From Winogradskyella aurantiaca (lineage in GTDB: Bacteria; Bacteroidota; Bacteroidia; Flavobacteriales; Flavobacteriaceae), in the NCBI RefSeq assembly GCF_003362725.1, contig NZ_QKTV01000002.1, positions 248,001 to 312,000 of the forward strand: a stretch of DNA of 64,000 bases, in the 5' to 3' direction. Position numbers and translations under genes: made by a program. The notes beneath the pieces are model-generated. The model did no database searches. It worked only from the letters and a program-made list of their open reading frames with translations, and was not told the DNA's origin. Positions 1 to 64,000 of this stretch are shown in pieces. Every line of letters starts with the position of its first letter. Positions within the stretch are counted from its first letter, which is position 1.

Positions 1-177
1 TTTACAATATTTTATATGCAATCGAAGTTCTTTAATAGCCTCAGACAAATCAACTGATTGATTTTTAGGCTGTCTTAATAAATGTAACACCAAACGAAGT
101 GCTGTTCGCTTTCCAATTCCTGGAAGTAAAGCTATTTCATTGACAGCATTGTCGAGAAGTTTTGAGGGTAATTCCAT
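1..177 (-). CDS. recR: Recombination protein RecR, N-terminal part (cut by window edge)
   Basis: The first 59 codons are present; the rest lies left of the window. RecR works with RecO and RecF in loading RecA at gaps in double-stranded DNA. The visible part begins [16 protein letters not shown] and holds the helix-hairpin-helix signature [18 protein letters not shown] at about residues 17-34, which is typical of RecR. The sequence breaks off at IKYCK, just where the zinc-finger cysteines would start. The ATG lies 5 nt downstream of a TAACTTCG box on the same strand, so the mRNA may have almost no leader. It is divergent from the sodium:solute symporter. Confidence 0.93.
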
Positions 178-265
178 GTCAGCGAAGTTACTTATTTTTT
201 GAAGGACAATCTTAGTTCAGATGTTTTATAAATAGTTTATTTTGGTCTTAATTTAATTCCATTTT

Positions 266-1714
266 ATGTCTCCTACTACCATTATTGGTATTGTTAGCCT
301 TTACTTTCTCGTTCTAATCATTATTTCATATTTAACGGGTAAGGAAGACTCAAATTCGGCATTTTTTAGAGCCAATAAATCAGCCCCCTGGTATTTGGTA
401 GCATTTGGTATGATTGGAGCCTCCTTGTCGGGGGTGACTTTTATTTCTGTACCGGGTGCTGTTGAAACCAATCAATTTGGCTATTTACAAGTGGTTTTTG
501 GGTATTTCTTTGGTTATTTAGTCATAGCCTACATTTTATTGCCACTGTATTACCGTATGAATCTCACTTCTATCTACACCTACTTGGAGGAGAGATTTGG
601 TAGGGTGAGTTATAAAACCGGTGCTAGTGCTTTCTTAATTTCCAGAACAATTGGAGCAGCTTTCAGACTTTTCCTGGTAGCACAAGTATTACAGCTACTA
701 GTTTTTGACAGTTTCGGCATCCCCTTCCCGATTACGGTTATTATAACAATTGCCTTAATTTGGCTATACACTCATAAGGGTGGTATTAAAACTATCATTT
801 TTACCGACACGCTTCAGACATTATTCATGCTAATCTCTGTAATAGTCACTGTCATCTTTTTAGCGTCTTCACTTGGACTAAATGGCCTATCAGAAATGGT
901 GAACTATGTTAAGTCTGATGCCATGAGTAAAGTCTTCTTTTTTGATGATACCAACGATCCGCAATATTTCTGGAAAAGTTTTTTATCTGGTATTTTTATT
1001 ACGATTACCATGACAGGCCTGGACCAGGATATGATGCAAAAAAATCTGACTTGCAAAAACTTAAAGGATGCTCAAAAAAATATGATCTCCTTTAGTGTGG
1101 TGCTCATTTTCGTGAACATTTTGTTTTTAGCCTTGGGTTTATTATTGACACAATATGCCCTACAAAATGGAATAGAGGCCAAAAAAGACAGTTTGTTCCC
1201 CACCATTGCCATGCTCCCAGAAATTGGTCAAGTCACCTCAGCGTTCTTCATTCTTGGGTTGATAGCTGCTGCTTACTCAAGTGCAGACTCAGCCTTAACC
1301 TCACTAACTACTTCTTATTGCATCGATATCATTGGAATCAATGAAAGGCCCGATGTTGAGCAAAAGAATATTCGTAAAAAGGTCCATATTGGTTTTAGTA
1401 TTGTGCTGGTAATTGTCATCATAATTTTTGATCTTTTATTTAAAGACGTCTCTGTGATATGGGAATTATTCAAGGCTGCTGGATATACCTACGGACCACT
1501 ATTAGGCTTATTTGCATTTGGTTTATTCACTAGAACACAGATTAAAGATAAGTGGGTGTGGGTAATTGCAATTCTGTCTCCTATTATTGCCTATTTGATT
1601 AATAGTTATTCTGCTGAATTATTCAATGGTTATAAAATTGGCTTCGAAATTTTAATCATCAACGGGATCCTTATGTTTCTGGGACTTCAGCTATTACGAC
1701 TTAGAAAATCTTAA
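266..1714 (+). CDS. Sodium:solute symporter (SSS family)
   Basis: 482 residues, nearly all hydrophobic helices, in line with the 13-helix SSS/SSF fold that uses the sodium gradient to import sugars, amino acids, sialic acids or similar solutes. The N-terminal half has the family segment GASLSGVTFISVPGAV and the later half the AAYSSADSALTSLTTSYC motif, in which small and serine residues line the second sodium site in known members. The substrate cannot be told from sequence. It stands alone: 88 bp from divergent recR and 89 bp before the next lipoprotein gene. A neighbouring recR/symporter/CoA-binding-protein arrangement is common in flavobacteria from memory, and here the two lipoprotein genes at 1804-6405 sit inside it. 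Confidence 0.9.
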   Translation: MSPTTIIGIVSLYFLVLIIISYLTGKEDSNSAFFRANKSAPWYLVAFGMIGASLSGVTFISVPGAVETNQFGYLQVVFGYFFGYLVIAYILLPLYYRMNLTSIYTYLEERFGRVSYKTGASAFLISRTIGAAFRLFLVAQVLQLLVFDSFGIPFPITVIITIALIWLYTHKGGIKTIIFTDTLQTLFMLISVIVTVIFLASSLGLNGLSEMVNYVKSDAMSKVFFFDDTNDPQYFWKSFLSGIFITITMTGLDQDMMQKNLTCKNLKDAQKNMISFSVVLIFVNILFLALGLLLTQYALQNGIEAKKDSLFPTIAMLPEIGQVTSAFFILGLIAAAYSSADSALTSLTTSYCIDIIGINERPDVEQKNIRKKVHIGFSIVLVIVIIIFDLLFKDVSVIWELFKAAGYTYGPLLGLFAFGLFTRTQIKDKWVWVIAILSPIIAYLINSYSAELFNGYKIGFEILIINGILMFLGLQLLRLRKS

Positions 1715-1803
1715 AATTGACAGGAGCCAAGGTAACCAGTATTTTTCTGGTCTATCAAGGATTAATTTTTATATTTACGAATTGATTCCTTTAAGAAAAT
1801 TTT

Positions 1804-4800
1804 ATGAAATATTTAGGCGGTTTATTGATGCTGGCCTTTCTTGTTATTTCCTGTAATAAAGAGGAGAAACAAGAACAATCGTATCTGTTTAATGAACTTG
1901 ATTCAGCTGTTACAGGGGTAGACTTTATGAACATGGTTGAAGATACTCCTGAACACAGTATTATTAACTATATCTACTTTTATAATGGAGCAGGTGTTGC
2001 CGTAGGAGACATTAATAACGACGGCCTAAAAGATCTATTTTTTGTTTCCAACGAGCATGACAATAAATTGTACCTCAACAAAGGAAATATGAAGTTTGAG
2101 GACATTTCAGCTTCTGCAAACATTAACGGAAATTCCGATTGGAATACAGGTGTTACCATGGTAGATATCAATGCAGACGGCTATCTCGATATCTATGTCT
2201 GTGCGGTTTCAGGGTTACTGGATTTTAAAGGTCATAACGAATTATACATTAATAACGGAGACAACACCTTTAGTGAAGAATCTTCAAGCTATGGACTGGA
2301 TTTTAAAGGTTATTCTACGCAGTCTTACTTCTTTGATTATGATAAGGATGGAGATTTGGATATGTACTTAGTTAACCACGCCGTTCATACCAACTTGTCT
2401 CATGGAAAAGCAAGTCTCAGAAATGAAAGAGCCCCTCTTGTTGGAGACGTCCTTTTTAAGAATGATGACGGAAGCTTTATAGACGTTAGTGAGGATGCTA
2501 ATATTTACGGAGGAGTTAACGGTTATGGTTTAAGTGCAACAATCGCTGATTTTGATAACGACGGATGGGACGACATTTATGTCTGTAACGATTTTCATGA
2601 AGACGATTACTTTTATGTGAATAATCATGATGGGACCTTTACTGAAACTCTGGGGTCTAAATTCAACACGATCAGTCGCTTCTCTATGGGAAGCGATGCA
2701 GCGGACATCAACAATGATGGTTATCAAGACCTTATAACCCTTGATATGCTTCCCTGGGACGAAAAAGTACTAAAGGAGACTGAGGGTGATGATGCCATGT
2801 TCAACATGCAAGTGCATTTATCAAATCTTGGTTATAAAGATCAGTACAGTAGAAATATGCTACAAATTTCTCATCAAGGACAGTATTTTCATGAAGAAGC
2901 CTTAAAAAACCAGATTGCAGATACTGACTGGAGTTGGGCCCCATTATTTGCTGACTTTGATAATGACGGTCAGCAAGACCTCTTCATTTCAAATGGAATT
3001 CCTAAAAGACCTAATGGTCTTGATTTCAAGAAATACGTCTCCAGTGCCTTTAAGGGAAAATCAGAAGCCGAAGGATTAAATTGGCTCTACAATGCCATTG
3101 GGGAAATGCCTGATGGTAATGTCAGTAATCAAATCTATAAAGGCATTAATGGTGATTTCAGTAATAAAACCGGAGAATGGATTAGCAATGTTCCAAAAAT
3201 CTCAAATGCTTCTATTTACACTGATTTAGATAATGATGGTGACTTGGACATTGTTACTAATAATTTCAATCAGGTTGCCAGTATCTACCAAAACAACACA
3301 TCAGAGACTAACTCAATTAACGTTAGTCTTAAATATAAAGACCAGAATATAGAAGGCCTTGGAACAAAGGTGGAACTTTATAACGATCGTGAACGTCAAC
3401 TTAAGCAGGTTTTTAAGTCCAGAGGTTTTATGTCTTCAATTGATGGAAGTTTACATTTTGGTCTTGACTCTAGTATTAAGGTGGATTCTCTTGTAATCAC
3501 ATGGCCAAATAACAAGATTCAAACGGTTATCAATCCAACAATCAACTCTAGTATCCAGTTAGTATACGATGAATCAAATATCAAAGATGGTCAAGAGTCT
3601 GCAAGGCAGGAAACGGCAATTTTTGAAAAATCAAATCTTATAGATTTCACTCATGTAGAAGATCGCTATAACGATTTTGTTGAAGAAAAATTAATACCAT
3701 ATAAGGTATCAACCATGGGGCCAGCTGTTGCGGTTGGTGATGTTGACAACAATGGCTTTGAGGACATTTATATTGGTGGTGCATCAGGTAAATCCGGGCA
3801 ACTCTTTATGAATTCGGGGAATGATTTCAAATCAGTTGCCATATCTTCTTTTGCTGCTGATGCGGCATACGAAGACAATAGTGCCACCTTCTTTGATGCA
3901 GACATGGATGGAGACTTAGATCTCTACATTGGATCGGGTATCAGTGAAATTAATGCTGAGACTTTAAATTATGATCGACTTTACATAAATAATAACGGAG
4001 ACTTCATTAGGGGAACCAATGCGATACCTCAAAATCCAATGGTTACTTCAACTGTTAATTCGTACGACTACGATCAGGATGGGGATATGGATCTTTTTGT
4101 TGGGATAAGGAGCAACCCAAATAGTTTTGGAAAAATGGAGGCCTCTTATATCCTTAAAAATGATGGAAAAGGCTCCTTTAGCAAAGACCCAAACTTTGTA
4201 CTGAACGGCATGATCATGGATGCCGAATGGACCGATATTGATAATGATGGTATAAAGGACCTGTTAGTGGCTACAGAATGGGATCAACCTAAAGTCTATC
4301 TAAATAAAAATGCATCTCTTGATCTTATTAATTTACCACAAGAATTAAGTGGATTATGGCAGAGCATTACCGTTGCCGACGTAGACAATGATGGCGATCA
4401 AGACATCCTACTAGGTAATTTGGGGCTTAATTCAAAATTCAATTTGTATTTCGATGGACCCTTACAACTTTATTACTCCGACTTTGATGAAAATGGAGTT
4501 AATGAAACGATGATTGCATACAATAGAAATGGCACTTATTATCCACTAAATACAAAAGATGAACTTGCTGCACAGATGAATATTATCAACAAGATATATA
4601 CATCTCATGCAGCCTATGCTGGAAAATCAATGGTCGATGCCTTGAAGAGTGGTACTTTAAAAAAAGCCACCAAGTATGAGGCAGCTACTTTAACATCAGG
4701 TTATTTACACAATGACAATAATGAATTTAATACGTTTGTACCGTTTGATTCAAGTTTACAGCTTGGCCCGATCTATGATTTTGAATCTTTTGAACTAGGC

Positions 4801-5046
4801 AACAATAAGCAATTGTTGATCACCGGAAACACCTATAGATTCAACACATATCATGGTTCCTACTCTTCATTGAAAGGGTATTTCTGGGATGTTTCTAATG
4901 ATACGATCGTACCTGCATCAAATAAAGGGCTTGATCCTATAAATGAGCAGATAAAGGACGTCGTTATTGTAGATATGAAAGACAATCGTGTATTATTAGT
5001 CGTTGCAAATAACGATAGTGTTAAGAGTTACCAATTTGATAAATAA
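1804..5046 (+). CDS. FG-GAP/VCBS-repeat lipoprotein with ASPIC/UnbV domain
   Basis: 1080 residues. It begins with a lipoprotein signal peptide (MKYLGGLLMLAFLVISC, lipobox cysteine 17), so it is probably anchored in the outer membrane. Residues about 55-495 hold many FG-GAP-type calcium-binding loops of the form D-x-DNDG-x-x-D, suggesting a beta-propeller. Residues about 500-590 resemble the ASPIC/UnbV domain (GLGTKVELY, SRGFMSS, HFGLDSS, ITWPN). A second block of FG-GAP loops starts near residue 637 (GPAVAVGDVDNNG), so there may be two propellers. The C-terminal 180 residues match nothing I recognise beyond the family. Only 6 bp separate it from the haloperoxidase gene, so the two are cotranscribed. 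The biochemical role is unknown; binding of a polymer or partner on the cell surface is an inference. Confidence 0.88.
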   Translation: MKYLGGLLMLAFLVISCNKEEKQEQSYLFNELDSAVTGVDFMNMVEDTPEHSIINYIYFYNGAGVAVGDINNDGLKDLFFVSNEHDNKLYLNKGNMKFEDISASANINGNSDWNTGVTMVDINADGYLDIYVCAVSGLLDFKGHNELYINNGDNTFSEESSSYGLDFKGYSTQSYFFDYDKDGDLDMYLVNHAVHTNLSHGKASLRNERAPLVGDVLFKNDDGSFIDVSEDANIYGGVNGYGLSATIADFDNDGWDDIYVCNDFHEDDYFYVNNHDGTFTETLGSKFNTISRFSMGSDAADINNDGYQDLITLDMLPWDEKVLKETEGDDAMFNMQVHLSNLGYKDQYSRNMLQISHQGQYFHEEALKNQIADTDWSWAPLFADFDNDGQQDLFISNGIPKRPNGLDFKKYVSSAFKGKSEAEGLNWLYNAIGEMPDGNVSNQIYKGINGDFSNKTGEWISNVPKISNASIYTDLDNDGDLDIVTNNFNQVASIYQNNTSETNSINVSLKYKDQNIEGLGTKVELYNDRERQLKQVFKSRGFMSSIDGSLHFGLDSSIKVDSLVITWPNNKIQTVINPTINSSIQLVYDESNIKDGQESARQETAIFEKSNLIDFTHVEDRYNDFVEEKLIPYKVSTMGPAVAVGDVDNNGFEDIYIGGASGKSGQLFMNSGNDFKSVAISSFAADAAYEDNSATFFDADMDGDLDLYIGSGISEINAETLNYDRLYINNNGDFIRGTNAIPQNPMVTSTVNSYDYDQDGDMDLFVGIRSNPNSFGKMEASYILKNDGKGSFSKDPNFVLNGMIMDAEWTDIDNDGIKDLLVATEWDQPKVYLNKNASLDLINLPQELSGLWQSITVADVDNDGDQDILLGNLGLNSKFNLYFDGPLQLYYSDFDENGVNETMIAYNRNGTYYPLNTKDELAAQMNIINKIYTSHAAYAGKSMVDALKSGTLKKATKYEAATLTSGYLHNDNNEFNTFVPFDSSLQLGPIYDFESFELGNNKQLLITGNTYRFNTYHGSYSSLKGYFWDVSNDTIVPASNKGLDPINEQIKDVVIVDMKDNRVLLVVANNDSVKSYQFDK

Positions 5047-5052
5047 CAGATA

Positions 5053-6405
5053 ATGAGATTTACATACCGCTTCTTAATTATCACCCTATTAATATTACAA
5101 AACTGTAATACGAAAACAGAACCGATTGAAATTTCAGCCACCGACTACCATAAGGCTGTTGATAAACTTACGGAGATCATGGTTCATGATATCTTTTCGC
5201 CGCCGGTTGCCAGCCGATTGTATGTGTATCCAAATGTTGCCGCCTATGAAGTTCTCAATCAAAATGATGACTATTTTAAATCCTTATCTGGGCAGTTGAA
5301 AGACCTTACTATCAGCGAGACCACTGGCGAAACTCAAGCGAACAAGGAGCTAGCTGCTCTAATTGCTTATATGGATGTTGCTAAAGAATTGGTATTCTCT
5401 AAAGAGATGATGACAGATTTTAGGGACAGTTTGTATGCAGAATGGGAACTAAAAAACGCAGACAGTTTCCTTAAATCCAAATCATACGGTCTTTCCATAT
5501 CTGATCAGGTTATTAAATGGATGAATAAAGATGGTTATGCTGAATCAAGGACCTTGCCTGATTATAACATCTATGACAAGAGTCCTGCTCGCTGGGAACC
5601 GACACCGCCGGCTTATATGAAAGGTATTGAGCCTCATTGGAATACCATTAGACCATTTGCCTTGGATTCTGCCTCTCAGTTTAAACCTATTCGTCATCCA
5701 GACTTTTCATTAGAAGAAGACACCCCTTTTTATAAGGAGTTAAAGGAAGTATATGACCTTAACAACGAAATACGAGAGAAAGGGGATGAATCTGTTGAGA
5801 TTGCTATAGCTAGATTTTGGGACTGTAACCCTTTTGTTTCTGTCAATAAGGGTCACTTTATGTTTGCAGAGAAAAAGATCACACCAGGTGCACATTGGAT
5901 CGGCATCTGTAAAATAGCCTGTCAACAAACTGAAGCAGATTTTAGCCGAACAGTGTTTGCATATACCAAAACATCCATGGCCATTGCAGATGCCTTTATA
6001 AGTTGCTGGGATGAAAAATACCGGAGTAATTTGGTACGACCTGAGACCTTAATTAATAAATATATTGACCTGGATTGGGCTCCTATATTGCAAACTCCTC
6101 CATTTCCTGAGTATACCAGTGGTCACTCAGTGGTGTCTGGTGCCTCTTCAGAAGTTTTGACAGATATCTTTGGTGATAACTTCTATTTTGAAGATACAAC
6201 GGAATTGCCTTATGGACTCCCCATGCGCGTTTTCGAATCTTTTAGAGCAGCAGCCCAAGAAGCAGCAATAAGCCGATTGTATGGTGGAATTCACTACAAA
6301 GCAGCGGTAGTTGAAGGTCTATCTCAAGGTATTAAGATTGGTGAACTATCCAATTCAAAAATTAGCTTCTTTAAAGAAAAGAAACTCGCTAGTACTGGTC
6401 AATAG
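5053..6405 (+). CDS. Vanadium-dependent haloperoxidase / PAP2-like lipoprotein
   Basis: 450 residues with a lipoprotein signal peptide (lipobox ...LILQNC, Cys 18). The vanadate-binding motifs of the haloperoxidase/PAP2 superfamily are visible: K322-x6-R329-P, S356-G357-H358, and S407-R408-x5-H414. The usual aspartate four residues after that histidine is replaced by alanine (HYKAA). Known members either oxidise halides with peroxide using bound vanadate or act as acid phosphatases; the sequence does not decide which. The gene follows the FG-GAP lipoprotein by 6 bp. Its last 17 bp overlap the end of the convergent CoA-binding protein gene. Name of the superfamily is secure, the true substrate is not. 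Confidence 0.87.
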   Translation: MRFTYRFLIITLLILQNCNTKTEPIEISATDYHKAVDKLTEIMVHDIFSPPVASRLYVYPNVAAYEVLNQNDDYFKSLSGQLKDLTISETTGETQANKELAALIAYMDVAKELVFSKEMMTDFRDSLYAEWELKNADSFLKSKSYGLSISDQVIKWMNKDGYAESRTLPDYNIYDKSPARWEPTPPAYMKGIEPHWNTIRPFALDSASQFKPIRHPDFSLEEDTPFYKELKEVYDLNNEIREKGDESVEIAIARFWDCNPFVSVNKGHFMFAEKKITPGAHWIGICKIACQQTEADFSRTVFAYTKTSMAIADAFISCWDEKYRSNLVRPETLINKYIDLDWAPILQTPPFPEYTSGHSVVSGASSEVLTDIFGDNFYFEDTTELPYGLPMRVFESFRAAAQEAAISRLYGGIHYKAAVVEGLSQGIKIGELSNSKISFFKEKKLASTGQ

Positions 6406-6751
6406 ATAGTAGAACGAGGGTACAGGCTATTTCCGAAGGTATACCATAGTCTTTTAATAGACTTACCAATTCCATATTCTCTGTTCCAGGATTGAAAATG
6501 ACACGCTCAGGATTCAAAGAAAGAATATAATCGTAATAGCCTTTCTGAACATTAGGATTTAAATACAAGGAAATTGTATGAATATCCGGATAAGCAATCC
6601 GTTCGGTATCAATGGTGACATCATCAATAGTTCCGCCTTTTAATCCAAATGCTTTGACCTCAAAATTTTTCGCTCTTAATTTCTTAACGGCCAAATTGGA
6701 GTAACGGTTTGGTTTTAAGGAAGTTCCCAGTACAAGTGTGGTTTTTGACAT
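6389..6751 (-). CDS. CoA-binding protein (YccU-like)
   Basis: 120 residues forming a single Rossmann-like CoA_binding_2 domain. The N-terminal strand and turn TLVLGTSLKPNRYSNLAVKKL is the nucleotide-binding part, and the middle (YPDIHTISLYLNP, VIFNPGTEN) matches the rest of the fold. Homologues bind coenzyme A in vitro, but their cell role is not established. Transcribed alone; its 3' end overlaps the convergent haloperoxidase gene by 17 bp, which leaves no room for a separate terminator between the two. Confidence 0.85.
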   Translation of the reverse strand: MSKTTLVLGTSLKPNRYSNLAVKKLRAKNFEVKAFGLKGGTIDDVTIDTERIAYPDIHTISLYLNPNVQKGYYDYILSLNPERVIFNPGTENMELVSLLKDYGIPSEIACTLVLLSIDQY

Positions 6752-6852
6752 CTGTTAATTTAGTGTTAAGTAAAAATAATATAGTAACAGAGTTCAAAAA
6801 TAGTCGTCTACCTAACAACTAATGTTCATCAATCAAATAAATCAATTAAAAA

Positions 6853-9327
6853 ATGAAATTCTTTTTTGCCCTGTGCATGGCAATCTCATCAGTTGCCATG
6901 TTCTCCCAACCCAGTGCGTCTCATGATGTAAGAACTGGATCTATTAATGGTCGTGTTATGGACTCTGTACTTACAGAACCACTGCCCTATGTCAATATCA
7001 TTGTAAAAGACCTTATAGGAAACATTATTACCGGTGCCATTACCACAGAAGATGGCAAGTTTTCTATTAATAAAATCCCGGAAGGAGCCGTTGTTGTGGA
7101 CATCAGTTATATGGGATATGAAGTGGTTTCTAAATCGGTGACACTTGGGAAAAATAACTACAAAATAGATCTAGGGGATATAATGCTTACTGAAAGTGCC
7201 GAGGGACTTGATGAAGTTACAGTAGTTGCCCAAGTTTCTACCATCCAACAAAAAGTTGACAGGAAGGTTATCACTATTGGAAAGGATTTAACGACTGCCG
7301 GCCCAACTGCAGCTGACATCTTCAATAATCTACCTTCTATTAATGTTGATCAGCAAACAGGTCAAATTTCCATGAGAGGCAATCAAAACGTGCAGATCAT
7401 GGTAGATGGCAAACTAACCAATATTGCACCAGAGCAATTGCTTAGACAGATCCCATCCACCTCTATTAAGCAAATAGAATTAATAACCAACCCATCGGCT
7501 AAATACAACCCTGATGGCATGAGTGGTATCATCAATATCATTTTATACAAAAATGCTAATGTTGGTTTCAATGGAAATATCAATGTGGGACTTGGTTATG
7601 AATTGGAACCAAAATTCAATAGTTCTATAGACATGAACTACAGGAATGGCAAGCTCAATTTCTATGGAAACTATGGAAACAACATATCAGATAACGTGAC
7701 TACTGGATTTATTTCGCAACCTCAGGTAAATACAACTCAGACCTTTGATTTTCAAGATGGACGACAATCACATCTATACAAGCTTGGTTTGGATTATTAC
7801 ATAAATGAAAAACACACCGTCTCATTTTTTACCAATCAAAATGATTTTAATGGAGAAACTGAAGGGGTGACTGAGATCTTTTTTGAAACAAGTGATGAAA
7901 ATGGAGAGCTTCAAGTACTAAATAATAACAGTAGCAACTCAACATCACAGTACAATCTTGATTATAAATTTGAATTTGGAAGGGCTGGGCAAAGCCTTGA
8001 GTTGGAGGCTGACTATAATATTTTTGATAATACCATTGAGACCTTTAACCGTTTTTCCGGTGAGAATCTGAGGCCTAATTTTGACGAACTTACTCGGATT
8101 GATCGCGACAGAACCACAATAAACCTAGACTATATTATTCCACTTAACGAAAAAAGTAAGTTAGAAGCTGGAGCACAGGCAAGGATTTTCAATAATGTCA
8201 TTGACTATGTTTCAGATGCCAGAGTTCAAAACGAAGATGGAGACTATATTCCAACGAGTACCAACTATAACTACATGCGCGATATATACTCGCTGTATGC
8301 CAGCTATGGCAATAACCAGGAAAAATGGACCTATCAAATAGGGCTTAGAGCCGAAACGGTTTCTGTAGAAACGCTTGCAGAAGAAACAGATTTGTCAACC
8401 GGTGAGCGCACTGAATACCCTTTTAAAAATGATTATATAGGTATTTATCCTAGCGTCTTTGTGACCTTTAATCCATCCGAAAAAAATGGTTATCAATTCT
8501 CTTACAGCCGTCGGGTCGACCGACCAGGAGTTGGCCAGGTCAATCCAATTCCTGAGTGGAATACCCCTCTAATTTCTCAGTTTGGTAATCAGGAACTGTT
8601 GCCACAATTTACCAATTCTTTAGAAGTTAATTACATCCGACAATTTGAGAAAGGGAGCGTCACTGGTGGTGTATTCTACAGAATAATCGAAGACGAAATA
8701 AATCAGGCGGTGTTAATAGACAGAGCAAACCTGGGAACAGGACGCATTATTCTTACTTGGGAAAATTTTGATACCACAAGTGCGTATGGACTAGAACTTT
8801 CTGGTAACTACAGACCAACGAAATGGTGGAACTTTAATGCTAGTTTTGACTTGTATTCCCAATCTCAAAAAGGATTCGCCGAAACTCTGGACCCAACCAT
8901 TCCAGACCCAGAGGAAGATGATATTGTGGTTGAAGAAGTCGAAGTAACCAATGTGATTTACAACCTTAGAATGTTCAACAATTTTAAGGTCAGTGAAAAA
9001 GTATCCTTTTCTTTATTTGGACTTTACCGAGGAAGAAATAAAGGACTACAGTTTGAAATGGCTCCTATGTACTTTGTCAATGCCGGTTTTAGATATAACT
9101 TCTTATCCGACAATAGAGCGACCTTCAGTTTAAACTTCAATAATATTTTAAACACTCAGGAAATTGCCATAACCGGTCAGCGTCCGTTTCTTCAAGAAGC
9201 TATGTTTCAGCCAGAATTTAGTACTATCTACGGCAGTCTATCTTATAGATTCGGTGGCGGAAAATACCGAGCTAAATCTAGAAAACGCAGAGATAATGAT
9301 GAAAAATCTGGTGGTGGTTTCCTTTAA
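6853..9327 (+). CDS. TonB-dependent receptor, outer membrane beta-barrel family
   Basis: 824 residues. A signal peptide (MKFFFALCMAISSVAMFSQ) is followed by a carboxypeptidase-like regulatory domain at about 30-115 (GSINGRVMDSVLTEPLPYVNI), a plug domain at about 125-225 (ADIFNNLPSINVD, GNQNVQIMVDGK, NPSAKYNPDGMSGIINI), and a large beta-barrel rich in aromatic and Asn residues ending SYRFGGGKYRAKSRKRR. This matches the flavobacterial OMP_b-brl_3 class rather than SusC. Such proteins take up ligands through the outer membrane with TonB energy, but the ligand is unknown. The end is unusual: a basic tail plus a Gly-rich end rather than a terminal aromatic residue other than FL. It is monocistronic, closed by a strong terminator. 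Confidence 0.9.
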   Translation: MKFFFALCMAISSVAMFSQPSASHDVRTGSINGRVMDSVLTEPLPYVNIIVKDLIGNIITGAITTEDGKFSINKIPEGAVVVDISYMGYEVVSKSVTLGKNNYKIDLGDIMLTESAEGLDEVTVVAQVSTIQQKVDRKVITIGKDLTTAGPTAADIFNNLPSINVDQQTGQISMRGNQNVQIMVDGKLTNIAPEQLLRQIPSTSIKQIELITNPSAKYNPDGMSGIINIILYKNANVGFNGNINVGLGYELEPKFNSSIDMNYRNGKLNFYGNYGNNISDNVTTGFISQPQVNTTQTFDFQDGRQSHLYKLGLDYYINEKHTVSFFTNQNDFNGETEGVTEIFFETSDENGELQVLNNNSSNSTSQYNLDYKFEFGRAGQSLELEADYNIFDNTIETFNRFSGENLRPNFDELTRIDRDRTTINLDYIIPLNEKSKLEAGAQARIFNNVIDYVSDARVQNEDGDYIPTSTNYNYMRDIYSLYASYGNNQEKWTYQIGLRAETVSVETLAEETDLSTGERTEYPFKNDYIGIYPSVFVTFNPSEKNGYQFSYSRRVDRPGVGQVNPIPEWNTPLISQFGNQELLPQFTNSLEVNYIRQFEKGSVTGGVFYRIIEDEINQAVLIDRANLGTGRIILTWENFDTTSAYGLELSGNYRPTKWWNFNASFDLYSQSQKGFAETLDPTIPDPEEDDIVVEEVEVTNVIYNLRMFNNFKVSEKVSFSLFGLYRGRNKGLQFEMAPMYFVNAGFRYNFLSDNRATFSLNFNNILNTQEIAITGQRPFLQEAMFQPEFSTIYGSLSYRFGGGKYRAKSRKRRDNDEKSGGGFL

Positions 9328-9394
9328 TATATACCCGAGAATCAATGGCTAAATAATTTGATGGTTAGTGTTTAGGCCACTGGTTCTATTTAGA

Positions 9395-9424
9395 AAACCC
9401 AGAGCTAAGTCTCTGGGTTTTTGT
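9395..9424 (+). terminator. Rho-independent terminator of the TonB receptor gene
   Basis: A perfect 10-bp inverted repeat, AAACCCAGAG and CTCTGGGTTT, with a 6-nt loop followed by TTGTT. It lies 68 bp after the receptor stop codon. Confidence 0.85.
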
Positions 9425-9444
9425 TAATTAAGCGTTAAATATCC

Positions 9445-9525
9445 AACTCTCTGCAATAAAAAGAGAGTTTGTTCGTCTAATAAGTAAGTTTTAAGTAATT
9501 ATTGTTATATCCGTTCTGGATATAA
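9445..9525. other. Two further hairpins in the receptor/fabH gap
   Basis: Two 8-bp perfect inverted repeats lie in a row: AACTCTCT (9445-9452) with AGAGAGTT (9462-9469), and TTATATCC (9505-9512) with GGATATAA (9518-9525). Neither has a clear U-run. Together with the terminators on either side they make four hairpins in about 200 bp. Confidence 0.5.
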
Positions 9526-9554
9526 TTAAGTGTTAGTTAGGTTGGTTAATAGCT

Positions 9555-9588
9555 GAAAAAGCCGAAATTCTAGAATTTCGGCTTTTTC
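9555..9588. terminator. Bidirectional terminator beside fabH
   Basis: A perfect 16-bp stem, GAAAAAGCCGAAATTC with its complement, and a 2-nt centre. A-run on one side and T-run on the other make it work in both directions. It starts 3 bp beyond the fabH stop codon. Confidence 0.9.
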
Positions 9589-9591
9589 ATT

Positions 9592-10602
9592 TTACCATTT
9601 AATGATAGCACTTCCCCAGGTAAATCCACTTCCGAAAGCTGCTAGTACAACATTATCGCCTTCTTTAATTTTACCCTCTTCCCACGCCTCGGTTAAGGCA
9701 ATTGGAATGGAAGCTGCAGTAGTATTACCGTAGCGCATTATATTATTATAGACCTGATCGTCCGAAAGACCAAACTTCTTCTGGATAAATTGCGATATTC
9801 TCAAATTGGCCTGATGTGGAATAAGCATATCAATTTGGTCCTTGGATAAATTGTTCTGAGTTAATCCTTCAATAATAGCTTCACTAAACCTTACAACAGC
9901 ATGTTTAAAGACAAACTGTCCATTCATATAAGGGTAGTAAGACACATCATCCGGATCATTGTCTTCCATTATGGCATCTACCCACCTACCCGTGCTAGGC
10001 CCTTCTAAAGCAAGTTCTTTGGCGTATTGTCCCTCAGAATGAAGGTGTGTTGATAATATTCCTTTGGAGTTGTCCTCTTCTCTAGATAAAATGGCTGCAC
10101 CAGCCCCATCACCAAATATAACGGTAACATTTCTTCCCCTTGTAGATCGTTCCAAACCACCAGAGTGATTCTCACTTCCAATAACAAGGACATTTTTGTA
10201 CATACCCGTTTTAATAAACTGATCTGCAACGGACAACGCATAAATAAATCCCGAACATTGATTACGCACATCCAAAGCACCAATAGTAGGCATCTCTAGA
10301 ATTTCCTGAACTCTGACTCCCCCACCTGGAAAGTACATATCAGGACTCAAGGTAGCAAAGATGATAAAGTCGATATCATCTTTAGTAAGACCCGCTCTAT
10401 CCATGGCTATCTGGGCCGCCTTAGCACCCATTATTGAGGTAGTGTCGTCACTGGTTTTTGGATCTATCCATCGACGTTCCTGAATTCCGGTACGTTCCTG
10501 AATCCACTCGTCGCTTGTGTCCATCCATTTTTTTAAATCTTCATTGGTGACAACATTTTCAGGAACATATTTCCCTAATCCTGTAATTTTTGAATTGTAC
10601 AT
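9592..10602 (-). CDS. fabH: Beta-ketoacyl-ACP synthase III (KAS III)
   Basis: 336 residues, full length for KAS III. The enzyme condenses acetyl-CoA (or another acyl-CoA) with malonyl-ACP to start fatty acid synthesis. The catalytic triad is visible: Cys116 in NQCSGF, His263 in PHQANLRI, and Asn293 in YGNTTAASIP. Glycine-rich GDGAGAAIL and the terminal FGSGFTWGSAIIKW are also typical. It is not next to plsX, rpmF or accBC as the housekeeping copy often is in Bacteroidota, so it may be a second KAS III with a special primer; this is an inference. A good promoter with a dyad at the start point lies upstream, and a bidirectional terminator follows. Confidence 0.92.
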   Translation of the reverse strand: MYNSKITGLGKYVPENVVTNEDLKKWMDTSDEWIQERTGIQERRWIDPKTSDDTTSIMGAKAAQIAMDRAGLTKDDIDFIIFATLSPDMYFPGGGVRVQEILEMPTIGALDVRNQCSGFIYALSVADQFIKTGMYKNVLVIGSENHSGGLERSTRGRNVTVIFGDGAGAAILSREEDNSKGILSTHLHSEGQYAKELALEGPSTGRWVDAIMEDNDPDDVSYYPYMNGQFVFKHAVVRFSEAIIEGLTQNNLSKDQIDMLIPHQANLRISQFIQKKFGLSDDQVYNNIMRYGNTTAASIPIALTEAWEEGKIKEGDNVVLAAFGSGFTWGSAIIKW

Positions 10603-10649
10603 TCTTATCCTGTAGTTTAAAATCTAGCTATTTGCGAATGTGCATATTG

Positions 10650-10697
10650 GGGTCTATATTTTAAGACCCAAACATACAATCGGGTAAAAATAGCCAA
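10650..10697 (-). promoter_or_regulatory. fabH promoter with inverted repeat at the start point
   Basis: Reading leftward: TTG (10697-10695), an 18-nt spacer, then TATGTTTG (10676-10669), which matches the flavobacterial TTG...TAnnTTTG promoter. The dyad GGGTCT-N8-AGACCC (10650-10669) begins at the end of the -7 box, so it overlaps the likely start site and could be an operator or a leader hairpin. Confidence 0.75.
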
Positions 10698-10734
10698 TTC
10701 ACTACAAAGAAGATTTGTCACTATTTTCAATCGC

Positions 10735-10746
10735 TATGCATGCATA
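10735..10746. promoter_or_regulatory. 12-bp palindrome TATGCATGCATA
   Basis: Perfect self-complementary 12-mer in the 245-bp gap between divergent fabH and the S9 peptidase gene. It may be a regulator site, but it may also be chance. Confidence 0.35.
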
Positions 10747-10847
10747 ACAAATACGAGGGTTTTTAACGTTCTTATAACAAAAACGAAGTAAGTAAAGCCT
10801 TCGATAATGAGTATATTCACAGCCTTGACCAATTAAATTAATCTCAC

Positions 10848-13301
10848 ATGAAAAACATCATTCTTTATTTATCCTGTTGTCTGAGTCTGCTATCCTTCGG
10901 ACAACAGAATTTGGGTTATCAAATCCCATCAGAAGAAATACTTGAACTCGCCGATGTTGAATTAGCACCAGGTGTTCAAATGGACTCTAAAGGAGACAAT
11001 ATGGTTCTTCTGTATAGAAATCAATACAAGTCCATAGCAGAACTCTCCGAGACCGAGATGCGTCTTGCCGGTCTTAGAATCAATCCAGTAACGAATATTG
11101 GAAGCCGAACCAATTACATCACCAATTTAAAGGTTAAAAAAACAAAGGACAAGACTGCTAAGCAGGTAACAGGGCTCCCAAAAAACCCAAGATTATCTGG
11201 TTTCCGCTGGTCACACGATGAGAAAATGATTGCTTGTTTAAATACTACCTCAACTGGTGTTGAAGTATGGGTTCTGGATATTGCATCTGCTTCAGTCAAA
11301 AAATTAACAGCTCCTATCATCAATGCGAATATGGGTAGTGGTCTTAGTTGGTTTAAGGATGACGCCAAACTCCTTATAAAAACATTACCAGCAGACAGAT
11401 CCTCACTCATAAATACGGCTAGTGCCGTACCAACAGGCCCTACGGTTTCTGTAAGTGATGGTTCTAAAGCCCAAAACAGGACCTATCAGGATTTATTAAA
11501 GACTCCGAATGATGAGGCTAACTTTGAAACCTTAGCGCATTCTGAGTTAAAAACAGTTGACCTAGATGGAAATATAAATGACTTTTTACCATCGGCTATG
11601 TATCGTGGTATTAGCTTTTCACCTGATGGATCCTATTTGATGATCACAAAAACTAAAAAGCCGTTTTCCTATTTAGTAACCTATGGTCGCTTTCCTTACG
11701 AAACCAATATTTATAACAATGAAGGAACCTTTATTACTCAGGTAAACGATGTACCACTGGATGAAGTTCGACCAAAAGGGTTTATGGCCACACGACTTGG
11801 AAAACGCAGTATGTCCTGGAGAGCTGATCATCCTGCTACTTTAGTCTATGCTGAAGCACTTGACGGTGGAGACCCTGCTAATGAAGTAGAATTTAGGGAT
11901 GCTGTCTACCAAATAAAAGCACCTTTTAATGGTGATCCTACCCTGATTCTAAAAACACAACAACGCTTTTCTGGTATTGAATGGGGAGATGACAATATGG
12001 CTATTGCCTATGATTACTGGTGGAATACCAGAAATCTAAAAATCTATAAATTCAATCCATCTCACAGTAATGAAACACCTGAGATCCTTTGGGACAGAAA
12101 CTATCAGGATGTATATAGTGATCCAGGAAATTTTGTTTCTAGTAAGAATAAGTATGGTCGCTACACTCTTGAGATGGATGGCTCTAAATTGTATTTAATG
12201 GGTGATGGTTATACCAAAGATGGGCAATTTCCATTTATTGATGAATACAATGTAAAGACCAAAACCTCCAAGCGTATTTACCAATCTAAATATACCGATA
12301 AGGTTGAAACATTAAATTCTGCCTTAAACATGAAAAAAGGTGAGGTTTTGGTTAGAATTGAATCTCCAACCGAATACCCCAACTATTACATAAGGAATAT
12401 TAATAAGAAGAATAGTTTAGTTGAAATAACTGATTTTGAGAACCCTTTTAAAAGTTTAGAAAACATTCAAAAAACGGTTATTAATTACAAGCGTGAGGAT
12501 GGATTAGATCTTGACGGTACACTGTATCTGCCATTAGATTACGAGGAAGGCAAAAAATATCCAATGATTTTATGGGCCTATCCACGAGAGTACAAAGACA
12601 AGGCCAGTGCCTCTCAAAGTACGTCGAATCCTAATGAATTTGTTTATCCATACTGGGGCTCACCAATCTACTGGGTAACTAAAGGCTATGTTGTGCTTGA
12701 CGACGCGGCATTTCCCATTGTAGGAGAAGGCAGTGAAGAACCAAATGATAGCTTTAGAACCCAATTAGTCGCTAATGGTAAAGCTGCCATTGATGCCGTA
12801 GATAAACTGGGTTATATCGACAGAGAAAAAGTAGCTGTAGGCGGTCACAGTTATGGAGCCTTTATGACAGCGAATCTTTTATCACACTCCAACTTATTTG
12901 CAGCTGGAATTGCCAGAAGTGGAGCTTACAATAGAACCTTAACACCCTTTGGTTTCCAAAGTGAAGAGCGCAGTTATTGGGAAGCACCGGACATCTACTA
13001 TAATATGTCACCATTTATGCATGCCGATAAAATGAAAACACCATTATTATTAATCCATGGTGTGGCTGATAACAACTCTGGCACCTACCCACTACAAAGT
13101 GAACGTTATTTTAATGCTTTAAAAGGCCTCGGGGCTACGGTGAGATTAGTAATGCTACCTAAAGAAAGTCATGGTTATAGAGCCAAAGAATCCATCATGC
13201 ACATGTTGTGGGAACAGGATCAATGGTTGGATAAGTATGTAAAAAATAAGGGAAGTGATACGGTTTCCGAGGACAATAAGACCAAAGCACTAAAAGATTA
13301 A
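10848..13301 (+). CDS. S9 family serine peptidase, glutamyl endopeptidase (S9D) type
   Basis: 817 residues. A signal peptide (MKNIILYLSCCLSLLSFG) points to export. A beta-propeller region spans about 30-520 and an alpha/beta-hydrolase catalytic domain about 540-800. The catalytic triad is Ser668 (GGHSYGAF), Asp741 (HGVADNNSG) and His775 (ESHGYRAKES). The stretches IARSGAYNRTLTPFGFQ and SIMHMLWEQDQWL closely resemble, from memory, the plant chloroplast glutamyl endopeptidase cGEP, so cleavage after Glu is likely. Length and domain order fit that family. It is single and closed by a terminator. Prolyl oligopeptidase or acylaminoacyl peptidase activity are the alternatives. Confidence 0.9.
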   Translation: MKNIILYLSCCLSLLSFGQQNLGYQIPSEEILELADVELAPGVQMDSKGDNMVLLYRNQYKSIAELSETEMRLAGLRINPVTNIGSRTNYITNLKVKKTKDKTAKQVTGLPKNPRLSGFRWSHDEKMIACLNTTSTGVEVWVLDIASASVKKLTAPIINANMGSGLSWFKDDAKLLIKTLPADRSSLINTASAVPTGPTVSVSDGSKAQNRTYQDLLKTPNDEANFETLAHSELKTVDLDGNINDFLPSAMYRGISFSPDGSYLMITKTKKPFSYLVTYGRFPYETNIYNNEGTFITQVNDVPLDEVRPKGFMATRLGKRSMSWRADHPATLVYAEALDGGDPANEVEFRDAVYQIKAPFNGDPTLILKTQQRFSGIEWGDDNMAIAYDYWWNTRNLKIYKFNPSHSNETPEILWDRNYQDVYSDPGNFVSSKNKYGRYTLEMDGSKLYLMGDGYTKDGQFPFIDEYNVKTKTSKRIYQSKYTDKVETLNSALNMKKGEVLVRIESPTEYPNYYIRNINKKNSLVEITDFENPFKSLENIQKTVINYKREDGLDLDGTLYLPLDYEEGKKYPMILWAYPREYKDKASASQSTSNPNEFVYPYWGSPIYWVTKGYVVLDDAAFPIVGEGSEEPNDSFRTQLVANGKAAIDAVDKLGYIDREKVAVGGHSYGAFMTANLLSHSNLFAAGIARSGAYNRTLTPFGFQSEERSYWEAPDIYYNMSPFMHADKMKTPLLLIHGVADNNSGTYPLQSERYFNALKGLGATVRLVMLPKESHGYRAKESIMHMLWEQDQWLDKYVKNKGSDTVSEDNKTKALKD

Positions 13302-13320
13302 ATAATTGAATCTTTGATTA

Positions 13321-13349
13321 AAAGCCATTCCAAAGGGATGGCTTTTTTT
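13321..13349 (+). terminator. Terminator after the S9 peptidase
   Basis: Stem AAAGCCATTCC with GGGATGGCTTT (one G-U pair), loop AAA, then a T-run. Confidence 0.88.
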
Positions 13350-13443
13350 ATGCCATCTTGTCATTTTATTAGGCTTGGTATTTTATTTGAAGATATACAG
13401 GCCAGAACGTTGAACATATTATTAGAAATAAAACTTACAAATC

Positions 13444-15354
13444 ATGACAAAAGGAAATATTAACGTATCAGTAGAGAATATCTTTCCATTAATCAAGAAG
13501 TTTCTTTATAGTGATCACGAAATTTTTCTTCGTGAATTAATTAGTAATGCCACAGATGCAACACTAAAACTTAAACACCTGACCAATATTGGAGAAGCCA
13601 AAGTAGAATATGGTAATCCTCAGATTGAAGTTAAAATAGATAAGGACAATCAAAAATTACACATTATTGATCAGGGGTTAGGGATGACGGCTGAAGAGGT
13701 CAATAAGTATATCAATGAAGTGGCGTTTTCTGGTGCTGAAGAATTCCTGGATAAGTACAAAGACTCCGCCAAAGATTCTGGTATCATTGGACACTTTGGA
13801 TTAGGGTTTTATTCAGCCTTTATGGTAGCAGATAAAGTTGAAATTATCACTAAATCCTATCAGGAAGCCCCTGCAGCTCACTGGACCTGTGATGGCTCGC
13901 CGGAATTCACATTAGTTGAGAGCGACAAAACCGATCGCGGAACAGAAATCATACTCCATATTGCTGATGATTCTACTGAGTTTATTGAAGATTCCAGGAT
14001 TCGTGAGTTACTGAATAAGTACAATAAGTTTATGCCTGTTCCAATTAAGTTTGGAACTAAGGAAGTTAACGATCCAGATTTCACACCACAAACAACTACA
14101 GATGAGGAAGGCAAGGAGACAACAGAGCCTCATAAGCAAATTACTGTGGACGACATCATCAACAACCCTTATCCAGCCTGGACCAAGCAGCCTACGGATT
14201 TAGAGGAAGATGATTACAAAAGCTTCTACCGTGAATTGTATCCTATGCAATTTGAGGAACCATTATTCAACATTCACTTGAATGTGGACTACCCATTTAA
14301 TTTAACGGGAATACTTTACTTCCCTAAAATGACAAATGACCTCAACATTCAAAAAGACAGAATTCAATTATACCAAAACCAAGTATTTGTTACTGATAAC
14401 GTAGAAGGAATCGTACCAGAATTCTTGACCATGTTGAGAGGGGTTATTGATTCACCAGATATTCCATTAAACGTTTCACGTTCCTATTTACAAGCTGACG
14501 GAGCCGTAAAAAAGATTTCATCTTACATCACAAGAAAAGTGGCAGACAAGCTTAAATCCATCTTTAATAATAACAGAGAGGATTTTGAAGCCAAATGGGA
14601 TGATATTAAAATCGTCATCGAATATGGAATGCTTTCTGAGGAGAAATTCTTTGAAAAAGCAGAGGCTTTTGCATTGTACCCAACTGTTGATGGTGAATTC
14701 TTTACCTATGACGAATTGTATAACAAGATAAAAGCCAATCAGACTGATAAGGATGATAAACTGGTAATTCTTTACGCGTCCAATAAGGACGAGCAACACA
14801 GTTATATAGAAGCTGCCAAAGCTAAAGGTTATACCGTGTTGTTACTAGATTCGCCAATTGTAAGTCACCTAATGCAGAAACTCGAAACAAGTAAAGAGAA
14901 TATCTCTTTTGCCAGAGTGGATGCAGATCATGTTGACAATCTTATTAAGAAGGATGATGCAGCCATTTCAAAATTATCAGATGACGAAAAAACCTCTTTA
15001 GAGGAGCTGTTAAAAGAAGTAGTACCCTCAGAGAAATTTATGGTTCAATTAGAAGCCATGGATAGTGCAGCTGCACCGTTTTTAATTACGCAGCCTGAAT
15101 TTATGAGACGTATGAAGGAGATGCAAGCCACAGGTGGTGGGGGCATGTTTGGCATGGGTAATATGCCGGAAATGTACAACCTTGTTGTGAATACCAATTC
15201 AGAATTAGTAGGCGATATATTAAATACCAAAACACGGAAAAAGCAAGAGCGCTTGATCAACCAGAGTTTGGATCTGGCACGTTTGTCACAAGGACTTCTT
15301 AAAGGTGAAGAGCTTACCAATTTTATCAAACGTAGTTTTGAAATGATTAAATAG
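13444..15354 (+). CDS. htpG: Molecular chaperone HtpG (Hsp90)
   Basis: 636 residues, full length for bacterial Hsp90. The N-terminal GHKL ATPase domain shows LRELISNATDA (Glu/Asn of the ATP site), DQGLGMTAEEV and GHFGLGFYSAFMVADKV near 115-132. The middle domain follows from about 240, and the C-terminal dimerisation domain is at the end. A Gly/Met-rich loop (GGGGMFGMGNMPEMYN) sits near residue 565 in the C-terminal domain. It folds and remodels client proteins in the cytosol. Alone, with its own terminator; no CIRCE element was found in the 142 bp upstream. Confidence 0.97.
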   Translation: MTKGNINVSVENIFPLIKKFLYSDHEIFLRELISNATDATLKLKHLTNIGEAKVEYGNPQIEVKIDKDNQKLHIIDQGLGMTAEEVNKYINEVAFSGAEEFLDKYKDSAKDSGIIGHFGLGFYSAFMVADKVEIITKSYQEAPAAHWTCDGSPEFTLVESDKTDRGTEIILHIADDSTEFIEDSRIRELLNKYNKFMPVPIKFGTKEVNDPDFTPQTTTDEEGKETTEPHKQITVDDIINNPYPAWTKQPTDLEEDDYKSFYRELYPMQFEEPLFNIHLNVDYPFNLTGILYFPKMTNDLNIQKDRIQLYQNQVFVTDNVEGIVPEFLTMLRGVIDSPDIPLNVSRSYLQADGAVKKISSYITRKVADKLKSIFNNNREDFEAKWDDIKIVIEYGMLSEEKFFEKAEAFALYPTVDGEFFTYDELYNKIKANQTDKDDKLVILYASNKDEQHSYIEAAKAKGYTVLLLDSPIVSHLMQKLETSKENISFARVDADHVDNLIKKDDAAISKLSDDEKTSLEELLKEVVPSEKFMVQLEAMDSAAAPFLITQPEFMRRMKEMQATGGGGMFGMGNMPEMYNLVVNTNSELVGDILNTKTRKKQERLINQSLDLARLSQGLLKGEELTNFIKRSFEMIK

Positions 15355-15377
15355 TAAAAACTTAATATTCGCAGATA

Positions 15378-15405
15378 AAACCACCTGAATCAGGTGGTTT
15401 TTTTA
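15378..15405 (+). terminator. htpG terminator
   Basis: Perfect 10-bp stem AAACCACCTG / CAGGTGGTTT with loop AAT and a T-run, 24 bp after the stop codon. Confidence 0.9.
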
Positions 15406-15458
15406 TTTCAATATTTATTTTATTTTAGCAGATATATCTTACAAAAAATCATTGTGTT

Positions 15459-16889
15459 ATGACTGTCCCAAATTTCAAACATAACCCCTTAATTTTGATA
15501 CTTTTAGTTGGATTTACAACTATTTTATCTTGTGATAAGGACGATTCGCCTGACAATTTTATTTTGGGCGATCAACTCTTTTTCACTCCTGAAATCATAT
15601 TAAATGATGTTGACGAATTGTTGCCATTTTCCTATACAGTGAGTTATTCCTCAAATAACCAGGAGCAGGCTGATGTTTTTGAAACGGGTATCTTAGTGAG
15701 TTCTACACCAGATGTATCCTTTGAAAATTATGAGGATCAAATCGTTTTGTCCTATAACTTATCAGGATCCTACACTTGGACCAAAACAGATTTACCTAAC
15801 GATCCTGAAGTATACTATCTTGTGGCTTATGCCACTAATCCAGTTCTAACTGCCTATAGTAATGAAATTATTATAAGTACTTCTGGAAATAAAACGCTTT
15901 ACGACAGCGTTGAAATTAACAGTCAAGAAGAATTAAATCATCTTGGCTTTGCTGGTTACAATACCATTGCAGGAAGCCTGAAACTCTCTGGAAATATTAC
16001 GGATCTTTCTCCTCTTCAAGACCTTTATATTTTAGGAAACACTCTAGAAATTGACAACACCAATCTCTCGAATTTAGAAGGCCTTAGTAATCTAACCGAA
16101 ATTGGATATGAATTTGTACTTACTAATAATTCAAATCTTTCAAATATGTCTGGTTTGACCAGTGTGGTTACCATAATTGGAGATGTGAAAATTGAACGAA
16201 ACGATGCCTTAACCAATTTAATTGGATTTCCAGACATTGAGAGGATTAGTGGCCGTTTGGATATATCTTATAATCAAAATTTACAGAGTCTTGAAGGGTT
16301 AAATACAATCGAAACCATAGAAGAAGTATTGAGTCTAAATTTAAACCCTTCCCTTTCAACACTTGTTGGGTTAGACAATTTAAACAATATTGAGTCTTTG
16401 GTTATTAATGAGAATAACAGCCTCAATAATATAAGTGGAATTGAAAATCTTGATCAATTAGAGTACCTGTATATCAATAGAAATCAAAACCTCACAGATA
16501 TAAGTGCCATTATAGGATTAAACAGAATTACGTCATTAGCCATACATGCTAATCCACAATTGAACACGCTACCCAGTTTCACTGGTACTTTGGAAATGGA
16601 GTACCTCGAGATAGCATATGAAAACGGCTTTCAATCGCTTCATGGGCTGGAAAGTATTGTCAACGTATTTGAAATTTCTTTATTTCAAACAAATTTGATG
16701 ACATTAGACGGATTGGACAATCTTAATACTATTACTAATCTTTATATTAATCAAAACCAATTTCTTTCTGATTATTGTGCGCTTACGAATCTTCTTTCTA
16801 ATGGAAATGGCCCTCAATCCTACAGCTTTTTTCAGAATGCCTTTGATCCTACTATAGAAGATCTATTAAACGGAAATTGCAATAATTAA
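15459..16889 (+). CDS. Leucine-rich-repeat lipoprotein (receptor-L-like)
   Basis: 476 residues. The lipoprotein signal ends TTILSC (Cys about 25) and is followed by DKDDSPDN, so surface or periplasmic anchoring is likely. Residues about 45-140 look like an Ig-like or fibronectin-like domain. From about 150 to 450 there are around ten 23-25 residue repeats with the pattern L-x-I-x-N-N-x-x-L-x-x-L-x-GL-x-x-L-x-x-I, as in LRR and receptor L domains. The end has two cysteines (DYCAL and NGNC) that may cap the solenoid with a disulfide. Ligand unknown. It is followed after 11 bp by another lipoprotein gene, so they are probably cotranscribed. Confidence 0.8.
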   Translation: MTVPNFKHNPLILILLVGFTTILSCDKDDSPDNFILGDQLFFTPEIILNDVDELLPFSYTVSYSSNNQEQADVFETGILVSSTPDVSFENYEDQIVLSYNLSGSYTWTKTDLPNDPEVYYLVAYATNPVLTAYSNEIIISTSGNKTLYDSVEINSQEELNHLGFAGYNTIAGSLKLSGNITDLSPLQDLYILGNTLEIDNTNLSNLEGLSNLTEIGYEFVLTNNSNLSNMSGLTSVVTIIGDVKIERNDALTNLIGFPDIERISGRLDISYNQNLQSLEGLNTIETIEEVLSLNLNPSLSTLVGLDNLNNIESLVINENNSLNNISGIENLDQLEYLYINRNQNLTDISAIIGLNRITSLAIHANPQLNTLPSFTGTLEMEYLEIAYENGFQSLHGLESIVNVFEISLFQTNLMTLDGLDNLNTITNLYINQNQFLSDYCALTNLLSNGNGPQSYSFFQNAFDPTIEDLLNGNCNN

Positions 16890-16900
16890 CCTACAATAAA

Positions 16901-17401
16901 ATGAAACAAAATTTGAAGTCTTTTTTTCTCTATGCATCCCTGTTATGGTTAGGGATAGTATTGGTGTCATGCGAAGCAGCAACCGCTGACGGCGGTGGTG
17001 CGGATCCTCCGGGTAATCCAATTGGCATATATGAACCTATATATTATGAACGATTTCAAGTTCCTGTTTCAGGAGGTTGTTGCCTTGAAGAACTCATAAC
17101 CGATTGTGATCTAAATAGCACCTTTGAGTTTACATCTAATGGCAAGATTGTTTTTAATGACTATGGAGTTAATTCCGACTGTTCCGATTCTGAACTTTTA
17201 ACAGGAACTTATACTAACGAAGCATATTGTTGTAACTCTGTATATGGTGATTTTCAATTAAATGAACTTTTTAGAGGTGAAATTATCTACAATGCGATTT
17301 ACGGAAATGGTGATATGCTTGGCGACCTTTCAATAAGATTCACGACAGTCTCGGAGGGCATTCAATACAATCATTATATGAGCTTAGACAAGGTCAACTA
17401 A
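16901..17401 (+). CDS. Small cysteine-rich lipoprotein, function unknown
   Basis: 166 residues with a lipoprotein signal (LLWLGIVLVSC, Cys 24). The mature part starts with a Gly/Asp/Pro linker (TADGGGADPPGNPIG) and holds seven further cysteines, in GGCC, DC, SDC and YCC groups, which suggests disulfides outside the cytosol. The rest is beta-rich and may have a lipocalin-like fold (TFEFTSNGKIVFNDYG, TGTYT), but I cannot prove that. It lies 11 bp after the LRR lipoprotein gene and ends at a terminator, so the pair forms a unit. Confidence 0.75.
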   Translation: MKQNLKSFFLYASLLWLGIVLVSCEAATADGGGADPPGNPIGIYEPIYYERFQVPVSGGCCLEELITDCDLNSTFEFTSNGKIVFNDYGVNSDCSDSELLTGTYTNEAYCCNSVYGDFQLNELFRGEIIYNAIYGNGDMLGDLSIRFTTVSEGIQYNHYMSLDKVN

Positions 17402-17405
17402 ACTG

Positions 17406-17432
17406 AACCACCTTTTTAAAGGTGGTTTTTTT
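17406..17432 (+). terminator. Terminator after the lipoprotein pair
   Basis: AACCACCTTT / AAAGGTGGTT stem with a T-run, directly after the stop codon. Confidence 0.88.
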
Positions 17433-17469
17433 ATACCTTTAAGCTTCACCACCCCATAAAAAACAATAT

Positions 17470-18630
17470 ATGTCAAAACAACAGACTAGAAGACAATTTT
17501 TAAAAAAAGGGGTATTAGCGGCCACGGCCTTGCCTTTGGTTGGCTCAGGGCTCATGAGTATGAACTCTCCCTTATTAAGTACAAAAGCCGTAAAACCCTT
17601 AAAAATTCTCATTCTCGGGGGGACGAGTTATTTAGGACCGCATCAAATAGCTTACGCATTAAAACGTGGGCATTCCGTATCCACCTTCACTAGGGGCAAA
17701 ACCATTCCAAAAATCCATCCCGAGGTTTTTAAAAATGTTGAACAACTCATTGGAGATCGCGAATATAACTTAACAGTGCTTGAAAATCGACAATGGGATG
17801 TGGTAATTGATAATTCAGGACGTCGTGTGCAATGGACCAAAGACACAGCCCAGCTGTTAAAGGACAATGTATCTATGTACATGTATACCTCCTCCACTGG
17901 AGTATATTACCCCTATTTAAAAGGTGATCTTACCGAAGATACTCCACTGGTTTTAGAAACTCCTGATCACTTGTCTGAAGATGAAAAATATGAACAGGAC
18001 TATGGAGTCATGAAAGCCAATTCTGAACTGGAGGCTATAAGAGCTTTCGGTAAAGATCGCACCATTGTTATTAGACCTACGTATATGTTGGGGCCGGGTG
18101 ACCGTACCAATAGATTCTTGCATTGGCCTTTGAAATTAAGTCAGGGGGGAACAACACTAGTTCCCGGAAAAAAGGAAGATTTAGTACAGTATATTGACGT
18201 AAGGGACGTAGCGGAATGGTTTATACGATTGGCCGAGAATAAAACCTCCGGAATCTTCAATGGAGTCGGGCCAAAATCCGAACAGACCATCCTTGAGTTT
18301 GTCAAGGCTGGAGCTAAGGTTTTCAACAAAGAGATTAATCCAATTTTAGTTGATGACTACGACTTTTTAAAAAAACAACAGGTCTTATATGCCATTCCAT
18401 GGGTTATGGCTGATAAGACGCATTACGGTAGTGCTCGTACTTCAACCAAAAATGCATTGGCCGGTGGTATACAATACCGATCTCTGGAAGCAACTTTTAA
18501 AGACACTTTAAACTGGTGGCAATCCGATGCTGTTGACCCAAAACGCAAAGCGGCATACGAATCAAATTCAAATGAATTTCACAATCGAGAACAAGCCCTG
18601 CTCGACCTTTGGAAGGCTTATAAAAAATAA
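17470..18630 (+). CDS. Tat-exported NAD-dependent epimerase/dehydratase family protein
   Basis: 386 residues. The N terminus has a twin-arginine signal, TRRQFLKKGVLAATALPLVGSG, so a folded protein is probably exported through Tat. Next comes a Rossmann fold starting LKILILGGTSYLGPHQIAYALKRGH in parts, with the extended-SDR glycine pattern GGTSYLG near 48-54. Later there are YTSSTGVYYP around 138-147 and the Y178-x3-K182 pair of the SDR active site. Members of the extended SDR class act on nucleotide sugars or other polyols, but a Tat-exported version suggests a periplasmic substrate. Monocistronic between two terminators. Confidence 0.85.
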   Translation: MSKQQTRRQFLKKGVLAATALPLVGSGLMSMNSPLLSTKAVKPLKILILGGTSYLGPHQIAYALKRGHSVSTFTRGKTIPKIHPEVFKNVEQLIGDREYNLTVLENRQWDVVIDNSGRRVQWTKDTAQLLKDNVSMYMYTSSTGVYYPYLKGDLTEDTPLVLETPDHLSEDEKYEQDYGVMKANSELEAIRAFGKDRTIVIRPTYMLGPGDRTNRFLHWPLKLSQGGTTLVPGKKEDLVQYIDVRDVAEWFIRLAENKTSGIFNGVGPKSEQTILEFVKAGAKVFNKEINPILVDDYDFLKKQQVLYAIPWVMADKTHYGSARTSTKNALAGGIQYRSLEATFKDTLNWWQSDAVDPKRKAAYESNSNEFHNREQALLDLWKAYKK

Positions 18631-18641
18631 GTTTTAAGCTC

Positions 18642-18675
18642 AAGGCAACCATTCTTTACAGGTGGTCGTCTTTTT
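18642..18675 (+). terminator. Probable weak terminator
   Basis: Arms AAGGCAACCA and TGGTCGTCTT pair with one mismatch and one G-U pair, followed by TTTTT. Confidence 0.5.
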
Positions 18676-18811
18676 AATTGGATTCCATTTGTAACTTAAT
18701 ACTTATTGAGTCGTCATATGGATGTCCTACCCTATTCTACTGATCATTAACCACTTGTTTAAAAATTGTAACTTTAAAAAAACATTACTACTCTAACAAC
18801 CAAGCTAAATC

Positions 18812-19699
18812 ATGGAATTAAAAATCGAGAATTTAAATAAGACTTACTCCAATGGAGTTCAAGCCCTAAAAGACGTGTCCTTAACTATACCCAACGGAAT
18901 GTTTGGACTACTCGGCCCTAATGGTGCCGGTAAATCGTCATTAATGCGTACGATAGCCACATTACAACAAGCAGACTCTGGAAGTATCACGCTTGGAGAC
19001 ATTGACGTATTGAAGGATAAGTCTAGAGTGAGAGAAATACTCGGTTATTTACCACAGGAATTTGGGGTGTATCCCAAGGTAAGCTCCTATAATATGCTTG
19101 ATCATATTGCTTCGTTAAAGGGGATTTCAAATAAGGGAGAACGTAAAGATTTGGTTGAGTCCTTATTGACCAAAACCAATCTTTGGCATGTAAAAAATAA
19201 AAGTTTAGGTACCTATTCTGGTGGTATGAAACAACGTTTTGGTATTGCCCAGGCTTTAATAGGCGATCCACAATTAATTATAGTGGATGAACCAACAGCA
19301 GGATTGGACCCTGCTGAGCGTGTTCGATTCCACAACCTTTTAAGCGAAATTGGTGAGAACACTATTGTAATACTTTCTACACACATAGTTGAAGATGTGT
19401 CTAACCTATGTCATAATATGGCCATCATTTGCTTAGGTGAGGTGGTAGCAAAAGGGAATCCTGCCGATCTAACTAATCAAGTCGCTGGTAAGATTTGGAA
19501 AAAGGCCATTGATCGCCACCAATTAGAAGATTATAAGAACGAAATGCAAGTTATTTCCACCCATTTAAAGGCGGGACAAACAATAATTCATGTCATTAGT
19601 GATGACAAACCAGATGCCTCATTTGAAACAAGTAGTGCCAATTTAGAGGATGTTTATTTTGCAGAGATCACCTCACGTATGGAGTCTGCTCTAGTTTAA
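18812..19699 (+). CDS. ABC transporter ATP-binding protein
   Basis: 295 residues. Walker A is GPNGAGKSS (35-43), the signature is YSGGMKQR (about 135-142), Walker B is LIIVDEPTAGLDP (about 154-166) and the H-loop is STHIVED. It hydrolyses ATP to power the membrane partner encoded 29 bp downstream, which carries ABC-2 permease segments. The C-terminal 80 residues are an accessory region seen in ABC-2 type exporters. The operon has no other transport subunit. Confidence 0.93.
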   Translation: MELKIENLNKTYSNGVQALKDVSLTIPNGMFGLLGPNGAGKSSLMRTIATLQQADSGSITLGDIDVLKDKSRVREILGYLPQEFGVYPKVSSYNMLDHIASLKGISNKGERKDLVESLLTKTNLWHVKNKSLGTYSGGMKQRFGIAQALIGDPQLIIVDEPTAGLDPAERVRFHNLLSEIGENTIVILSTHIVEDVSNLCHNMAIICLGEVVAKGNPADLTNQVAGKIWKKAIDRHQLEDYKNEMQVISTHLKAGQTIIHVISDDKPDASFETSSANLEDVYFAEITSRMESALV

Positions 19700-19728
19700 T
19701 AACACCTAACACTAAATCACACTACATC

Positions 19729-22700
19729 ATGTTTAAAGAAATATTCAAATTTGAAATAAAATACAGGCTTAAGCGTCCAGCGACCTGGGCCTATTTTGGA
19801 ATCCTCTTTTTGTTTGGAATTATTGTTGGAATCTCTGGAGACACCCCAGCCTCCGAAAAAGTATTTGTAAACTCACCAACGGCCATTGCCAATATGCTTT
19901 CAATCATCAGCATTTTTGGTATTATGTTATCAAGTGCTATCATGGGCGTTCCTGTTTACAGGGATATTGAACACAAAACTGAGAATTATTATTTCTCTTA
20001 CCCTATCACCGAAAAAGGTTATTTAATGGGTCGGTTTTTTGGTTCCATGGCAGTATTGTTTTTTGTTAGCTTGGGCTTTCAAATAGCACTCATTATTGGA
20101 TTCTCTTTGGGGCCAATTTTTGAGTTTGAGCCTGCAGATCGATTTGCTCCCCTTAACCTATGGCATTACATACAACCCACTTTAGTTCTATACTGGACTA
20201 ACTTTTTCTTTGCGGGATGTATCTTTTTTGCAATAGTAAGTCTCACTAAAAAAGTCATGTTAGCCTATGCTGGAGGTGCCTTGTTATTTATAGCTTATCT
20301 GGTGACCTTAACACTTGCTCAAGACATTGAAAACAAGAATTTAGTAAGTCTATTAGATCCATTTGCCTTAGGAACCTATGGTAATATTATTGAGTACTGG
20401 ACACCTGAAGAACAAAACACCCGTATGGTCCCACTTGCTGGGATACTTGTATGGAATAGGGTTATCTGGCTTGGGCTTGGATTACTCTTATTCTTTATCA
20501 CCTTATTTAGATTTGATTTCCAGAGATTCTTGAATAAAAACTACTCGTCTAAAAAGAAAAAGAAGACTGAAAGTGAAGAGGATGTTGATCCGGCCAGTAT
20601 CGCCATACCTAAAGTTCAAAAGGTATTCTCAGGTGCTTTAAACTTTAAGCTATTGTGGAATCTAGCGCTTCTGGAAGTTAAGAATATTACACGAGATAAT
20701 TTTTTCAGAGCCATATTCCTTGCGGCAGTCGCCTTTTTGTTCTTCGATGCCTGGTTTGGCTTCCCGGTTTACGGTACTCCGTCTTTACCTATGACCTATT
20801 ATATGCTGGAAGTAAAAGACTTTACATATGTCATTCTCATATTTATCCTAATTGTATTTATGACCGGAGAGGTATTACATAGAGAGCGCGGTGTTAGGTA
20901 CGATCAAATTTTTGGCTCCCTCCCAATTCCAAACGGAATTATCTATGGCTCTAAATTCTTGGCCTTAGTGATTGTGAGTTTCTTCCTGGTGAATATGGTA
21001 CTCATTAGTGGAGTCTTAAATCAAGTTATGAAGGGCTATTTCAACTTTGAGTTTGGTATGTACTTTACAGACCTCTACCTCATCGAGTTCCCGAGATACA
21101 TCATCTTTATAATGTTGGCATTCTTTGTCCACTCCATAGTGACTAAAAAATTTCCAGGGCACGTTTTAGCCATTGCCATATGGGTATTTCTCTTTGGACT
21201 AAACAGCCTGGCAGATGTCAATAACAATCTATATCTGTATGGCTATTCACCAGGATATACCATATCTGATATGAATGGATTTGGCCATTTTGGAGAATCA
21301 CTATTTTGGTTCAGAACGTACTGGTTGGCCTGTGGTGCATTTTTAACTTTTATTGGGTTCTTATTTTGGAAACGTGGTACCGACTCTGGTAGAAAGTCAC
21401 GTTTTCAAATCGCCAGAGGACGCCTAGTTACCTCTACTGTATTACTCCTGGTGATATGTATAGCTGTGTTTGTTGGTTCTGGATTCTACATTAATTACAA
21501 CACTAAGACACTTAATAAATATGCTACCGTAGATCAAGGAACTGCAGGTCAGGCAGAATATGAGAAGACCTTAGGACAATATGATAGGATTGCGCAGCCA
21601 AAAGTTGTAGACGTCTATGTAAAGGCCGATCTTATGCCAGAGGAGCGCTCGACTACAGTCACCACCAAAATGCAACTGGTCAATAAATCTAATGAGGTAA
21701 TAGACTCCTTGCATCTAAATTGGGGTGCACCCAATAGTTTTCACAAAGAGCTTAAATCATTGACTGTTGATGGACAGGAACTTGAACTTGGGAAACGTCA
21801 TGATAAGTTTGGTTATGAAATCTACGCTTTTAATGAGGCCCTACAACCGCAGGATACAGTCATGCTCGAGATGACGGTATGGGGTGGATTTAAAGGCTTC
21901 CCTAATGAAGGCAGTGGTTCCTCCATAGTATACAATGGCACCTTTTTCAATGACGGTTTTTTCCCTTCTTTTGGCTACAGTGCCCAAGGGGAATTAAGCA
22001 GTGATCAGGACCGAAGGGAATATGAACTACCTGTAAAAGACTACCAGTTACCTGACCAACAAGATGAGTGGGGCCTTAGTAACTTATTGTTTAATGACGA
22101 TGCGGACTACATCACCTTTGAGGGTGTGGTTAGTACAGCACCCGATCAATTAGCTATTATGCCTGGTTATCTTCAAAAGGAATGGGAAGAAAACGGACGA
22201 AAGTATTATCATTATAAAATGGAAGGAGAATTGGATTTCTTCTATAATGTGTCTTCGGCCCGTTACGATGTTCATCGTGAATTATGGACTGGAAAAGACG
22301 GAGAACAGGTTAATATTGAAATTTTCCATCACCCAAGTCACAAATACAACATTGATCGGTTGGTCAATGGAGTTCAAAAATCATTGGACTACTTTACTGA
22401 GTACTACGGACCTTACCAATACCGTCAAATGCGCATCATTGAGTTTCCTAGATATTCAACTTTTGCTCAATCGTTCCCAAATACGGTACCCTTTGCCGAG
22501 AGTTTTGGATGGGTAGGAGATTTTAGTGACCCTAATGACCTAGACTATATTTTTATGGTAACCTCTCATGAGGTAGCGCATCAATGGTGGGGTCATCAAA
22601 TAACACCTTCGGCTACTCGTGGATCTAATCAAATTTCTGAGTCAATGGCTGAGTATTCGTCTTTAATGGTTATGAAGAAAGAATATGGCATAGATGCCAT

Positions 22701-23373
22701 GCAAGACTTTTTAAAGCGAGAACTTGACAGATATTTAACCGGGCGAGCTGGTGAAAGTAAATTTGAGAAAACTCTTCTGGATAATGATACCCAAAGTTAT
22801 GTCTGGTATCGAAAAGGAGGATTAATCATGTATGGCCTTCAAGATCTTATTGGGGAAGAGAATTTGAATACAGCTTTTAAACGCTACATTGATTCAGCGG
22901 CCTTTAGACCCAAACCACCATTTACAACAACAACGGAATGGTACAGACACATCAATGAGGTTACACCTGATTCATTGCGTTACTATTTAGAAGATAGTTT
23001 TGAGAATATTACACTGTATTCTAATAAAGTTGAAAATGCCACCTATAAAGAATTAGATGATGGTACTTACGAAGTATCCTTGGAAGTAGAGAGTATTAAA
23101 CGCTATTTTGACGGAAACGGTAAATTATTGGAAGAACCCACTAATGCCAATTACTTGGACATTGCCATCTTTGGAGAGGATGGTCAGAATGATTTAGGCA
23201 TGACAACCAAAACTCCTATTCTCATTGAAAAGCAATGGGTAAAACCAGGAAAATCTAAATTCACCTATGTGGTAAATGATAAACCACTAAAGGCTGGTAT
23301 TGATCCTTACAATAAAATGATTGATAGGATTCCCGATGATAATTTGGTAAATCTCGAAGAAGCTGAAGATTAA
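19729..23373 (+). CDS. ABC-2 permease fused to an M1-family aminopeptidase
   Basis: 1214 residues. The N-terminal half (about 1-600) has two sets of hydrophobic segments typical of ABC-2 permeases, separated by a Lys/Glu-rich loop near 275-295. From about 610 comes an M1 metallopeptidase part. Zinc ligands are H947-E948-V-A-H951 in HEVAHQWW and E971 in SESMAEY, spaced HEXXH-X19-E instead of the usual X18. The usual GAMEN exopeptidase motif is not recognisable; PRYSTFAQSFPNT occupies that place. The peptidase therefore lies in the same chain as an exporter, probably on the periplasmic side. It is an operon with the ATPase upstream and is known as a fused family in Bacteroidota. Substrate unknown. 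Confidence 0.9.
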   Translation: MFKEIFKFEIKYRLKRPATWAYFGILFLFGIIVGISGDTPASEKVFVNSPTAIANMLSIISIFGIMLSSAIMGVPVYRDIEHKTENYYFSYPITEKGYLMGRFFGSMAVLFFVSLGFQIALIIGFSLGPIFEFEPADRFAPLNLWHYIQPTLVLYWTNFFFAGCIFFAIVSLTKKVMLAYAGGALLFIAYLVTLTLAQDIENKNLVSLLDPFALGTYGNIIEYWTPEEQNTRMVPLAGILVWNRVIWLGLGLLLFFITLFRFDFQRFLNKNYSSKKKKKTESEEDVDPASIAIPKVQKVFSGALNFKLLWNLALLEVKNITRDNFFRAIFLAAVAFLFFDAWFGFPVYGTPSLPMTYYMLEVKDFTYVILIFILIVFMTGEVLHRERGVRYDQIFGSLPIPNGIIYGSKFLALVIVSFFLVNMVLISGVLNQVMKGYFNFEFGMYFTDLYLIEFPRYIIFIMLAFFVHSIVTKKFPGHVLAIAIWVFLFGLNSLADVNNNLYLYGYSPGYTISDMNGFGHFGESLFWFRTYWLACGAFLTFIGFLFWKRGTDSGRKSRFQIARGRLVTSTVLLLVICIAVFVGSGFYINYNTKTLNKYATVDQGTAGQAEYEKTLGQYDRIAQPKVVDVYVKADLMPEERSTTVTTKMQLVNKSNEVIDSLHLNWGAPNSFHKELKSLTVDGQELELGKRHDKFGYEIYAFNEALQPQDTVMLEMTVWGGFKGFPNEGSGSSIVYNGTFFNDGFFPSFGYSAQGELSSDQDRREYELPVKDYQLPDQQDEWGLSNLLFNDDADYITFEGVVSTAPDQLAIMPGYLQKEWEENGRKYYHYKMEGELDFFYNVSSARYDVHRELWTGKDGEQVNIEIFHHPSHKYNIDRLVNGVQKSLDYFTEYYGPYQYRQMRIIEFPRYSTFAQSFPNTVPFAESFGWVGDFSDPNDLDYIFMVTSHEVAHQWWGHQITPSATRGSNQISESMAEYSSLMVMKKEYGIDAMQDFLKRELDRYLTGRAGESKFEKTLLDNDTQSYVWYRKGGLIMYGLQDLIGEENLNTAFKRYIDSAAFRPKPPFTTTTEWYRHINEVTPDSLRYYLEDSFENITLYSNKVENATYKELDDGTYEVSLEVESIKRYFDGNGKLLEEPTNANYLDIAIFGEDGQNDLGMTTKTPILIEKQWVKPGKSKFTYVVNDKPLKAGIDPYNKMIDRIPDDNLVNLEEAED

Positions 23374-23380
23374 ATATATA

Positions 23381-23415
23381 TAGGCCACTTAGTTTTTAAG
23401 TGGCTTATTTTTTTT
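23381..23415 (+). terminator. Terminator of the ABC/M1 operon
   Basis: TAGGCCACTT / AAGTGGCTTA stem with one G-U pair, then a 9-T run. Confidence 0.88.
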
Positions 23416-23431
23416 CATATTTTTAAATTTT

Positions 23432-24751
23432 ATGAGCGACGCGTATAAAAATCCAGCCTTTAAAAAATTACTACAAAAGCTTCAGGAGGAGAGCTGGCAA
23501 TTGGAATTAATTATCTCTGGTTTTGCCATTTTTGGGTTGGTATCTGCTTTTAGCGAGCTAAGAATAGGTGTTGAAACGGCGGAAAACGAAGAAAATATCT
23601 ACGAAGTCATCTTCTTCACGGTAGCCATCGTATCCTGCGCTATTCTCATTTTTAATTTATTACTTCATGTGGTTTTAAGAGGCTTGTGGATTGGTGCTCT
23701 TGGACTTCGCTATGTCTCTGGTGATATTGATTATGATGAGTTGAGATATAGTCCAAAATTCACCAAGTATCTCAGTAAAAAAATTGGCTCTTTTGATAAG
23801 TACATTGCTACTCTTGAGAATTATTGTAGCATCATATTTGCCATTTCATTTTTACTAATCTTTTATTTTCTGGCCCTAACGTTTTGTATTCTGGCTATTG
23901 TTCTTATTTCAAATTACATAATAGACAACGACAATATTCAGGAGAGTTGGAGGCTTTCAATTGGTGTACCACTATTAGTTTTTGTAGCCATTGGTATGTT
24001 ATTAACCTTCATTGATTTTATTACACAAGGATGGTTAAAACGTAAAAAATGGATTAGCAGGATTTATTTCCCAGTTTACTGGGTGTTCAGCTTTCTTACA
24101 CTCTCCTTTCTATACAGACCACTTGTTTACAACTTTTTAGACAACAAGTTTGGAAGACGCATTAGCTTTTTCTTTTTACCCTTGTTTTTCCTGTTACTTT
24201 TTGCAAGTTCTATAGTAGATAAAAAGTCTAATTATTTTGATGATCAATTAGGATTTAACTCAAGCCAGTACTATGGTAATCCACGTGATTATGAGGACCA
24301 ATTGATTGAAAAAGATGAATTAACTGAAACGGCATCTATTCATTCAAAGATTATTACTGAGCCCTATATTAAGGTATTTATAAACTTTGATGATAGTATT
24401 GAAAATAATGTATTTCGATTTAGCCCAGATCTAAAGCCAGAAGAGGATGGTCGTGGAATAACCTCAATGGCCTTTGTAGATATGGATTGGGGGGAAATTG
24501 GTCGTCAAAGAAGGCAATATTTAGAAACTTTCAATTCCATTTACAGTGTGCGCATTGATACACTTAATATTCCTGCTGAATTTATCATGGGGCATAACGT
24601 CCAGAAACAGCTTGGTTTTGAAACATATGTTCCAACAAGTAAAATCTCTCAGGGCAAACATATGCTCAACATTATGAGAAAACGTATAAGAAATAGTGAT
24701 ACTATAATTTCTACACTAAGAAGTATTCCTTTTTGGTATTACAATGACTAA
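23432..24751 (+). CDS. Six-helix membrane protein, function unknown
   Basis: 439 residues, not recognised. Hydrophobic stretches at about 27-45, 62-85, 135-165, 180-195, 213-232 and 245-262 give about six membrane helices. The C-terminal 175 residues (from about 265) are polar and likely lie on one side of the membrane. They contain KSNYFDDQLGFNSSQYYG and RGITSMAFVDMDWGEIGR. The protein starts cytosolic (MSDAYKNPAFKKLLQKLQEE). The stop codon overlaps by 4 bp the stop of the convergent anti-sigma-like gene. No transport or enzyme motif was seen. Expression follows directly after the terminator of the ABC/M1 operon. Confidence 0.75.
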   Translation: MSDAYKNPAFKKLLQKLQEESWQLELIISGFAIFGLVSAFSELRIGVETAENEENIYEVIFFTVAIVSCAILIFNLLLHVVLRGLWIGALGLRYVSGDIDYDELRYSPKFTKYLSKKIGSFDKYIATLENYCSIIFAISFLLIFYFLALTFCILAIVLISNYIIDNDNIQESWRLSIGVPLLVFVAIGMLLTFIDFITQGWLKRKKWISRIYFPVYWVFSFLTLSFLYRPLVYNFLDNKFGRRISFFFLPLFFLLLFASSIVDKKSNYFDDQLGFNSSQYYGNPRDYEDQLIEKDELTETASIHSKIITEPYIKVFINFDDSIENNVFRFSPDLKPEEDGRGITSMAFVDMDWGEIGRQRRQYLETFNSIYSVRIDTLNIPAEFIMGHNVQKQLGFETYVPTSKISQGKHMLNIMRKRIRNSDTIISTLRSIPFWYYND

Positions 24752-25152
24752 TAGGTTAATCGTCTTCCAAAGTATGATTTAATCACCGTCATTTGAACGC
24801 CAATCATTATTGCAAGAAATAGCACTGCGTATTTAAAAGTTCCAGAGAGTTGGAAGTTGATATTGTCAAAAAGTGTAAACTCAGGTCGTGGCAATTCAAA
24901 ACTAGACAGCCATTGGCCATCCGCTGAACCATTATTTAACATTACAAAGGCCACGAGGAATGTAAATGACAACACAATTAACAACCAAACACGTTTAGAA
25001 ATTAAGGGTTTATAAGCCGTCACTGTAGAGGTTTCAATTGCATATACCTTATCCATTACCTTATCTGTAAAATTTACAGATGGGGACTCCAATGCTTCAT
25101 CACGCATTAAACGCTCGAGCATAGCATCTAATTTCTCATTATCATGTTCCAT
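24748..25152 (-). CDS. Putative membrane anti-sigma partner of the ECF factor
   Basis: 134 residues. The N-terminal 45 residues are charged (MEHDNEKLDAMLERLMRDE...), then come membrane helices near 54-72 and 110-126. Its start overlaps the end of the ECF sigma gene by 11 bp, the usual arrangement for an anti-sigma factor, though the zinc-binding HxxxCxxC signature of many anti-sigmas is missing. Role as sigma sequesterer is an inference from context. Its stop overlaps the convergent membrane-protein gene by 4 bp. Confidence 0.7.
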   Translation of the reverse strand: MEHDNEKLDAMLERLMRDEALESPSVNFTDKVMDKVYAIETSTVTAYKPLISKRVWLLIVLSFTFLVAFVMLNNGSADGQWLSSFELPRPEFTLFDNINFQLSGTFKYAVLFLAIMIGVQMTVIKSYFGRRLTY

Positions 25153-25723
25153 AATTCAAATTGTTTTTAGGAATCATATACTGCTCCATTATTTTTGCGA
25201 GCTTTTTTCTAGCTCTAAATAGTTTCACCTTCACTGTATTTGATTCGATTCCAGTGATACCTGAGATTTCATCTAGAGATAATTCATCAAAGTAAAAAAG
25301 CGTAATAATCGCACTACTCTCCTCTGGCAACCTATTTACACAGGATCTAATCAATTGTTGCTTCTCTTCTTTTATTAAGCCTTCAAGGGCATTATCTATG
25401 GTATCAATTTTATTGTAATTATACGCATCTACAGGCACATCGTTTAAGTGCTTTTTATTCTTTTTAATCTGATCCAAACAACAATTATAAGTAACTCTGT
25501 ATACCCAGGTTGACAGTTTGGAATCTCCTTTAAACGAAGCCAGAGACTTGAATATCTTTATAAATACATCTTGTGACACTTCTTCTGCTTCTTCTCTATT
25601 TTTAAGCATGCGTATGGCCAATGTATAGACCAAATCCTTGTACTGGTCTACCAATTTTGCATAGTCGGCGGTATTACCCTTTAATATGCTAGCTACTAAT
25701 AATGCTTCTTCGTTGGTGGTCAT
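25142..25723 (-). CDS. ECF RNA polymerase sigma factor
   Basis: 193 residues with sigma regions 2 (DLVYTLAIRMLKNREEAEEV, near 30-50) and 4 (LFYFDELSLDEISGITGI, near 140-158), the latter a helix-turn-helix that reads the -35 element. Region 3 is absent, as in all ECF factors. It is the first gene of an operon with the membrane protein at 24748. The promoter upstream is the ECF-type TGTAACC-N16-CGTC, which is also found in mirror image for the divergent DUF6249 gene, so the factor probably drives its own transcription. Confidence 0.93.
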   Translation of the reverse strand: MTTNEEALLVASILKGNTADYAKLVDQYKDLVYTLAIRMLKNREEAEEVSQDVFIKIFKSLASFKGDSKLSTWVYRVTYNCCLDQIKKNKKHLNDVPVDAYNYNKIDTIDNALEGLIKEEKQQLIRSCVNRLPEESSAIITLFYFDELSLDEISGITGIESNTVKVKLFRARKKLAKIMEQYMIPKNNLNYGT

Positions 25724-25734
25724 TCTATTGGTAA

Positions 25735-25761
25735 GACGACAATTGTTCTATTTAGGTTACA
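25735..25761 (-). promoter_or_regulatory. ECF-type promoter of the sigma gene
   Basis: Reading leftward, TGTAACC (25761-25755), 16 nt, then CGTC (25738-25735); the ATG is at 25723. The same elements and spacing recur for the divergent gene. The TGTAACC/CGTC pair fits known ECF promoters (-35 with AAC, -10 with CGTC). Confidence 0.8.
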
Positions 25762-25784
25762 AGAAAAAAATATTTTTTGAAAAG

Positions 25785-25811
25785 TGTAACCTCAATTCGA
25801 AATGCTTCGTC
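25785..25811 (+). promoter_or_regulatory. ECF-type promoter of the DUF6249 gene
   Basis: TGTAACC (25785-25791), a 16-nt spacer, then CGTC (25808-25811), 46 bp before the ATG. It is the mirror copy of the sigma-gene promoter, and the two -35 elements form an inverted repeat around an AT-rich core of 23 bp. Confidence 0.8.
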
Positions 25812-25857
25812 ATAAGCAACAAACAATTAAAAATAATCAATAAAACGAATAGAAATT

Positions 25858-26205
25858 ATGGATGAAGAAATTTTAATACCAATCACAATGTTTGCCGCTA
25901 TTTTCGGGATTGTATACTTATACTTCTCAACCCGAAATAAGGAGCGCCTGGCCCTTATAGAAAAAGGAGCCGATGCCAGTATTTTCGTTAAGGGTAAAAT
26001 GCATACCGCGCCTTTTTGGAAAGTTTTTATTTTAAACTTTGCCCTATTATTAATGGGGATTGGAGCTGGGATTTTTATCGCGTCTATTTTGGAATATGGC
26101 TTAGGTGTCGACGATGAAGTTGCCTATCCAGGAACAATATTCCTTATGGCAGGAGCAGGACTTTTTGTAGGGTTTAACATGACCAAAAACCTTGATAAGG
26201 ACTAA
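25858..26205 (+). CDS. DUF6249 membrane protein
   Basis: 115 residues with about three membrane segments (5-22, 53-75, 88-105). The family-like stretch NKERLALIEKGAD between helices 1 and 2 is typical of DUF6249. Function unknown. It is divergent from the ECF sigma gene and probably belongs to that sigma factor's regulon, because its promoter is the same TGTAACC-N16-CGTC. A good terminator follows. Confidence 0.8.
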   Translation: MDEEILIPITMFAAIFGIVYLYFSTRNKERLALIEKGADASIFVKGKMHTAPFWKVFILNFALLLMGIGAGIFIASILEYGLGVDDEVAYPGTIFLMAGAGLFVGFNMTKNLDKD

Positions 26206-26230
26206 CCACCCTAACTCAATTACTTAATTC

Positions 26231-26262
26231 AACGCCCATTCTTGCAATGGGCGTTTTCTTTT
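26231..26262 (+). terminator. Terminator after the DUF6249 gene
   Basis: Perfect 10-bp stem AACGCCCATT / AATGGGCGTT with loop CTTGC and a TTTTCTTTT run. Confidence 0.9.
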
Positions 26263-26273
26263 GAATTATATTT

Positions 26274-27260
26274 ATGTCTAAATCATGCACCATGCGGCCC
26301 TGGATATTTCTAATCCTTTTTACCACTTCCCTATCCCACAGTCAAATTATTATTCAGGATTCAGAGACTAAAAACCCTGTTTCCTATGCTACAGTCTCAT
26401 TTGGAGATGGCAATGGTCTTTTTGCAGATGACGAGGGAATGTTTGTTTTTACCAAGAAACTTTATCCAGATGTAGACAGTCTGTTTATTTCTGCATTAGG
26501 TTATAAATCAATACAGTTGAGTACTAATGGCATCCCCAAAATCATCAAACTTCAAATTGAAGCAGACCAGTTAGATGAGGTAATTATTTCAGTCCCAGAC
26601 AAGCGAAAATTTAAAATTATCAAACACAAACCGGTTATTCATGACGTTTATGATCAATGTTGGTTGCCCACCATAGAATCTGAAATTGCCGTTTTTGTTC
26701 CTAAACAAGAAACTAAAGATCAACAACTGTTTAAGGTACAATTTCCCATTGCTCTTGAAGCACAATATCGTAACAAGTCTCGAAATTCATCAACAGGACC
26801 TAAATTTTCCACACTCTATAAAGTTCAGTTTTATAGAAATGAGGAAGGCCTGCCTGGGAAAAGAATGACCAGTGAAACCATTGTAATTCTTATCACTGAA
26901 ACTCATGGAGATTATTATGAATTGGATGTAGATAACTTGAACCTTATACTACCTGACAATGGCTTATTTGTAGGCTTTCAGGTTTTAGGTTACGCCGACA
27001 AAAAAGGAAAACTCTTGCCCAATAAGAAGTATAAGGAAATCAAAGGGCGCAATGGTATGGTAAAAATACCCACCAATTTTAGACCATTACTACCATTTAC
27101 AGATGAATGGCCAGATTACAGAACCTTTACTAAAAGAGCCTTTATTAATGGTAACCAATGGAAAGCCTTTGTCCCCAATTATGGTATTGAATCCAGGCTA
27201 TTAGATAAAGGATTTGCTAATTATGGCATTGGAGTGACTTTAAAGACCTTTAGGGATTGA
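26274..27260 (+). CDS. Exported protein with carboxypeptidase-like regulatory domain
   Basis: 328 residues. A signal peptide is carried by either MSKSCTMRPWIFLILFTTSLSHS or the inner start at Met7 (MRPWIFLILF), which fits a signal peptide better. Residues about 25-105 are a carboxypeptidase-regulatory-like domain (IQDSETKNPVSYATVSF, FISALGYKSIQL), which often binds or docks sugars or serves in beta-barrel proteins. The remaining 200 residues are not recognised. The protein lacks a barrel domain, so it is not a receptor. It starts 12 bp after a terminator, which leaves no room for a promoter unless it overlaps it. Confidence 0.75.
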   Translation: MSKSCTMRPWIFLILFTTSLSHSQIIIQDSETKNPVSYATVSFGDGNGLFADDEGMFVFTKKLYPDVDSLFISALGYKSIQLSTNGIPKIIKLQIEADQLDEVIISVPDKRKFKIIKHKPVIHDVYDQCWLPTIESEIAVFVPKQETKDQQLFKVQFPIALEAQYRNKSRNSSTGPKFSTLYKVQFYRNEEGLPGKRMTSETIVILITETHGDYYELDVDNLNLILPDNGLFVGFQVLGYADKKGKLLPNKKYKEIKGRNGMVKIPTNFRPLLPFTDEWPDYRTFTKRAFINGNQWKAFVPNYGIESRLLDKGFANYGIGVTLKTFRD

Positions 27261-27267
27261 TTAGCAA

Positions 27268-27942
27268 TTATTCAATTGGAAAGTTAAAGTATCGTTCTGT
27301 AAACGGTTCGTCTCTCACAGTAAAATGCCACCATTCCTTGTTATAACTTCTAAATCCAAAACGATTCATAGTTTCCTTTAATAATGTTCGATTGGCCTTC
27401 TGTTCTTCACTGAGATTTTGATTGTCTAACCCGGATATTGGACCAAAAAAATCAAACGGACTGCCCATATCTAGTTCCTCGTTTGATGAAAGATTGATAA
27501 TAGTAAGATCTACGGTGCTGCCTCTACTATGCCCTGACTTGGAAGCAATGTAGCCTTCTTTGAACAAGTGTTGTTTAAGGACCTCTGGATAATAATCAGC
27601 CTTTTGTAAAGTATCATTGAAATCTCTTGCCCATCGTACAAAATGGTCCACCGCTATTTGAGGCCTATAGCCATCAAAAACCTTGAGACCATACCCTTGT
27701 TTATTCAGATGATCTTGTACTTTTCTTAATTGGTCTGTCGCTTTTTGGGTTAAAAACAACTTATTAGCGCGGTACCCATCTATGGTATCACCGATGAAAT
27801 TATTAGTAGAATAATAGCGTAATTCTATCTTTAATGATGGTATTTGTTTGGAAACCAAAACAAATTCAGTAGGCTTCTGCTGTTGTGACGATAACAACCA
27901 ACCAACTAAAACAATGAAAATAACGCTTAATCTATTTCTCAT
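27268..27942 (-). CDS. D-alanyl-D-alanine dipeptidase, VanX-type (M15D)
   Basis: 224 residues with a signal peptide (MRNRLSVIFIVLVGWLLSSQ). Zinc ligands of the M15 family are visible as H138 and D145 in GHSRGSTVDL and H206 in EWWHF; E203 is the catalytic acid. FDGYRPQ near 90 is the conserved substrate-site segment. Such enzymes split D-Ala-D-Ala, here in the periplasm and probably in cell-wall recycling rather than vancomycin resistance, since no vanH or vanA lies nearby. It ends 7 bp from the convergent gene at 27260 and starts 30 bp from divergent alkB. Confidence 0.9.
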   Translation of the reverse strand: MRNRLSVIFIVLVGWLLSSQQQKPTEFVLVSKQIPSLKIELRYYSTNNFIGDTIDGYRANKLFLTQKATDQLRKVQDHLNKQGYGLKVFDGYRPQIAVDHFVRWARDFNDTLQKADYYPEVLKQHLFKEGYIASKSGHSRGSTVDLTIINLSSNEELDMGSPFDFFGPISGLDNQNLSEEQKANRTLLKETMNRFGFRSYNKEWWHFTVRDEPFTERYFNFPIE

Positions 27943-27972
27943 GACTTATCTCTAAATTAGTAAAAAAATAAA

Positions 27973-28569
27973 ATGCTATTTAAAAACGAGAACCAAGAAT
28001 TCAATTTGCCTAACGCACAATTGACTTACATTCCGTCCTTCTTAAATAAACCTGAAGCCGATTCTCTTTATGAAGTGCTATTTAATCAAACCAACTGGCA
28101 GCATGATGACATCACTGTTTTTGGAAAAACCTATCCACAACCAAGATTAACAGCCCTTTATTCAATAAATGATCAACCCTATTCCTATTCGAATATTACC
28201 ATGCATCCGAATCCTTTAACTCACGAATTAAAGAATCTAATGTTAAAGGTGAATCACTTTACTAATCATAAGTTTAATACACTACTTCTTAACCTTTATC
28301 GCAATGGTTCTGATAGCAATGGATGGCATGCGGATAACGAAAAAGAATTGGGAAGAAATCCTGTTATAGCATCTTTAAGTTTGGGAGCTGAACGTCCGTT
28401 TCATTTCAAGCATAGAACCATAAAAGAACAGCGCCATAAATTGCTACTTGATCACGGTAGTTTGTTGCTAATGGGTGGAGAGATGCAGCATTATTGGGTG
28501 CATCAAATAGCCAAGACAAAAAGGATTATTAAACCGAGAATAAATCTAACCTTTAGGACGTTAATATAA
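27973..28569 (+). CDS. alkB: Alpha-ketoglutarate-dependent dioxygenase AlkB-like
   Basis: 198 residues of one AlkB domain. Iron ligands are H119 and D121 in WHADNE, with H177 in YWVHQI. The 2-oxoglutarate-binding arginine lies in the end motif PRINLTFRTL. This is the nearest to the ALKBH2/3 type, which repairs 1-methyladenine and 3-methylcytosine in DNA by oxidative demethylation. It is 30 bp divergent from the VanX-type gene, so the two control regions must overlap, and it is followed by a terminator. Confidence 0.92.
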   Translation: MLFKNENQEFNLPNAQLTYIPSFLNKPEADSLYEVLFNQTNWQHDDITVFGKTYPQPRLTALYSINDQPYSYSNITMHPNPLTHELKNLMLKVNHFTNHKFNTLLLNLYRNGSDSNGWHADNEKELGRNPVIASLSLGAERPFHFKHRTIKEQRHKLLLDHGSLLLMGGEMQHYWVHQIAKTKRIIKPRINLTFRTLI

Positions 28570-28574
28570 AAACA

Positions 28575-28606
28575 GAAAACCGGGATCCCTCAATCCCGGC
28601 TTTCCT
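28575..28606 (+). terminator. Terminator after alkB
   Basis: CCGGGAT (28580-28586) pairs with ATCCCGG (28593-28599), flanked by AAA and TTT that extend the stem with one mismatch. Confidence 0.7.
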
Positions 28607-28914
28607 CATTTGCTTTTTTATTATGATGTAGATTCAGGGTCTCTAAACAACAACATAATGCAAATATTAATTAATTAATCCATTGAACTAAAAACTAAAT
28701 TTTAGTACATGACAAATATAGAATTGCGTTTTAATTATGACGTTTAAAAACTTATTTAATCGATGAAATACACTTTATTTTAACATTTTAAGATGAAAAG
28801 CTGCATTTAAACGATAAAATGCAATTTAAAAGCGATGCGATCTAAACTAAAAATCCAAATAAATAGGTAATTTTAAGATCTCATTTTACAACCTAGTAGT
28901 ACTTAATTTTTCAT
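28607..28914. repeat. AT-rich gap with degenerate 20-bp repeats
   Basis: No gene was found between the alkB terminator and the hydrolase gene. The part at about 28754-28841 holds four poor copies of a motif like CATTTAAnCGATgAAAatg. The GAT cores lie at 28762, 28792, 28813 and 28834, so the last three are 21 bp apart. A series of regulator sites is possible but unproved. Confidence 0.4.
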
Positions 28915-29832
28915 ATGACCAAATTGCAATTTAGTTGTTTATTCTTTCTACTAATTTCCAGTTCATTAACAGGGCAAAATTATACAAGCCAGGATGTAAC
29001 TATTAATATTCAGGTTGATGGTACAGTCATTACTGTTCCAGGATCTGCCTCTATTGCTATACTAATAGGGGGATCTGGGCCTATCGATCGGAATGGCAAT
29101 CAAAATTTTTCAAAAAATAATTATTTAAAGAAGCTGGCAATTAGGTTAGCTGATCTCTCCATCTCTAGTTTACGTTATGACAAGCGAACTGTAAAGCAAC
29201 TACAATCTGGTATCATAGACAATGATACTAGCTTTGATGATTTTATAACGGATGCTAAAGATGCCATTAGCTACGTAAAAAATATGAACCAATTTGAACA
29301 TATTTATGTCATTGGTCATAGTCAGGGATCTTTAGTTGGTATGCTAGCATTGGATCCAGATATAGAAGGATTCATTTCTTTAAATGGCCCTGCTAAAAAT
29401 ATTGGAGAGACCATAATTGATCAGGTTAGCAAATCCATTCCTGAATACACTGCTGCCACGGAAGCGGTGATAGCGCAACTTAAAACAGGAAAAACAACCA
29501 ATAATTATCCTCAGGCTTTGGCGGCGGCATTTAATATAGAAACCCAACCATTTCTTATTAGTTGGATGGCTTATACACCAACAGAAGTCATCAAAACTAT
29601 AGAAACTAAGACTCTCATAATACAAGGTTTAAAAGATTTACAGATTCCAAGAGCGGAAGCGGAAGAATTGCATAGAGCAAACAATAACAGTGACCTTGCA
29701 ACTATAAAAAATATGAATCATGTCTTAGTTGATATTGCTGGTGATGAATTGGAAAATTATAAATCCTATAACGATACCAGTTTCAAGATTTCTGAGGGAC
29801 TAATAGAAGCAATAAGTGCTTTTATAAAATAG
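28915..29832 (+). CDS. Exported alpha/beta hydrolase (paralogue 1)
   Basis: 305 residues with a signal peptide (MTKLQFSCLFFLLISSSLTGQ). The nucleophile elbow is GHSQGS with Ser136, the acid is probably in GLKDLQIP, and the His is in KNMNHVLVD. The oxyanion segment is GGSGPIDRNGN. It is clearly related to the hydrolase encoded at 31616 through the GSGxxDRNGNQ and GHSQGSLVGML segments, but has a shorter N-terminal part. Esterase, lipase or peptidase activity cannot be decided. Single gene closed by a strong terminator. Confidence 0.85.
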   Translation: MTKLQFSCLFFLLISSSLTGQNYTSQDVTINIQVDGTVITVPGSASIAILIGGSGPIDRNGNQNFSKNNYLKKLAIRLADLSISSLRYDKRTVKQLQSGIIDNDTSFDDFITDAKDAISYVKNMNQFEHIYVIGHSQGSLVGMLALDPDIEGFISLNGPAKNIGETIIDQVSKSIPEYTAATEAVIAQLKTGKTTNNYPQALAAAFNIETQPFLISWMAYTPTEVIKTIETKTLIIQGLKDLQIPRAEAEELHRANNNSDLATIKNMNHVLVDIAGDELENYKSYNDTSFKISEGLIEAISAFIK

Positions 29833-29854
29833 CGTTTCTCAAATTTCAAAGCAT

Positions 29855-29887
29855 AAAAAAAAGCATCTCATTCGAGATGCTTTTTTT
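29855..29887 (+). terminator. Terminator after hydrolase 1
   Basis: GCATCTC / GAGATGC stem with loop ATTC, extended by an A-run and a T-run to about 14 bp. Confidence 0.92.
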
Positions 29888-30007
29888 ACTAACTAACCAA
29901 CCAATTGTAATGTCTTATAGAAGATAACAGGTTTAAACAATTAACACTACGACATTACACCATAACCTAAGCAATTTGTGTGCCAAACTTATGTAAGGTA
30001 GTAAATT

Positions 30008-30055
30008 TTGTAAAATCAATTTATTTTTATATCTTTATGATATCATTTTAATATC
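30008..30055 (+). promoter_or_regulatory. Promoter of the SPFH operon with ATATC half-sites
   Basis: TTG (30008-30010), 19 nt, then TATCTTTA (30030-30037), one base off the flavobacterial TAnnTTTG box. ATATC (30029-30033), GATAT (30039-30043) and ATATC (30051-30055) form two inverted repeats over and after the -7 box, as expected of an operator for a ribbon-helix-helix repressor. No binding has been shown. Confidence 0.6.
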
Positions 30056-30072
30056 ACTTAATTAATCAGATC

Positions 30073-30933
30073 ATGAAAGAAGAAAAAATAATTGTTCCAG
30101 CAAATGGTTACTTAATGCTGTTTGTATTTTTAATACTGTTTATTGGGAGCATAGTAACTATTGTAACTATAAAAACCCCTTGGCCCGCTCTAAGTATATT
30201 CATTTCTCTTGTTATACTATTTGGGTTTGTCATGGTGCAACCAAATGGCTCAAGAGTACTTTTACTATTTGGTAAATACGTCGGAACCATTAAAAAAAAT
30301 GGTTTTTATTGGGTTAATCCTTTTTATACAAAGAAGAAAATCTCTTTACGTGCTAGTAATTTTGACAGTGAACGTTTAAAGGTCAATGACAAACTGGGGA
30401 ATCCTGTCATGATCTCTACAATTCTTGTATGGCGTGTCCAAAACACTTACAAAGCAGCTTTTGATGTCGACAACTATGAAAATTTTGTTCGTGTTCAAAC
30501 CGATGCCGCTGTTCGCAAGCTCGCCAGTATGTATCCTTACGATAACTTCGCTGATGAAGGACATGACGAAGACATCACTTTACGATCAAGTGTCAATGAG
30601 GTTTCTGAGGCACTTGAAAAAGAAATCGACGAACGCCTATCCATTGCTGGTATCGAGGTTTTAGAAGCGCGAATAGGTTATTTGGCATATGCCCAGGAAA
30701 TAGCCAATGCCATGCTTAAGCGCCAGCAAGCTACGGCTATTGTTGCCGCCAGACATAAAATTGTTGAAGGTGCTGTGAGTATGGTTGAGATGGCCATTGC
30801 AGAACTGAATAAAAACGACATTGTTGATCTTGATGAAGAACGCAAGGCTGCAATGGTAAGCAATCTTATGGTAGTACTTTGTGGAGATAAAGAGGCTGCT
30901 CCTGTTGTTAACACAGGAACTTTAAGCCATTAA
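30073..30933 (+). CDS. SPFH-domain membrane protein (stomatin/flotillin-like)
   Basis: 286 residues. Two membrane helices lie at about 12-33 and 36-55. The SPFH domain follows at about 60-230 ([61 protein letters not shown]). The C-terminal part is helical and probably oligomerises. SPFH proteins form large cages or scaffold domains in membranes. It is the first gene of an operon with a DUF4177-like protein, a DUF1648 protein, a hydrolase and an Arc-like DNA-binding protein, with gaps of only a few bp. Confidence 0.9.
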
Positions 30934-30952
30934 ATCAAAAACAACTATAAAA

Positions 30953-31111
30953 ATGAAAGAGTATAAAGTAGTAATGCCAAAACTTGGATTGAGAAATAGA
31001 ATTACCAAGTATGAAGACTTCCTGAATCAATATGCTAGAGAAGGATGGGTAGTTAAACATATTGTTCCAAATTCTTCAATGGTTATTTTTGAACGCGATA
31101 AGAACCGGTAG
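30953..31111 (+). CDS. Small DUF4177-like protein
   Basis: 52 residues, too short for most gene finders: it starts MKEYKVVMPKLGLRN and contains YAREGWVVKHIVPN. The pattern of a YKVV start, then EGW followed by a strand, resembles DUF4177, a small alpha/beta fold with unknown function. It lies 19 bp after the SPFH gene, and its stop codon is just 1 nt before the start of the next gene. Position and pattern support it as real. Confidence 0.75.
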   Translation: MKEYKVVMPKLGLRNRITKYEDFLNQYAREGWVVKHIVPNSSMVIFERDKNR

Positions 31112-31112
31112 G

Positions 31113-31616
31113 ATGTTTCACAGCAATAGGCCCAAACATTCAGTACCCTATACACCATTCGATATCATTATTGAATGTTTATCGATAGCACTCATTGTAT
31201 TTATTTGGACACATTTGATTATTGAATTTGGTGGACTTCCAGATAGAGTACCTTCGCATTTTAATGCCGCTGGGGAAGCCGATGGATTTAGTTCAAAAGC
31301 TTTTCTATTCTTTATCCCAATAACCACAACAGTTATGTATATAGGCTTATTGGCCCTAACACGTTATCCCCATTTGCATAACTACATGGTAACAATAACC
31401 GAAGAAAATGCAACAAGACAATACCGATTTGGGGTAACCGTTTTACGTGTGGTAAATTTTTTATGTGTACTCATGTTTGCGTATATCAACTATCATATTC
31501 TAGCTGGTGCCGCAAGTAATCAAAGCAGTTTAGGAACTGGTTTTCTATTTACTGTGTTAGGCGGAAGTATTCTACTTCCCATTGTAATTATAATTTATCA
31601 AAACAAAATCAAGTGA
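31113..31616 (+). CDS. DUF1648 membrane protein (SdpI-like N-terminal domain)
   Basis: 167 residues from the ATG at 31113, chosen because an open frame reaching further up runs through the DUF4177-like gene. After a cytosolic N terminus come about four membrane helices (25-45, 65-85, 110-130, 140-160). The sequence PDRVPSHFNAAGEADGFSSK in the first loop is the DUF1648 signature (HF-N-x-G-x-xDG). DUF1648 is the N-terminal part of SdpI-type immunity proteins, but no toxin gene is seen here. The stop codon overlaps the start of the hydrolase gene (TGATG). Confidence 0.82.
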   Translation: MFHSNRPKHSVPYTPFDIIIECLSIALIVFIWTHLIIEFGGLPDRVPSHFNAAGEADGFSSKAFLFFIPITTTVMYIGLLALTRYPHLHNYMVTITEENATRQYRFGVTVLRVVNFLCVLMFAYINYHILAGAASNQSSLGTGFLFTVLGGSILLPIVIIIYQNKIK

Positions 31617-32551
31617 TGAAGTATTTATCCTTCTTAATCATTCATTTAACATTGTACTTGGCCTATGGTCAGGAGCAAATTATTTCAGAAGAATTAGTTT
31701 TGTACAATGACAGTATTCAACTACCTGGTACACTTACCTATTCTTCTGAAAAAAACAAGCAGCCTCTCGTAATTTTTATTCAAGGATCTGGAAACCCAGA
31801 TAGAAATGGGAATCAATTAGCACAAGGAGTAAAAGCCAATTACATAAAGCAGCTTAGGGACAGCTTAAATAGTAAGCAGATTGCCTTTTACAGTTACGAC
31901 AAACGCAATGTTACCCAAAGTAATATACCCTTGTTTGTTGATGACTTTAACTTTGAAATGCTAGTCGATGATGCCCTAGTCGCCATTGACAACTTTAAAA
32001 ACGATTCTCGTTTTAATCAGATAGTATTAATTGGACATAGCCAAGGTTCTTTGGTTGGCATGTTGGCCTATAATAATGTTATTGATAAATATGTATCCCT
32101 TGCGGGTATTGGAGAACCAGTCAATAAAACCATTGTTCGTCAGATAAGCAATCAAAATGAGCAATTTGGTCTAATAGCCAAATCACATTTTGAAGAATTA
32201 AAAGAGACAGGAACTATCGATCAGGTTAACCCTATGCTTGCCAGTATATTTGCACCAGCAAACTTCAGCTTTTTAAAGTCCTACATGGCTTTTGATCCCT
32301 CAATTGAGATACAGAGAGTAGAGTGCCCCATTTTGATTTTGAATGGAGATAAAGATATTCAGGTTGAGATTTCGGATGCCAAAAACATTCACCATGGTAA
32401 TCCCCAATCCCAATTGATAATTATTAAGAATATGAATCATGTATTAAAAACTATCGAGAAAGATTCGGATAATTTAAGCTCCTACAGCCAGGAAAACTTT
32501 CCTCTTTCTTCAGAATTAGTTACCACCTTGGTGGAATTTATTGATAAGTAA
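31616..32551 (+). CDS. Exported alpha/beta hydrolase (paralogue 2)
   Basis: 311 residues from the ATG at 31616; a GTG codon 3 bp earlier would add one residue. A signal peptide (MKYLSFLIIHLTLYLAYG) is followed by a hydrolase fold with oxyanion loop GSGNPDRNGNQ, nucleophile Ser142 (GHSQGS), the acid in NGDKDIQVE and His in KNMNHVLKT. It is a paralogue of the hydrolase at 28915, with a longer N-terminal beta segment (LPGTLTY). Its translation is coupled to the DUF1648 gene (TGATG). Substrate unknown; in the operon it may act on the membrane or its lipids. Confidence 0.85.
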   Translation: MKYLSFLIIHLTLYLAYGQEQIISEELVLYNDSIQLPGTLTYSSEKNKQPLVIFIQGSGNPDRNGNQLAQGVKANYIKQLRDSLNSKQIAFYSYDKRNVTQSNIPLFVDDFNFEMLVDDALVAIDNFKNDSRFNQIVLIGHSQGSLVGMLAYNNVIDKYVSLAGIGEPVNKTIVRQISNQNEQFGLIAKSHFEELKETGTIDQVNPMLASIFAPANFSFLKSYMAFDPSIEIQRVECPILILNGDKDIQVEISDAKNIHHGNPQSQLIIIKNMNHVLKTIEKDSDNLSSYSQENFPLSSELVTTLVEFIDK

Positions 32552-32557
32552 AGGATT

Positions 32558-32728
32558 ATGGCAAAGAAAAAAGCATTTGCGCTAAGAATAAATGAAGACA
32601 TGCTAAAAGCCATTGAAAAATGGGCGGCGGATGAATTTAGGAGTACCAATGGTCAAATTGAATGGATGCTAATGAAAAGTCTTAAAACGCATAAGCGGGA
32701 GCCCAAATCAAAAAAAAACGATGACTGA
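32558..32728 (+). CDS. Arc-like ribbon-helix-helix DNA-binding protein
   Basis: 56 residues beginning MAKKKAFALRINEDMLKAI. The N-terminal strand followed by two helices (EKWAADEFRSTNGQIEWML) is the Arc/MetJ ribbon-helix-helix fold, which binds DNA as a dimer or larger. It lies 6 bp after the hydrolase gene and is the last gene of the operon. Autoregulation through the ATATC half-sites at 30029-30055 is an inference. The Lys/Asp tail (KSKKNDD) is disordered. Confidence 0.82.
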   Translation: MAKKKAFALRINEDMLKAIEKWAADEFRSTNGQIEWMLMKSLKTHKREPKSKKNDD

Positions 32729-32730
32729 AT

Positions 32731-32757
32731 TAAAGTGCCTAAGGGGGCACTTTTTTT
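32731..32757 (+). terminator. Terminator of the SPFH operon
   Basis: AAAGTGCC / GGCACTTT stem, 6-nt loop and a 7-T run, 3 bp after the RHH gene. Confidence 0.88.
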
Positions 32758-32795
32758 AGTTAGAGATTTTCGTATTTTGCTTGAAATTTACATTT

Positions 32796-34106
32796 ATGAA
32801 CACCCAACCACTCTTTACCAATGATGCTATAATTTTTGGACTTTTAATGCTGGCGTTAGGTCTTGTTTTTTACACAGAATCTATTAAAACGGGATTTTGG
32901 GGTAAATTTTATAAGATAATTCCAGGTCTATTTATGGCCTACATGGTACCCGCATTATTAACTACCTCTGGCTTAATAGCCGCAGAATGGACATCAGTTT
33001 CAGAAAGTGGTGAAGTTACAGAACACAGTTCTAATCTATACTATGTAGCCAGCAGGTACCTTCTACCAGCTGCTTTAGTTCTTATGACTCTAAGCATCGA
33101 TTTAAAGGCAGTATTTAACTTAGGCTGGAAGGCTTTAATCATGTTTTTCACAGGAACCTTAGGAATTGTTATTGGTGGACCAATTGCCATCCTATTAGTT
33201 TCAATGATAGCTCCTGAGGTGGTTGGTGGAGTTGGTCCTGATGCGGTCTGGCGAGGGCTATCTACTCTGGCTGGAAGTTGGATTGGTGGTGGTGCCAATC
33301 AAACAGCTATGCTTGAAATTTATGGCTACAATCAAGCAGAATATGGTAAAATGGTTTTTGTTGACATATTTGTAGCTAATGTTTGGATGGCCATTATTCT
33401 AATTGGAATTGGAAGGCGTACAGCAATTAATAAATGGCTAAAAGGTGACACCTCGTCAATTGAAGAATTAAAAGATAAAGTATCCTCTTTTTCTGAAAGT
33501 GTAAAGCGTAATCCTAGTTTGACAGACTTAATGATTTTAGCTGCTATTGCGTTCGGCTCTGTTAGTCTGGCACATCTTGGAGCTACCTATTTAGGCCCGT
33601 TTTTTGAAGCAAAGGTATCCACAATAGACTCAGCTCAAGTGCGTAACATGCTTACATTCTTAGGATCCCAGTTTTTCTGGATGATCAGTATTGCTACTAT
33701 AATTGCCATTCTTTTATCTTATACTAAGATCAGAAATTATGAAGGTGCAGGAGCTAGTAAATTTGGTAGCGTTTTTATCTACATTTTAGTGGCAACCATA
33801 GGTATGAAAATCGATATAAGATCCGTTTTTGAATCTCCTGGTTTAATTGCGGTAGGAATTATATGGATGAGTATTCACGCACTGCTACTTATTCTAGTTG
33901 CCAAAATAATCAAGGCTCCTTACTTCTTTTTGGCTGTAGGAAGTCAGGCTAATGTTGGTGGAGCGGCGTCTGCTCCGGTGGTTGCATCGGCATTTCATCC
34001 ATCGTTGGCGACCGTAGGAGTTTTATTGGCAGTTCTAGGTTATGCTGTTGGAACCATAGCAGCCATTGGCTGTACAATCTTAATGCAATTAGCCGCTGGA
34101 GGCTAG
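32796..34106 (+). CDS. DUF819 family membrane protein
   Basis: 436 residues from ATG at 32796 (MNTQPLF); a TTG codon 15 bp earlier gives a less likely start. Twelve or so hydrophobic helices are present, with glycine-rich segments GLSTLAGSWIGGGANQTAM and FFLAVGSQANVGGAASAPVV in the two halves, suggesting an inverted-repeat transporter. DUF819 is thought to be a transporter of unknown substrate. Stands alone between the SPFH terminator and the DUF4369 gene; the next ATG is 54 bp past its stop. Confidence 0.87.
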   Translation: MNTQPLFTNDAIIFGLLMLALGLVFYTESIKTGFWGKFYKIIPGLFMAYMVPALLTTSGLIAAEWTSVSESGEVTEHSSNLYYVASRYLLPAALVLMTLSIDLKAVFNLGWKALIMFFTGTLGIVIGGPIAILLVSMIAPEVVGGVGPDAVWRGLSTLAGSWIGGGANQTAMLEIYGYNQAEYGKMVFVDIFVANVWMAIILIGIGRRTAINKWLKGDTSSIEELKDKVSSFSESVKRNPSLTDLMILAAIAFGSVSLAHLGATYLGPFFEAKVSTIDSAQVRNMLTFLGSQFFWMISIATIIAILLSYTKIRNYEGAGASKFGSVFIYILVATIGMKIDIRSVFESPGLIAVGIIWMSIHALLLILVAKIIKAPYFFLAVGSQANVGGAASAPVVASAFHPSLATVGVLLAVLGYAVGTIAAIGCTILMQLAAGG

Positions 34107-34160
34107 TTTTTCCAATATTAAAAGTTGATATTTGCCGTCAATTATTCAAGCTTGAAATTA

Positions 34161-34871
34161 ATGTCGTATAAAAATAGATTTCTAACTTCTTTAGCATTTG
34201 CAATTGTTCTATGGTCCTGTAATGAAGAACCAAAATCTAACTTTGTTTTAAAAGGTCAAATATCAGGTCTTAAAAAGGGGGTGGTTTATCTTCAGAAAGA
34301 TGGTGACTCCTCCATAATAACATTAGATTCAATGGAGGTTAAGGGGCAACCCGAATTTCTGTTGCAAACCAACCTGGAGGAACCTAGAGTATTGTACTTG
34401 AAACTCTTTAAGAATGATGGAGAGGAGAATTATGTACCATTTTTTGCCGATAAGGGTGAGATGTACCTCACCTCATCTCTAGACAATTTTAGTTTTGAAG
34501 CCACAATTACTGGTTCAAAGCAGCAAGAAATACTAGATGAATATTTAGATATGATGGCCAATTTCAATAATGCTAACCTTGACTTAATTCAGGAAACATT
34601 TCTGGCACAAAAAGATAAAGACTCTATAAAGGTTGATTCCTTACAAGTTCAAAGTGATCGTTTATTTAAACGCAAATATGCTTATACTATAAATTTTGCT
34701 CTATTGCACAAAGATTCTGAAGTAGCACCTTATCTAGCGATGTATGAAATCCCAAACACTAACATAAGGTATATAGACAGCATTTATAATAACCTTGAAA
34801 ATCCTATTAAGAATTCTTTTTATGGTAAGCAACTTAAAACTGCTTTAGATGCGGCCGTCGCCGATCAATAA
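34161..34871 (+). CDS. DUF4369 lipoprotein
   Basis: 236 residues from the ATG at 34161; a TTG 36 bp earlier would spoil the signal peptide. The lipobox is AIVLWSC (Cys about 20). Residues about 30-130 match DUF4369 (FVLKGQISGLKKGVVYLQKD, FADKGEMYLTSSLDN), which often precedes a thioredoxin-like domain in Bacteroidota. Here no thioredoxin domain follows; the last 100 residues are helical. The gene may be a shortened version of that architecture. Convergent with the small gene at 34879, 7 bp apart. Confidence 0.8.
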   Translation: MSYKNRFLTSLAFAIVLWSCNEEPKSNFVLKGQISGLKKGVVYLQKDGDSSIITLDSMEVKGQPEFLLQTNLEEPRVLYLKLFKNDGEENYVPFFADKGEMYLTSSLDNFSFEATITGSKQQEILDEYLDMMANFNNANLDLIQETFLAQKDKDSIKVDSLQVQSDRLFKRKYAYTINFALLHKDSEVAPYLAMYEIPNTNIRYIDSIYNNLENPIKNSFYGKQLKTALDAAVADQ

Positions 34872-34878
34872 ACCACCT

Positions 34879-35142
34879 CTAAGCGATTTTATTTAAGCGA
34901 TCAATTAAGGCCTGCCCTTTTTCTTCAAGCTCGGCACTGATAGCCTTAAAATGAGCTTTTTTATTATCTACGTCTTTGGCACTAACCTTAGATATTAATT
35001 CATCAAATGTGGCAATGGCATCGTCATAGATGGCTTCACTTTCTTTTGATGGTTTTTTATCCAGTTCTAATAATACGACCGCATCTAGTATATCGCCAAG
35101 CACATTATTGATATCTCTTTTTAAGTCTCTTCTGTTTGCCAT
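34879..35142 (-). CDS. Small helical protein, function unknown
   Basis: 87 residues, all predicted helical, charged and rich in Lys, Asp and Glu (starts MANRRDLKRDINNVLGDIL). It has no signal peptide, membrane helix or known motif. I do not recognise the family beyond small conserved flavobacterial proteins. It has its own promoter: the -7 box TACATTTG at 35163-35170 overlaps a palindrome. It is convergent with the DUF4369 gene. Confidence 0.65.
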   Translation of the reverse strand: MANRRDLKRDINNVLGDILDAVVLLELDKKPSKESEAIYDDAIATFDELISKVSAKDVDNKKAHFKAISAELEEKGQALIDRLNKIA

Positions 35143-35152
35143 AACTACATAT

Positions 35153-35170
35153 TTTGTTTAAACAAATGTA
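35153..35170 (-). promoter_or_regulatory. Promoter and palindrome before the 87-residue gene
   Basis: On the minus strand TACATTTG (35170-35163) is a perfect TAnnTTTG -7 box. It overlaps a perfect 14-bp palindrome, TTTGTTTAAACAAA (35153-35166), which covers the likely start site. No -33 TTG was found at the right distance. Confidence 0.55.
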
Positions 35171-35207
35171 ACAAAATTAGCTACTTCTAAAAGTGAAATT
35201 TTATTAC

Positions 35208-36179
35208 CTAAACATATACCTCTAGGAGTCTTGCATTCTGAGATTGTAATACAATTTCAACGGCATTTGCCGGGACTAAGAGGGTTTCTCCTGTATTAAT
35301 AACTTCAGTATATCCATTAACAGAGACAGAGGCTTCTCCAGCAACACATATGTATATAAGAAAGGAATCAAAGGTGTTTTCTTTAGTCACTGTTCCTTGT
35401 AATGGAATGACACTAGTCTTAAAGTAAGGGCATTCCACCATGGAATTAGTATGATTAGTATGGGTCTCATAGTTAACCTTAAAATCATTAGGCATATCAA
35501 AATCAATGGCCTCTATGGCCAAATCATTATGCAATTCTCGAGCTTGCCCATGGTCATCTACCCTATCCCAATCATAAACCCTGTAGGTTATATCACTAGT
35601 TTGCTGAATTTCAGCCAGCATAACCCCAGCACCAATGGCATGTACACGGCCTACTTCAATAAAATAGGTATCTCCTGGCTCAACAGGTTCAAAATTCATG
35701 ATATCTGTAAGTGTCTTGTCTTCTAAATGCCTTAAATAGGTAGCCGAGTCAATCTTATCTTTGAATCCAACAATTAAATTTGAATTGTGGTCAGCTTGCA
35801 TTACATACCACATCTCTGTCTTACCAAACGAATCATGACGTTGAGCTGCCAATTCATCATTGGGGTGCAGTTGAATGCTCAGATCCTCTTTTGCATCGAT
35901 AAATTTTATTAATAACGGAAACTGATTTCCGAATTGTGAGTAGAGACGATCTCCCAAAGTTTGAGTCCCATACGAATCAAGTAATTCCGTTAACAATTGT
36001 CCTGCATAGGGTCCATTTGCTATGACTGAGATATCACCGTTTACTCCACTCAATTCCCAACTCTCGCCAATATTATTGGTAAAGGTTGGTTTATTTAAGA
36101 CTGTTCTAAGCTTGTTGCCTCCCCAAATTTTTGGTTTTAAAATTGGGTGAAACTTAATCGGATAGTTTATAAAACTCAT
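35208..36179 (-). CDS. manA: Class I mannose-6-phosphate isomerase
   Basis: 323 residues, the short bacterial form. It converts mannose-6-phosphate to fructose-6-phosphate in the cytosol and feeds GDP-mannose synthesis. Zinc ligands and active-site segments are visible: SIQLHPND (with Gln and His), FGKTEMWYV (Glu), and GRVHAIGAGVM (His). It is the last gene of idi-queD-manA, 3 bp after queD. The end lies 65 bp before the next minus-strand gene. Confidence 0.92.
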   Translation of the reverse strand: MSFINYPIKFHPILKPKIWGGNKLRTVLNKPTFTNNIGESWELSGVNGDISVIANGPYAGQLLTELLDSYGTQTLGDRLYSQFGNQFPLLIKFIDAKEDLSIQLHPNDELAAQRHDSFGKTEMWYVMQADHNSNLIVGFKDKIDSATYLRHLEDKTLTDIMNFEPVEPGDTYFIEVGRVHAIGAGVMLAEIQQTSDITYRVYDWDRVDDHGQARELHNDLAIEAIDFDMPNDFKVNYETHTNHTNSMVECPYFKTSVIPLQGTVTKENTFDSFLIYICVAGEASVSVNGYTEVINTGETLLVPANAVEIVLQSQNARLLEVYV

Positions 36180-36182
36180 GAA

Positions 36183-36593
36183 TTAATTTCCTGAATAAGT
36201 TACAAAGTTACGCGGAGTTTCATAAAGTGTGATTTCTAAATGAAACTTTGAATCGAGTTTAGCTTTGATTTTATTATAAATAACAACCGCAATATTTTCA
36301 GCAGTGGGGTTTAAATTTGCAAATTCAGGCACGTCAATATTAAGGTTCTTATGATCCAGAGCATCTTCAACCTCAGATTTAATAATATCCTTCAATATTT
36401 TAACATCAATAACATAACCAGTCTCAGGGTCTATTTCACCAGTAACACTGGCTATCAGCTCGTAATTATGGCCGTGGAAACTAGGATTGTTGCATTTACC
36501 AAAAACCGCATCATTCTTTTCAAAATCCCAGTCTTTACGGTATAATCTGTGTGCGGCGTTAAAATGTGCTTTTCTGTGAACTGTAACTCTCAT
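36183..36593 (-). CDS. queD: 6-carboxytetrahydropterin synthase
   Basis: 136 residues of the QueD/PTPS family. QueD makes 6-carboxytetrahydropterin from dihydroneopterin triphosphate in queuosine biosynthesis. Zinc His are in FNAAHRL and HGHNY, the catalytic Cys in GKCNNPSFHGH, and DHKNLN with the following Asp is the active-site segment. It overlaps idi by 4 bp. The product may also serve in folate or biopterin chemistry. Confidence 0.88.
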   Translation of the reverse strand: MRVTVHRKAHFNAAHRLYRKDWDFEKNDAVFGKCNNPSFHGHNYELIASVTGEIDPETGYVIDVKILKDIIKSEVEDALDHKNLNIDVPEFANLNPTAENIAVVIYNKIKAKLDSKFHLEITLYETPRNFVTYSGN

Positions 36594-37114
36594 GCTGATT
36601 GGTTCAATTTTGCGTAAAACTTCTCGAAAATGATCTTAAACCATTCTGTATAGAGATGTGGATTTAAGGCAATATCATCTTTGACTTCTGGCAAAGGCAT
36701 CCATTTCCAACTAGCCACCTCATCAAGATTAATTTCCGGCTCATCATTGTAATTACCCAACATGACATGGTCATACTCATGTTCAGTAAGACCATTATCA
36801 AAAGGCGCCTTATAAATGAAAGATGTTGTTTCGGTAAGTTCTACTGTAAATCCCATTTCCTCCTGCAGTCTCCGTTTACCTGCTTCAATATTAGATTCCC
36901 CATCTCTTTGGTGTGAGCAACATGTATTGGTCCATAGACCAGGAGAATGGTACTTGTGCAGTGCCCGTTGTTGCAACATTAACTCACCCTTATCATTGAA
37001 AATAAAGACTGAAAACGCTCTATGTAATAAAGCCTTTTCATGAGCTTCAATTTTTTCCATTAACCCTAGTTGTATATCATTCTCATCAACTAGAATTACC
37101 ATTTCTTTTTCCAT
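36590..37114 (-). CDS. idi: Isopentenyl-diphosphate delta-isomerase type I
   Basis: 174 residues. It interconverts isopentenyl and dimethylallyl diphosphate. The Nudix-like core shows TNTCCSHQRDGE with the catalytic Cys and the metal-binding His, followed by AGKRRLQEEMGF and a later EHEYDHV segment with the catalytic Glu. It is the first gene of the idi-queD-manA operon. A TAATTTCG box lies 5-12 bp upstream of the ATG, so the transcript may be nearly leaderless. Divergent from prfC by 143 bp. Confidence 0.93.
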   Translation of the reverse strand: MEKEMVILVDENDIQLGLMEKIEAHEKALLHRAFSVFIFNDKGELMLQQRALHKYHSPGLWTNTCCSHQRDGESNIEAGKRRLQEEMGFTVELTETTSFIYKAPFDNGLTEHEYDHVMLGNYNDEPEINLDEVASWKWMPLPEVKDDIALNPHLYTEWFKIIFEKFYAKLNQSA

Positions 37115-37233
37115 GAAGCGAAATTACATCGTTAATTTTTAAAAACTTACTCCATAATCTTAAAAACCCTTAAAATTCGAAGGAAATCAACATAAATTGA
37201 TTTGAAAAATCTGTCATGAGCCTAATAAAATAA

Positions 37234-37241
37234 TATTTTTG
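37234..37241 (+). promoter_or_regulatory. -7 box of the prfC promoter
   Basis: TATTTTTG, followed by CACC, matches TAnnTTTG and lies 17 bp before the ATG. No TTG was seen at 17-23 bp upstream. Confidence 0.5.
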
Positions 37242-37257
37242 CACCTTAATTAAAATT

Positions 37258-38847
37258 ATGAGTTTCACGGCTGAAATCAACAGAAGACGAACCTTCGGAA
37301 TTGTATCCCATCCTGATGCTGGAAAAACAACCCTTACTGAAAAATTACTACTATTCGGTGGGGCCATTCAAGAAGCAGGTGCTGTAAAAAGCAACAAAAT
37401 AAAAAAAGGCGCCACGAGTGATTTCATGGAAATTGAGCGTCAACGTGGGATTTCTGTAGCAACCTCTGTATTAGCATTTGAATATAGAGGTAACAAGATT
37501 AATATCCTGGACACTCCGGGTCACAAAGATTTTGCTGAAGACACGTTTAGAACCCTTACAGCTGTAGATAGTGTTATTGTTGTAATAGACGTTGCTAAGG
37601 GAGTTGAAGAGCAAACGGAGAAACTTGTACAAGTTTGCCGTATGCGAAACATTCCCATGATTGTTTTCATCAACAAACTTGATCGTGAAGGTAAAGACGC
37701 CTTTGATCTACTTGATGAAGTTGAACAAAAATTAGGTCTTAAGGTGTCTCCCTTGAGCTTTCCTATAGGTATGGGTTATGACTTTAAGGGTATTTATAAC
37801 CTATGGGAGAAGAACATTAATTTATTTACTGGTGATAGCAAGAGGGATATAGAGGAAACTATTGAAATATCAGATTTAGAAGATCCTGAATTAGATGAGT
37901 TAATAGGGGAATCTTCTGCGAACACTCTTAGAGAAGAAATTGAATTGGTATCTGGAATTTACCCAGAATTTGATAAAGTAGCCTATTCCAATGGTGAATT
38001 ACAACCTGTATTCTTTGGTTCAGCTTTAAATAATTTTGGAGTTAGAGAATTACTTGATTGTTTCATTAATATAGCACCGTCACCGAGACCTAAACAAAGC
38101 GAAGAACGTTTGGTAGAGCCGACAGAAAGTAAATTCACAGGATTTGTATTTAAAATTCATGCCAACATGGATCCCAATCACAGAGACCGCTTGGCTTTTG
38201 TCAAAATTGTATCTGGTGAGTTTAAACGCAATGTCCCATATTTGCACGTACGCAACAACAAAAAATTAAAATTCTCGAGCCCTAACGCCTTTTTTGCCGA
38301 AAAGAAACAAATCGTTGAGACCTCTTATCCTGGCGATATAGTTGGTCTACATGATACGGGAAATTTTAAAATTGGTGATACCCTAACAGAGGGTGAAATT
38401 CTTCATTATAAAGGTATTCCCAGTTTTTCACCAGAACATTTTAGATATATCAACAACGCCGATCCACTGAAATCGAAACAGTTATACAAAGGTATAGACC
38501 AACTAATGGATGAAGGAGTTGCACAACTTTTCACCCTAGAAATGAATGGAAGAAAGGTAATTGGAACAGTTGGAGCCCTGCAATATGAAGTTATACAATA
38601 CCGATTGGAACATGAATACGGAGCCAAATGCACCTACGAAAACTTAAATGTATACAAGGCCGCATGGGTAGAAGCTGAAGATGAAAACAGTGAGGAATTC
38701 AAAGAATTTAAGCGCGTTAAGCAGCGCTACTTAGCTCAAGATAAAGCTGGCCAATTGGTATTTCTTGCAGATTCACAATTTTCTTTACAAATGAGTGAAC
38801 AAAAGTATCCTAGTCTCACTTTTCACTTAACATCAGAATTCCAATAA
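37258..38847 (+). CDS. prfC: Peptide chain release factor 3
   Basis: 529 residues. A ribosomal GTPase that removes RF1/RF2 after peptide release. The G motifs are [10 protein letters not shown] (G1), RGISVATSV (G2), DTPGHKDF (G3) and FINKLDREG (G4), followed by domains 2 and 3 typical of RF3 ([28 protein letters not shown]). Length is normal. Divergent from idi and alone. Confidence 0.95.
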
Positions 38848-38866
38848 TTTCGTTAATAATGTATTT

Positions 38867-38895
38867 CATCGATATTATTTGTTATTTTATCGATG
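38867..38895. promoter_or_regulatory. Inverted repeat CATCGATA ... TATCGATG
   Basis: Perfect 8-bp arms (38867-38874 and 38888-38895) 13 bp apart, 20 bp after the prfC stop and 56 bp before the next ATG. It could be a weak terminator of prfC or an operator of the next gene. Confidence 0.4.
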
Positions 38896-38950
38896 TTTAA
38901 TTATCTTAGTCATATAATTATGAAACTGATGAACCCCAAATCGTCATATC

Positions 38951-39181
38951 ATGAAACCAAATACCAACTCCTACAGTAACAAAAAAATAACCGTTACTTA
39001 TAGTCCTAAATGCTGTATGAATAGCGGTAAATGTGCAAAGCAATTAGCAGACGTATTTAGAACGTCTGTCATACCCTGGATTAATCTGGAAGCTGCCGAA
39101 ACATCCAAAATTATTGAACAGATTAATAAGTGTCCCTCTGGAGCACTTAAATATTTGTTGCATGATAGAGATGTTGCTTAG
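38951..39181 (+). CDS. Mono-cluster (4Fe-4S)-binding protein, Fer4_19/YjdI-like
   Basis: 76 residues. Cysteines in SPKCCMNSGKC and KCPSGAL give the divergent 4Fe-4S cluster pattern of the Fer4_19 (YjdI) family. The rest is a small ferredoxin-like fold. Its physiological electron partner is unknown; such proteins often stand beside N-acetyltransferases or sulfur-related genes, which are missing here. Followed immediately by the tandem repeat at 39197. Confidence 0.82.
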   Translation: MKPNTNSYSNKKITVTYSPKCCMNSGKCAKQLADVFRTSVIPWINLEAAETSKIIEQINKCPSGALKYLLHDRDVA

Positions 39182-39196
39182 AAACGTTACCAAGGC

Positions 39197-39401
39197 CTAA
39201 TCTGTAGCTCCAAATTTCAAGGGATTTGTGGTTGCTCGCTAAACTATTTCTCGCAACACATCTACCTCAATTATGCTTGACCTGTCGGGCCAAAATTTAA
39301 AGGAATTGACGGTTGCTCGACAAAACTATTTCTCGCAACACATCTACCTCAATTATGCTTGACCTGTCGGGCCAAAATTTAAAGGAATTGGCGGTTGCTC
39401 G
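39197..39401 (-). repeat. Tandem duplication of the 3' end of the DUF3467 gene
   Basis: A 79-bp stretch at 39323-39401 (last 16 codons of the DUF3467 gene plus 30 bp) recurs at 39241-39319 with one mismatch, so the period is 82 bp. A third, diverged and shorter copy is at 39197-39238 and lacks one base. On the minus strand each copy reads EQP-x-IPL, then a stop. The gene therefore has an end repeated downstream of its true stop. Confidence 0.85.
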
Positions 39402-39670
39402 TAATCTTTGATTTCACCATGCATTTTTTCAAAACGCTTTACGTTCTCTCCCAATGCTTTAAGGAAACGTTTTGCGTGCTGCGGGGTCAAAATGATTCTT
39501 GATTTCACCTTGCTCTTGGGTGCACCCGGCATAATATTGACAAAATCAACTACAAATTCAGAAACTGAATGATTGATTATAGCAAGATTTGAATAAGTAC
39601 CCTCTGCTACTTGTTCATCTAATTCAATATTAATTTGAGCTTTCTTTGGTTTATTTTGATCGTCTGACAT
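39353..39670 (-). CDS. DUF3467 protein
   Basis: 105 residues, close to the usual length. The body (ELDEQVAEGTYSNLAI, EFVVDFVNIMPGAP, SRIILTPQHAKRFLKAL, YEQPPIPLNFGPTGQA) matches DUF3467, conserved in Bacteroidota and of unknown function. In this phylum it commonly follows rpoC, as here, with a hairpin between the two. Its C-terminal codons are part of an 82-bp tandem repeat. Confidence 0.85.
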   Translation of the reverse strand: MSDDQNKPKKAQINIELDEQVAEGTYSNLAIINHSVSEFVVDFVNIMPGAPKSKVKSRIILTPQHAKRFLKALGENVKRFEKMHGEIKDYEQPPIPLNFGPTGQA

Positions 39671-39703
39671 TTTCTATTAGGATATATTTCTGAAAAGACT
39701 AAG

Positions 39704-39738
39704 TTAAAAAAGAAATCCCGAGACATGGTCTCGGGATT
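39704..39738 (-). terminator. Hairpin between rpoC and the DUF3467 gene
   Basis: Perfect 11-bp stem AATCCCGAGAC / GTCTCGGGATT with loop ATG, then TTTCTTTTTT on the minus strand. It would end most of the rpoBC transcript, with possible readthrough into DUF3467. Confidence 0.85.
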
Positions 39739-39762
39739 CATATATTTAAAAGTCGAATCTCT

Positions 39763-42700
39763 TTAATTAAAATTCATTTCTTCCTTGGCCTTCATCATTT
39801 CCTCAAACTCTTGTTTAGAACCTACGATGATATTATCGTAATCTCTAACACCTGTTCCTGCTGGAATCTTATGACCAACAATAACATTCTCTTTAAGACC
39901 TTCTAGTGTGTCAATTTTACCATTAACCGCTGCCTCATTCAACACCTTGGTAGTTTCTTGGAAAGATGCTGCTGAAATAAACGATTTGGTTTGAAGTGAT
40001 GCTCTAGTAATACCTTGAAGGATTGGAGTGGCCGTAGCAGGTTGCGCATCGCGCGCCTCAACTACTTGCTTATCCTCACGTTTCAAAATAGAATTCTCAT
40101 CTCTTAATTGACGTGATGATACAATCTGACCTGACTTAAGTGTTTCAGAATCACCGGCTTCAGTAACTACCTTCATTCCAAATATCTTATCATTCTCCTC
40201 AATGAAATCAGATTTGTGCACCAATTGGTTTTCTAAGAAAATAGTATCACCCGAATCTATAATTCGAACTTTACGCATCATTTGTCTCACAACAACCTCA
40301 AAGTGCTTATCATTAATTTTCACCCCTTGAAGACGGTAAACTTCCTGAACCTCATTCACCAAATATTGTTGCACCGCAGAAGGGCCTTTAATATTTAAAA
40401 TATCATTTGGTGTAATGGATCCATCCGATAATGGCATTCCAGCTTTAACATAATCGTTCTCCTGAACAAGAATTTGGTTAGACAACTTGACCAAATACTT
40501 CTTCACTTCACCAAGTTTAGATTCAATGATAATCTCACGGTTTCCACGTTTGATCTTACCAAATGATACCACACCATCAATCTCACTCGTAACAGCCGGG
40601 TTAGACGGGTTCCGTGCCTCAAACAACTCTGTAACTCTAGGAAGACCACCAGTAATATCCCCTGCTTTAGCAGATTTACGTGGAATCTTAACTAATATTT
40701 TACCAACTTCAATCTTTTCACCATCGTCGATCATAATATGAGCACCAACAGGTAAGTTGTAAGATCTAACAACCTCACCTTTATTATCCTCAATGACAAG
40801 TGTTGGAATCAACTTCTTATTTCTAGATTCTGAAATGACTTTCTCTTGGAATCCAGTTTGCTCATCGATTTCTACCTGATAGGTAATACCTTGCTCGATA
40901 TTTTCGTAACGTACTTTACCGGCAAACTCAGAGATAATAACACCATTATATGGATCCCATTGACAAACAACATCACCTGCTTTTAATTTAGCTCCATTCT
41001 TAACAAAGATATGTGAACCATAAGGGATATTATTAGTACTAAGTACAATACCGGTTTTAGCATCTGTAAGTTTAAGCTCCGAAGTTCTTGAGATAACAAC
41101 ATCAACCTCATTACCTTCGCCATCTTTTGACTTAACTGTTCTAAGGTCTTCAATTTCAGCAACTCCGTCAAACTTAACTGCCAACTTATTCTCCTCAGAA
41201 ATGTTACCTGCAATACCACCCACATGGAATGTACGTAATGTTAACTGTGTACCAGGCTCACCAATAGACTGCGCAGCAACGACACCAACCGCTTCACCTC
41301 TTTGAACCATTTTACCGGTTGCCAGGTTTCTACCGTAACACTTCACACAGATACCTTTCTTAGCTTCACAAGTTAATGGTGAACGTACCTCGATACTTTC
41401 AATTGGAGAATCTCCTATTTTCTTGGCAATTTCATCATTAATATGTCCATTAGCCTCAACAAGTAGCTCCTCCGTTAATGGATGATAAACATCATTAAGT
41501 GATGTTCTACCAACAATTCGTTCTGCTAGTCCTTCAACAACCTCATCATTTTTCTTAAGCGCAGAAACTTCAATTCCTCTAAGGGTACCACAGTCTTCTT
41601 CGTAAACAATAACATCTTGAGACACATCTACCAAACGACGTGTTAGGTAACCAGCATCAGCCGTTTTTAAAGCTGTATCGGCAAGACCTTTACGCGCACC
41701 GTGAGTTGAGATGAAGTATTCAAGAATTGATAGGCCTTCTTTAAAGTTAGAAAGAATTGGATTCTCAATAATCTCTCCTCCACCAGCATTGGATTTTTTA
41801 GGTTTAGCCATTAACCCACGCATACCGGTAAGCTGTCTAATTTGTTCTTTAGAACCACGAGCTCCAGAATCAAGCATCATAAATACCGAGTTGAATCCTT
41901 GCTGATCCTCGCGGATACGCTTCATGGATAATTCTGTTAACTCGGCATTGGTAGAAGTCCATATATCGATAACCTGATTATACCGCTCATTGTTAGTAAT
42001 AAGACCCATGTTATAGTTGGCCATAATACCGTCAACTTGCTTATTGGCAGCATCAATCATTCCATGCTTTTCTTCAGGAATAATAATATCCCCTAAACTG
42101 AATGATAATCCACCTTGGAAGGCAAATTTATATCCTAAAGTCTTGATCTCATCTAAGAACTCAGCAGTCTCTGGAACACTAGTTACCTTAAGGATATTAC
42201 CAATAATATCCCTTAAAGATTTTTTAGTTAAAACCTGATTGATATAACCAGCAGCCTCAGGGACTGTTTCGTTAAATAATACCCTACCAACAGTTGTTTC
42301 TATCAACTGTCTAGTCAATTCTCCTTCCTCATTAAAGTCCATAACACGAACCTTAATTCCAGCATTCAAATCCACTTGCTTTTCGTTATAAGCAATTGTT
42401 ACCTCTTCTGGAGAATAGAATGTTAATCCTTCACCTTTTATTGGTACTTCAGGCGTAGATTTTCTGTGCTTGGTCATATAATATAAACCAAGAACCATAT
42501 CCTGAGATGGGACGGTCACTGGTGAACCATTTGCAGGGTTAAGAATATTATGTGACGCCAACATCAACAATTGCGCCTCAAGAATAGCCTCTGGACCTAA
42601 TGGTAAATGCACCGCCATTTGATCACCATCAAAGTCGGCATTAAAGGCCGTACATACTAATGGGTGTAACTGAATAGCTTTACCTTCAATAAGTTTTGGT

Positions 42701-44064
42701 TGGAATGCCTGAATACCTAATCTGTGAAGTGTTGGAGCACGGTTCAATAAGACTGGATGCCCTTTTAAAACATTCTCTAAGATATCCCAAACTACAGGCT
42801 CTTTTCTATCAATAATCTTTTTAGCTGATTTTACTGTCTTTACAATACCACGCTCAATAAGCTTTCTAATGATAAATGGTTTGTATAACTCAGCAGCCAT
42901 ATCTTTTGGAAGACCACATTCAAATAACTTCAATTCAGGTCCAACGACAATAACCGAACGAGCAGAGTAATCCACACGTTTACCTAACAAGTTTTGACGG
43001 AAACGTCCTTGTTTACCTTTTAATGAATCTGAAAGCGATTTTAATGGTCTGTTTGAATCTGTTTTTACAGCTGAAGACTTTCGCGTGTTATCAAACAGCG
43101 AGTCTACAGATTCCTGAAGCATACGCTTTTCATTACGCAGGATTACCTCAGGTGCTTTAATTTCAACTAATCTTTTTAGACGGTTGTTTCTAATAATCAC
43201 ACGACGATATAAGTCATTCAAATCAGAAGTTGCAAAACGCCCACCATCTAAAGGTACTAATGGTCTTAATTCTGGTGGGATCACCGGAATGGCCTTCATA
43301 ACCATCCACTCTGGCTTATTTTCACGATTCTCATTTGACTCTCTAAAGGCTTCCACCACTTGTAAACGTTTTAACGCTTCGGTTTTACGCTGCTTAGAGG
43401 TTTCATTATTTGCTTTGTGTCTTAAATCAAAAGACAACTGATCTAAATCAATTCTAGCAAGAATATCAATCAAACATTCAGCGCCCATTTTTGCGATGAA
43501 CTTATTTGGATCTGTATCCTCTAAGTATTGGTTTTCCTGTGGAAGTGCCTCCAAAATATTCAGGTACTCTTCCTCAGTAAGGAAATCCATTTTTTGCACT
43601 GGTTCACCTTCGGCATTAACTGCATTACCTGGTTGAATTACTACGTAACGTTCGTAGTAAATAATCATATCTAATTTCTTAGACGGTAACCCTAGTAAAT
43701 AACCAATTTTATTTGGAAGGGAACGGAAATACCAGATATGAGCAACAGGAACTACAAGGTTTATGTGACCAACGCGATCTCTTCTTACCTTCTTCTCTGT
43801 AACCTCTACACCACAACGGTCACAAACGATACCTTTATATCTGATTCTTTTATATTTTCCACAAGCACATTCAAAATCCTTTACAGGACCAAAAATGCGT
43901 TCACAGAACAAACCATCGCGCTCAGGTTTGTGAGTACGATAATTGATTGTTTCTGGCTTTAAGACTTCACCACGTGATGCTGCCAAAACAGATTCTGGTG
44001 ATGCTAATCCTATAGAAATCTTATTAAATTTCTGAACTGTATTCTTATCTTGTTTTCTTGCCAT
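39763..44064 (-). CDS. rpoC: DNA-directed RNA polymerase subunit beta'
   Basis: 1433 residues. The active-site magnesium motif [12 protein letters not shown], the N-terminal zinc site with two CxxC pairs ([24 protein letters not shown]), and the second zinc site ([13 protein letters not shown]) are present. With RpoB it forms the catalytic centre of RNA polymerase. It follows rpoB after 76 bp of repetitive sequence. Confidence 0.98.
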
Positions 44065-44074
44065 GTTGTTTTAT

Positions 44075-44135
44075 AGTATTCAGTGTTTAGCTTTCAGTTT
44101 GTAGTTAGCAACTACTGTCTGATTACTGTAAACTA
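44075..44135 (-). repeat. Low-complexity repeat between rpoB and rpoC
   Basis: The 76-bp spacer is made of short variations on CAGT / ACTGAA, for example ACTGAAAGCTAAACACTGAA on the minus strand. It carries no gene. Similar sequence is common in flavobacterial gaps from memory. Confidence 0.4.
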
Positions 44136-44140
44136 TTTTA

Positions 44141-47100
44141 TTATTCTTCTAATCTAATATCTAGTCCTAATCCTTTTAATTCATGCATTAATACATTGAA
44201 CGACTCAGGTAGTCCAGGTTCTGGCATTGGCTCACCTTTTACGATTGCCTCGTAAGTTTTAGCTCTACCAATTACGTCATCTGATTTTACAGTTAGGATC
44301 TCTCTCAAGGTACTTGATGCACCATAGGCCTCAAGCGCCCATACCTCCATTTCACCAAATCGCTGACCACCAAATTGTGCTTTACCACCAAGTGGTTGTT
44401 GCGTAATTAATGAGTAAGGGCCAATTGAACGAGCATGCATTTTATCATCGATCATATGACCAAGCTTGATCATATAAATCACACCAACTGTAGCTGGTTG
44501 ATCAAAACGTTCACCTGTTCCTCCATCATACAGATAAGTATGACCAAATTGTGGCACATTAGCATCAGACGTAAATCCATTGATCTGTTCTAAGGTTGCA
44601 CCATCAAAGATTGGGGTAGCAAAAGTCTTATTCAACTTCTGACCTGCCCATCCTAGAACAGTTTCATAGATCTGACCAATATTCATACGAGATGGTACAC
44701 CTAATGGATTCAATACAATATCTACCGGAGTCCCATCTTCCAAGAATGGCATGTCCTCTTCTCTTACGATACGAGCAACAATACCTTTGTTACCATGGCG
44801 TCCTGCCATCTTATCCCCTACTTTAAGCTTACGTTTCTTAGCAATGTAAACTTTAGCAAGTTTAATGATTCCAGCCGGAAGCTCATCCCCTACAGAGATG
44901 GTAAACTTCTCACGTCGTAATGATCCTTGAAGATCGTTTTCTTTAATCTTATAGTTATGGATCAAATCAGCAACAAGCTCATTAGTATGATTATCAGTGG
45001 TCCATTTTCCTCCTGTTAAGTGCGTATAATCATCAACAGCATTTAACATTTTTAAGGTATACTTTTTACCTTTTGGAATAATCTCCTCACCAAGGTCATT
45101 ATAAATTCCTTGAGCTGTCTTTCCATTTACAATAGCAAAGAGCTTTTCTACAAGAACATTTTGAAGATCATCAAAACGCTTGTCATAAGCATTTTCTAGT
45201 GCTTCAATATCTTCTTTATCCTGAGCTCTCTTACGTTTATCTTTTATGGCTCTTGCAAAAAGTTTCTTGTCGATAACCACACCATTTAATGATGGAGAGG
45301 CTTTCAAGGAAGCATCCTTTACATCACCTGCTTTGTCACCAAAGATGGCGCGTAATAGTTTTTCTTCTGGTGTTGGATCAGATTCTCCTTTAGGAGTAAT
45401 CTTTCCAATAAGAATGTCTCCAGGCTTGATTTCAGCACCGACTCTAATCATACCATTTTCATCAAGGTCTTTAGTAGCCTCTTCAGAAACGTTTGGTATA
45501 TCATTCGTTAATTCTTCATTACCAAGTTTTGTATCCCTTACTTCTAATGAATACTCATCTATATGTATCGATGTAAATACGTCATCACGAACAACTTTCT
45601 CAGAAATCACGATCGCATCCTCAAAGTTATACCCTTTCCAAGGCATAAAGGCCACTTTCATGTTTCTACCAAGCGCCAATTCTCCGTTTTGAGTTGCATA
45701 ACCCTCACAAAGAACCTGACCTTTAGCCACCTTATCACCTTTTTGAACAATAGGCTTTAAGTTGATTGAGGTTCCCTGGTTAGTTTTTCTAAACTTCACA
45801 AGAGGGTATTCTTTGGTTTCACTATCAAAGCTTACCATAGCCTCCTCATCAGTTCTATCGTACTTGATTATAATCTTATCAGCATCAACGTACTCTACAG
45901 TACCGTTTCCTTCAGCGTTGATCAACACTCTAGAATCAGATGCTACCTGTCTTTCAAGTCCTGTACCAACAATTGGTGCTTCAGGACGTAAAAGTGGAAC
46001 TGCCTGACGCATCATATTTGAGCCCATTAAAGCACGGTTCGCATCATCGTGCTCCAAGAATGGAATTAAAGACGCCGAAATTGATGCAATCTGGTTTGGT
46101 GCAACATCCGTGTAGTTGACATTTGATGGATCGATGACTGGAAAATCACCTTCCTGACGGGAGATAATTTTATCTTCTACAATCTTACCTATTTTATCTA
46201 CTTCAATGTTGGCTTGTGCAATCAACATATCCTCTTCCTCCTCCGCACTTAGATATGTAGGAGCATTTTTAATGTCTACAACACCTTCTTCTACTTTACG
46301 ATACGGAGTCTCAATGAAGCCCATATTATTCACCTTAGCATAAACTGCCAATGATGAAATAAGACCAATATTCGGACCTTCTGGAGTTTCAATTGGACAT
46401 AAACGTCCGTAGTGTGTGTAGTGAACGTCTCGAACCTCGAAACCTGCTCTTTCTCTTGAAAGGCCACCAGGTCCTAAGGCTGAAAGACGTCGTTTATGAG
46501 TAATCTCTGCTAATGGATTGGTTTGATCCATAAACTGAGATAACTGGTTTGTTCCAAAGAATGAATTAATTACCGATGATAATGTTTTGGCATTGATCAA
46601 ATCAATTGGTGTAAACACCTCATTATCACGAACATTCATACGCTCACGAATGGTACGCGCCATACGTGCTAAACCAACACCAAACTGAGACGACAATTGT
46701 TCGCCTACCGTTCTAACTCTTCGGTTTGATAAGTGATCAATATCATCAATCTCTGCCTTAGAATTAATTAATTCAATTAAATATTTAATAATGGTTATGA
46801 TATCTTCTTTGGTAAGCACTTGCTTGTCCATTCCAATATCTAAACCAAGTTTTTTATTCATTCTATAACGACCAACTTCGCCTAGAGAGTAACGCTGATC
46901 ACTGAAGAATAACTTATCAATAATTCCTCGCGCTGTTTCCTCATCTGGCGGCTCAGCATTTCGAAGTTGTCTGTAGATATGCTCTACCGCTTCCTTCTCT
47001 GAGTTGGTTGGATCTTTTTGAAGGGTGTTATGGATAATTGCATAATCACCTTGTTGAGACGTTTCCTTATGTAAAAGAATGGTCTTAACTCCTGCTTCAA

Positions 47101-47953
47101 GAATTTCCTCAATATTTTCCTTATCAATTACTGTGTCACGATCTAGAACAATCTCGTTACGCTCAATAGATACAACTTCACCCGTATCTTCATCAACGAA
47201 ATCTTCATGCCATGTGTTAAGAACACGAGCAGCTAATTTTCTACCTATAACCTTCTTAAGACCAGTCTTAGTTACTTTAACTTCCTCTGCCAAATCAAAA
47301 ATCTCGAGGATATCTTTATCTCTTTCAAATCCGATGGCTCTAAAAAGTGTCGTAACAGGTAGCTTTTTCTTTCTATCGATGTAAGCGTACATTACGCTAT
47401 TGATATCTGTAGCAAATTCAATCCAAGATCCTTTAAATGGAATTACTCTGGCCGAATATAATTTAGTTCCATTTGCATGGAACGACTGGCTAAAGAATAC
47501 ACCTGGAGATCTGTGTAACTGAGACACAACAACACGCTCTGCACCGTTAATGCAAAATGTTCCACTAGGTGTCATATATGGAATGGTACCTAGATAAACA
47601 TCCTGTACTATGGTTTCAAAATCTTCGTGTTCTGGATCCGTACAATACAGTTTTAATCGTGCCTTCAAGGGCACACTGTAAGTAAGACCTCTCTCAATAC
47701 ATTCTTCGATAGTGTATCGAGGTGGATCGATAAAATAATCAAGAAATTCCAAAACAAACTGATTTCTTGTATCAGTAATTGGAAAGTTCTCCATGAAGGT
47801 TTGGAAAAGTCCTTCATTCTCTCGGTGGTCTGATTTTGTTTCCAACTGGAAAAAGTCCTGGAAGGACTTGATTTGAATATCCAGAAAATCAGGATATTCA
47901 GTTCTATTAATAATAGAAGAGAAATTTAATCTTTCAGCTTTTTGTGCTAACAT
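44141..47953 (-). CDS. rpoB: DNA-directed RNA polymerase subunit beta
   Basis: 1270 residues. The fork and rifampicin-binding segment is [21 protein letters not shown] followed by LSALGPGG, with D, H and S at the usual rifampicin-contact sites intact, so no resistance substitution is seen. Further motifs are [18 protein letters not shown] in parts and [10 protein letters not shown]. It is transcribed after rplL with a 130-bp gap carrying a hairpin. Confidence 0.98.
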
Positions 47954-48021
47954 CGATGAACGAATTTTTGATTAAAACAATAAAAACGTGTACATAATTC
48001 CTATATACACAAAAGGGTCTA

Positions 48022-48054
48022 GGAGTTACCTCGATTCTTTTGCGAGGTAACCCT
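48022..48054 (-). promoter_or_regulatory. Hairpin between rplL and rpoB
   Basis: GTTACCTCG (48025-48033) pairs perfectly with CGAGGTAAC (48043-48051), loop 9 nt; further bases at both ends partly pair. There is no U-run on the minus strand. It is placed where other bacteria have an attenuator or RNase III site between rplL and rpoB. Confidence 0.55.
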
Positions 48055-48083
48055 AAACCATATTCTGTAGGTATGTGTTAAGC

Positions 48084-48464
48084 TTACTTAAGCTCAACTT
48101 CAGCTCCTGCTTCTTCTAATGAAGATTTTAATCCTTCAGCTTCATCTTTAGAAACACCTTCTTTGATAGCGCTTGGTGCGTCATCAACTAGAGCTTTTGC
48201 ATCTTTTAATCCTAAACCAGTTAATTCCTTAACTAATTTTACTACTGCTAATTTAGATCCTCCTGGAGCTTTAAGAATTACATCAAATTCTGTTTGCTCT
48301 TCAGCGGCTTCTCCACCACCAGCAGCACCGCCACCAGCAGCTACAGCTACTGCAGCAGCAGCAGGCTCGATACCATATTCTTCTTTTAAAATATCTGCTA
48401 ATTCGTTAACCTCCTTAACAGTTAAATTAACTAATTGTTCTGCGAAATCTTTTAAATCTGCCAT
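48084..48464 (-). CDS. rplL: 50S ribosomal protein bL12
   Basis: 126 residues: N-terminal dimerisation helices, an Ala/Gly-rich hinge ([18 protein letters not shown]) and the C-terminal factor-binding domain with [19 protein letters not shown]-like and [15 protein letters not shown] sequences. It recruits translation factors to the ribosomal stalk. Confidence 0.97.
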
Positions 48465-48505
48465 TTTTCTATCGTTTTATAAAGTGTGTGTGTTTATTTA
48501 AATTT

Positions 48506-49027
48506 TTATCCTTCCTTTTCAGAAAGTGTTTTAATAATACCCGCTAATTTTCCACCTCCAGATTGAAGTGCTGAAATAACATTCTTAGCAGGCGATTGTA
48601 ATAATCCAATGATCTCTCCAAGAAGTTCTTCTTTAGATTTGATATCTACTAGAGCGTCTAATTGTTCATCTCCTATGTAGATTGATTCTTCTATAAAAGC
48701 ACCTTTAAGTAGAGGTCTCTCAGATTTTTTACGGAATGCCTTAATTACTTTAGCAGGTGCATTACCTGTCTCAGAATACATTACCGAAGTATTACCTTTA
48801 AGAGTTGTTGGTAAGTCACCGAAATCCTTTTCAGAGGCTTCCATAGCCTTTTCTAAAAGGGTATTCTTTACCACTGCCAAACTAACGTTGGCTTTGAAAC
48901 AAGCACGTCTTAAGTTTGTAGTGTCAACCGCATTTAATCCAGAGATATCTGTCAAATAGATATTTGTATTATCTGCTAACTGTGCAGTCAACTCTTCAAT
49001 TACCAATGATTTTTCTTCTCTTGTCAT
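48506..49027 (-). CDS. rplJ: 50S ribosomal protein uL10
   Basis: 173 residues: the 23S-binding N-terminal domain (YLTDISGLNAVDTTNLRR, VVKNTLLEKAM) and the C-terminal helices that bind bL12. It forms the stalk base. In the order rplK-rplA-rplJ-rplL. Confidence 0.97.
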   Translation of the reverse strand: MTREEKSLVIEELTAQLADNTNIYLTDISGLNAVDTTNLRRACFKANVSLAVVKNTLLEKAMEASEKDFGDLPTTLKGNTSVMYSETGNAPAKVIKAFRKKSERPLLKGAFIEESIYIGDEQLDALVDIKSKEELLGEIIGLLQSPAKNVISALQSGGGKLAGIIKTLSEKEG

Positions 49028-49042
49028 TTTTAATAAAGTTTA

Positions 49043-49735
49043 CTACGAGTTAATTTTTGGATCAATTGCAATACTAGGACTCATAGTACTCGATAAGAAG
49101 ATACTCTTAACATAAGTTCCTTTAGCCGCAGTCGGCTTCAACTTCATTAAGGTAGAAAGTAGTTCATTAGCATTACCTACTAGCTTTTCAGCAGTAAAAG
49201 ATGCTTTTCCAATTGGAGCATGAACAATTCCTGTTTTATCAACTTTAAAGTCTATTTTACCAGCTTTAACTTCTTTAACCGCTTTAGCGACATCCATCGT
49301 TACAGTACCAGTTTTAGGGTTAGGCATTAAACCTCTAGGACCTAAAATTCTTCCTAAAGGACCTAATTTACCCATGATACTTGGCATGGTTACGATAACG
49401 TCTACATCGGTCCAACCGTCTTTAATTTTCTGAAGATACTCGTCTAATCCCACATAATCAGCTCCCGCTTCTTTAGCGTCGGCTTCTTTATCTGGAGTTA
49501 CTAAGGCTAATACCTTCATATCTTTACCTGTTCCGTGAGGTAGTGAAACTACTCCACGTACCATTTGATTAGCTTTTCTTGGATCCACACCTAATCTTAC
49601 GGCGATATCCACAGATGCATCAAACTTTGTATAGGTAATTTCTTTAAGTAAAGAAGATGCTTCTTCTAACGAATAAAGCTTGTTCTTATCTACTTTACTT
49701 CTAGCTTCCTTTTGTTTTTTTGTTACTCTTGCCAT
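49043..49735 (-). CDS. rplA: 50S ribosomal protein uL1
   Basis: 230 residues: includes [36 protein letters not shown] and [10 protein letters not shown], typical of uL1 at the E-site stalk. It is also a translational repressor of its operon in some bacteria. Confidence 0.97.
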
Positions 49736-49745
49736 TTCAAAAAAA

Positions 49746-50186
49746 TTATTTTGGAGCTTCTCCTCCTCTTACAGTGATACCCATCGATCTTGCAGTACCT
49801 GCAACCATTTTCATTGCAGATTCTACAGTAAATGCATTTAAATCCTGCATTTTGTCCTCAGCAATAGTCTTTACTTGATCCCAAGTGACTTTTGCAACTT
49901 TTTTTCGGTTTGGTTCACCAGATCCCTTCTTTACTTTGGCCGCTTCTAATAATTGTACTGCTGCTGGTGGGGTCTTGATCACGAATTCAAAAGACTTGTC
50001 TTTGTAAACTGAGATCACCACAGGTAAAACTTTACCTGGTTTATCCTGGGTTCTTGCATTAAACTGCTTACAGAACTCCATGATATTAACTCCAGCGGCA
50101 CCTAAAGCGGGTCCAACCGGTGGCGAAGGATTCGCTGCACCTCCCCGAACTTGTAACTTAACTACTTTGTCTAGTTCTTTTGCCAT
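49746..50186 (-). CDS. rplK: 50S ribosomal protein uL11
   Basis: 146 residues: [20 protein letters not shown] at the N terminus and the C-terminal RNA-binding domain around [18 protein letters not shown]. It binds the GTPase-associated centre of 23S rRNA. Ends in a TVRGGEAPK tail. Confidence 0.97.
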
Positions 50187-50255
50187 TTTAAAAAAATTTT
50201 GCGCTCTACATTTTTGGAAGCCATGTACAGCACTGATCTATAATTGTAACAATTA

Positions 50256-50813
50256 TTATACTTTTTCAACTTGCATATAGCTCAACTCTAATGGTGTCTT
50301 TCTCCCAAAGATCTTAACCATTACTTCTAGCTTACGCTTTTCTTCATTTATCTTTTCAATCGTTCCATCAAACCCATTAAATGGACCGTCAATTACCTTA
50401 ACAGTCTCACCCATGGTAAATGGAATAGCTATATTAGCATCTGCCTGAAGTGATAACTCATCAACTTTACCCAACATTCTGTTTACTTCAGACGCTCTTA
50501 ATGGTACAGGATCACCCCCTTTTGTTTCACCTAAAAATCCAATAACATTGGTTATTGATTTGATGATATGAGGAATCTCACCACTAAGATTGGCTTTTAT
50601 CATAATGTATCCAGGAAAGTAAACACGCTCTTTGTTAATTTTCTTTCCATTACGGATTTGAACCACTTTTTCAGTAGGAACCAATACTTCATCTACAAAA
50701 TCCTGTAACTCTAATCTTGAAATTTCATTCTCGATATAGTTTTTGATTTTGTTCTCCTGACCACTTACAGCCCTAACAACATACCACTTTTTATTATCGT
50801 TACTTTCAGCCAT
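50256..50813 (-). CDS. nusG: Transcription termination/antitermination protein NusG
   Basis: 185 residues. NGN domain (WYVVRAVSGQENKIK, VYFPGYIMIKANL) and C-terminal KOW domain (GETVKVIDGPFNGFDGTIEKI). It binds RNA polymerase and couples it to ribosomes or Rho. Directly downstream of secE, 7 bp away, as in most bacteria. Confidence 0.97.
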   Translation of the reverse strand: MAESNDNKKWYVVRAVSGQENKIKNYIENEISRLELQDFVDEVLVPTEKVVQIRNGKKINKERVYFPGYIMIKANLSGEIPHIIKSITNVIGFLGETKGGDPVPLRASEVNRMLGKVDELSLQADANIAIPFTMGETVKVIDGPFNGFDGTIEKINEEKRKLEVMVKIFGRKTPLELSYMQVEKV

Positions 50814-50820
50814 GTGTTGC

Positions 50821-51015
50821 TTAACTTAAAAGATCAAAATAGATTTCAACTACTCTACTAAAAACTGTATCCACACCCCAAATGGCCAATGAAAAAAGAA
50901 TTGAAAAAACTGCAACCATAACAGTTAAACGCTGAGCCTCTGTCCAAGGTGTCCAGGTAACATGGTTTCTTAATTCTTCAAATGAATCTTTTACGTATGA
51001 TATTAATCCTGCCAT
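50821..51015 (-). CDS. secE: Preprotein translocase subunit SecE
   Basis: 64 residues from the ATG at 51015 (MAGLISYVKDSFEELRNH); an open frame reaching further up runs into the tRNA-Trp gene, so it was not used. The segment HVTWTPWTEAQ is the amphipathic helix, and one membrane helix follows (VMVAVFSILFSLAIWGVD). It clamps SecY. Confidence 0.93.
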   Translation of the reverse strand: MAGLISYVKDSFEELRNHVTWTPWTEAQRLTVMVAVFSILFSLAIWGVDTVFSRVVEIYFDLLS

Positions 51016-51048
51016 TTTTTTAAAAATAAATTGAGCTTGAATACTTAG

Positions 51049-51121
51049 CACGGGTTGAGAGACTCGAACTCCCGACACCTGGTTTTGGAGACCAGTGCTC
51101 TACCAACTGAGCTAAACCCGT
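51049..51121 (-). tRNA. tRNA-Trp (CCA)
   Basis: 73 nt. Acceptor ACGGGTT pairs with AACCCGT, discriminator G. The anticodon loop reads CTCCAAA, giving CCA for Trp. D-loop AGCTCAGTTGGTAGAGC and T-loop TTCGAGTC are normal. No CCA end is encoded. Confidence 0.95.
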
Positions 51122-51132
51122 AAACATAAATC

Positions 51133-51159
51133 AAGGCACTCCATAAAATGGAGTACCTT
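51133..51159 (-). other. Hairpin between tuf and tRNA-Trp
   Basis: AAGG-C-ACTCCAT pairs with ATGGAGT-A-CCTT, loop AAA, with one mismatch. No U-run; likely an RNA-processing signal rather than a terminator. Confidence 0.5.
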
Positions 51160-51181
51160 AATCTATATTAAATTCTATTGT

Positions 51182-52369
51182 TTAGTCTAAAATTTCAGTT
51201 ACCTGACCAGCACCCACTGTACGACCACCTTCACGAATCGCGAAACGTAAACCAACGTTCATTGCGATTGGCTGAATAAGATCAACAGTAATAGTAAGGT
51301 TATCACCAGGCATTACCATTTCAACACCATCAGGTAAAGCAATGTTACCAGTTACGTCAGTTGTACGTACGTAGAACTGCGGACGGTAGTTGTTGTGGAA
51401 TGGTGTGTGACGACCACCTTCTTCTTTCTTAAGGATATAAACCTCAGCTTTGAATTTTTGGTGTGGTGTTACAGAACCAGGCTTAGTAATTACCATACCT
51501 CTAGAGATTTGAGTTTTCTCAATACCTCTTAATAAGATACCAGCGTTATCACCAGCTTCACCTCTATCAAGGATCTGACGGAACATTTCAATACCAGTAA
51601 TAGTAGAAGTTAATTTCTCAGCTCCCATACCAATGATTTCAACAGGATCACCAGTCATGGCAACACCAGTTTCTATACGACCAGTGGCAACAGTACCACG
51701 ACCAGTAATAGAGAATACATCTTCGATAGGCATTAAGAAAGGCTTATCCATATCTCTTACAGGCTCTTCAATCCAAGAATCAACAGCTTCCATTAGCTCT
51801 AATACTGTATCAACCCACTTTTGCTCACCGTTAAGTGCACCTAAAGCAGATCCAGCGATTACAGGTCCGTTATCACCATCGTACTCATAGAAGTTTAATA
51901 AATCTCTAACTTCCATGTCTACTAATTCTAATAACTCCTCATCGTCAACCATATCCACTTTGTTTAAGAATACAACGATTCTTGGGATACCTACCTGACG
52001 ACCTAATAAGATGTGCTCGCGAGTTTGTGGCATTGGACCATCAGTTGCAGCAACAACTAAAATAGCACCATCCATCTGAGCAGCACCAGTTACCATGTTC
52101 TTAACGTAATCCGCGTGACCTGGACAGTCAACGTGCGCATAGTGACGGTTAGCAGTTTGATATTCAACGTGAGACGTATTAATTGTAATACCTCTTTCTT
52201 TTTCTTCTGGTGCATTATCGATTTGATCGAAATCTTTTGCCTCAGACAATCCTGCGTCAGCTAACACCTTAGTGATAGCAGCAGTTAAGGTAGTTTTACC
52301 GTGATCTACGTGTCCAATTGTACCTATATTAAGGTGTGGTTTTGAACGATCGAAAGTTGCCTTTGCCAT
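51182..52369 (-). CDS. tuf: Elongation factor Tu
   Basis: 395 residues. G motifs are [10 protein letters not shown] (G1), [10 protein letters not shown] (G3) and [10 protein letters not shown] (G4), with [12 protein letters not shown] (switch I). It delivers aminoacyl-tRNA to the ribosome. It sits between tRNA-Thr and tRNA-Trp, the usual order for this operon. Confidence 0.98.
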
Positions 52370-52419
52370 TTTTAATTTATTTTATCTTATTTAATATTAG
52401 TGTTTACATTTATAAGTAG

Positions 52420-52491
52420 AGCCAATGACGAGATTTGAACTCGTGACCTCTTCCTTACCAAGGAAACGCTCTACCCCTGAGCTACACCGGC
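52420..52491 (-). tRNA. tRNA-Thr (GGT)
   Basis: 72 nt. Acceptor GCCGGTG / CATTGGC with two G-U pairs. The anticodon loop TTGGTAA gives GGT, Thr. Discriminator T. Confidence 0.94.
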
Positions 52492-52526
52492 GTAAAGTGT
52501 TTAACATTTTACCCCTCAATGAAGCG

Positions 52527-52550
52527 CAAAAACCCTGCCTTCGCAGGAAA
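52527..52550 (-). terminator. Possible terminator or processing hairpin
   Basis: CCTGC / GCAGG stem with loop GAAG on the minus strand, then GTTTTTG, between tRNA-Gly and tRNA-Thr(GGT). Because tuf follows it must be read through or be a processing site. Confidence 0.4.
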
Positions 52551-52555
52551 ATTTG

Positions 52556-52628
52556 AGCGGGAGACCGGGTTCGAACCGGCGACATTCAGCTTGGAAGGCT
52601 GACGCTCTACCAACTGAGCTACTCCCGC
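52556..52628 (-). tRNA. tRNA-Gly (TCC)
   Basis: 73 nt. Acceptor GCGGGAG / CTCCCGC. Anticodon loop CTTCCAA gives TCC, Gly. Discriminator T. Confidence 0.95.
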
Positions 52629-52652
52629 AATATTTAATCCAAAAAATTTATG

Positions 52653-52735
52653 TGGGGAGAGCAGGATTCGAACCTGCGAAGTCGAAAGACAACGGAGTTA
52701 CAGTCCGTCCCATTTGGCCGCTCTGGAATCTCCCC
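52653..52735 (-). tRNA. tRNA-Tyr (GTA)
   Basis: 83 nt with the long variable arm of type II tRNAs. Acceptor GGGGAGA / TCTCCCC, discriminator A. Anticodon loop CTGTAAC gives GTA, Tyr. Confidence 0.95.
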
Positions 52736-52765
52736 AATAAACTTTAATATTTTTAAGAACTTAAG

Positions 52766-52839
52766 AGCCGATAGAGGGACTCGAACCCACGACCTGCTGA
52801 TTACAAATCAGCTGCTCTAGCCAGCTGAGCTATATCGGC
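52766..52839 (-). tRNA. tRNA-Thr (TGT)
   Basis: 74 nt. Acceptor GCCGATA / TATCGGC. Anticodon loop TTTGTAA gives TGT, Thr. It is the first gene of the tRNA-tuf-rpo operon. Confidence 0.95.
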
Positions 52840-52871
52840 TTTTTCTACCTTTTTAAACTAAAAAATTAGCA

Positions 52872-52899
52872 TAAAAAAGTCCGCTATTTCTAACGGACT
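52872..52899 (-). terminator. hpf terminator overlapping the operon start
   Basis: AGTCCG / CGGACT stem followed by TTTTTT on the minus strand, 52 bp after the hpf stop. It begins 2 bp beyond the -7 box of the next promoter, so it must lie in or at the start of the new transcript. Confidence 0.7.
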
Positions 52900-52900
52900 G

Positions 52901-52929
52901 CAAATGTAGTGTTTTATTTTTTTAATCAA
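52901..52929 (-). promoter_or_regulatory. Promoter of the tRNA-tuf-secE-rpl-rpo operon
   Basis: Reading leftward: TTG (52929-52927), exactly 18 nt, then TACATTTG (52908-52901), a full match to the flavobacterial promoter. First gene is tRNA-Thr(TGT) at 52839. Confidence 0.8.
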
Positions 52930-52950
52930 AACAATTTCTAGAAATTTTTC

Positions 52951-53253
52951 CTAGAGATACGATCGGAGTTTTTGTTTTCGTTTTTTTAGTTGGCGCTCCA
53001 GACTTGAAGCGGCAATATCAGCTCCTTCTTCAAACGATTTACATTGTTTTTTTACAACGAAACTATCCCCTGGCACTTTTAATCGCGCTTCAAATAATTT
53101 ATTCTCTTTATCACTGGTATTTTCAACCTTTAAATATACATCAGATTCGATGATCTTATCATAAAACAACTCCAGCTTATCCAGACGCCTCTGAATAAAG
53201 TCGAGTAATTTTTTGTCTGCCACAAAATTTACAGATTGTGTGTTTACCTTCAT
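52951..53253 (-). CDS. hpf: Ribosome hibernation promoting factor (short HPF/RaiA family)
   Basis: 100 residues, the short form. The N-terminal strand-helix layout with KVNTQSVNFVADKKLLDFI, LDKLELFYDKI and a basic end (KKRKQKLRSY) is that of HPF, which binds the decoding centre of idle ribosomes and promotes 100S dimers. It follows the Xer-type gene by 26 bp, so they probably form one transcript. Confidence 0.9.
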   Translation of the reverse strand: MKVNTQSVNFVADKKLLDFIQRRLDKLELFYDKIIESDVYLKVENTSDKENKLFEARLKVPGDSFVVKKQCKSFEEGADIAASSLERQLKKRKQKLRSYL

Positions 53254-53279
53254 TCGACTTTGTTTTGGTTAGACAGTTA

Positions 53280-54164
53280 TTATTGGTTCCTTGGATGTGA
53301 CCTGTTGTAGGCCTTTTTTAATTCTGCTATACTATTATGTGTATATACTTGCGTAGCTGCTAAACTAGCATGACCTAGCAATTCTTTTACCGAGTTAATA
53401 TCAGCCCCCTCATTTAACAAGTGTGTAGCAAACGAATGCCTAAGCACATGAGGGCTGCATTTTAACTTCGATGAAGCTCTACTAAAATACTTATTAATTA
53501 TTCGGTAAACAAGCATTTCATAAATTTTAGCCCCTTTCTCAGTAATGAAAAGCGCCTCTGAATCAGCAAGTTCTACTCCAGCTCTTAAATCGATATAACT
53601 CTTAAGTGTCCCACTTACCGATGGTATTAACGGGATTATACGCTCTTTGTTACGTTTACCAAGAACTTTAATTGTGCTATTTGACCAGTTGATATCTTTA
53701 AGCTTTAGATCTACAAGTTCGATCCTCCTAATACCAGTGCTGTAAAACAATTCGACAATAGCTTTATCTCTTATGGAAACAAAATCATACTCCTTAGATA
53801 ATGCATCTAAAACTTGTATCATCTCAGATTTTGAAAATGGAATTTGAACTGTTTTTTCAACCTTGAGGGCCTTATGCTTTTTCAAAGGATTAACTTTACA
53901 GCGTTCAATCTTAATCAAGAATTTGAAATACGAATTAAGACTGGATACTTTTCTGTTAATAGAACGATTACTAATTCCCGAATTCACCATATCAATAATC
54001 CAGGATCTGATATCACCATATATAATGGTATCAGGTCTATTAAAAGTATCCTCAGTTATAAATATTTTAAAAGATTCCAGATCTTTCTTATAGGCCTTTA
54101 CGGTATGAACAGAATAATGCTTTTCTAATTCCAGATAATTTATAAAAGCCTCAAGATCATTCAT
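53280..54164 (-). CDS. xerC: Tyrosine recombinase, XerC/XerD type
   Basis: 294 residues, as in chromosomal Xer. SAM-like N-terminal domain (1-90) and catalytic domain. The R-H-x-x-R-H-Y set shows as GIRRIEL (Arg), HVLRHSF (His, Arg), GHAS (His) and the tyrosine in ATQVYTH. It resolves chromosome dimers at dif. The gene is next to hpf and rpsU, a housekeeping place, so it is not a mobile-element integrase. Whether it pairs with another Xer is not shown here. Confidence 0.9.
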   Translation of the reverse strand: MNDLEAFINYLELEKHYSVHTVKAYKKDLESFKIFITEDTFNRPDTIIYGDIRSWIIDMVNSGISNRSINRKVSSLNSYFKFLIKIERCKVNPLKKHKALKVEKTVQIPFSKSEMIQVLDALSKEYDFVSIRDKAIVELFYSTGIRRIELVDLKLKDINWSNSTIKVLGKRNKERIIPLIPSVSGTLKSYIDLRAGVELADSEALFITEKGAKIYEMLVYRIINKYFSRASSKLKCSPHVLRHSFATHLLNEGADINSVKELLGHASLAATQVYTHNSIAELKKAYNRSHPRNQ

Positions 54165-54200
54165 AGTTCTAAATTACTACTTTATTAGATAAAATAAGAG

Positions 54201-54229
54201 CAAAAAAAATCCCACCGTTTGGTGGGATT
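54201..54229 (-). terminator. rpsU terminator
   Basis: AATCCCACC / GGTGGGATT stem with 4-nt loop, then TTTTTTG on the minus strand; 20 bp after the rpsU stop. Confidence 0.88.
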
Positions 54230-54248
54230 CTATATCTATATTCAAGTC

Positions 54249-54443
54249 TTATAGATTCTCTTGATCTCTTAATCCTTGGATGTATTGTGCCTTTTGAATC
54301 TGAGCTCTTCTCTTTACAGAAGGTTTAGTAAACTGCTTACGAGTCTGTAACTGACGCTTAGTTCCAGTTTTGTCAAACTTTCTCTTGTAACGTTTCAGCG
54401 CTCTATCTATATTTTCTCCTTCTTTTATTGGTATTATTAACAT
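54249..54443 (-). CDS. rpsU: 30S ribosomal protein bS21
   Basis: 64 residues, highly basic, with EGENIDRALKRYKRKFDKTG at the N terminus and QTRKQFTKPSVKRRAQIQKA in the middle, typical of bS21. The start is fixed by an unusually strong Shine-Dalgarno sequence (GGGAGG, 9 nt upstream), which most genes in this window lack. In the Bacteroidota the ribosome's anti-SD is covered by bS21, so an SD on rpsU allows bS21-poor ribosomes to make more bS21. It has its own promoter and terminator. Confidence 0.95.
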   Translation of the reverse strand: MLIIPIKEGENIDRALKRYKRKFDKTGTKRQLQTRKQFTKPSVKRRAQIQKAQYIQGLRDQENL

Positions 54444-54452
54444 AGACCTTAA

Positions 54453-54460
54453 CCTCCCTT
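54453..54460 (-). promoter_or_regulatory. Strong Shine-Dalgarno of rpsU
   Basis: The minus strand reads AAGGGAGG then a 9-nt gap to the ATG at 54443. This is a long anti-SD match, rare among genes in this window. Confidence 0.85.
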
Positions 54461-54478
54461 CTTTTAAATTTTGCGGTG

Positions 54479-54508
54479 CAAATATACTAACATATTATAA
54501 TTCTGCAA
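54479..54508 (-). promoter_or_regulatory. rpsU promoter
   Basis: TTG (54508-54506), exactly 19 nt, then TATATTTG (54486-54479), a full match to the flavobacterial consensus; 35 bp upstream of the ATG. Confidence 0.82.
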
Positions 54509-54523
54509 TCTAAATTCCAATTT

Positions 54524-55690
54524 TTATGTCGCTGGCTTATACGCCTTTTCATCCAATACCATTTTAGCAATGATTTCACGAAGAATCTCAGAAGTACCTC
54601 CACCTATAGGCCCCAACCTACTATCTCTGAGCATTCGAGCCAATGGATACTCTTCCATATAACCATAACCTCCTAAAAATTGAAGACACTGATAGATAAC
54701 ATCATCAGCCATTTTAGTGGATTGTAATTTAGACATGGTTGCTTCTTTAACCACATAATCTCCTTTGTCCAATCGTCCTGCCACATAATAATTAAACTGT
54801 TTGCAAATTTCCATTTGTGTTTCACAGTCTGCATAAGTATGTCTTAGGGCCTGAAATTTGTCGATACTGCGACCAAAAGCTGTTCGTTCACTCATGTACT
54901 GTTTGGCATATTCCAACGCGAACTCAGCTCGGGCATGTGCATTAACACCCATAATTAAACGTTCTAGAGCCAGATGTTGCATTAGATAAGGAAAGCCTTG
55001 ATTTTCTTCTCCCATTAATTGTGACGCAGGAACTTCAACATTATCAAAAGCTATTTCACCGGTATCTGAAGCGCGCCAACCCAGCTTATCGAGTTTAGTG
55101 GCAGATATACCAGGAGTATCTCTATCCATTATAAAGATGCTTATTCCTTTGTTTCCTAATTCGGGGCTTGTTTTGGCTGCTACGACCAAGTAATCACTAT
55201 AAACACCATTAGTTATAAATGTTTTAGACCCATTAATAACATAGGTATCCCCTTTTAATTCAGCCGTAGTCCTCATTCCCGCAACATCACTGCCGCCAAA
55301 TGGTTCTGTAATACATAAACAACCGATTAAATCACCAGAGATACTTTGAGCCAAGTATTTTTCCTTTATTGCTGGACTTCCTTCTTTATTGACATGTGTC
55401 ATGGCCAAGTAGGCATGTGCCCATATTGCTGCCGCAAATCCACCAGAATTAATGCGCTGTAATTCTTCTAGTAATATGATGGTGTAAAACAGATCTAAAT
55501 CCAGCCCACCAAATTCTTCTGGATAGGCTAAACCAAAGTAGCCCATATCTCCAAATTTCTTCCAGATAAATCGGTCTATTTCTCCCGTTTTCTCCCATTT
55601 CTCAATATGTGGACTCACTTCTTTAGACAGAAAGTCTCTTAGGCTTTCTCTAAACAGATTATGTTCTTCAGTAAAATATAAATGTGACAT
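54524..55690 (-). CDS. Acyl-CoA dehydrogenase
   Basis: 388 residues, full length. The flavoprotein oxidises the alpha-beta bond of acyl-CoA thioesters. Signatures are CLCITEPFGGSDVAGM in the middle domain and GGYGYMEEYPLARML with RDSRLGPIGGGTSEI in the C-terminal domain. The chain-length preference is not visible. A good -7 box (TATATTTG at 55724-55717) lies in the end of the upstream gene, so it probably has its own promoter. Confidence 0.93.
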   Translation of the reverse strand: MSHLYFTEEHNLFRESLRDFLSKEVSPHIEKWEKTGEIDRFIWKKFGDMGYFGLAYPEEFGGLDLDLFYTIILLEELQRINSGGFAAAIWAHAYLAMTHVNKEGSPAIKEKYLAQSISGDLIGCLCITEPFGGSDVAGMRTTAELKGDTYVINGSKTFITNGVYSDYLVVAAKTSPELGNKGISIFIMDRDTPGISATKLDKLGWRASDTGEIAFDNVEVPASQLMGEENQGFPYLMQHLALERLIMGVNAHARAEFALEYAKQYMSERTAFGRSIDKFQALRHTYADCETQMEICKQFNYYVAGRLDKGDYVVKEATMSKLQSTKMADDVIYQCLQFLGGYGYMEEYPLARMLRDSRLGPIGGGTSEILREIIAKMVLDEKAYKPAT

Positions 55691-55707
55691 GATTTGTGGG
55701 TAAATTT

Positions 55708-56571
55708 TCAGAATTGCAAATATAACCGAATCAAATTTATTTTTTTCTCAGGAAAATCTTCAATTTTTGTTAATTCTTCAATTCCCTTAATGCCTTCATG
55801 TAAAGTTCTGTACTCAATTATATTAAAGGCAAGCTCGTAGTCTATGTATGGAATTTGAACCAATTGGTCTCTTGATGCACTATTAATATTAAACTTTACC
55901 AAATCCCTTGGAGTTTTAACAGTATAGTAATTTAACAACCTAGTAATGGTTGAGTCCTTAAGACCATAAATCTCAGTTAATTCTATATCATCAGCAAAAC
56001 CGCCATCAAACTTACTTCTGTACTCAATAATGCGTTTGGATAAAGTAGGTCCAATACCATATATACCCTCCAACTGCCTAGCGGTAGCTTTATTTAGATC
56101 ATACTTGTCTTCATAGGTCTTTGGTATTGAGAACGCATCGTTATTGTATGATTTAGGTCGTTCTTTGGATATCCATTCAGGAAATTTAAAATAGGGGGCA
56201 ATACTATCCATCCATTCCTTTGATACGTCCGTTATTTTTTGAAACTCTTGCCTGGAATTGATCCATTTGTTCTGTGCCCTAAATGCATGAAGGGCATCAA
56301 TCTGCTCTAAAGTCATACCAAGTGTATATCCCTTGTAATCTGAAATATAATTTGGATTAAATGGGTAGAGTTTAAATTGGCTTTCTGCTTCTTTTAAAGC
56401 AGTTAAGGAATCTACTTCACGTCTCCATTCCTGAAGCTCTGGATTATCAAAATACTGCTTAGCCGACCTATTGTTACGCACAAAAGACCAAAGCTGTAGA
56501 CCTACTACAATTAGTACCAAAAGAAAAATCCCATTTCGCTGTTTTTTTGAAAAACGGAAATGGGATTTCAT
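55708..56571 (-). CDS. Helix-hairpin-helix protein, three repeats
   Basis: 287 residues. One N-terminal membrane helix (NGIFLLVLIVVGLQLWSFV, about 13-31). Three ComEA-like HhH units follow at about 75-115 (TLEQIDALHAFRAQNKW), 155-200 (NKATARQLEGIYGIGPTLSKRI) and 225-280 (NINSASRDQLVQIPYIDYELAF). Such units bind DNA non-specifically. It may take part in DNA uptake or be anchored in the membrane with another role. 15 bp after the symporter gene, so likely cotranscribed. Confidence 0.82.
   Translation of the reverse strand: MKSHFRFSKKQRNGIFLLVLIVVGLQLWSFVRNNRSAKQYFDNPELQEWRREVDSLTALKEAESQFKLYPFNPNYISDYKGYTLGMTLEQIDALHAFRAQNKWINSRQEFQKITDVSKEWMDSIAPYFKFPEWISKERPKSYNNDAFSIPKTYEDKYDLNKATARQLEGIYGIGPTLSKRIIEYRSKFDGGFADDIELTEIYGLKDSTITRLLNYYTVKTPRDLVKFNINSASRDQLVQIPYIDYELAFNIIEYRTLHEGIKGIEELTKIEDFPEKKINLIRLYLQF
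55717..55724 (-). promoter_or_regulatory. -7 box for the acyl-CoA dehydrogenase gene
   Basis: TATATTTG, followed by CAATTC, on the minus strand lies within the last codons of the HhH gene, 27 bp before the ATG at 55690. No suitable TTG was found upstream. Confidence 0.45.
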
Positions 56572-56586
56572 ACTATTTTAATTTTA

Positions 56587-58185
56587 TTACTCTCTTCTAA
56601 TCGCCTTAAGATAACGATTTAATTGTTGTTTCACTATCGGGAACAAGAAGAATAAACCTACCATATTCGGGAATATCATTGCAAAGATCATGGCATCTGA
56701 GAAAGACCAGATGGATCCCATACTTGCTGCAGCACCAATAACCACAAATACTAAGAATAACATTTTATAGACTAAGTCAGCTGTTTTACCTCTTCCAAAC
56801 AAGAACTTCCAGGATTGTAGTCCGTAATAGGACCATGAAATCATAGTTGATACTGCAAAAAGTACTACAGCAACCGTTAGGAATATATTAGAATAAGGAA
56901 TGTATTGTGCAAAGGCTTGGGAGGTAATTCCGGCACCTTCATAGGCAACACCATCAATAAAGACTGACCCTGAGCCGTCGCCACCATATTCAAAGAATCC
57001 GCCAAAGTTAAAAATGATAATTACTAAGGCCGTCATGGTACAAATAACCACTGTATCAATAAACGGTTCTAATAAGGCTACTAATCCTTCTGAGGCGGAG
57101 TACTTGGTTTTTACAGCTGAGTGTGCTATAGAAGCAGAACCTGCACCAGCCTCATTTGAGAACGCAGCTCTTTGGAATCCGACTAAAAGAACTCCCATGA
57201 TAGAACCGACACCAAAGGCAGTTGGATTAAATGCCTCTCGTACAATTAAAGCAATCGCATCATCAACGAATGAAAAGTTACTGAAGATAATGTACAAACA
57301 TGCAATCACATACATTAAGGCCATAAAAGGAACAACCTTCTCAGTTACCGAGGCAATTCGTTTAATACCACCAATGATTATAATTCCAACTAATAAGGCT
57401 AGCACAACACCAACAATGGCGCCTGCCGCAGTACTTTCCCAATTAAAAAGTTCTTTGATAACAATTGTAGCTTGATTAGACTGTGCTGCATTTCCACCTC
57501 CAAACGATCCACCAATACAGAAAACTGCAAAAATACCTGCTGCAATTTTACCAAAAGTTTTAAACCCTTTGGCCTTTAACCCTTTTGATATATAATACAT
57601 GGGGCCACCATAAACCGTACCATCTTCTCCTACATCACGAAATTGCACCCCAAGCGTACATTCAACAAATTTGGTAGACATTCCTAACAGTCCACAGATG
57701 ATCATCCAAAATGTAGCACCAGGCCCACCCAAAGCAATGGCCAGAGCTACCCCGGCAATATTCCCATTACCGACAGTTCCAGAAACTGCGGTTGCCAGAG
57801 CCTGGAAATGACTCACCTCACCTTCTTTACTCTCATCTTCAATAGTGCCCTTAATATCACCATCTATAGCTAGTTCAGTATTCCCAGCTACGTGGTGATC
57901 AATATCATCATACTTTCCTCTCACCACATTAATTGCCTTCCAGAAATACCTAATATTTGGGAAGCCAAAATAAATAGTGAAGAACAATGCACTTCCTACG
58001 AGCAGCACCAATACAAATGGGATATCAGGATCCTCCCAAACAAGGAAAAATATCACATCATTAAAAAAGTCGGAAACTGGAGTAAATGCCTCGTCAATCT
58101 TTTGGTCTAAACCGACTTCGCCATCTTGGGCCATTGACAAAAAAGGTATGATTAGCGCTAAAAGTGCTAGAAGATTCTTCTTCAT
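56587..58185 (-). CDS. Alanine/cation symporter (AGCS family)
   Basis: 532 residues with an N-terminal signal-like helix (MKKNLLALLALIIPFLSMAQ) before the transporter core, which starts near residue 45. The AGCS segment TVGNGNIAGVALAIALGGPG around 130-150 and GGSFGGGNAAQSNQ near 225 are typical of sodium:alanine/glycine symporters. About eleven helices. It brings amino acids into the cell. The first gene of a pair with the HhH protein. The N-terminal signal peptide is unusual compared with classical AgcS. Confidence 0.9.
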   Translation of the reverse strand: MKKNLLALLALIIPFLSMAQDGEVGLDQKIDEAFTPVSDFFNDVIFFLVWEDPDIPFVLVLLVGSALFFTIYFGFPNIRYFWKAINVVRGKYDDIDHHVAGNTELAIDGDIKGTIEDESKEGEVSHFQALATAVSGTVGNGNIAGVALAIALGGPGATFWMIICGLLGMSTKFVECTLGVQFRDVGEDGTVYGGPMYYISKGLKAKGFKTFGKIAAGIFAVFCIGGSFGGGNAAQSNQATIVIKELFNWESTAAGAIVGVVLALLVGIIIIGGIKRIASVTEKVVPFMALMYVIACLYIIFSNFSFVDDAIALIVREAFNPTAFGVGSIMGVLLVGFQRAAFSNEAGAGSASIAHSAVKTKYSASEGLVALLEPFIDTVVICTMTALVIIIFNFGGFFEYGGDGSGSVFIDGVAYEGAGITSQAFAQYIPYSNIFLTVAVVLFAVSTMISWSYYGLQSWKFLFGRGKTADLVYKMLFLVFVVIGAAASMGSIWSFSDAMIFAMIFPNMVGLFFLFPIVKQQLNRYLKAIRRE

Positions 58186-58281
58186 AAGGTAAATGATTAG
58201 TTAAATTTTGCTAGATAAAGTGAGCAAGAAAGGAAAAAAAAATGAGTTATTAAAAGATGACAAGTTAAAATGATTTAAAAC

Positions 58282-59304
58282 CTAAATGTCATAAGTAGAA
58301 TTCAATTTAGCTATCTGCTCTGGTCTTCCCAAAACAATAATTTTTGAGTTGGGAACTAGCTCTGTACCAGCCCCAGGATTAACTAAATACTCTCCACTGG
58401 CACTTTTAAATCCAATAACAGTACAGCCCGTCACCTTCCTTAGATCTAATTCTTTAATCGTCTTCACCTTGGCTGAATTATAGAGTTTCTCAACTGCCAC
58501 CTCCTCTATATTGATATTATCTGCACCTATAATAGAAAGATTGTCAATAAATTCCACCAAATCTGGTACAACCACAAGAGACGCCATATGATCACCACCA
58601 ATATTATCGGGTAAAATAACATTATTAGCACCCGCTAACTTAAGCTTGTTATACGAAGTCTCTTGAGAGGCCCTGCTTATGATGGTTAATTTTCCATTGA
58701 TCTGTCGAGCAGATAATACTACAAATAAGTTGTCAGCATCATTTGGGAGTGCAGAAATGAGTGTTTTGGCTCTTTTAATACCAGCTTCAATAAGTATCTC
58801 GTCTTCATTCGCATTTCCAAATACAAAGGGTATGTTTTGATCATCCTGAAATCGGTTGATGATCTCTTTATCTTTTTCAATAACAACAAAAGGTTGTTTG
58901 TAGGCTAATAATTTTTTAGCTGCTTGTTTTCCGTTTCTACCATATCCGCAAATAATGATATGATTTGACAAGGCTTCAATCTTCTTCTGCATGTTTCGTT
59001 GTTTTATGTCCTCGTAATTGTTTTTGCTTAATATATACTCTGTTATGATAGAAATGGCATATCCCACCACCACAATACTCGTCAATATTAAAAATATGGT
59101 GAATATTTTTGATTCTGTATCTAAGGGGTTGACTTCAGCAAATCCAACCGTTGTCACAGTGATCACAGTCATATAAAGTGCGTTGATCCAACTATAGTCA
59201 GAGATATAGCGATAACCAAGTACCCCTATCAGTAGCAATATTATAAGCATCGTAATTGCTGTGTAGAACTTAGAGCGGAATAAACGTATTAAGGGATTTT
59301 TCAT
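58282..59304 (-). CDS. Potassium channel with RCK domains
   Basis: 340 residues. Two membrane helices with a pore loop; the selectivity filter is TVTTVGFAEV, where TVGF replaces TVGY. The RCK N domain starts at HIIICGYGRNGKQAAK (GxGxxG nucleotide site), and an RCK C domain follows near 250-335. It is a ligand-gated potassium channel, likely NAD(H)- or ATP-sensing. It is 2 bp from the PspC-domain gene, so the two form an operon. Confidence 0.9.
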   Translation of the reverse strand: MKNPLIRLFRSKFYTAITMLIILLLIGVLGYRYISDYSWINALYMTVITVTTVGFAEVNPLDTESKIFTIFLILTSIVVVGYAISIITEYILSKNNYEDIKQRNMQKKIEALSNHIIICGYGRNGKQAAKKLLAYKQPFVVIEKDKEIINRFQDDQNIPFVFGNANEDEILIEAGIKRAKTLISALPNDADNLFVVLSARQINGKLTIISRASQETSYNKLKLAGANNVILPDNIGGDHMASLVVVPDLVEFIDNLSIIGADNINIEEVAVEKLYNSAKVKTIKELDLRKVTGCTVIGFKSASGEYLVNPGAGTELVPNSKIIVLGRPEQIAKLNSTYDI

Positions 59305-59306
59305 TG

Positions 59307-59519
59307 TTACAGATCAAAAACTGATGATCGCTTGGTGTAAATTATATCTTTTATTCGCATCCAAAATGCTAGAAACAAATACAATGCAAATCCAAAGCCC
59401 ACAGTTACAAAAGTTAGATACATAAATGTAATTCTAACAACTTTAGCTCTTATACCTAAACGATCTGCAATACGTTGACACACATAATAACCACGTTTCT
59501 GGAAATATAAAAGCAACAT
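59307..59519 (-). CDS. Small PspC-domain membrane protein
   Basis: 70 residues from the ATG at 59519 (MLLLYFQKRGYYVCQRIADRLG); a TTG 15 bp earlier gives a poorer start. PspC signature: RIADRLGIRAKVVRITFMYLTF, followed by a membrane helix (VGFGFALYLFLAFWM). PspC proteins act in the phage-shock type membrane stress response in other bacteria; no other psp gene is here. Lies 2 bp before the potassium-channel gene and 70 bp after the DUF2851 gene. Confidence 0.83.
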   Translation of the reverse strand: MLLLYFQKRGYYVCQRIADRLGIRAKVVRITFMYLTFVTVGFGFALYLFLAFWMRIKDIIYTKRSSVFDL

Positions 59520-59589
59520 GTAAAAGCCTTTCAAACCCTGTCAGCATTAAAATTTGAGTCACACAATAATACTCTAAAATGGTGTCTTT

Positions 59590-60855
59590 TCAAAGGATTA
59601 AATGATGGGCAATCGCACAAGACAAACAAGCATTATTATCGCAATACTGCCCTTTTAATTGTAATAAGCCTTGGGATGAAATCGCATTTTCAGGAAGAGG
59701 CTTTAATTTCTTAAATCTTGAGGTAACGCTATTTCTCTCAAATGGAATTTCAGCCAATATAGAAAGCACATCGTTGAAATTCAATTGACCAATTGATTTA
59801 AAATACAAGAATTTAATTGGGCTAATCGCATTGATAATTAACAAGTTGACAAATTCAGGAGTTAGACGTTTGTTAGAAGCGTTAGAAGCAGTTCCAAAAT
59901 TGTAATGATTGTCCCAGTAAGAAGATGTAGATACATCGAAAACAGTATAAAAGTCTTCTAGAATTTTACTACTCATTAAAATTGAAAAAAGATTGGATTT
60001 CTTGCTTAAGACCTGACTAAACTGAGCAATTCGAATGGTAGGGAAATTTCCTGGTCTCAAGCGTGACCATTTTAAAGGTATCACCCCAGTTCTTAAAATT
60101 TTGAATTTATGAGACAAATAATTATACCGTTCTTTCAATTCTAAAAAATAAGTGTCCTTGACATTTTGATCTAACAATCCAAATTGACCAAAAAACAAAG
60201 ATTCCAGATCTTTGGGGTCACTGCGTGTTTTTTGAATTACAGAAAAATCTATAGAACGCGCACAGCTTTCAAAGGCATCAGCATTAATCTTTAAACCAAA
60301 AGAACGAAAGAGACTTATAAATAAAACATGTTCCCAATTGTTCTGATTCTGATTAAGTAATTTATCCAATGAACGCGACTTTTGATCCACTCGCTCAATG
60401 TATAGGCGCTCCAGCCAATTTTCCAAAACAAAACTGTCAACTTCCTTAAAATCCTTTTCGCAATTAATCCATGACCTCGAATTCATTAATCCTTTATACT
60501 GAGTCAGGAGTTGATTGTCAACATTATTTTTCAACTGAACTGTTTCAATTAAGGCCCCATTATTCCGTTTGACATCCGCGTCATTATCCCATACCACATG
60601 GAGAATAACACTATCATACGCCAAATCAAACTGGTGATTGTGTTTAAACCAATCTGATGATTTAACATGAATTTCAATGTTTCCTGCCCAAACTTGATCG
60701 CCAATTATAATTTTGGCGTTGAAGAAATCTGGTCCTGAATCATGGTTGTGCTGCCCTGGAGAAAGTATGTTTAGGGACTGACCAGATTCTGTAACCAAAT
60801 TTAACTGATTAAATCGCTTGTATTTCCAGATGTAATGAAGGAACTCCTCTTGCAT
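59590..60855 (-). CDS. DUF2851 protein
   Basis: 421 residues from the ATG at 60855 (MQEEFLHYIWKYKRF); an earlier ATG 54 bp upstream gives an unusual N terminus and a frame that nearly meets the GH43 gene. Conserved segments GQHNHDSGPDFFNAKI and GNIEIHVKSSDWFKHNHQ are typical of DUF2851, which has unknown function, perhaps nucleic-acid related. The C terminus has a CDNNACLSCAIA cysteine cluster that may bind metal. Followed by the PspC gene after 70 bp. Confidence 0.85.
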   Translation of the reverse strand: MQEEFLHYIWKYKRFNQLNLVTESGQSLNILSPGQHNHDSGPDFFNAKIIIGDQVWAGNIEIHVKSSDWFKHNHQFDLAYDSVILHVVWDNDADVKRNNGALIETVQLKNNVDNQLLTQYKGLMNSRSWINCEKDFKEVDSFVLENWLERLYIERVDQKSRSLDKLLNQNQNNWEHVLFISLFRSFGLKINADAFESCARSIDFSVIQKTRSDPKDLESLFFGQFGLLDQNVKDTYFLELKERYNYLSHKFKILRTGVIPLKWSRLRPGNFPTIRIAQFSQVLSKKSNLFSILMSSKILEDFYTVFDVSTSSYWDNHYNFGTASNASNKRLTPEFVNLLIINAISPIKFLYFKSIGQLNFNDVLSILAEIPFERNSVTSRFKKLKPLPENAISSQGLLQLKGQYCDNNACLSCAIAHHLIL

Positions 60856-60915
60856 AATTCTAAAATTACAAAACCTCTTTAGAATCCTTATATTTAGATA
60901 GTAATACATCTTTCT

Positions 60916-62616
60916 ATGTTGTCTTTCTTTCTCAATTCCACAATAAGGTATAGTACTTTATTTGCCTTACTTTTTTCTCTTCCCATCATTGCACAACAAA
61001 CATTTTTAAACCCCATCTTAAGAGGTAGTCATCCAGACCCATCTATTTGTCGTGTTGATAGCACCTACTACATAGTCAACTCAACATTTGAATATTTTCC
61101 AGGACTCCCAATCCACAAGAGTACAGATCTCATCAACTGGGAGCTCATTGGTTACGGTTTGCATAGAAAATCTCAAACTAGTAGAGCGGTGAACTTGAAA
61201 GATGTACAATCAGATGGAGGCATTCATGCCCCAACAATACGTTACCACAACGGCCTCTTCTACATCATCACCACGAATGTGTATTATCACGAAGACACTC
61301 AAATCACAGATTTCGTCAACTTCATAATTACTGCTGAAAATCCAGCAGGTCCTTGGTCTGATCCTCACGTCATTGACGGTGCACCAGGTATTGATCCAGA
61401 TATTTTCTTTGATGATGACGAGAGGGTATGGTACGTAGGCACCCACGCACCGGAGAACCCCAATTTTGAGGGAGAAGGTGAAATTTGGCTCCAGGAATTA
61501 GATTTAAATTCTTGGCAATTAATAGGTGAGCGTTTCTTTTTATGGCGTGGAGCTTGTGGAGGAGTATGGGCCGAAGGACCGCATATGTATAAATACGATA
61601 ATCTGTATTATGTAATGATTGCAGAAGGTGGTACAAGTTTTAATCACGCCGTGACTATTGCTATTAGTGAAAAAATTAACGGACCCTACATAAGCAATGA
61701 ACGCAATCCAATTTTTACTACCCGACACCTTAGTTATGATAACTGGGTTCATAGTACAGGACATGGTGATCTATTTCAAACGCATGATGGTGAATGGTAT
61801 TTGGTAGCTCTTGGCATCAGAGGGGATGAAAAACGTGCGTCAAACATGGGCAGAGAGTCTTTTCTTGTTCCTGTTGTTTGGGAGCAAGAACCATTCGAAT
61901 GGAAAGCAAAAAAATATTATTGGCCAGTTATCGCTCCCATTTCAGGCAAGATAGAAAGGAATGAAAACACCCCATTTGTAAATACCAATCAATCCTTGGA
62001 GAATGAATTCAAGGATGACTTTAAAAACCCAAAACTTAATCTTGAATGGTGCTTCAGAAGAGTTCCAAACAATAATTGGTATAAACTTGACAGTAATCAA
62101 GGTGTATTGAGAATTACTGGATCGCACATTCCAATTGCAAATCGAAAACAGACCTCACTTATGGGATTTCGGCAGAAGGAGTCCGATTTTGAATATCGCA
62201 GTAAACTCTCTTTCAATCCTTCTAATGTAGGGTCTAAAGCAGGTATCTCCTTATATCAAAAGGATGACAACTACATCAATTTTTTACTCAGGAAAACTTC
62301 AGCTAGTACCCTGACTCTAGTTATAGAAATTGCCTCAGAAGGAAAGGTGGTTGTTCTTAACGCTGAAAATCCAATTACTAACTACCAAGGGATTATTGAA
62401 TTTAAAGTTATTTCTATGAATGGACAATATGAGTTCTTATACAGACTCAATGATAAGATCGCTTTTAAGAAGTTTCATTCCATGAAAGCCAATATTATTT
62501 TGAGTAAAGGTTACACCGGAGCTTATTTAGGTCTGTACTGCCATTCACCCAATATTGATTCCTCTGATTTCATGGAGGTAGATTGGGTTCATGCTGATTG
62601 GATGGTTAGAGATTAA
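60916..62616 (+). CDS. Exported glycoside hydrolase family 43
   Basis: 566 residues. Signal peptide (STLFALLFSLPIIAQQ). The five-bladed GH43 propeller shows Asp41 (GSHPDPSI, base), Asp160 (GIDPDIFFDDD, pKa modulator) and Glu220 (VWAEGPHMYK, acid). The C-terminal 200 residues form the beta-sandwich found in GH43 beta-xylosidases (FEYRSKLSFNP, YINFLLRKTS). Beta-xylosidase or arabinofuranosidase activity is expected. It is the only carbohydrate enzyme in the window, with no SusC/SusD nearby. Stop codon overlaps the convergent kinase gene by 4 bp. Confidence 0.9.
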   Translation: MLSFFLNSTIRYSTLFALLFSLPIIAQQTFLNPILRGSHPDPSICRVDSTYYIVNSTFEYFPGLPIHKSTDLINWELIGYGLHRKSQTSRAVNLKDVQSDGGIHAPTIRYHNGLFYIITTNVYYHEDTQITDFVNFIITAENPAGPWSDPHVIDGAPGIDPDIFFDDDERVWYVGTHAPENPNFEGEGEIWLQELDLNSWQLIGERFFLWRGACGGVWAEGPHMYKYDNLYYVMIAEGGTSFNHAVTIAISEKINGPYISNERNPIFTTRHLSYDNWVHSTGHGDLFQTHDGEWYLVALGIRGDEKRASNMGRESFLVPVVWEQEPFEWKAKKYYWPVIAPISGKIERNENTPFVNTNQSLENEFKDDFKNPKLNLEWCFRRVPNNNWYKLDSNQGVLRITGSHIPIANRKQTSLMGFRQKESDFEYRSKLSFNPSNVGSKAGISLYQKDDNYINFLLRKTSASTLTLVIEIASEGKVVVLNAENPITNYQGIIEFKVISMNGQYEFLYRLNDKIAFKKFHSMKANIILSKGYTGAYLGLYCHSPNIDSSDFMEVDWVHADWMVRD

Positions 62617-64000
62617 ACTACTTGCTGTTGCTTTTTACAGTAAAAACTCAACAAATTATGAAGCTCATTAACATTGAAAGGTTTGCTTAGATAGCCGTTC
62701 ATTTTATAACGTTCGGTCTTATCCTGAATCTCAGATTTCATAAATGCTGTAAGTGCAATAATTGGTATCATAGACTTTGATTCATCATCTAGTTTACGAA
62801 TGGCTCGTGTGGTTTCATAACCATCGAGAATTGGCATTTGCAAGTCCATAAGGATTAGGTCAAAATCTTCGTCTTTATATACCTTAAGCAACTCCGATCC
62901 ATTTTTAGCAATCTTATATGTAACGTCCCATTTTTTAAATAGTTTTCTCAACAAAAGCGCATTCAAATTATTATCTTCTGCTACAAGTACTTTCAAATTT
63001 ATTTTTTCTGTTTTAGCAATGTAGTTTGTGTTAAAAGCCACTTGTTTTGTAGAGGGTTTAAATTCAATATCGAACCAAAATTTAGAACCCTTTCCAATTT
63101 CACTCTGTAAATGAAGATTACTATCTTGAATTTTTAACAGTTGTTTACTTATGTAGAGTCCCAAACCAGAACCACCATAAAGCTTAGAAGTATCTTTATT
63201 GGCCTGGACAAAGCTCTTAAAAATATCCTTCTGCTTGTCGTAAGAAACGCCTATACCAGTATCCTCAACTTCAAATCTTATGGTTTGGTGACCATCAACA
63301 TTCTTGAGGCTAATAACATTGAGCGTTACTCCTCCTTTATCAGTAAACTTAAATGCATTACTTAAGAGGTTTTTAATGACCTGACTCAATTTCAAGCTAT
63401 CCCCACGTAACATAAACGGTATGTCCTTGTCTATCCTGGTATTAAAGAATAGCTTCTTAGAGGAAGCCGACAATTTAAAGTGCAGCTGAATATTCTGAAC
63501 TAGTTCAGCCATATTAAAATCATCCTCATCCAATGACATTTCTTCTGACTTCAATTTATTTAGGTCTAAAAGATCATTTATCAAGGCTAATAAATGCTCA
63601 CTTGAATACTTTAATACCTGAAGATTTTCCAATTGCTCTGGTAAAAACTTTTCCATTAACAAGATTTCAGACATTCCTATAACAGCGTTCAATGGTGTCC
63701 TGATTTCATGCGACATGGTCGATAGAAATTCATCTTTGGTTTTGTTCGCATTATTCAATTCTATTTCAGTCTCCTTTAACTGAGTAACATCAGTCATAGT
63801 ACCAATAGTCCCGCTAGGATTCCCATATTCATCATAATTTAAAATAAACCTTAATTGAATCCATGTTTTCTCGCCTGATGGCTTAAAATATTTAAAAATG
63901 GTAGTGTAATCTTTATGCTGAGATTTAAAGAATTGGTTAAGTCTTAATTTCTCACGACGATTTATACCAGTGAGTAAGTCTCGATAGTTAGTATTAAGCG
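62613..64000 (-). CDS. Hybrid histidine kinase with PAS and receiver domains (cut by window edge)
   Basis: The frame stays open to the window end, so the gene continues beyond it. Visible parts in order: a PAS/PAC end (KYFKPSGEKTWIQLRF, GTIGTMTDVTQ), the DHp domain with the phosphorylated His in STMSHEIRTPLNAVIG, the ATPase domain (NLLSNAFKFTDKGG, EDTGIGVS, GGSGLGLYIS), and a receiver domain with acid residues in VLVAEDNN and phospho-Asp in LILMDLQMP. The start at 63797 is internal, not the true start. It senses a signal through PAS and passes phosphate to its own receiver. No response regulator gene is adjacent. Confidence 0.9.
   Translation of the reverse strand, partial: LNTNYRDLLTGINRREKLRLNQFFKSQHKDYTTIFKYFKPSGEKTWIQLRFILNYDEYGNPSGTIGTMTDVTQLKETEIELNNANKTKDEFLSTMSHEIRTPLNAVIGMSEILLMEKFLPEQLENLQVLKYSSEHLLALINDLLDLNKLKSEEMSLDEDDFNMAELVQNIQLHFKLSASSKKLFFNTRIDKDIPFMLRGDSLKLSQVIKNLLSNAFKFTDKGGVTLNVISLKNVDGHQTIRFEVEDTGIGVSYDKQKDIFKSFVQANKDTSKLYGGSGLGLYISKQLLKIQDSNLHLQSEIGKGSKFWFDIEFKPSTKQVAFNTNYIAKTEKINLKVLVAEDNNLNALLLRKLFKKWDVTYKIAKNGSELLKVYKDEDFDLILMDLQMPILDGYETTRAIRKLDDESKSMIPIIALTAFMKSEIQDKTERYKMNGYLSKPFNVNELHNLLSFYCKKQQQVV

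Follow-up and report, generated by a model that had tools for sequence, protein, structure and literature searches.

Mirrored probable ECF-type promoter elements between a sigma factor operon and a divergent DUF6249 gene in Winogradskyella aurantiaca

The intergenic gap between an ECF sigma factor operon and a divergent DUF6249 gene of Winogradskyella aurantiaca carries two facing copies of a two-part element, TGTAACC-N16-CGTC. Both copies are very probably promoters of the sigma factor encoded at the same locus, which would make the locus an autoregulated sigma/anti-sigma operon with DUF6249 as its dedicated divergent target. Because the promoter pair is kept across the whole bacterial phylum, the regulatory link between the sigma factor and DUF6249 is almost certainly real.

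The locus and its two predicted promoter elements

A pattern search of the window (the whole 64-kb stretch of DNA analysed) for TGTAACC-N16-CGTC returned two matches and none beyond the sigma/DUF6249 gap: TGTAACCTAAATAGAACAATTGTCGTC on the minus strand (25761-25735) and TGTAACCTCAATTCGAAATGCTTCGTC on the plus strand (25785-25811). The original prediction had placed exactly this element on both strands within 134 bp, and both copies lie where it had put them, the figure of 134 bp being the length of the intergenic gap (25724-25857). The -35 boxes (25755-25761 and 25785-25791) likewise form the perfect 7-bp inverted repeat that it had described around an AT-rich core. Comparison of loci extends the conserved unit to TGTAACC-N16-CGTC-N-TA, which both window copies fit, with CGTCTTA on the sigma side and CGTCATA on the DUF6249 side. 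The features of the locus are as follows.

24748..25152, minus strand: putative membrane anti-sigma factor, 134 aa, with a cytoplasmic N-terminal part of about 50 aa and two hydrophobic segments
25142..25723, minus strand: ECF sigma factor, 193 aa, sigma70 regions 2 and 4, SigW/RpoE-like
25732..25761, minus strand: predicted promoter of the sigma/anti-sigma operon, TGTAACC-N16-CGTC-TTA, with 11 nt between the end of the -10 tetramer and the sigma ATG
25762..25784, no strand: AT-rich core separating the -35 boxes, 23 bp of which 20 are A/T, with A/T tracts kept in the logos; at a guess, a shared UP-like region of both promoters
25785..25814, plus strand: predicted promoter of DUF6249, TGTAACC-N16-CGTC-ATA, whose -10 tetramer lies 46 nt ahead of the frame's first ATG
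25858..26205, plus strand: DUF6249 protein (PF19762), 115 aa, three predicted helices, mean pLDDT 68.7

The sigma protein scores above the cut-off for PF04542, PF08281 and TIGR02937 (Pfam, NCBIfam), and a sequence search of the PDB matched it to 5wuq (E 1e-25) and 1or7 (E 3e-19). It has the make-up of an ECF (group 4 sigma70) factor, with regions 2 and 4 only and a length in the range of about 160-200 aa, and its operon carries upstream an AAC-type -35 and a CGT/GTC-type -10 of its own. The anti-sigma candidate, whose gene has its first 11 bp within the sigma gene, has the position and topology expected of such a protein, namely a place adjoining the sigma gene and a cytoplasmic N-terminus followed by a transmembrane helix (in a weak model, pLDDT 59), its hydrophobic segments starting at about residues 54 and 106. 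In most relatives a homologue can be recognised next to the sigma gene. Searches of Pfam, NCBIfam and the PDB recognised no domain in its sequence and, since the protein matches no family, we call it a putative anti-sigma factor from its position, size and topology.

The DUF6249 protein reaches 58.5 bits against PF19762, for which the curated cut-off is 33. A PDB sequence search with this protein and with the anti-sigma candidate gave nothing credible, and their predicted structures (pLDDT 69 and 59, respectively) were too weak to support a fold search. Within the incomplete literature coverage, we found one paper on DUF6249, concerning a plant gene family, and no description of a DUF6249 module. 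Near the locus, the interval 27268-27942 on the minus strand encodes a protein that by eye resembles a VanX-like D-Ala-D-Ala dipeptidase.

Conservation and parallel change of the promoter pair

DUF6249 homologues occur in 88 of 201 genomes of the same bacterial family, and nearly all loci retrieved have an ECF sigma gene divergent beside DUF6249; among 30 DUF6249 loci sampled across the phylum, an ECF sigma gene was present inside the retrieved 3.3 kb in 29. The exact extended motif precedes DUF6249 in 68 of the 82 orthologous family loci, the sigma gene in 52 and both genes in 47, while the majority of family loci lacking the exact motif are off by one base. Base-shuffled regions yielded no extended motif (0/24,600). 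Logos display TGTAACC and CGTC-N-TA on both sides of the locus, including TGT and TA, which played no part in the selection of sites. The N16 motif was present in 80 of the 201 genomes: 77 of the 88 that have DUF6249, against 3 of the 113 that lack it (Fisher p 3e-39, kinship ignored). Two of these three have their match within a frame, and in the third it precedes an orthologue of the sigma gene, on a contig of 4.4 kb. The N17 version gave six matches in total across the 201 genomes. This comparative evidence fits the earlier proposal of ECF-type promoters before both the sigma operon and the DUF6249 gene, with autoregulation and one co-regulated target.

The two promoters also change in parallel. 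Both sides of the locus agree at the second base of the -10 in all 129 loci (CATC on both in 5) and at the fourth base of the -35 in all 129 (TGTGACC on both in 2), and at the first base of the -10 they agree in 111 of 129, compared with 86 by permutation. Two-sided agreement exceeds permutation at several promoter positions, although it is inflated because the loci are closely related, and independent pairs on the sigma tree (about 3.5-3.9 concordant, 0.1-0.2 discordant) are too few for p < 0.05. Among paralogous sigma-DUF6249 loci, some carry a CATC -10 on both sides (L118/L231, L119/L223, L190, L253 and L257) and others TGTGACC together with AGTC on both sides (L120/L256), and such like alteration of both promoters is expected if one sigma factor reads both. 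Distant locus classes have TGAAACC with -10 elements of the GGTC or AGTC type. From the conservation and the matched changes we infer that the sigma factor binds both elements and transcribes its own operon.

An alternative that we consider unlikely is that the elements are true ECF promoters served chiefly by a different ECF sigma factor, or by several with overlapping regulons. Elements of the AAC/CGT type are common to ECF sigma factors at large, and the Flavobacterium psychrophilum motif SM6 could not be attributed to a single sigma factor (PMC9723704). The present genome has fifteen sigma70-family genes above the cut-off of the ECF model, and another ECF sigma gene (L217, G000:C17 near 39709) has a similar element, TGTAACA-N15-CGTCGTA, upstream, so cross-recognition could occur. 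The exact motif, however, tracks the sigma-DUF6249 locus across genomes, and both promoters change along with the sigma paralogues, which favours the sigma factor of the locus itself.

It is much harder to read GGTTACA-N23-TGTAACC as the operator of a dimeric regulator of both genes, with incidental CGTC boxes, and we give this very little credence. The repeat is indeed perfect and lies midway between the genes, but each half is accompanied, at a constant 16 bp, by a conserved CGTC-N-TA, while the distance between the TGTAACC boxes varies between 3 and 762 bp (commonest 29-32 bp) without damage to either promoter. In addition, a locus rearranged so that DUF6249 and sigma form a single operon (L163) still has such a promoter upstream, retaining in a single orientation one half plus its -10. 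The operator reading was rejected on the variable spacing of the halves and, because the distance between promoters is unconstrained, the repeat is better understood as a consequence of two promoters facing each other than as a separate element. Lastly, chance likeness of the two intergenic stretches can be practically dismissed, since, short as the elements are in AT-rich DNA with further single matches within genes, the two copies in the window compare with 0.06 expected (100 shuffles, of which one reached two), in keeping with the original prediction that they were unlikely to be fortuitous, and the motif is kept in dozens of genera.

Predicted regulon and leader lengths

A genome-wide search for TGTAACC-N15-17-CGTC had been suggested along with the original prediction. 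In the 3.1-Mb genome it gave four matches, and the two outside the locus both sit in coding sequence, one in an mnmG-like gene (L001) and one in a 273-codon minus-strand frame (L004/L129). Elsewhere in the genome, sites with up to one mismatch all fall within coding sequence, leaving no close intergenic site; the predicted regulon is therefore the sigma-DUF6249 locus alone, and its two promoters are probably the sole ones under this sigma factor in the genome. A wider regulon in this genome was considered and rejected, with the one-mismatch sites all in genes and sites of up to two mismatches numbering 44 versus 80 for a reversed-pattern control. Among the 30 sites retrieved from the two-mismatch search, two (L130 and L139, each with two mismatches) fall outside long frames.

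Relatives have about 18 exact sites off the locus, mostly intergenic, and where there is a clear downstream gene the site lies mainly 20-42 nt upstream of it. Five of them, in four other genera (L155, L156, L157, L160 and L170), place an exact TGTAACC-N16-CGTC-N-TA 20-31 nt before genes for secreted beta-lactamase-fold proteins (PF00144), and DUF4440 targets contribute one exact site (L153) plus a related one with a disrupted frame (L154). The position of off-locus sites before secreted-protein genes suggests that secreted targets were added in a few genera, and the beta-lactamase-fold sites are predicted to be a lineage-specific extension of the regulon. The earlier claim of a single co-regulated membrane protein holds for this genome, at up to one mismatch, but is too narrow for some relatives, in which the motif also stands before beta-lactamase-fold and DUF4440 genes. 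DUF4440 (SnoaL/NTF2-like) secreted proteins recur off the locus and, by eye, are also seen after the DUF6249 paralogue of L118.

The -10 tetramer lies 9-12 nt from the sigma ATG in 112 of 128 loci, and at a median of 45 nt from the DUF6249 start. On the assumption that transcription starts 6-10 nt past the tetramer, the sigma leader would be 0-5 nt, and we predict that the sigma message is translated nearly leaderless. Within that range, 6-9 nt comes from the original prediction, and 9-10 nt is our interpretation of a Sinorhizobium meliloti table whose text lacks the start marks (PMC6180224). Leaderless mRNAs amount to 5.5% in F. psychrophilum (PMC9723704), and leaders shorter than 10 nt to 3.7% in B. 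thetaiotaomicron; a conserved, nearly leaderless sigma message is predicted in a group where leaderless or very short leaders make up about 4-5% of mRNAs.

Proposed circuit and comparison with known systems

In the circuit that we propose, a membrane signal would cause the anti-sigma protein to let go of the sigma factor. RNA polymerase with sigma would then transcribe leftward, producing sigma and anti-sigma and so combining positive feedback with restoration of the inhibitor, and rightward, producing DUF6249 as the dedicated target. Because the putative anti-sigma factor and DUF6249 are both membrane proteins, the signal is most likely envelope or membrane stress. For DUF6249 itself, the likeliest role is that of a small protein of the inner membrane that either relieves the stress or acts back on the anti-sigma factor. 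A bolder joint reading, which we put forward tentatively and regard as somewhat doubtful, is that of a phylum-wide one-locus sigma circuit whose entire conserved output is sigma, inhibitor and DUF6249. DUF6249 would then be more than an effector and would join the anti-sigma factor in a complex for sensing or feedback, the nearly leaderless sigma mRNA would be selected for a translation unlike that of the DUF6249 message, and the promoters would co-evolve with the sigma factor as natural specificity pairs. The widespread DUF6249 family gains a predicted regulator and a testable context, and the natural sigma/promoter pairs (CGTC, CATC, AGTC and TGTGACC types) provide material for rules relating sigma residues to promoter bases.

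Escherichia coli RpoE and Bacillus SigW are sequence relatives of the sigma factor described here, and autoregulation of this kind is typical of their families. Their regulons are large, at tens of genes, whereas the predicted regulon here is one locus. Within the same phylum, the Bacteroides EcfO-Reo and Das/Dma pairs also combine an ECF sigma factor for envelope or oxidative stress with an adjacent anti-sigma factor, but anti-sigma factors of the Das/Dma type span both membranes and include an outer-membrane barrel, in contrast to the candidate here, with its 134 aa and two hydrophobic segments. The flavobacterial motif SM6 of F. psychrophilum resembles our element in having a -10 that contains CGT and in that its targets include one ECF sigma/anti-sigma operon; it differs in driving genes for type IX secretion along with others switched on when nutrients are low, and the available part of the source describes neither a DUF6249 partner nor a mirror pair (PMC9723704).

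The nearest arrangement is found in ECF16. In Brucella melitensis BcrS-AbcS/bcrXQP, the sigma/anti-sigma operon is likewise divergent from the main target and the -35 TGTAACC is mirrored; the starts have been mapped, and autoregulation and a small number of targets are experimentally supported (PMC8315932). RpoE7-EcfR7 of S. meliloti shares this arrangement and these features, with a -35 of TGTAAC(C) on both strands (PMC6180224). The ECF16 -10, however, is CGAA at N17 after TGTAAC, while ours is CGTC-N-TA at N16 after TGTAACC. Set against the ECF16 promoter TGTAAC-N17-CGAA, our elements agree in spacing (N17 after TGTAAC) but not in the -10, and because that -10 is CGTC rather than CGAA the sigma factor is not ECF16 by promoter. 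The Brucella and Sinorhizobium targets, BcrX (a methionine-rich peptide), DUF692 and DUF2063, are unrelated to DUF6249, and these bacteria belong to another phylum. The mirror ECF circuit is a type already known from other bacteria, and we file the present locus under it, as an autoregulated ECF sigma factor with a divergent dedicated target.
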